The position numbers and the translations under genes were made by a program. The notes beneath the pieces were generated by a model. That model made no database searches, was not told the DNA's origin, and worked only from the letters and a program-made list of their open reading frames with translations. This document shows positions 1-24,673 of a DNA stretch of 24,673 bases, in pieces. The number at the start of each line of letters is the position of its first letter. Position 1 is the stretch's first letter. The DNA comes from a virus, in the IMG/VR virus record IMGVR_UViG_3300012920_000251, positions 1 to 24,673 of that record. The stretch is one strand, 5' to 3'.

Positions 1-129
1 ATCAATCACAGTGATAATCCAAACTGTGAAAAGTATTTGGTAGGTAATAAGTACTATATTCGCACAATTAAAGACATAAATCCGATTGAAGAACTTGTCT
101 TAAAATATACATTTTATAAAGTAGTATAA
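1..129 (+). CDS. SET-domain protein (putative protein-lysine methyltransferase), C-terminal fragment
   Basis: Only the last 42 codons are inside the window; frame 1 is open from base 1 to TAA at 127-129. The fragment begins INHSDNPNC and ends with an IEELVLKY segment. This matches the C-terminal half of the SET fold: the NHSxxPN motif that helps bind S-adenosylmethionine and forms the pseudoknot, a short beta-hairpin, an arginine-containing strand leading to a D-I step (RTIKDI), then the (G)EEL-x-x-x-Y segment whose tyrosine is the usual catalytic residue. The canonical Gly of GEEL is Ile here. The NHSD rather than NHSC form is, from memory, common in short bacterial and viral SET proteins. 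SET enzymes methylate protein lysines, but the substrate cannot be told. The gene runs directly into the baseplate operon, and its stop codon lies inside the next late promoter. The N-terminal half was not seen, so full-length activity is unproven. Confidence 0.72.
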   Translation: MNHSDNPNCEKYLVGNKYYIRTIKDINPIEELVLKYTFYKVV

Positions 130-132
130 ATA
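125..132 (+). promoter_or_regulatory. T4-type late promoter TATAAATA upstream of gp25
   Basis: The octamer TATAAATA is an exact match to the T4 late-promoter -10 element, which is read by the gp55 sigma factor with gp33 and the sliding clamp. It overlaps the TAA stop (127-129) of the upstream SET gene and lies 27 bases before the gp25 start at 160. This spacing leaves a short leader of roughly 20 bases. No -35 element is expected for this promoter class. It probably drives gp25, gp6 and the giant gene. Confidence 0.75.
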
Positions 133-159
133 TATTGAGTAAATTGCATCAAGAAGTAG

Positions 160-570
160 ATGCCAGTCATAAGACAACGACAATCTAGACGTTTTAAGGA
201 TATTTCTCTATCTTTTAAGAGACATCCTGTAACAAATGATATACTTGCACTTACAAATGAAGATGCAATTAAGAGATCTGTTCGTAATTTAGTTGAAACA
301 GTGAATGAAGAGAGGTTTTTTAACCCTCTGATTGGTTCTCATGTGAGAGAAAGTCTATTTGAAGTGCCAGATAATACAATTAGAGCCACTTTAAAGGCAC
401 AAATTGAAAATTCAATACTCAATTTTGAACCAAGAGTCAATTTGACGGATGTAATTATCAATCATCCGAATGATACGAACGATTTAGAGGTAACAGTAGC
501 TTATGATATCATCGGCCAAGAGGCAACTCCCCAAGAAATAACATTTATCCTTCAACCAACTAGAGTATAA
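160..570 (+). CDS. 25: Baseplate wedge protein gp25 (GPW/gp25 family)
   Basis: This 136-residue protein has the size of T4 gp25 (132 residues) and its signature: the segment FFNPLIGSHVRESLFE at residues 53-68, followed by a helix (about 71-88) and the C-terminal beta strands of the GPW/gp25 fold. In T4, gp25 binds the gp6/gp53 wedge core and supplies the handshake contact that nucleates the tail sheath. The older lysozyme label for this family is not supported by activity in T4. The start ATG follows a weak AAGAAG at 151-156, and no better in-frame start lies between the late promoter and this codon. The stop overlaps the next start by one base (TAATG at 568-572), so gp25 and gp6 are probably translationally coupled. 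Confidence 0.93.
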   Translation: MPVIRQRQSRRFKDISLSFKRHPVTNDILALTNEDAIKRSVRNLVETVNEERFFNPLIGSHVRESLFEVPDNTIRATLKAQIENSILNFEPRVNLTDVIINHPNDTNDLEVTVAYDIIGQEATPQEITFILQPTRV

Positions 571-2681
571 TGGCATTTACACAATATACGAATCTCGATT
601 TTGAAGAAATTAAGGTTTCTTTGCGTGAATATCTGCGTGCCAACTCTAATTTTACTGATTTTGACTTTGAAGGATCCAATTTATCCATATTAATTGACAC
701 TTTAGCATACAATACCTACGTTACAGCCTATAATACTAACATGGTTGCTAACGAATCATTCATTGATAGTGCAACTTTACGTGAAAATGTCGTAGCTTTA
801 GCACGAAATGTAGGTTATATACCCTCTTCAAGACGAGCTGCAACCGCAAATGTCAGTTTTACAGTAGATTTAGGGTCTGGAACATCAAAATCTAGCGTAA
901 CTTTGAAGGCTGGACTCGTTGCATTAGGTGATTTTGCAAATACAAACTACACTTTTTGTGTTTCAGAGGACATTACATCACCTGTAACTGATGGATTTGC
1001 AGAATTTACCATAGATATTAAACAAGGAACGTTTATAACCAACGAATTTGTCGTAGATACGTCTCAACCTAACCAAAAATTTATAATTCCTAACCCATAT
1101 GTTGATACATCAACGTTAAAAGTGCAAGTTAGAGACACTTTAACGTCATCTTCGAGGAAAACTTACTCACAAATCGATAATATTGTTGGAATCAGCACTC
1201 ATTCTGAGACATTTTTGATACAAGAGATACAAGACGAGAAATATGAGCTACTTTTTGGTGATGGAGTGCTTGGAAAACGACTAAGTAATGGAAATGTCAT
1301 CAATTCCACATACATTGTGACCGATGGAGTCGGTGGAAACGGTGTTTCTAACTTTTCTTTCTCTGGAAAACTGGTTGATAACGATGGAGGACTAATTACA
1401 AGCGGGATTTCTGATGTAATCACAAATGAAAGGTCTTCAAATGGTGCTGAAGTCGAAAGTATCGACACAATTCGTAATTTATCGACCAGAGTTTACTCGG
1501 CACAACACCGAGCAGTCACGGCTAACGATTATGAAGCAATAATTCCAACAATTTTTCCAAATGCGGAGAGTGTAACCGCTTATGGAGGTGAAGATGCAAG
1601 TCCACCTCAATTTGGAAAAGTATTTTTGTCAATAAAACCCAAAAATGGTCGATTTATCTCGGATTTTGATAAAAGACAACTTTTAGACAAGTTAAAAAGT
1701 TATTCTGTAGCTGGAATTCGTCAAGAATTCATAGATTTGAAATATTTGTATGTTGAAATTGACACAAACGTGTATTATAACACAAATGCTGTTGCAAACG
1801 TGAATAATTTGAAAACTACGATCAGAAATTCACTTGAAACTTATGCAAGTTCATCAGATTTAAATTCTTTTGGTAGTAGATTCAAATATAGTAAAGTTTT
1901 GAAGATAATTGATGATAGTAGTTCCGCAGTAACGTCAAATATTACAAAAGTTATCCTTAGACGTAATTTAGACGTTGATACAGCTAATTTTGCTCAATAT
2001 GAATTGTGTTATGGTAATAAATTCCATAATCGCAATAAAGGCTACAACATAAAGTCTACAGGATTTGTTGTAGACGGAATTCGTGGTGTTTGTTACTTTA
2101 CAGACACTTATATTGATGAAAAAACTGGTAGATTGATTATTTTCCGATTAAGTAATACAGGAGCTGTTGAAATAGTTAATAATAATGCTGGAACAGTGAA
2201 ATATGATATTGGTGAAATTCTTATAGATACAATACGTATACTTTCAACTATTAAAGCAGATAACGTTGTTGAAATTGAAGCAATTCCAGATTCAAATGAT
2301 GTTATTGGATTAAAAGACCTTTATTTACAATTATCAATTTCTGATAGTAAAATAAATTGTGTCGAGGATATAATTTCTACAGGTGCAGATACATCTGGTG
2401 CTAACTATGTTTCTACATCCAGTTTTACAAATGGTTCTAAGGTTCGTGGTGATATTATAACTGATTCAGGTTCAACATCTAGTCTTGTTGGATATGTAAA
2501 CGGTCAAGCTTATTATGGAGCATATCACACAATGAGTGATGGTTCAAGAATGACAGGAAGCACTCATTCATCTGATAGTCAAGCTATAACAAGCACTCCA
2601 GGCACTACATCTTCGTCATCAACCACTACAGGTTCATCATATTCATCTCGTTCGTCATCATCATCTTCTTCTAGTTACTAA
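570..2681 (+). CDS. 6: Baseplate wedge protein gp6 with serine-rich C-terminal tail
   Basis: This 703-residue protein (T4 gp6 is 660) starts with the classic gp6/gpJ-like N-terminal domain: YTNLDFEEIKVSLREYL, then SNLSILIDTLAYNTYVTAYN and TLRENVVALARNVGYIPSSR (residues about 6-90). A central region, about residues 290-480, has the RVYSAQHRAVTANDYEAIIP segment typical of the family. In T4, gp6 forms the continuous ring of dimers that ties the six wedges together around the hub. The last 60 or so residues depart from the family core. They hold the motif YYGAYHTMSDGSRMTGSTHS (about 648-667) and end in a Ser/Thr run (about 679-703). Arginine codons here are 17 CGN of 28, unlike the AGA-dominated giant gene downstream. 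No clear Shine-Dalgarno precedes the start; coupling to gp25 through TAATG is likely. Confidence 0.92.
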   Translation: MAFTQYTNLDFEEIKVSLREYLRANSNFTDFDFEGSNLSILIDTLAYNTYVTAYNTNMVANESFIDSATLRENVVALARNVGYIPSSRRAATANVSFTVDLGSGTSKSSVTLKAGLVALGDFANTNYTFCVSEDITSPVTDGFAEFTIDIKQGTFITNEFVVDTSQPNQKFIIPNPYVDTSTLKVQVRDTLTSSSRKTYSQIDNIVGISTHSETFLIQEIQDEKYELLFGDGVLGKRLSNGNVINSTYIVTDGVGGNGVSNFSFSGKLVDNDGGLITSGISDVITNERSSNGAEVESIDTIRNLSTRVYSAQHRAVTANDYEAIIPTIFPNAESVTAYGGEDASPPQFGKVFLSIKPKNGRFISDFDKRQLLDKLKSYSVAGIRQEFIDLKYLYVEIDTNVYYNTNAVANVNNLKTTIRNSLETYASSSDLNSFGSRFKYSKVLKIIDDSSSAVTSNITKVILRRNLDVDTANFAQYELCYGNKFHNRNKGYNIKSTGFVVDGIRGVCYFTDTYIDEKTGRLIIFRLSNTGAVEIVNNNAGTVKYDIGEILIDTIRILSTIKADNVVEIEAIPDSNDVIGLKDLYLQLSISDSKINCVEDIISTGADTSGANYVSTSSFTNGSKVRGDIITDSGSTSSLVGYVNGQAYYGAYHTMSDGSRMTGSTHSSDSQAITSTPGTTSSSSTTTGSSYSSRSSSSSSSSY
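2605..2678 (+). repeat. Low-complexity Ser/Thr-rich C-terminal tail of gp6
   Basis: About 25 codons, nearly all serine (TCA, TCT, TCG, AGT) with a few Thr, Gly, Tyr and one Arg, end the gp6 reading frame. The DNA is a run of TC-starting triplets such as tcatcatcatct, so it is prone to slippage and its length may vary between relatives. It is probably a disordered tail rather than part of the wedge core. Confidence 0.8.
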
Positions 2682-2692
2682 ACTAATCAATA

Positions 2693-3442
2693 ATGGGTAT
2701 AGACACCGCAGCTAAAAAGATTCAGATCAATAAACTTGTCAGAAGTCAAGTTCCATCTTTCGTAGCCGAAGATAATCCTCTGTTTGTTGATTTCCTAAAA
2801 CAATATTATATAAGTGAAGAAAATAAAGGTAAGTCAATTGATATAATCACTAATTTTAATGATTATCAGAAAGCAGATACGTATTCAGAGAATTACAATT
2901 TAATTGGGTTTACAACATGCACAAGTCTTGTAAATTCGTATGATGCTACGATTAATGTAAGTTCTACCGATGGATGGCCATCTGACTATGGATTACTGAA
3001 AATTGATGATGAAATCATTACATATACTGGTATTACATCTACATCATTTACTGGATGTGTGAGAGGGTTCTGTGGTGTTGATAATTTAAAATCACCTTCC
3101 AATCCTGAGTCATTAGTATTCTCTACATCTAGTGCGAGTAAACATGAAAATAATTCTAAAGTAGTTAATTTAAGTAATCTATTCCTACAAGAGTTTTGGT
3201 ATAAAACTAAACAATTGTTTATGCCTGGTTTTGAGGATAGAAATCTACATTCAAAAGTAGACAAAGCTAATTTTCTACGTCAAGCAAAAGATTTTTATGC
3301 ATCAAAAGGAACTGATCAAGCTATAAAGATATTGTTTGGTGTTCTATTTGATAGTCGTGCTGAAGTTATAAAACCAGTAGAATATCTATTTGCACCATCA
3401 GATGCTGACTATGTGAAGACTAATGATTTGATTGTAGAGAGA
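2693..3442 (+). other. N-terminal conserved wedge-type domain of the giant protein
   Basis: Residues about 1-250 read as a compact, mostly helical domain: IQINKLVRSQVPSFV, an aromatic helix ending in FLKQYYISEENKG, an inserted IDDEII module (104-109) and then FLRQAKDFYASKGTDQAIKI (from 194). This last block recurs at the start of gp7-position structural proteins of marine T4-like phages (from memory). It is the part most likely to dock onto the wedge core, while the rest of the chain is accessory. Confidence 0.6.
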
Positions 3443-6400
3443 CTTAGTGGAAATGCTGATAACGTAGTTGGCCAAACACTATTTCAAACTGACAACGCAG
3501 CTACAAGTGGATCTATCTTCAATGTTCAATACTTTCCAAGAGAAGGTAGAGACTACTACATTATTAGTTTAAGTAAAGGATCAATAGTTGGAACTTTTGA
3601 ACCAACAGGATCATCTGCATTGGTTAATCCTGTATCAATAGGAACAACAGTTATTACAGTCGATTCTACACTTGGATTTCCTGAAAATGGAGAATTGTAT
3701 GTTGGTGCTGGTTTAACTGTTGGTATCGCAACATATACAAGTAAAACATCCACACAATTCTATGGTGTATCTGGTATTTCCTCTAGTTACACTGATAGTG
3801 ACTTTGTACGATCATCTAAAACTGTTTTTGCATACGAAAATGGAGATGTAGATAAACCAGTCTTCTTTAGATTAACAAACGTAGCTAATGGTGTAGATTT
3901 AAGTGATGTTGGATTTCTAAAAGCTAATGATGTTATTGTACCTAGACAGTTAGGAAAAGTATCAGATCAAAACAATTATCATTTGAATAGTTGGGTAGAT
4001 AATGTAAAAAATAAAACTGACGTTGCTAGAGAAATTGCAACAAACACATCTAAAGTAAATTCAAATAGTAATGTTGTTACAACTGCAGCTCCACATTTTT
4101 TAAGTGTCGATGATACAGTGGTTTTACTTGATGTGACTGGAGATGATCAGACTCCCGATAATATTACAGGAACTGTTCTTGATGTTTATAATGATTTGGA
4201 GTTTAGAATAGCTATAACTTCAGGTCAATTTGATACTTCTAAACTTTACAAAGTGCAAAGACAGTTAAATTTTGCAAAGAGTACAAATAGTCAATTAGGA
4301 GTAGAGAATTTTGTTGCAGATGTACAGAACACATATATTTCTAGAGACAATACTGAAGTTTATGTTACTGCTGGTTCTTTACCAAGTTATGAAATAGTTG
4401 CAACTAATAGAAGTAAAACATTTACATCTGCAGACCCAGCATTTAATTCAAATGTAGATGATATAACTGATAGAATTACAATAGTAAATCATAACTTTAT
4501 TAATGGTGAATTAGTTAGATACTCTCCCACCACATCTACAGTCGTTGGTTTAGATACAGGTTCAGTATATGCAGTGAGAAAAGTTAATAATGATATTATT
4601 CAATTATCAAGAAGTATTCCAGATGTAGCTGCTGGAAAAGTAATTCCTATCTCTGGTATTGGTAGTACAACTTCACATACATTAATTCCAAGTGATTTAT
4701 CTGGCAAAAATGTAAAACACCAAAATTTCTTAAGAAGGTTTCCTGTATCGCCACAACCAAGTGAGGATGATGCACCATTACAGAATGAACCAGTTGGAAT
4801 GTTCTTAAATGGTGTTGAGATATTATCCAATCAATCTGGTGACAGTATTCATTTTGGTAGAATAGATCGTATTGACGTAGAGAGTGGCGGAAGTAATTAT
4901 GATCTGGTTACTCCTCCTAATATACACATATCAGATAATGTAGGAACAGGTGCTACTGCATATGCCGTTATTGAAGGTAATTTTAAAGGTATAGATGTCA
5001 TATCTGGTGGTTATGATTTAAAGAGTGTACCAAATGTAGTAATAACAGGTGGTAATGGTCAAGGCGCAACTGCAAGAGCCAGATTGAAAGCCACCAGAAA
5101 CTCTAGACTATTTGATGCTAAGAATGATGTTAATATTGGTAATGATAGAATTACTTTTTCTTCTGATCATTTATTCTTTGATGGTGAGTCAGTTGTATAT
5201 GAAAAATCAGAATTAGATCCTGTTGTAGGTGGTCTTGTTGACAAATCAATCTATTTTGTTAATAAAGTTAGTGACACTCAAATTAGTCTCACAAACACCT
5301 TTGAAGACGCTGTGGCGGGTACAAACATTGTTAATATTACTGGTATATCCAAAGGTAGCCATAAATTTACATCTACTGTTTTTAGAAATGTTTTAGAAAG
5401 AATTATAGTTGATAATCCAGGCTCTGGTTATTCCAATCGAAAAATTCTAGTTAATTCTAATGCATATCCATCGGCTTCATATTTTGCAAGAGATACAGTC
5501 AAAACAGGAATAAACACAGCTAACAATTATATTTACTTTAGAAATCATGGATTTAAATCAGGGGAAACTGTAGAGTACAATAATACAGGCACACCTATAA
5601 GTGGTTTAGATACAACTCAAAATTATCAAGTAATTGTTTTAGATGAAAATAAATTCCGTGTATGTAGTGCTGGTATTGGAACTACAACCACTACAGTAAA
5701 TTATTTTAAAGGTAGGTATGTAGATTTAAACTCAGTTGGAGTAGGAACTCATACTTTTAAATATCCAGATATATCCGTAAGTTTACAAACAACATCAGGA
5801 TTAGCTGTTACTGCTACATCTGCACCTATAATTAGACCTCGTTGTCATGGATCTATTACTGATGTATATCTAACTAATGATGGGGTTGGTTATGGATCAA
5901 GTGATACTCTTAATGCACATAGAAGACCTTTGGTTACTGTTTCTAACGGTCAAGATGCATTAATTACAGTAGGTGTATCTAATGGTGAGATAACTGGTGC
6001 GTTCGTTAAGATAAAAGGTAAAGGATATGTTTCACCTCCAGAATTAATAGTAGAAGGCACAGGTAAATATGCAAATCTTTTATCAAACGTTGCAAGTGAT
6101 GGCTCACTATCAAGTGTAAATATCATCGATGGTGGTAAAGGTTACACCGAAGAACCTTTGACCACTGTGAGAGTCAAACAACAGGGTTCTGGCGCTGTTT
6201 TCAGAGCAGACTTAACACAATGGAAAACAACCACATTAAAGAGATATCAAAAACATATTAATCAGGATGATGATGGTATTATTGTGCCAAGTCAAAACCC
6301 TGAATATGAAGCTAAATTTGCATCAACATATCTTCCAAGAAAGTTAAGATTAAAATTAGATGATAATTTATTTGTAGATATTAATGGTCAATTAAAAGAA

Positions 6401-9400
6401 AAATCTAATCTAGTTCATTCACCAATAGTTGGATGGGCTTATGATGGCGCTCCAATCTATGGCCCATATGGACATGATACACCAACTGGAGGTGTAATAC
6501 GTAGATTAGTATCAAGTTACACTGTTAATCTAAAACCAAATAGATCATCTGTATCCGATTTTTCTTTAGGTTCTTTTGTAGAAGATTATGATTATACAGC
6601 TGACGGTGATCTTGATAAGTATAACGGCAGATATTGTAAAACTCCAGAGTATCCAAATGGGGTTTATGCTTACTTCTGTACTATTCAAGATGCTGATGGA
6701 TCTGTATCACCTTTTATAGGATCTAGAGAGCCATCTTTCCCATATGTATTAAACGGTTTTAAATTTAAAAAAGTAGAGATGAATGGACAACCATTAACTC
6801 TACAAGATATGCCAATTCTTAATAGTGGTAATATTTTAAGAAATACTTTACCGTATAGACTTGGATTTATAGGATCTGATTATGATTACCTCGTTTCTAA
6901 GAATATAGATGATACAGAACTCCTTATAAAAACAATATCTACAAGTGGTATAGGATCTGTTACAGTATTATCGCCAGGTATTGATTACAAAGTAAAAGAT
7001 AGAATATCATTTAATAATAGTGAAAGTGGTGGTAGAGGTGCAAGTGCAAAAGTCAGAACACTTGTAGGAAAAGGTATCACCGAAGTTACCTATAATCAAA
7101 CTACTGTTGATAATATTGCATTTGATTTCAAAAATGAATTGGGTGTAGGTATTGCATCTACATGCCATGGATTGCAGAATAATGATTTAGTTAATATCTC
7201 TGGTATTGGAACTGGTGAAATGAGATTTCTAGAAGGCCCCAGAACTATTGGTGTTGCTTCTATAACTTCTTTCTTATCAGTGGGAATTAGTAGTATACAA
7301 CTTACAGGTGAGACTACTTTCATTAAGCTAACTGATGTTGTAGGAGGGAAGAGTAAAGAAGATGATATTGCAGTTGGCGACTGGTTAGTTATAGGTAATA
7401 ATGAAGAAAAAGTTAAAGTTTTAGAAATAGACACTACATTAAACAGATATAGAGTTTTAAGACAAAGTGGTATTACAACATTTCATGAAGCTGGTCAAAG
7501 ATTATCTATTGATCAAAGAAGATTTACATTCTCGGTTGGTATTAACACAAATCTAAACATCATAAGAAATAAATTACTCGCTTTCAATCCACAGAATAGT
7601 ATTGGTATTGGGACTGGATTAGTTACAGTTGCAAATCCTGTTGGCACAGGGAATACACAGGTAGTAAGAGTTAAGGCTAGAGATAATACAATTCTTGCAG
7701 ATCATGATACCCCTCCACATGCAGGGCAGCCAGGTAGTAATGGTGACAATGCGATTTCGATTCCTAATCATGGATTATTAACAGGACAGAGATTAAGATA
7801 TGAAAGTGGTAAAGGAACTCCATTAGTCGTTTCTAATGCTGTTGGATTGGGTAACTCTTTTGCACTTACTGATGGACAGTTTGTTTTTGCAGTTAAGAAG
7901 AGTAATGATTTAATAGGTTTATCAACAACAAGAGCTGGTATTGGTAGCACATCCACATCACTTTATATTGTAACTATTGTTAATGGTAATAAAGAAGATC
8001 ACACACTTGAGACAACTAATGAAGAACATATTGGATCTCTTGATAGATATGATGTTATAGTTCATACATCATCAGGTCATGAATTAAAAACTAAAGATGA
8101 AATTACAGTTGATATTGCACCTAATACATTAGTTAACAAATCAATAGAATATGATACGATTGCAAGAAAAACAATTGTAGATCCAAAGTATGTTAACAGT
8201 AGTTCTGTGTCAACAACTGACTCTACAATAACATTAGTTAATCATGGATATAAAGATGGTGATAAAATACTTTATTCTGCAACCACCCCAATAACTCCAC
8301 TTTCAGATAGGGGAGAATATTATGTAAAGAGTGTTTCTAGAAATACATTTAGGTTATTTGATAACAGAAAGGATTCCGTAAGTATTCCAAATGCATTTAT
8401 TAATATAACTAACGTTGGATCTGGAGTACATAGATTTGCAAGAATTAATCCACCTATTCAAGCTTTACGAGGTGAAACAATTGGTTTTGCTGTGTCTGAT
8501 ACATCTCTTGTTGATTTTACACTTGAGTTTTATAAAGACGAAAACTTCATTAGTAAATTTGATGGTGTTGGTATCTCAACTGAAATAGTAAGAACAGGTG
8601 TATCTGGAGCTAGTGGAGCTACTGTTAAAGTAAAATTAACTGATAATATTCAATTACCAATATGGTACAAACTTGTTCCTTCAACTCTTGATACAATAGA
8701 TGTAACAAAGAGAGATTCTGAACCAGATAATCAAGTTATAAATGGATCTAAGATAACAATAGACCCAAGTATATACGCTGGTAATTTTGGAATTACAACC
8801 ACAGGAATAACATCATTTACATATCAGGTAGGAAATAAACCAGAAGTAAATTCATATAAAACATCTGGAATTACAACATTCAGATATCTTACATCATCTC
8901 CTAATGCTACTGGTGGTATTAATGAGATTTCAATTGATTTTGAAGGAGTTGATTATATTAAAAATCCTGGCATCAATACTATAAGAACTGTTTCTGGAAG
9001 AGATGCTGATATACGTATGTTCGATGAATATATTGGGCGTGCTGGATATAAAGAAATAGTCAAGATAGGATATGATTATCCCACTGACAAATCATTAAGT
9101 CCTAGAGCCGATACTCCTGTTGTTGTAACAGTTCAAAATAATTTCGCAATTGGAAGTATTGGTGTTGAAACTGCTGGAAAAAATTATAGTACTGCACCAG
9201 ATATATTCTTCCCAGTTAGACCTAACGCACAAACCGAAGCCACTCTTGATGGAACTGGTATTGGATCAGTAAGGATATTAAATGATAGTTTAACAGGATT
9301 TGATTTAGTTCCCAATCCACCAAGAATTTATGCAATCAATAATAGTAATGGTGTCGGTGTGGTTACTGCAACATCTAATGGAGTAACACAATTCATAACA

Positions 9401-12400
9401 CTTAAGAGTCCTCTTGGTGGTTGGAGACCAGAAGCTCATAGATTGGGAACCAATTTCCCATTTGTAGTTGGTGATCAAATATTTGTTGAAAATGTGAACA
9501 TCAAAGGTCATCCAGTGATAGTTGATGGTGAAGAAACATTCCCAGAACCAGTTCCTAGCACTGATCCACGTACATATCCAGATAATCAAATAGCTGGATA
9601 TAATTCCAATATGTATGACTATAGATATTTCACGATAACTGCAAGAAATATTGCAGATTCTAAAATTGAATTTAGTCTTACTGGTATTGGTAGTACAGGT
9701 GGTTTCTTTGATCCTGTAAACAGTGCTGGTAGAATTATTAAGAAAGAGGATTTACCTACATTCAACGTAAAGTTTGAACATAGAAACTTTATTAATGGCG
9801 AATCGGTGGTATTTGGTGATGGTTCTGCAGAGGGTAATATAGTAAAAAATGAAGGTTGGGATCCAGCTACAAATTCGTTTAGATTGGAAAATTTAACTAG
9901 AACTCCGTATATTGGTGATACCATCATAGGAAAAATATCTAGGGCTAATGGAAAAGTAGTTAAATCCAACTTCTATGAAAAATATTTCACATTAGGATTT
10001 AATGCTGAGAGAGAAAAAGGATGGCAGAAAAATACTGGTAAACCAAGTAATGACTTCCAAAAACTACAGGATAGTGATTACTATCAAAACTTCTCATATT
10101 CTATTCAAAGTGAAGTTCAAGAAAAAAACTTTACTGATGCCGTAGACAGTATTGTTCATCCATCTGGATATAAAAACTTTTCTGATTTAGTTATAAAATC
10201 TACACCAACATCTGGAGTTGGTAGAAGCACAAGTCTAGTTGCTAGATCACCTCAACAATCCACTGATTTAAAAGTTGATATTGATAATGTACAATCTTTC
10301 TTTGTTAAAAATGATTTTGATTTTGCAACAGAGACGACTATATCAAATGGTTTATCTAAATCTATAAATTTCCAAAATAAAAAACTTAGAAACCTATTAA
10401 GTATTGCAACTGCAAAAGTAGAATTAATAGATGATATTAGTAATCAATTCACAGGTATTACGACTGATCCTAGTGGTGGTCAAATTGTTGGTTTAAGTTC
10501 ATTTAGACTTACATCACAAAGTGGCGTTGTGCCTTTGTTCAGTAAAATATTTAACCCCAACGATCCTCTAAGTAGACATATAACTGTTGGTTCTGATACC
10601 ATTACAATTTTCAATCATGGATTCCAAACTGGTGAAAGAATTAAGTATGATGATCATGGACAAAGTGGTGATCAAAGAATTGGTATTGTAGCTACTAATA
10701 ATGTCATAGGTGGAGTAACAACTAACTTCATGCCTCCTGAAGTATTTGTATTCTCTAGGTTAGACAATAATAGATTTAAAATTGCAGGGTTATCTACATC
10801 CACTGCCCCTCTTTCTATAAGGAGCCTTGGAACAGGAACAGAACATTCATTTGATACTATCAAACCTGAAAACAAAACTTTAATTCAAATTGATGGAATG
10901 ATTCAATCTCCATTAACTAATAGAAGTGTTTCTTTAGATATAGTTGATGCAGTGGGTGTTGGATCAACAACTCTTAAATTAGCTGGTATTACCACTGTAA
11001 AATTAAATGATATCATTCAAATTGATGATGAGTTCTTTAGAGTTAAGACAGTTGGTTTTGGATCTACAAATGTAGTTTCAGTTGATCGTGGATTCCTTGG
11101 TAGTAAGGTAGCTGCTCACGCAGCTAATGCTACACCTCAAATGAAAGGTGGTAATTTTAGAATTGATAAAGATGTTGTTTTCTTTGCAACACCACCATTT
11201 GGCCCTGCAGGGCCTACTGGGGTCAGCACACAATCAACATTTAGTGGTAGAGTCTTTAATAGAAAAGATCTGACAAGAAACTTTGTATTTGATGATATAT
11301 CTCATAAATTTACAGGATCTGTAGCAACAGGAAAAACATTTACTTTAACACAAGATGGATCAGATGTAACAGGTATAGTAACTACAACTAGTGGAACTGG
11401 TGGTGATGATGAAGTTATTAATTATGGTGTCGTTTTAATAAACGGTATCTTCCAAAGACCAACAATTGATTATGATATAGTTGCAAGATCAACCGCACCT
11501 AATATTGGTGTTGGTGCATCTATCATATTCACTGGTGACAATTTATTTGATTTACCAAGAGGTGGTAAAGTTGACGAAGTAGATCCTGTGACTTTAGGAC
11601 AGAACTATCAACCACGAGTACGTGCAGCTGCATCTGCAGTTATTAACGCAGCTGGATCTATTCAAAGTGTAAGTATGTTAGGTGCTGGTTCAGGATATTT
11701 TTCAGGATCATTCAATATAGAAGTACAAAATCCATTAGGTGTAGGTTCTACTGCTGTACTAACTGCAACTGTAGGAACTGGTAATAGTGCAGGGATGATC
11801 ACTGGTATTACCACTGTGAGTGGTGGTACTGGATACTCCGCACAATTCCCTCCAACAATAAAAGTAGGTATTGCGACTGGATATACAAACTTACCTGTTA
11901 CTGGTGGATCTGGAAATGGTCTTAAAGTTGATGCATTGATTGGATCAGGTGGAACTGTTATTGGATTTGATATTAAGGAAAGAGGTTTTGGATATAAGAA
12001 TGGTGAAGTGTTAACAGTTCAAGGAATACCTTTCAGAGTAGGTGTTTCAACATCACCGTTCACGTTGACAGTTAAAACAACCATTGATGATAAGTTTGCA
12101 GGGTTCAGTTTTGGTCAACTAGTTCCTCTTGATGATTTCTCCACAGAATTTAATGGTGCTAAGAAGTCGTTTGTGTTAACTAAAACAGTATTGACAAAAG
12201 ATGTTGTAAGTATTATTTCTTTAGATACTTCTATTGATGTTACAAATAACCTTTTAATATTCTTAAATGATGTATTACAACAACCTGGCAGAAACTATAG
12301 TTTAGAAGGTGGTAGTATACTTAATTTTGTTGAACCTCCAAAGGGTGGAAGTAAATTACAAGTGTTATTCTTCAGAGGTGGTAATCAAGACATCGAAGCT

Positions 12401-14596
12401 TTAAATCCAGTTAAGACTGTTAAAGTTGGTGACAAACTTCAATTACTCAAAGATTTGGATGTTCCAAATCAAAGTGATCGTGTTGTATCTGAAATAACTG
12501 AGGTTAGTGAAGTAGATACTCCTTCATATGGTGGCGGTGGAATTAGTACAAATCCTAGTTTGGTTAGAGTTGTTTCATGGAAGAAACAAGAAAATGATCT
12601 TGTTGTTGATGGATTATCCATTGCAAAGGATAGACCACTTCAAGTTGGTAACTTCTTCCCTAGTGCAAGATTAATAAGAAATGTAGGAACAAGCTCTGTA
12701 ACAACATACGTTGATAATGCGTTCCCATTCTTCAGTGCTTATGATAATAGAACAGATATTGATGGCATTCCTGGCTTGATAGAAATTATTAATACTCAAG
12801 AAATTAATGTTGCAACTGGTTTAGCTACAGTTTCTGCTGGAGGTACAGTCAGTTCTATAACTGTCACAGATGGTGGATCTGGATATGAAAATATTCCTAC
12901 AGTATCAGTTGCTAACTTTAATAATATCTCAGGTGTAAATATTCCACTAACAGAAGAAGTTGGTAGATCTTGGAATAAGATAACTGCACCAGCAGACATT
13001 AGTTATAATGATATTGATTACACTCCTGAAGGTGTGTTTGTGGCCGTTGGAAGTACATCTGGTATTCATACATCTACGGACGGAAATAATTGGACTGTTG
13101 CAACCACAGGAAATTTTGGAACATTCAAAGGTGTGGTAGGACTATCATCTGAAGTTGTGGCTGTAGGTGGTGCTGGAACCATCGCAAGAAGTACAAATGC
13201 AGCTTCTACTTTTGGTACAACAACCATCTATCAGAGAAAACAGGTTGGTTTCATTCCAAGTTATACACCTAGAAACATACCACAAAGTTTAAATGCAGCT
13301 GCTGTCGGATCATACCTATTCCCTAATGCACTCACTGGTATCAGTACAGATGTACCATATGAAAGAGTTGTTGTGGTTGGTGCTGCTGGAACCATTCTTT
13401 ATACAGAACCAGGCTTAGCGGGACTAACTTCATCATTCGTTATATCAAATAAATTTGCAACCCAAGACTTTCACGGAGTTGCATATCATGATGGCACGTT
13501 TGTTGCTGTTGGTAATCAGGGGTCAATATACAGATCAACAGATGGTGAAACATGGTCTGGTGTAACCACTACATCAATTACTACCAACTTAAAAGGTATT
13601 GCTTATGGTTCTGATAAATGGATTGCTGTTGGAGCTGCAGGGACAATCATATCTTCTGCAGATGATGGTCTAAATTGGTCAGTCGTGGGTGCTGGTGGCA
13701 CATTCCAATTAAATAGTGTCCACTATCAAAATAATGTTTGGTTGGCTGTAGGTGGTGCTGGAATGGCCATGAATTCAATTGATGGTTCAACTTGGTATAA
13801 AAAACATGTAGTGGCTGCAGGAACTCCGTTAGGAAGTCAATTAAATGCAGTAACTTATGGTGACAATAAGATGGTTGCAGTTGGAATACAGTCAGGTCTT
13901 GTTTGGAGTGGATATGAAAAAGTTGGTGCAGCTGCAACTGCAACAGTTGGTGCTGGTGGTACAATCAGTGCGATAACTGTAACTGATGGTGGATTTGGAT
14001 ATACACCAGGCACTAATCCAACAGTATTACTAAGTCAAGAAGCAGTAACTCGTGAAAGATGCAATACAGTTAATGTGACTGGTGATTATGGAGTTGTGGT
14101 TGGTGTTGCTGTAAGTTCTAGTGGTGTTAATAGTCGTGCAACTCTTAACCTATCATTAGATGCAGATGCTTTCCTAAATCAGGCTGGATTTGGAAACATA
14201 TCTAAGACAGGATTAGCTGCTGGTGATTATTTTGTTCTTAGGAACACCGTATTTGGTGCTGGTGTAACCTCAATTGATAAAGATGGTAACAATGTCGGTG
14301 TGGGAACTAGCTTTGCTGATAACATATATAAGGTTGAGGAAATTGTAACTTCCAATACTGGTATTGTTACTGTATTTTGCAATATAAACTCAACAACTGG
14401 TATTACACCGATTACTGGGCCAAAACTTGGTGATTATAGTTTCGGTAAATTAACCAACTTGACAAGATCTACAACAGATCCAAAAGTATTCAATATTAAT
14501 ACCACTAATGGTTATACTGGAATAACGACTGCTCCTGAAGTCAGACGTATCAATCCTTTAGCTACAACCTATAGTGACTTTGATAAAACAACATAA
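2693..14596 (+). CDS. Giant baseplate/virion structural protein in the gp7 position, modular, 3967 residues
   Basis: One unbroken frame of 3967 codons lies between gp6 and gp8, where T4 has gp7 (1032 residues), the wedge initiator. The N terminus (about 1-250) is a conserved wedge-type domain: KLVRSQVPSFVAEDNPLFVDFL at about 13-34, and FLRQAKDFYASKGTDQAIK from residue 194, followed by a VIKPVEYLF segment. After it come degenerate beta-rich modules: NHG repeats (N at residues 599, 825, 951, 1692, 1850, 2641), GG-x-GY repeats (about 731-3771), two IDDE modules (104 and 2777), a YHYH-type domain (about 1240-1350) and a seven-copy propeller (about 3427-3742). No signal peptide or membrane segment is evident. 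Arginine codons are mostly AGA. The stop lies in a possible late promoter for gp8. That it is the gp7 counterpart is inferred from position and the N-terminal domain; it could instead be a wedge-associated protein that replaces or extends gp7. Confidence 0.8.
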   Translation: MGIDTAAKKIQINKLVRSQVPSFVAEDNPLFVDFLKQYYISEENKGKSIDIITNFNDYQKADTYSENYNLIGFTTCTSLVNSYDATINVSSTDGWPSDYGLLKIDDEIITYTGITSTSFTGCVRGFCGVDNLKSPSNPESLVFSTSSASKHENNSKVVNLSNLFLQEFWYKTKQLFMPGFEDRNLHSKVDKANFLRQAKDFYASKGTDQAIKILFGVLFDSRAEVIKPVEYLFAPSDADYVKTNDLIVERLSGNADNVVGQTLFQTDNAATSGSIFNVQYFPREGRDYYIISLSKGSIVGTFEPTGSSALVNPVSIGTTVITVDSTLGFPENGELYVGAGLTVGIATYTSKTSTQFYGVSGISSSYTDSDFVRSSKTVFAYENGDVDKPVFFRLTNVANGVDLSDVGFLKANDVIVPRQLGKVSDQNNYHLNSWVDNVKNKTDVAREIATNTSKVNSNSNVVTTAAPHFLSVDDTVVLLDVTGDDQTPDNITGTVLDVYNDLEFRIAITSGQFDTSKLYKVQRQLNFAKSTNSQLGVENFVADVQNTYISRDNTEVYVTAGSLPSYEIVATNRSKTFTSADPAFNSNVDDITDRITIVNHNFINGELVRYSPTTSTVVGLDTGSVYAVRKVNNDIIQLSRSIPDVAAGKVIPISGIGSTTSHTLIPSDLSGKNVKHQNFLRRFPVSPQPSEDDAPLQNEPVGMFLNGVEILSNQSGDSIHFGRIDRIDVESGGSNYDLVTPPNIHISDNVGTGATAYAVIEGNFKGIDVISGGYDLKSVPNVVITGGNGQGATARARLKATRNSRLFDAKNDVNIGNDRITFSSDHLFFDGESVVYEKSELDPVVGGLVDKSIYFVNKVSDTQISLTNTFEDAVAGTNIVNITGISKGSHKFTSTVFRNVLERIIVDNPGSGYSNRKILVNSNAYPSASYFARDTVKTGINTANNYIYFRNHGFKSGETVEYNNTGTPISGLDTTQNYQVIVLDENKFRVCSAGIGTTTTTVNYFKGRYVDLNSVGVGTHTFKYPDISVSLQTTSGLAVTATSAPIIRPRCHGSITDVYLTNDGVGYGSSDTLNAHRRPLVTVSNGQDALITVGVSNGEITGAFVKIKGKGYVSPPELIVEGTGKYANLLSNVASDGSLSSVNIIDGGKGYTEEPLTTVRVKQQGSGAVFRADLTQWKTTTLKRYQKHINQDDDGIIVPSQNPEYEAKFASTYLPRKLRLKLDDNLFVDINGQLKEKSNLVHSPIVGWAYDGAPIYGPYGHDTPTGGVIRRLVSSYTVNLKPNRSSVSDFSLGSFVEDYDYTADGDLDKYNGRYCKTPEYPNGVYAYFCTIQDADGSVSPFIGSREPSFPYVLNGFKFKKVEMNGQPLTLQDMPILNSGNILRNTLPYRLGFIGSDYDYLVSKNIDDTELLIKTISTSGIGSVTVLSPGIDYKVKDRISFNNSESGGRGASAKVRTLVGKGITEVTYNQTTVDNIAFDFKNELGVGIASTCHGLQNNDLVNISGIGTGEMRFLEGPRTIGVASITSFLSVGISSIQLTGETTFIKLTDVVGGKSKEDDIAVGDWLVIGNNEEKVKVLEIDTTLNRYRVLRQSGITTFHEAGQRLSIDQRRFTFSVGINTNLNIIRNKLLAFNPQNSIGIGTGLVTVANPVGTGNTQVVRVKARDNTILADHDTPPHAGQPGSNGDNAISIPNHGLLTGQRLRYESGKGTPLVVSNAVGLGNSFALTDGQFVFAVKKSNDLIGLSTTRAGIGSTSTSLYIVTIVNGNKEDHTLETTNEEHIGSLDRYDVIVHTSSGHELKTKDEITVDIAPNTLVNKSIEYDTIARKTIVDPKYVNSSSVSTTDSTITLVNHGYKDGDKILYSATTPITPLSDRGEYYVKSVSRNTFRLFDNRKDSVSIPNAFINITNVGSGVHRFARINPPIQALRGETIGFAVSDTSLVDFTLEFYKDENFISKFDGVGISTEIVRTGVSGASGATVKVKLTDNIQLPIWYKLVPSTLDTIDVTKRDSEPDNQVINGSKITIDPSIYAGNFGITTTGITSFTYQVGNKPEVNSYKTSGITTFRYLTSSPNATGGINEISIDFEGVDYIKNPGINTIRTVSGRDADIRMFDEYIGRAGYKEIVKIGYDYPTDKSLSPRADTPVVVTVQNNFAIGSIGVETAGKNYSTAPDIFFPVRPNAQTEATLDGTGIGSVRILNDSLTGFDLVPNPPRIYAINNSNGVGVVTATSNGVTQFITLKSPLGGWRPEAHRLGTNFPFVVGDQIFVENVNIKGHPVIVDGEETFPEPVPSTDPRTYPDNQIAGYNSNMYDYRYFTITARNIADSKIEFSLTGIGSTGGFFDPVNSAGRIIKKEDLPTFNVKFEHRNFINGESVVFGDGSAEGNIVKNEGWDPATNSFRLENLTRTPYIGDTIIGKISRANGKVVKSNFYEKYFTLGFNAEREKGWQKNTGKPSNDFQKLQDSDYYQNFSYSIQSEVQEKNFTDAVDSIVHPSGYKNFSDLVIKSTPTSGVGRSTSLVARSPQQSTDLKVDIDNVQSFFVKNDFDFATETTISNGLSKSINFQNKKLRNLLSIATAKVELIDDISNQFTGITTDPSGGQIVGLSSFRLTSQSGVVPLFSKIFNPNDPLSRHITVGSDTITIFNHGFQTGERIKYDDHGQSGDQRIGIVATNNVIGGVTTNFMPPEVFVFSRLDNNRFKIAGLSTSTAPLSIRSLGTGTEHSFDTIKPENKTLIQIDGMIQSPLTNRSVSLDIVDAVGVGSTTLKLAGITTVKLNDIIQIDDEFFRVKTVGFGSTNVVSVDRGFLGSKVAAHAANATPQMKGGNFRIDKDVVFFATPPFGPAGPTGVSTQSTFSGRVFNRKDLTRNFVFDDISHKFTGSVATGKTFTLTQDGSDVTGIVTTTSGTGGDDEVINYGVVLINGIFQRPTIDYDIVARSTAPNIGVGASIIFTGDNLFDLPRGGKVDEVDPVTLGQNYQPRVRAAASAVINAAGSIQSVSMLGAGSGYFSGSFNIEVQNPLGVGSTAVLTATVGTGNSAGMITGITTVSGGTGYSAQFPPTIKVGIATGYTNLPVTGGSGNGLKVDALIGSGGTVIGFDIKERGFGYKNGEVLTVQGIPFRVGVSTSPFTLTVKTTIDDKFAGFSFGQLVPLDDFSTEFNGAKKSFVLTKTVLTKDVVSIISLDTSIDVTNNLLIFLNDVLQQPGRNYSLEGGSILNFVEPPKGGSKLQVLFFRGGNQDIEALNPVKTVKVGDKLQLLKDLDVPNQSDRVVSEITEVSEVDTPSYGGGGISTNPSLVRVVSWKKQENDLVVDGLSIAKDRPLQVGNFFPSARLIRNVGTSSVTTYVDNAFPFFSAYDNRTDIDGIPGLIEIINTQEINVATGLATVSAGGTVSSITVTDGGSGYENIPTVSVANFNNISGVNIPLTEEVGRSWNKITAPADISYNDIDYTPEGVFVAVGSTSGIHTSTDGNNWTVATTGNFGTFKGVVGLSSEVVAVGGAGTIARSTNAASTFGTTTIYQRKQVGFIPSYTPRNIPQSLNAAAVGSYLFPNALTGISTDVPYERVVVVGAAGTILYTEPGLAGLTSSFVISNKFATQDFHGVAYHDGTFVAVGNQGSIYRSTDGETWSGVTTTSITTNLKGIAYGSDKWIAVGAAGTIISSADDGLNWSVVGAGGTFQLNSVHYQNNVWLAVGGAGMAMNSIDGSTWYKKHVVAAGTPLGSQLNAVTYGDNKMVAVGIQSGLVWSGYEKVGAAATATVGAGGTISAITVTDGGFGYTPGTNPTVLLSQEAVTRERCNTVNVTGDYGVVVGVAVSSSGVNSRATLNLSLDADAFLNQAGFGNISKTGLAAGDYFVLRNTVFGAGVTSIDKDGNNVGVGTSFADNIYKVEEIVTSNTGIVTVFCNINSTTGITPITGPKLGDYSFGKLTNLTRSTTDPKVFNINTTNGYTGITTAPEVRRINPLATTYSDFDKTT
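4487..10750 (+). repeat. NHG modules: six or more degenerate copies of a ~70-residue unit in the giant protein
   Basis: A recurring pattern reads I-x-x-x-NHGF-x-x-GE-x-V-x-Y, then a GL or similar turn, then a YxV-x-x-V-x-x-NxIxLS strand, and often closes with GxGxHxF. Clear copies have the Asn (or equivalent) at residues 599 (NHNF), 825 (DHLF), 951 (NHGF), 1692 (NHGL), 1850 (NHGY) and 2641 (NHGF). Two weaker ones are at 467 (PHFL) and 1491 (CHGL). Each likely folds as a small beta domain. At DNA level only short stretches such as aatcatgga are shared, so the copies are old or selected mainly as protein. A related NHG stretch occurs in the DUF4815 protein at residue 2049. Confidence 0.75.
6410..6742 (+). 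other. YHYH-type domain inside the giant protein (degenerate, YAYF at the signature)
   Basis: Residues about 1240-1350 contain GWAYDGAPIYGPYG (from residue 1247), then GSFVEDYDY, LDKYNGRYC, and TPEYPNGVYAYFC (YAYF at 1325-1328). This order matches the YHYH protein family: the DGxPIYGP block, a D-x-x-NGR block, then the YHYH signature after a G. Both signature histidines are replaced (YAYF), so any metal or ligand role of those histidines would be lost. The family occurs in bacterial and eukaryotic secreted proteins, and its biochemical role is not firmly known. It is in frame with the giant ORF, not a separate gene. Confidence 0.75.
12971..13918 (+). other. Seven-copy Asp-box / Ycf48-like beta-propeller near the C terminus of the giant protein
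   Basis: Residues about 3427-3742 hold seven repeats of the pattern (F/W/V)-(V/I/L)-AVG-x-x-G-x-I-x-x-S-x-DG-x-x-W. Their cores begin at residues 3447 (VFVAVGS), 3487 (EVVAVGG), 3557 (ERVVVVGA), 3600 (GTFVAVGN), 3640 (KWIAVGA), 3680 (VWLAVGG) and 3724 (KMVAVG). Spacing is 40-44 residues except for one 70-residue gap after the second copy. Asp-boxes (S-x-D-x-G-x-x-W type) are plain in copies 1, 4, 5 and 6. Seven copies fit a closed seven-bladed propeller, as in Ycf48/HCF136 and some sialidase-like folds. Sialidase catalytic residues are not evident, so a binding or scaffold role is the simpler reading. Confidence 0.85.
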
Positions 14597-14599
14597 ATA
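14592..14599 (+). promoter_or_regulatory. Possible late promoter CATAAATA upstream of gp8
   Basis: CATAAATA differs from the T4 late consensus TATAAATA only at its first base. It spans the TAA stop of the giant gene (14594-14596) and lies 21 bases before the gp8 ATG, the same placement as the perfect promoter before gp25. No Shine-Dalgarno is visible in the AT-only leader that follows (14600-14619). A chance match in AT-rich DNA is possible. Confidence 0.5.
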
Positions 14600-14619
14600 A
14601 ACAAAAATAGTCTAATAAA

Positions 14620-16224
14620 ATGCCTGCGATTATTTCAGATCAATTTAGAATATTAAATGCTGCGAATTTTGTCGCTGGTGTAGCTGATACATCGCAGTAT
14701 TATTATAGTTTTATAGGTCTACCCAATTCTCAAGATATTGGTGCTGGTTATGGTCAAACTGATTGGAATACAAATACTCCAGCCCCTATGGATGGATTTA
14801 AAGAATATAATGATGCATGGGATACCATGCTTGGTCTTAAACAGTTAACTAGTGATGATGTTCAAAGAATGGTTAAGAAAACCACTTGGACAGCTGGTAC
14901 AGTATATGAAATGTATAAGAATGGATATACCAGAGAGAATCAGAGCCCTAAAACATCTTCTACAAATTTATATGATGCACAATATTACGTTGTAAATAGT
15001 GATCTTAAAGTTTATATTTGTATCAACAACGGTCAAAGTCCAGATAACCCACAAGGTAGACAGTCTCTGGATGAACCAACTTTTGTTGACTTAGAACCAA
15101 GAGCTGCTGGCACATCTGGTGATGGATATATTTGGAAATATCTTTATACTATCAAACCAAACCAAATCATTAAATTTGATTCTATTGATTTTATGCCTGT
15201 TCCTAATGCTTGGGGAACTGGAGAAACAATTGATATTAAAAACAATGCAGTTGATGGTAAAATAGAGACAGCTGTCATATTAAATGCAGGGGATGGATAT
15301 CAACCTATTGGTACTACCTTTAACAACATTCCTATCTTAGGAGACGGAACTGGTGGAAAGGTCTCTGTGACTGTCAATTCTCAAGGTAAAGTTTCTGATG
15401 TGACAGTTACTAATGGTGGAACTGGATACACAAGTGGAACAGTTCAATTTTATCCTGGCGCTCCAGGCACTGAGATTGGTGGGCCAATTGCTGGATTGTC
15501 TGCTGTTGGTGTGGCTGGTACATCAGTTGCAGACATTGAAGTTGTTATTCCACCACCAGGCGGACATGGTTTTGATGTATACAAAGAATTAGGTGCCTTT
15601 AGAGTTCTGATGTATGCACGATTTGAAAATGATTCATCAAACCCAGATTTTATTGTAGGAAATGATTTTGCCAGAGTTGGTCTTGTTAAAAACCCAAAAA
15701 CTCTTTCTGGAGCTCCTCTAACTAAATCAAGTGCCGTGTCGTTAACATCATTAAAACTTAAAACCATTAGTGGTGGTAATATTGCAGATACAACATTTAC
15801 TGTTGATACTCCAGTATCACAAACAATTGGTGTTGGATCGACTGCAGTTGGTTATGTTGCAAATTGGGATTCATCGACTGGTATATTGAAAATGTATAAT
15901 CCTACTGGAATTGGATCTACAACTTATGGATTCCGTACAGTAGATTTTACATCCCAAATTGGGCCTGGCGGTAGTTATACTATTGTTGGTAATGCATCTG
16001 GTAACGCATTAGGAATAGATACTAGTTTCGGAACAAGTTCTAATCCAGGCACTGCTACCACAGTTGGAACGGCTCAAGTTCAATTGGGACAAGACTTTAT
16101 TGAAGGAGTGGCCGACCCAGAAGTTAAAAAATATTCTGGTGAGATATTATACATAGATAACAGGGCTGCAATACAACGTAGTGCTACCCAGAAAGAAGAC
16201 GTAAAAATTGTATTAGAGTTCTAA
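14620..16224 (+). CDS. 8: Baseplate wedge protein gp8, with GG-x-GY insertion
   Basis: This 534-residue protein follows the gp7-position gene as in T4. The N-terminal half has the gp8 pattern: an early MxxGLKQLT segment (70-77), W-x-x-GTVYEMY (90-99), YYVVNSDLKVYIC (122-134), GDGYIWKYLYTI (167-178) and KFDSIDFMPV (185-194). The C-terminal half carries ELGAFRVLMYARF and the FARVGLVKNP strand (about 325-360). In T4, gp8 dimers join gp7 and gp10 at the wedge. T4 gp8 is 334 residues. The extra length here includes two GG-x-GY modules (221-227 and 264-270) like those of the giant protein, and a Gly/Ser/Thr-rich C-terminal part. No Shine-Dalgarno is seen. The ATG at 14620 is the first good start after the possible late promoter. 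Confidence 0.88.
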   Translation: MPAIISDQFRILNAANFVAGVADTSQYYYSFIGLPNSQDIGAGYGQTDWNTNTPAPMDGFKEYNDAWDTMLGLKQLTSDDVQRMVKKTTWTAGTVYEMYKNGYTRENQSPKTSSTNLYDAQYYVVNSDLKVYICINNGQSPDNPQGRQSLDEPTFVDLEPRAAGTSGDGYIWKYLYTIKPNQIIKFDSIDFMPVPNAWGTGETIDIKNNAVDGKIETAVILNAGDGYQPIGTTFNNIPILGDGTGGKVSVTVNSQGKVSDVTVTNGGTGYTSGTVQFYPGAPGTEIGGPIAGLSAVGVAGTSVADIEVVIPPPGGHGFDVYKELGAFRVLMYARFENDSSNPDFIVGNDFARVGLVKNPKTLSGAPLTKSSAVSLTSLKLKTISGGNIADTTFTVDTPVSQTIGVGSTAVGYVANWDSSTGILKMYNPTGIGSTTYGFRTVDFTSQIGPGGSYTIVGNASGNALGIDTSFGTSSNPGTATTVGTAQVQLGQDFIEGVADPEVKKYSGEILYIDNRAAIQRSATQKEDVKIVLEF

Positions 16225-16228
16225 GAAA

Positions 16229-19200
16229 ATGCCTCAAGAGACCAATCTGAATGTTTCTCCATATTTTGATGATTTTAATGAAGATAAGAACTTTAACAGA
16301 GTTCTTTTTAAACCTGGCATACCAGTTCAGGCTAGAGAACTAACTCAGTTACAGACAATACTTCAAAATCAAATAGAGAAATTTGGCCAGCACTTCTTTA
16401 AAGAAGGTGCGATGGTTATTCCTGGCCAGATTGGTTATGATGGAGAGTATCATGCTATTGAATTAGAAGATACTTTTTTAGGTATCCCCATATCAGAATA
16501 TCTTGACAAACTTGTTGGAAAGACAATTAGAGGAGAAATTTCTGGTGTAGAGGCAACAGTTGTAAATCATATTACTTCCACTCAATCTGATAGGGGACAT
16601 AATACACTATATGTCAAATATACCAAATCTGGTAATGATTTTGTATCAAATGTTTTTAATGATGGTGAAAATTTAATCACATCTAGTGATATAGAGTATG
16701 GTATATCTAGAGTCATAGCTAACAATCCTTTTGCAACAACAATTGCATTAAATGCTGCATCCATAGGGTCTGCAGCTACCATTCAAGAAGGTGTATATTT
16801 TATTCGTGGATATTTTGTAAAAGTAACCACTCAAACTATCATAGTCGAACAATATAATAACAATCCATCATATAGAGTTGGTTTATTCATTGATGAAAAT
16901 ATAGTATCTGCATTTGACGATTCTGATTTGTTTGATAATGCAGCTGGGTTTTCAAACTTTGCGGCTCCTGGCGCCGATAGATTTCAGGTAAAACCAACAT
17001 TAATTAAGAAAGATATAGACGATCTTAGTGATGCTAATTTTATAGAACTACTAAGATTAAATAAAGGAACCATTTTAAAAATGGTTAAAAAGACTGATTA
17101 TAATCTTTTAGCTGATGAATTTGCGAGAAGAACTTTTGATGAGAGTGGTAATTATTACGTAAAACAATTTGGAGTTCAAGTTAGAGAATCTCTTAATAAC
17201 AGACAAGGTAATAATGGAGTATATTTCAAAAATCAAAAGACTTCGCAAGGTAATGAACCAAGTAGTGATAGTATGATTCTTCAGGTTTCACCTGGCAAGG
17301 CATATGTAAGAGGTTATGAAATAGAGAAAGTTGGAAGTAGTTTTATAGATGTAGAAAAACCAAGAACAATCAAAAAGTTAGATAATCAAGTATTTGCATT
17401 TGATAGTGTTAGTAAGATAAAAGTAAATCGTGTATTTGGAGCTCCATTTGTAGGAATGGGTGTCAATCATGTAGTCTCTTTAAGAAATCAAAGAACAGGT
17501 TCTACTCATGCATCTGCAGCTGGTACAGAAATAGGAGTTGCAAGAGTATATGATTACAAATTAGAGTCTGCTGGATATTCGGGTGTGAAAAGTGTTTATG
17601 AATTATTTTTATGGGATATACAAACATTCACAACACTTACAGTTAACAGTGGTCTTACTGCAATAGATGGATCATTAATTGAAGGTCAAAGAAGTGGTGC
17701 CAGAGGCCATTTAAAGGCTGCTGCTAGTGGTGCTACATCTCTAACATTGACTTCAACTAGTGGAAACTTTATAGTTGATGAACCAATTATCGTCAATGGT
17801 GTTAATGATACTAAGACTATAACTGCAGTCACAGAATTTTCTATTGATGATGTAAAATCTATATTTCAAGATGTTGGTGATAATGAGTTTAATGCAGATA
17901 CAGTTCTTTCTAGAGAGGGTAGTCCAGCTCCTGCAGGCACTGAATTTACAATTACTTCTGGTGGTACAGTTACTGCGGCAGGAAATAAATTTGCAAGTGG
18001 TATCAAATTAAATGATATCGTTAAATATCAAAAACAAGGGGAATCTGATCCAACATTCAACAGAGTTAGTGCAATCAATACAACTGGTTCACAATTAACT
18101 CTAGTTGCATTAGCCGTTGATGTAACTGGTGTTTGTCAGAAAGAATTACCATCTGGAACTATCACAACCAGTGATTTTAAAATTGTGAGACCACAAATCA
18201 TCGATGGTAGAAATTCAACCTTTGTTTCTGATATGCCTGAGGTTGCAATATCTAGTATTGATTTAAGTTCATCAGAAATAACCACCAGACAACAGTTTAC
18301 ATTTAATGTCAGTGGTAATTCTGCCACAATAACAATAACTTCTACTAACGAATTCTTTGAAACATTCGATGAGGAGAGATACAATGTTGCATATAGTGAT
18401 GGAAGTATTCAAATATTAAGAGAAGAAAATTTAGTATTTACTGCAGATAGAAAATCAGTAACTTTAGTTGGATTAACTAAAGCTAGTGATACTGCAGCAA
18501 TCTTCCTTGGAACTATAAAAAGAACAGAAGTTAAATCTCAGAAAAAGACATTAGATGTATGTTCCACATTAGTTGTTAATAGATCTACAAAGAGTGGATC
18601 AGGAACTGGTCAAAATACTCTTGGAGATGGTTTAACCACAAGTTCTGTTTACGGAACTAGAGTTCAAGATAGAGAGATATCTTTAAATCTCCCTGATGTT
18701 GTAAGAGTTTTGGGAATATATGAATCAAGCACTACAGGAGATGCTAATCTACCTAGTATCAGTCTCATCAATAGATCTGCAGAATTAACAGATACTATTC
18801 AAGGAGAATTGGTTGTTGGAGAGACTAGTGGTGCTACTGCAAAAGTAGTTTCTAAAGCTGCTGGTTCTGTCAAAATTGTATATACAAATGACATAAGATT
18901 TGATAGAGAAGAGATAGCTACATTCCAATCATCTGGTATTGTTGGTCAAGTATCAATTATTACACAAGGTGATAAAAATATTACTAAAAGTTTTAGATTT
19001 GATAATGGACAAAGACCTGAGTTTTATGATTATGCAAGAATTGTAAGAAGAGAAGGAGAACCAGAACCATCAAAAAGATTAACTGTGGTATTTGATAATT
19101 ATAAAGTTGATGGTGAAATAGGTGATTTCGCAAGTGTCAATAGTTTTTCCCCAGATAATTATGAGTTTGATATGACACGTTATAGAGGTAGATCATTATC

Positions 19201-22200
19201 AGATTATATTGATGCTAGACCAAGAGTTGTAAATTACAATACTTCATCTTCTACATCACCCTTTGATTATGATACTCGTAGTTTTGCTGTTTCTGGAACA
19301 AAACCTCCAGTCATAGTTGGAGATGATGTTGTAACAGTTGGATATTCACACTACTTAGCAAGAATAGATAAACTTTATCTAACTAAAGATGGATTTTTTG
19401 AACTAAAGAAAGGAGCTCCTGCACCATTATCTGACGTTGTTGCACCTTCAGATCCCGCTGGTGCTTTTAGTGTAGCCACTATTTCTTTATCACCATATGC
19501 TCGTAATGCGAAGGCTAGTTCTGTTGTTAGAACTGCCAAACATAAGAGATATACAATGGCAGATATTGGTAGATTAGAAACAAGATTAAAGAACGTAGAA
19601 TTTTACACTCAACTATCATTATTAGAAACTGATACTGCCTCGCTTAATATTGTAGATGCAAAGACTGGATTAGATAGATTTAAGTCTGGATTCTTTGTAG
19701 ATAATTTTAGAAGTCATAATGGTCAGGCTTTAAGTCATCCATGTTCCAGATGTTCGATTGATAAGAAAGTCGGAGAAGTAAGACCTTCTCATTATACTCA
19801 TGGATTAGATTTACTTTTAGGTTCAGAACAGGTTATTGGTATTGGAACTACAGCTGATCCCGCAGCTGATTTAACACAAGTTTCAGATTTACAATCAAAT
19901 GATTTAAGAAGAACTGGTGATGTTGTAACTCTAGATTTTACAGAAGTAGATTATGTTACACAAACTCTTGCTACTAGAACAGAAAACGTAAACCCATTTG
20001 CAGCTATAACTTGGATTGGTGGTATAGAATTAAATCCAAATAGTGATGTTTGGTTAAATGAAAAAAGATTGGAATCTCAGGTGATTGATATTGATGCTGG
20101 ATTTACACAAGCATTACAACAACTCGCAATAGATCCAAATACTGGATTTGGCCCAATTCAGTGGGGTGGATGGGAAGAAGCTTGGGCATCAGTAAATGTT
20201 GATACGAGAGAAACAGGTAGAGATGTATCTACACAGACTACACAAAGTGTGGATGATAATGGTAATAGAACAATAACAACCACTACAGAAACTGATTTAA
20301 TCACAACTAGTTTTGAAGAAACCACTACAGTGGATCGTGGATTGACTAGAAGTGGTATTCAGTTCCAAGTTAATGAAAGTGTCGATACTCAAAGTTTTGG
20401 AGATAAACTTGTCAATACTGAGTTGATCCCATTCATGAGATCTAGAAATATTGAATTTATTGCAACAAGAATCCAACCAAGAACTCAATTCTATACTTTC
20501 TTTGATGGACAAGAAGTTAATAAGTATGTTACACCTAAACTCATTGAAGTATCAATGAATCAAGGAGTATTTCAGGTAGGAGAAACAGTCACAGGATTGT
20601 CCGCTGATTGGCAAACTGGATCTGCTGGTAATGCTGCTGAGATTAAATTTAGACTTGCACAACCAAATCACAAGTTTGGTGCGTATAATGATCCCACCAT
20701 AGTATATGCAGTAAATCCATATTCAGATACTGTAGGTATTAGTTCCAGTTACTCTGCAACTAGTTCTGTTTTGAATGTTGATACTGGATCTTTACAACAA
20801 GAAGTTCTTGGCACATTCCAAGGATTTATAAGTAAGAACATGGTTCTTCGAGGTGAAACAAGTGGTGCAGAAGCTAAGGTAACAGATGTTAGATTGATAA
20901 GTGATGAAAAGGGTGCATTAGTTGGATCATTCTTTATACCTGAAGCTTCCTTAGTATCAACACCAGAGTTTAGAACAGGTACAAATACTTTCAGATTATC
21001 AAGTAGTTCAGTTGATTCTAGAAGTCCATCCGATAGAGCATCAACAGCAGAATCTATATTTACCTCCAGAGGAACTCTTAATACCCTACAAGAGGATGTA
21101 TTGAGTGTAAGAACTGCCGATATACAAAGAATGAGTAGAGAGGATGCAACAACTGTATCCAATCAAAGTACAAGAAACTTCCAAACATCCGCCTTTGGAG
21201 AAAGTAGAACAACACAACAGACAGAATGGGCAGATCCACTTGCAGAATCTTTTGAGGTTACTGAGGCAAATGGTATATTTTTATCATCAGCTGATATATT
21301 CTTCCAAACAAAAGATGATAGTATTCCAGTAACATTGCAAATTAGAACTATGCAAACTGGATTACCCACAACCACAATCGTGCCATTTGGGGAAGTTGTA
21401 TTGGATCCAGATCAAGTAATAACTTCAGAGTTTGGAACTATTGCAACTAGATTTACTTTCCCATCTCCAGTGTTCCTTGAAGGTGGTGGTACTGAATATG
21501 CATTGACTCTTATATCACAATCTAATAATTATAACGTATTCATTGCTAGAATGGGTGATGAAGACTTATCTGATAGAAACTTAGAAGAGAGTGAAAGAAG
21601 AATAGTATCACAACAACCATATTTGGGATCATTATTCAAATCACAGAATGGATCTACATGGGAAGCCAGTCAGTTTGAAGACTTAAAGTTTAATTTACGT
21701 AAGTGTTTATTTGTTCCTGGCCCAGGCGCATTAAAACTTTACAATCCAGAACTAGGTGTGGGTAATAAAGAACGTCCAATACTAAGACAAAATCCAATAT
21801 CATTTAATTCACAAGAAGTTAAAATTCAATTAGCTGGAAATACCAGTAGTAATCCTACCACTCAGTTTCCAATTGGTTCTAGACTAATTCAAGTTGGTGC
21901 TGGTGCTTCTGCAGAAGGGAATGTAGTTGCACATCTTGGCCCACTTGCAACAGTAACTCATCAGGCTGGGAGTGGTATTGGATTAACTCCTGCTTCAGGT
22001 AACTTAACTTATTCAGGTATTGGTCTAACAAGTATTACTGGAGACGGTAGTGGTGCAACAATCAATGTGCAGATAGCTAGTGGTTCTGTTGGTGTTGCAA
22101 CAGTCGTCTCTGCTGGATCTGGATATAAAACAGGTGATGTATTAGGTGCAAGTTTAGGTGAGACTGGTAGAAATATAAGATTCACCGTTGGCACAGTATC

Positions 22201-23695
22201 AAATGTAAATAGTGTGATTCTTAATAGAGTTCAAGGTGATTTTAATACTAGTACAACTCTTAAGTTTATGAACAACACTGGTATTTCAACAAACTTGAAC
22301 AATGGAGTTCCAGCATCAGTTACAAATACTGCATCGAATAAAGACGGATTACACATTCATGTGAACCACAGAAATCACGGTATGCATGCTGTAAATAATA
22401 AAGTTATTATTTCTGGTGCTGTTGGTTTGACAACAGTGACTTCAGTGACAGAAGAATATGCACATAATGCTACATCGGCGATCAAGGTCAATGATATAAG
22501 TTTCCTTGGTGATTTTGAAGGATTAACTGTTAGTGCGACAAATCCAGGCTATGTTCAGATTGGTAAAGAAGTTATAGAATATACCGCTGCTGCAAGTGGT
22601 GAATTGACTGGTATTACAAGAGGAGTGGATAACACAACTGCTGAAACCCATGAGGTGGGTAAAGCAGTTCGTAAATATGAAGCTGCAGGGGTGTCACTCA
22701 GAAGAATTAACACAACTCATAGTTTGGTTGATAGTAGTATCGCACCCACTCTTGATGGATATGATATTAAATTAAATGTGACTGGCACAGGAATTGGTAC
22801 TGCAAGAGATGGTACTAATAACCTCAAGAAACTAAAAATTGCAGAAACTGAAATTGGTGGTGGTGAGATTGTAAGAGCAACACAAAATATACAATTTGAA
22901 ACCTTTACTCCTTTAGTTGAGTTCATGACTCCAGCAGATACATCTCTAACTGGTAGTATAAGAACTGTTTCTGGAACTAGTGCTAATGGTAGTGAAGCTT
23001 CATTTGCAGATCAAGGATTTGAAAGTGTGTCACTCAGTGGTATTACACATTTAACAAGTCCTAGAATCATTGCATCTAAAGTAAATGAACAAGATAAATT
23101 ATCATCTTTGCCTGGTGGTAAGTCATTTACACAGGAGTTATTATTCTCCACTAATGATAGTAATGTTTCGCCTGTTGTAGATTTAGATCGTCTTTCTATT
23201 ATTACAACAACTAATAGATTAAATCAACCAATATCTGATTACAAGTCAGACGGTAGAGTTAATAGTATGTTTGCTGATCCTAATGCTGCAATTTACATCA
23301 CAAAAATTGTTCAATTGGAAAACCCTGCAACTGCATTACAAGTTAAGTTTGCAGCGTTTAGACACAACACCAGTGATATTCGTCTATTGTATAGATTGAT
23401 TAGAAGTGATGGTGTCATGTCAGAAGCTCCATATGAACTATTCCCTGGCTTCCGAAATCTAACAGATACGACAGGTGATGGATTTGGTGATGAGTTGATA
23501 AATGCAAAGGACAGTGATGGAACACCTGATAGGTTCGTCCCTGCTTCTCGTACATTAAATGAGTTTAGGGATTATCAATTTACTGCAAATGATTTACCAG
23601 AGTTTTATGGATTCCAAATTAAAGTTATCATGACTGGTACAAGTCAGGCATATGTCCCTAGGATTAGAGACTTCAGATCAATCGCACTCGCATAA
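16229..23695 (+). CDS. DUF4815-type virion structural protein, 2488 residues
   Basis: The N terminus reads PYFDDFNEDKNFNRVLFKPG then VQARELTQLQTILQNQIEKFG (residues 11-53), the hallmark of DUF4815 phage virion proteins. Further family-typical blocks follow: SPGKAYVRGYEIE (about 354-366), NGQRPEFYDYARIVRR (about 926-941), a MADIGRLETRLKNVEFYTQL segment (about 1110-1130), IPFMRSRNIEF (about 1400), WADPLAESFEV (about 1667) with a KDDSIPVTLQIRTMQTG strand pair after it, and a C-terminal sandwich-like region (about 2330-2488) containing YELFPGF and a final YVPRIRDFRSIAL. Four GE-x-SGA modules (102, 486, 864, 1542), a GSGY module, an NHG stretch (2049) and an IDDE-like module (2111) are interspersed. 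It probably forms a peripheral baseplate or fibre-attachment part; by position it could replace T4 gp9/gp10. It starts 4 bases after gp8 and has no strong Shine-Dalgarno. Confidence 0.82.
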   Translation: MPQETNLNVSPYFDDFNEDKNFNRVLFKPGIPVQARELTQLQTILQNQIEKFGQHFFKEGAMVIPGQIGYDGEYHAIELEDTFLGIPISEYLDKLVGKTIRGEISGVEATVVNHITSTQSDRGHNTLYVKYTKSGNDFVSNVFNDGENLITSSDIEYGISRVIANNPFATTIALNAASIGSAATIQEGVYFIRGYFVKVTTQTIIVEQYNNNPSYRVGLFIDENIVSAFDDSDLFDNAAGFSNFAAPGADRFQVKPTLIKKDIDDLSDANFIELLRLNKGTILKMVKKTDYNLLADEFARRTFDESGNYYVKQFGVQVRESLNNRQGNNGVYFKNQKTSQGNEPSSDSMILQVSPGKAYVRGYEIEKVGSSFIDVEKPRTIKKLDNQVFAFDSVSKIKVNRVFGAPFVGMGVNHVVSLRNQRTGSTHASAAGTEIGVARVYDYKLESAGYSGVKSVYELFLWDIQTFTTLTVNSGLTAIDGSLIEGQRSGARGHLKAAASGATSLTLTSTSGNFIVDEPIIVNGVNDTKTITAVTEFSIDDVKSIFQDVGDNEFNADTVLSREGSPAPAGTEFTITSGGTVTAAGNKFASGIKLNDIVKYQKQGESDPTFNRVSAINTTGSQLTLVALAVDVTGVCQKELPSGTITTSDFKIVRPQIIDGRNSTFVSDMPEVAISSIDLSSSEITTRQQFTFNVSGNSATITITSTNEFFETFDEERYNVAYSDGSIQILREENLVFTADRKSVTLVGLTKASDTAAIFLGTIKRTEVKSQKKTLDVCSTLVVNRSTKSGSGTGQNTLGDGLTTSSVYGTRVQDREISLNLPDVVRVLGIYESSTTGDANLPSISLINRSAELTDTIQGELVVGETSGATAKVVSKAAGSVKIVYTNDIRFDREEIATFQSSGIVGQVSIITQGDKNITKSFRFDNGQRPEFYDYARIVRREGEPEPSKRLTVVFDNYKVDGEIGDFASVNSFSPDNYEFDMTRYRGRSLSDYIDARPRVVNYNTSSSTSPFDYDTRSFAVSGTKPPVIVGDDVVTVGYSHYLARIDKLYLTKDGFFELKKGAPAPLSDVVAPSDPAGAFSVATISLSPYARNAKASSVVRTAKHKRYTMADIGRLETRLKNVEFYTQLSLLETDTASLNIVDAKTGLDRFKSGFFVDNFRSHNGQALSHPCSRCSIDKKVGEVRPSHYTHGLDLLLGSEQVIGIGTTADPAADLTQVSDLQSNDLRRTGDVVTLDFTEVDYVTQTLATRTENVNPFAAITWIGGIELNPNSDVWLNEKRLESQVIDIDAGFTQALQQLAIDPNTGFGPIQWGGWEEAWASVNVDTRETGRDVSTQTTQSVDDNGNRTITTTTETDLITTSFEETTTVDRGLTRSGIQFQVNESVDTQSFGDKLVNTELIPFMRSRNIEFIATRIQPRTQFYTFFDGQEVNKYVTPKLIEVSMNQGVFQVGETVTGLSADWQTGSAGNAAEIKFRLAQPNHKFGAYNDPTIVYAVNPYSDTVGISSSYSATSSVLNVDTGSLQQEVLGTFQGFISKNMVLRGETSGAEAKVTDVRLISDEKGALVGSFFIPEASLVSTPEFRTGTNTFRLSSSSVDSRSPSDRASTAESIFTSRGTLNTLQEDVLSVRTADIQRMSREDATTVSNQSTRNFQTSAFGESRTTQQTEWADPLAESFEVTEANGIFLSSADIFFQTKDDSIPVTLQIRTMQTGLPTTTIVPFGEVVLDPDQVITSEFGTIATRFTFPSPVFLEGGGTEYALTLISQSNNYNVFIARMGDEDLSDRNLEESERRIVSQQPYLGSLFKSQNGSTWEASQFEDLKFNLRKCLFVPGPGALKLYNPELGVGNKERPILRQNPISFNSQEVKIQLAGNTSSNPTTQFPIGSRLIQVGAGASAEGNVVAHLGPLATVTHQAGSGIGLTPASGNLTYSGIGLTSITGDGSGATINVQIASGSVGVATVVSAGSGYKTGDVLGASLGETGRNIRFTVGTVSNVNSVILNRVQGDFNTSTTLKFMNNTGISTNLNNGVPASVTNTASNKDGLHIHVNHRNHGMHAVNNKVIISGAVGLTTVTSVTEEYAHNATSAIKVNDISFLGDFEGLTVSATNPGYVQIGKEVIEYTAAASGELTGITRGVDNTTAETHEVGKAVRKYEAAGVSLRRINTTHSLVDSSIAPTLDGYDIKLNVTGTGIGTARDGTNNLKKLKIAETEIGGGEIVRATQNIQFETFTPLVEFMTPADTSLTGSIRTVSGTSANGSEASFADQGFESVSLSGITHLTSPRIIASKVNEQDKLSSLPGGKSFTQELLFSTNDSNVSPVVDLDRLSIITTTNRLNQPISDYKSDGRVNSMFADPNAAIYITKIVQLENPATALQVKFAAFRHNTSDIRLLYRLIRSDGVMSEAPYELFPGFRNLTDTTGDGFGDELINAKDSDGTPDRFVPASRTLNEFRDYQFTANDLPEFYGFQIKVIMTGTSQAYVPRIRDFRSIALA

Positions 23696-23898
23696 TGGAT
23701 TATAAACAAGTTGAAGGTAGATCAGATCTTTTTAGAGATACTGACAGCGGAGCTATAGTAAATACTGATAGATCTGCATATTTGGCCTACAAAACAAAAA
23801 AACAACAAAGGTTAAATGAAATGGGTCGAATTGAAAAATTACAGAATGAAATTGATGAAATTAAGTCACTTTTGTATAAAGTGATTGATAAGTTGTAA
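23695..23898 (+). CDS. Small virion-region protein with C-terminal coiled coil
   Basis: A 67-residue protein overlaps the stop of the DUF4815 gene by one base (TAATG, 23693-23697), so translation is probably coupled. Residues 1-33 read MDYKQVEGRSDLFRDTDSGA then IVNTDRSAYLAYK. Residues 38-67 form a predicted heptad coiled coil, with hydrophobic residues spaced as in RIEKLQNEIDEIKSLLYKVI. Short proteins of this layout (a D-x-x-S/TGAIVNT-x-RS-x-Y-x-x-YK head and a coiled coil) are common among structural genes of marine T4-like phages (from memory), but no function is known. It may serve as a trimeric connector or an assembly chaperone for the neighbouring large proteins; that is inference. Confidence 0.8.
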   Translation: MDYKQVEGRSDLFRDTDSGAIVNTDRSAYLAYKTKKQQRLNEMGRIEKLQNEIDEIKSLLYKVIDKL

Positions 23899-23899
23899 T

Positions 23900-23915
23900 T
23901 AGATAAATATATCTA
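23900..23915 (+). repeat. Short inverted repeat enclosing the late-promoter octamer
   Basis: TAGATA (23900-23905) and TATCTA (23910-23915) are perfect complements around an AATA loop, so the whole octamer GATAAATA lies in a 6-bp-arm palindrome. It is too AT-rich and has no T-tract, so it is unlikely to be a rho-independent terminator. It may be chance or a processing or regulatory hairpin. Confidence 0.4.
23902..23909 (+). promoter_or_regulatory. Possible late promoter GATAAATA upstream of the fibre gene cluster
   Basis: GATAAATA is one base from the T4 late consensus and sits in the largest intergenic gap (23899-23935), 26 bases before the ATG at 23936. This matches the 27-base spacing of the perfect promoter before gp25. 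It would start a third late unit for the small fibre-related genes. Confidence 0.55.
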
Positions 23916-23935
23916 GACGAAACTAACTCTAAAGA

Positions 23936-24277
23936 ATGGCTGTATACATTGTAAATCTGGTGATTGATCAAGGAGCTGATTTTACTCAAACATTTAATCT
24001 TGAGGATGATAATTCTGCTTCCCCATTAGATTTGACTGGATATACTGGTGCAGCACAACTACGTAAACATTCTTCTAGTAATAAGAAGTTTGATTTTAAT
24101 GTGGCTTTTCCTGATAGGGAAAATGGAATCGTGAGAATTGATATGACTGATACGATAACGTCTAGTATTAAACCAGGCCGTTACGTTTATGATGTTCTTC
24201 TGACTGCTTCTGGTGGTACAAGAACAAGAATTGTGGAAGGTTCGGCTTTAGTTAGAGAAGGAGCAACAAGGATCTAA
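23936..24277 (+). CDS. Small beta-rich virion protein of the fibre/baseplate cluster
   Basis: This 113-residue protein reads IDQGADFTQTFNLEDD (10-25), LDLTGYTGAAQLRK (31-44), then NGIVRIDMT (63-71) and KPGRYVYDVLLTASGG (79-94), ending with IVEGSALVREGATR. The pattern (a 'DQG-x-D' strand, 'DLTGYT', a polar hairpin, 'G-R-Y-x-YDV') is a beta-sandwich layout seen in small phage proteins near tail-fibre genes and in BppU-like N-terminal domains of receptor-binding proteins. The family link is suggestive only. No signal peptide is present. It is the first gene after the GATAAATA octamer and is followed by a 2-base gap to the next gene. A role as a baseplate-fibre adaptor or virion decoration is plausible but unproven. 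Confidence 0.75.
   Translation: MAVYIVNLVIDQGADFTQTFNLEDDNSASPLDLTGYTGAAQLRKHSSSNKKFDFNVAFPDRENGIVRIDMTDTITSSIKPGRYVYDVLLTASGGTRTRIVEGSALVREGATRI
24268..24272 (+). promoter_or_regulatory. Ribosome binding site AAGGA for the 73-residue gene
   Basis: AAGGA lies in the last codons of the preceding gene, 7 bases before the ATG at 24280. It is one of only two good Shine-Dalgarno matches in the window and supports this start. Confidence 0.65.
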
Positions 24278-24279
24278 TT

Positions 24280-24501
24280 ATGGGAGTCAAAGTACGAGTT
24301 GGTCAACAAACTGGTGTAAAAGTTCCAACCACTTCATCTACCGCTGGAGGAACAATCGCAAGTCTACAAGATACTGAAGTATCTAATGTAGCTAATGGAT
24401 CTGTTCTAGTTTATGATGCGAATACAAGTAAGTGGGTTGCAGTCAACGAAATAACACCAGGCAATACAAAAAATTTAGATGTTAATGGAGGATCGTTCTA
24501 A
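24280..24501 (+). CDS. Small tail-fibre-motif protein
   Basis: A 73-residue protein carries the motif SLQDTEVSNVANGSVLVYDANTSKWVAV in pieces: LQDTEVSNV (29-37), NGSVLVYD (39-46), TSKWVAV (49-55). The 'L-x-D-x-D/E-V ... NG-x-VLVY-x-x-x-TSKW' pattern is a widespread signature of phage tail-fibre and fibre-associated proteins. In a long fibre it is one module among many; here it is almost the whole gene, so this may be a short fibre segment, a fibre cap or a remnant of a split fibre gene. Its 5' end starts 2 bases after the preceding stop, and its stop overlaps the next ATG by one base. Confidence 0.75.
   Translation: MGVKVRVGQQTGVKVPTTSSTAGGTIASLQDTEVSNVANGSVLVYDANTSKWVAVNEITPGNTKNLDVNGGSF
24487..24492 (+). 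promoter_or_regulatory. Strong ribosome binding site GGAGGA for the terminal fibre gene
   Basis: GGAGGA, embedded in the last codons of the 73-residue gene, is 8 bases before the ATG at 24501. It is the best Shine-Dalgarno in the window. The upstream structural genes have weak or no such site. Confidence 0.75.
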
Positions 24502-24673
24502 TGGCCAGTAAGATTAGGATACATAGATCTACTGGTGCTGCCGCTCCCAGTTCTTTAGAGTTTGGAGAATTAGCTGCAACCGTAGAACAGGCAACCGCTG
24601 GTAATTCTGCGAATAAAGCGGGTCGTTTATTTATAGGTAACGTTGCTGGAAACCCAGTAGAGATTGGTGGAGA
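24501..24673 (+). CDS. Tail-fibre-type protein, N-terminal fragment (cut by window end)
   Basis: The frame opens at ATG 24501 and stays open to the window end (57 codons seen). It starts MASKIRIHRSTG, followed by APSSLEFGELAATVEQA (about 15-31) and AGRLFIGNVAGNPVEIGG (about 40-57). This 'K-I-R-x-x-RSTG-x-x-AP-x-x-L-x-x-GELA ... GRLFIGN' opening is typical of phage tail-fibre and receptor-binding proteins, including many marine T4-like fibre genes, where it is thought to anchor the fibre to the virion. The receptor-binding part would lie beyond the window. The GGAGGA site at 24487 and the 1-base overlap with the previous stop (TAATG) fix the start. Confidence 0.82.
   Translation, partial: MASKIRIHRSTGAAAPSSLEFGELAATVEQATAGNSANKAGRLFIGNVAGNPVEIGG

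Follow-up and report, generated by a model that had tools for sequence, protein, structure and literature searches.

Genomic context of the gp7 gene

The window (the whole stretch of viral DNA analysed here, 24,673 nucleotides) has the gene order gp25-gp6-gp7-gp8. This arrangement, together with a gp6 match of 67%, puts it near the Kanaloavirus S-CAM9, a Synechococcus phage. The gp7 gene, like all features described below, lies on the plus strand: it is an open reading frame (2693-14596) encoding a giant gp7-like baseplate wedge protein ('baseplate wedge initiator') of 3967 residues, and it is flanked by gp6 (570-2681) and gp8 (14620-16224) with the same synteny as in S-CAM9. The phrog_2885 profile of the cyanophage gp7/baseplate wedge initiator family matches residues 5-2587 with E=0. 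The original prediction had placed its feature in a baseplate wedge protein of a phage that might infect cyanobacteria; the profile match and the position between gp6 and gp8 bear out the first point, and the second holds in that the virus is a cyanophage relative, whose host is probably marine Synechococcus. The gp7 proteins of the Kanaloavirus phages S-CAM9, S-8S53, S-8S55 and S-8S56 share the gene order, a similar protein size and the place of the propeller described below, with 40-41% identity across 97% of the propeller domain, but their records are annotated as baseplate wedge protein only and leave the propeller unnamed.

A seven-bladed propeller near the C-terminus of gp7

Residues 3427-3742 of gp7 (12971-13918 of the window) contain exactly seven [VIL][AV]VG motifs (at 3450, 3489, 3560, 3604, 3644, 3684 and 3728), in agreement with the seven repeats first reported; none of 20,000 composition-preserving shuffles had more than three, and other 316-residue windows sampled upstream in gp7 hold no more than one each. 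The propeller spans residues ~3419-3745. An AlphaFold2 model built from a 32-sequence alignment (mean pLDDT 84.8, pTM 0.86) has its strands ordered into seven a-b-c(-d) blades, and Foldseek matches include solved seven-bladed folds, among them Ycf48 and the 7-bladed designer protein 7big (TM by target 0.72-0.77), so that the complete seven-bladed propeller claimed earlier from the repeat count is upheld as a prediction. Fold matches in BFVD include S-SSM7 gp7 and many phage propellers; the fold itself is of a known kind, common in phage and bacterial proteins. Closure of the ring is suggested by the sequence register: because blade 7 has no W-strand of its own and the N-terminus has an orphan one, the N-terminal strand WNKI (12971-12982) is proposed as the fourth strand that most likely closes blade 7, a placement read from the register rather than from coordinates.

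The Asp-boxes that were originally ascribed to the seven repeats are present in part. They are clear in four blades (STDGNNW, STDGETW, SADDGLNW and SIDGSTW, of which SADDGLNW is canonical and the other three are of the short form S-x-D-G-x-x-W) and degenerate in a fifth (STNAASTF), and are absent from blades 3 and 7. With S/T-x-D-x-G-x-x-W/F sequences in the c-d turn of several blades, the domain belongs with the Asp-box/BNR-like propellers. Besides the b and c strands, its best-conserved parts are the b-c loops between them.

Insertion between two direct repeats

All seven motifs lie within the originally proposed bounds (12971-13918), but the whole unit is longer: comparison with four aligned gp7 proteins that lack the propeller sets the insertion at 12917-13918 (gp7 residues ~3409-3742). 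Its N-terminal border is a first GGxGY beta-repeat (12808-12916; SAGGTVSSITVTDGGSGYENIPTVSVAN), which is phrog_460-like, and its C-terminal border is a second such repeat (13924-14002); the two form a direct repeat of 79 nt, 78% identical between the first repeat and 13924-14002. The first repeat is also found in propeller-less gp7 proteins, and the second is kept with or without the propeller. In the propeller-less proteins a linker of ~20 residues joins the two repeats, and the propeller is therefore a clean insertion. The conserved C-terminal domain of cyanophage gp7 follows (14003-14593), with profile matches in 18 of the 18 cultured cyanophage gp7 proteins tested; a PDB sequence search found no relative of it among solved structures. 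The C-terminal region as a whole matches S-SSM7 gp7 over 738 columns (E 1.8e-47). The idea of one exchangeable slot holding varied domains was rejected: the insert of S-B43 gp7 (~297 residues) is found farther upstream by one repeat, and in Syn33 it has other gp7 surroundings, so the site is not the same.

Relationship to Ycf48 and to glycan-cleaving enzymes

The original prediction raised the possibility that the domain was captured from the host's Ycf48, a proposal to which cyanobacterial hosts and an equal blade number lend some appeal, as does the fact that, among solved structures, only Ycf48/HCF136 reached E < ~0.03 by sequence (best 2e-6). Asp-box-like turns are also shared, but the similarity is weak. 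Against the curated Ycf48 model (NF010237) the isolated domain scored 25.9 bits and the whole protein 17.5, far below the cut-off of 326. Because of the internal repeats, different propeller families cannot be aligned in one unambiguous register, and profile scores were preferred to a propeller phylogeny: with a gp7-propeller profile and one search-space setting for all targets, Ycf48 (represented by parts of 2XBG) scored lowest, at 22.9 bits, against 117.8 for a stand-alone phage propeller, 59-62 for three phage proteins from IMG/VR, and 58, 48 and 40 for proteins of Myxococcales, Acidimicrobiaceae and Treponema, respectively. A pattern-limited scan of genomes from 84,980 species found no cyanobacterial relative, and fold matches to Ycf48 were no better than those to spliceosomal WD40 proteins. 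The function of Ycf48 in the thylakoid lumen would be misplaced on an extracellular baseplate, and the gp7 domain, set within a 3967-residue phage structural protein, lacks the separate signal and lipobox expected of a lumenal lipoprotein. The Arg patch by which Ycf48 binds D1 comprises six Arg (PMC10403576); four T. elongatus Arg, taken by their spacing as equivalents of patch residues and leaving two positions uncovered, face Q, T, I and T of the gp7 propeller in an alignment whose register is uncertain at this low identity. Matches on Ycf48 and cyanophages in open-licence papers concerned photosynthesis and not the gp7 propeller. Capture of host Ycf48, perhaps with a lasting interaction with photosystem proteins, is extremely improbable; specific kinship is missing, and the affinity, as judged from sequence comparison, is generic.

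Outside gp7, the propellers closest in sequence or fold are the stand-alone propeller of Actinomycetia phage DSL-LC01, the BNR protein of S-CBWM1 and the tail fibre of Caulobacter phage Percy; unlike the gp7 domain, these are separate proteins or a tail fibre and not part of a wedge protein. The propeller of an Actinomycetia phage already carries the label 'photosynthesis system II assembly factor'.

A sialidase-like enzyme or another glycan hydrolase, removing polysaccharide from the surface of the host, would have parallels in the propeller endosialidases carried by other phages (PMC4901313), and the best curated model is indeed the F510_1955 'glycosylhydrolase' family (NF045728). The score of 47.6 bits is, however, far under that family's cut-off of 175, a Pfam scan returned no sialidase family, there are only six Arg in 345 residues, and an Arg triad of the sialidase type was not recognised by eye; we regard an enzyme as very unlikely and rejected it as a candidate. 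The match to DUF6242 (PF19755) scores 29.9 or 28.7 bits depending on the domain ends chosen, with a gathering score of 29.

Distribution and evolution of the propeller

A propeller occupies the same place in gp7 of S-CAM9, S-8S53, S-8S55, S-8S56, DSL-LC02, DSL-LC03, S-SSM7, Sf-FS3 and S-SCSM2R and in ~55 IMG/VR loci; the 11 other cyanophages examined lack it. In S-SSM7, Sf-FS3, S-SCSM2R, DSL-LC02 and DSL-LC03 the homologous propeller likewise stands directly before the same C-terminal domain, but identity falls to 26-28% where BLAST finds the propeller, and in S-SSM7, Sf-FS3 and DSL-LC02 gp7 is divided into two genes. On a gp6 tree relating eight phages with and eleven without the propeller, its distribution requires 2 changes, compared with 6.4 for shuffled labels, and a single clade of propeller bearers is not rejected (p-AU 0.11): the distribution is patchy but clustered. 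In comparisons with close relatives the propeller has a dN/dS of 0.07-0.17, which does not exceed that of the rest of gp7, so the domain is under purifying selection; a hypervariable receptor tip is ruled out at the time scale of the comparison.

Purifying selection like that on the rest of gp7, together with the conserved b-c loops, would also fit a structural or docking role, in which the propeller would make no host contact and would serve as a platform for protein-protein binding, bracing the wedge or anchoring a tail fibre or connector. Consistent with this, the propeller-bearing gp7 gene of S-SSM7 adjoins a gene annotated 'tail fiber protein connector'; in Sf-FS3 the corresponding position is taken by an unnamed gene of comparable length. 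Yet the propeller is missing from eleven cyanophages that share the C-terminal domain, and therefore serves no general assembly need; we see docking as a real possibility that falls short of an even chance.

Proposed function

We hypothesize, with slightly better than even confidence, that a generic seven-bladed propeller inserted in gp7 forms an optional exposed lobe and acts as a non-enzymatic binding disc. The Asp-box/BNR-like domain would have entered long ago between the two tandem GGxGY repeats near the gp7 C-terminus and been inherited with gp7 ever since. The points at which it departs from the host fold and returns to it are adjacent, and related phages lack it; it should therefore form a rigid, optional lobe suspended from every baseplate wedge. 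We found no cyanophage gp7 with an experimentally solved structure, and therefore infer the exposure of the lobe on the baseplate. Its most likely function would be to bind a conserved ligand, although no ligand residues could be recognised: candidates are a widespread constituent of the cyanobacterial envelope, in which case the disc would assist the tail fibres in adsorption, or a partner protein in the tail fibre or baseplate. The glycan- or surface-binding module that was originally offered as the alternative to host capture is kept as a candidate. We lean slightly towards the envelope, on the analogy of the propellers in phi11 RBP and phiKZ gp131C, which are precedents for propellers at phage baseplates (PMC4901313). 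Like the gp7 domain, phiKZ gp131C is seven-bladed, whereas the phi11 protein has five blades (PMC4901313); neither lies inside a wedge initiator, and homology is not implied for either. As the low substitution rate is unlike that of a strain-specific receptor-binding tip, the ligand would have to be invariant if the domain is adhesive. Tentatively, and as a possibility we consider rather doubtful, the propeller may provide a second layer of host recognition in a subset of T4-like cyanophages, one carried on the wedge and not on the fibres, as an optional lobe that binds an invariant Synechococcus envelope component during or after fibre attachment.

Implications

We found no description of a propeller in cyanophage gp7 in the open-licence literature, and its location inside a wedge initiator seems to be undescribed so far. 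The analysis corrects the tempting tale that the baseplate of a cyanophage had captured a photosynthesis factor; short Ycf48 matches give poor grounds for naming the propellers of phages. Since the domain is optional and cleanly inserted into the giant gp7, it could be removed or expressed alone, and the role of the oversized baseplate proteins of cyanophages thus becomes directly testable.

Viral record and gene order

The record behind the window, an IMG/VR virus of 24,673 bases and so part of a genome only, carries gp25, gp6, gp7, gp8 and a gene for a DUF4815 protein in the order found in cyanophages. This gene order, with Synechococcus phage S-CAM9 as the nearest cultured relative (67% identity in gp6), points to Synechococcus or a close relative as the probable host. 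The gp6 protein has a Ser/Thr-rich tail of ~75 residues (2448-2678) past the 626 residues common to S-CAM9 gp6, and gp6 of S-SM2 is similarly long.

A propeller inserted in gp7

The gp7 gene (2693-14596, plus strand) encodes 3967 residues, and the interval originally predicted to form a seven-bladed propeller (12971-13918) corresponds to residues 3427-3742. These contain seven [VIL][AV]VG motifs, as against a maximum of three in 20,000 shuffles of the same composition, and equal-length stretches sampled upstream in gp7 contain at most one each. AlphaFold2, given 32 related sequences, returns a model (mean pLDDT 84.8, pTM 0.86) whose strands are arranged in seven a-b-c-d blades, strand b bearing the VAVG motif; both the repeats and the blade count were thus borne out. 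The Asp-boxes expected throughout held in part: they are clear in four blades (mostly the short form S-x-D-G-x-x-W), degenerate in one, and absent from blades 3 and 7. Read from the sequence, blade 7 is without its own outer strand, and an orphan N-terminal strand, WNKI, would close the propeller through it in the usual manner. The initial observation is confirmed: the propeller is a real, well-defined domain of known fold.

Copies of a GGxGY beta-repeat flank the propeller on both sides, visible in the DNA as a 79-base direct repeat (12808-12886 and 13924-14002; 78% identity). In the propeller-less gp7 proteins of SynMITS9220M01, Bellamy, S-SM2 and S-T4, one repeat leads into the other through a linker of ~20 residues, and window residues 3409-3742 (12917-13918) have almost no counterpart. 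The C-terminal domain after the second repeat is common to 18 of the 18 cultured cyanophage gp7 proteins tested. The adjoining repeats and this shared domain indicate a clean, optional insertion within an otherwise conserved part of gp7.

Other gp7 features were observed. A YHYH domain (PF14240, E 1.1e-22; residues 1241-1331, 6413-6685) lies in the middle of this baseplate protein. The gp7-type proteins of S-B43 (L075:13066-15603) and Syn33 (L085:11844-17009) share, in differing surroundings, a ~297-residue domain without Pfam match that is 91% identical and carried by 85 cyanophage records; it has the appearance of a module that moved recently. In S-SSM7 (L022:3062-22156), Sf-FS3 (L023:3026-20555) and DSL-LC02 (L026), gp7 is split into two genes, separated in S-SSM7 by an annotated tail-fibre connector gene and in Sf-FS3 by an unnamed gene of similar size.

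Distribution and constraint

Searched with tblastn, the propeller matched gp7 of S-CAM9, S-8S53, S-8S55 and S-8S56 at 40-41% identity, with weaker matches in S-SSM7, Sf-FS3 and DSL-LC03; profile iteration added S-SCSM2R and DSL-LC02, and IMG/VR yielded 59 propeller loci, ~55 of them gp7-type. On the gp6 tree it is present in 8 of 19 cyanophages and absent from 11, requiring two changes against an average of 6.4 for shuffled labels. A single carrier clade is not rejected on either the gp6 tree (p-AU 0.11) or the C-terminal-domain tree (p-AU 0.22), and the pattern fits two gains as well as a single old gain followed by a loss. In three related loci (L010, L014 and L015), the propeller stays similar to that of the window (pS 0.37-0.41) and the C-terminal domain (window 13925-14593) is much more divergent (pS 0.57-0.60, pN 0.24-0.25), which suggests recombination just past the propeller.

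Between the window and its close relatives (loci L001, L003, L008, L009 and L012), dN/dS is 0.07-0.17 in the propeller and 0.08-0.20 in the rest of gp7; the propeller is therefore constrained, not a fast-changing tip. Apart from strands b and c, conservation within the propeller is highest in the b-c loops, at 0.81 against 0.69-0.70 in other loops.

Origin of the propeller

Among solved structures, only Ycf48/HCF136 proteins gave credible sequence matches (best E 2e-6), which explains the original proposal of capture from the host's photosystem II assembly factor. The curated Ycf48 model, however, scores the propeller at 25.9 bits against a cut-off of 326, below a glycosylhydrolase-type propeller model (47.6 bits, itself far under its own cut-off); the latter also matches a Treponema protein, and both models match a Myxococcales protein. 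Thermus plasmid proteins share ~28% identity over up to 92% of the domain. When ranked with a gp7-propeller profile in one search of fixed search space, a stand-alone protein of phage DSL-LC01 scored highest (117.8 bits), followed by IMG/VR phage proteins (59-62), Myxococcales (58), Acidimicrobiaceae (48) and Treponema (40), with Ycf48, represented by parts of structure 2XBG, last at 22.9. A scan of genomes from 84,980 species returned these same three bacterial proteins and no cyanobacterial relative; as a short-pattern search, it rules out close relatives only. At four of the six Arg-patch positions of Ycf48 (PMC10403576), placed by spacing in the T. elongatus protein, the window has Q, T, I and T, on a weak alignment. 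Structurally, Ycf48 (5ojr, E 1e-10) matches no better than WD40 proteins (9esh, 6e-11); phage propellers in BFVD reach 1e-14 to 1e-18, E-values only roughly comparable across the two libraries. Given the model score, the profile ranking, the non-arginine patch positions and the scan, capture from host Ycf48 is not supported, and the photosynthesis story should be dropped.

The stand-alone DSL-LC01 propeller (L072:4899-5771), beside collagen-like genes, carries the annotation 'photosynthesis system II assembly factor'; this is probably a mis-annotation, since the Ycf48 model gives no match to it at E 0.01.

Probable role

The propeller would form an optional lobe sticking out from each wedge and may bind a conserved partner. 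Its constraint is compatible alike with binding the host envelope and with docking fibre or baseplate proteins. Propellers are likewise found at the baseplates of other phages: the phi11 receptor-binding protein has a five-bladed one whose proposed ligand is GlcNAc of teichoic acid, and phiKZ gp131C a seven-bladed one at the baseplate periphery, its role unconfirmed (PMC4901313). By this analogy envelope binding is slightly preferred; an enzymatic role has little support. The open literature searched held no description of such a propeller in a T4-type wedge protein of cyanophages, and the insertion is moderately interesting as an experimental handle.
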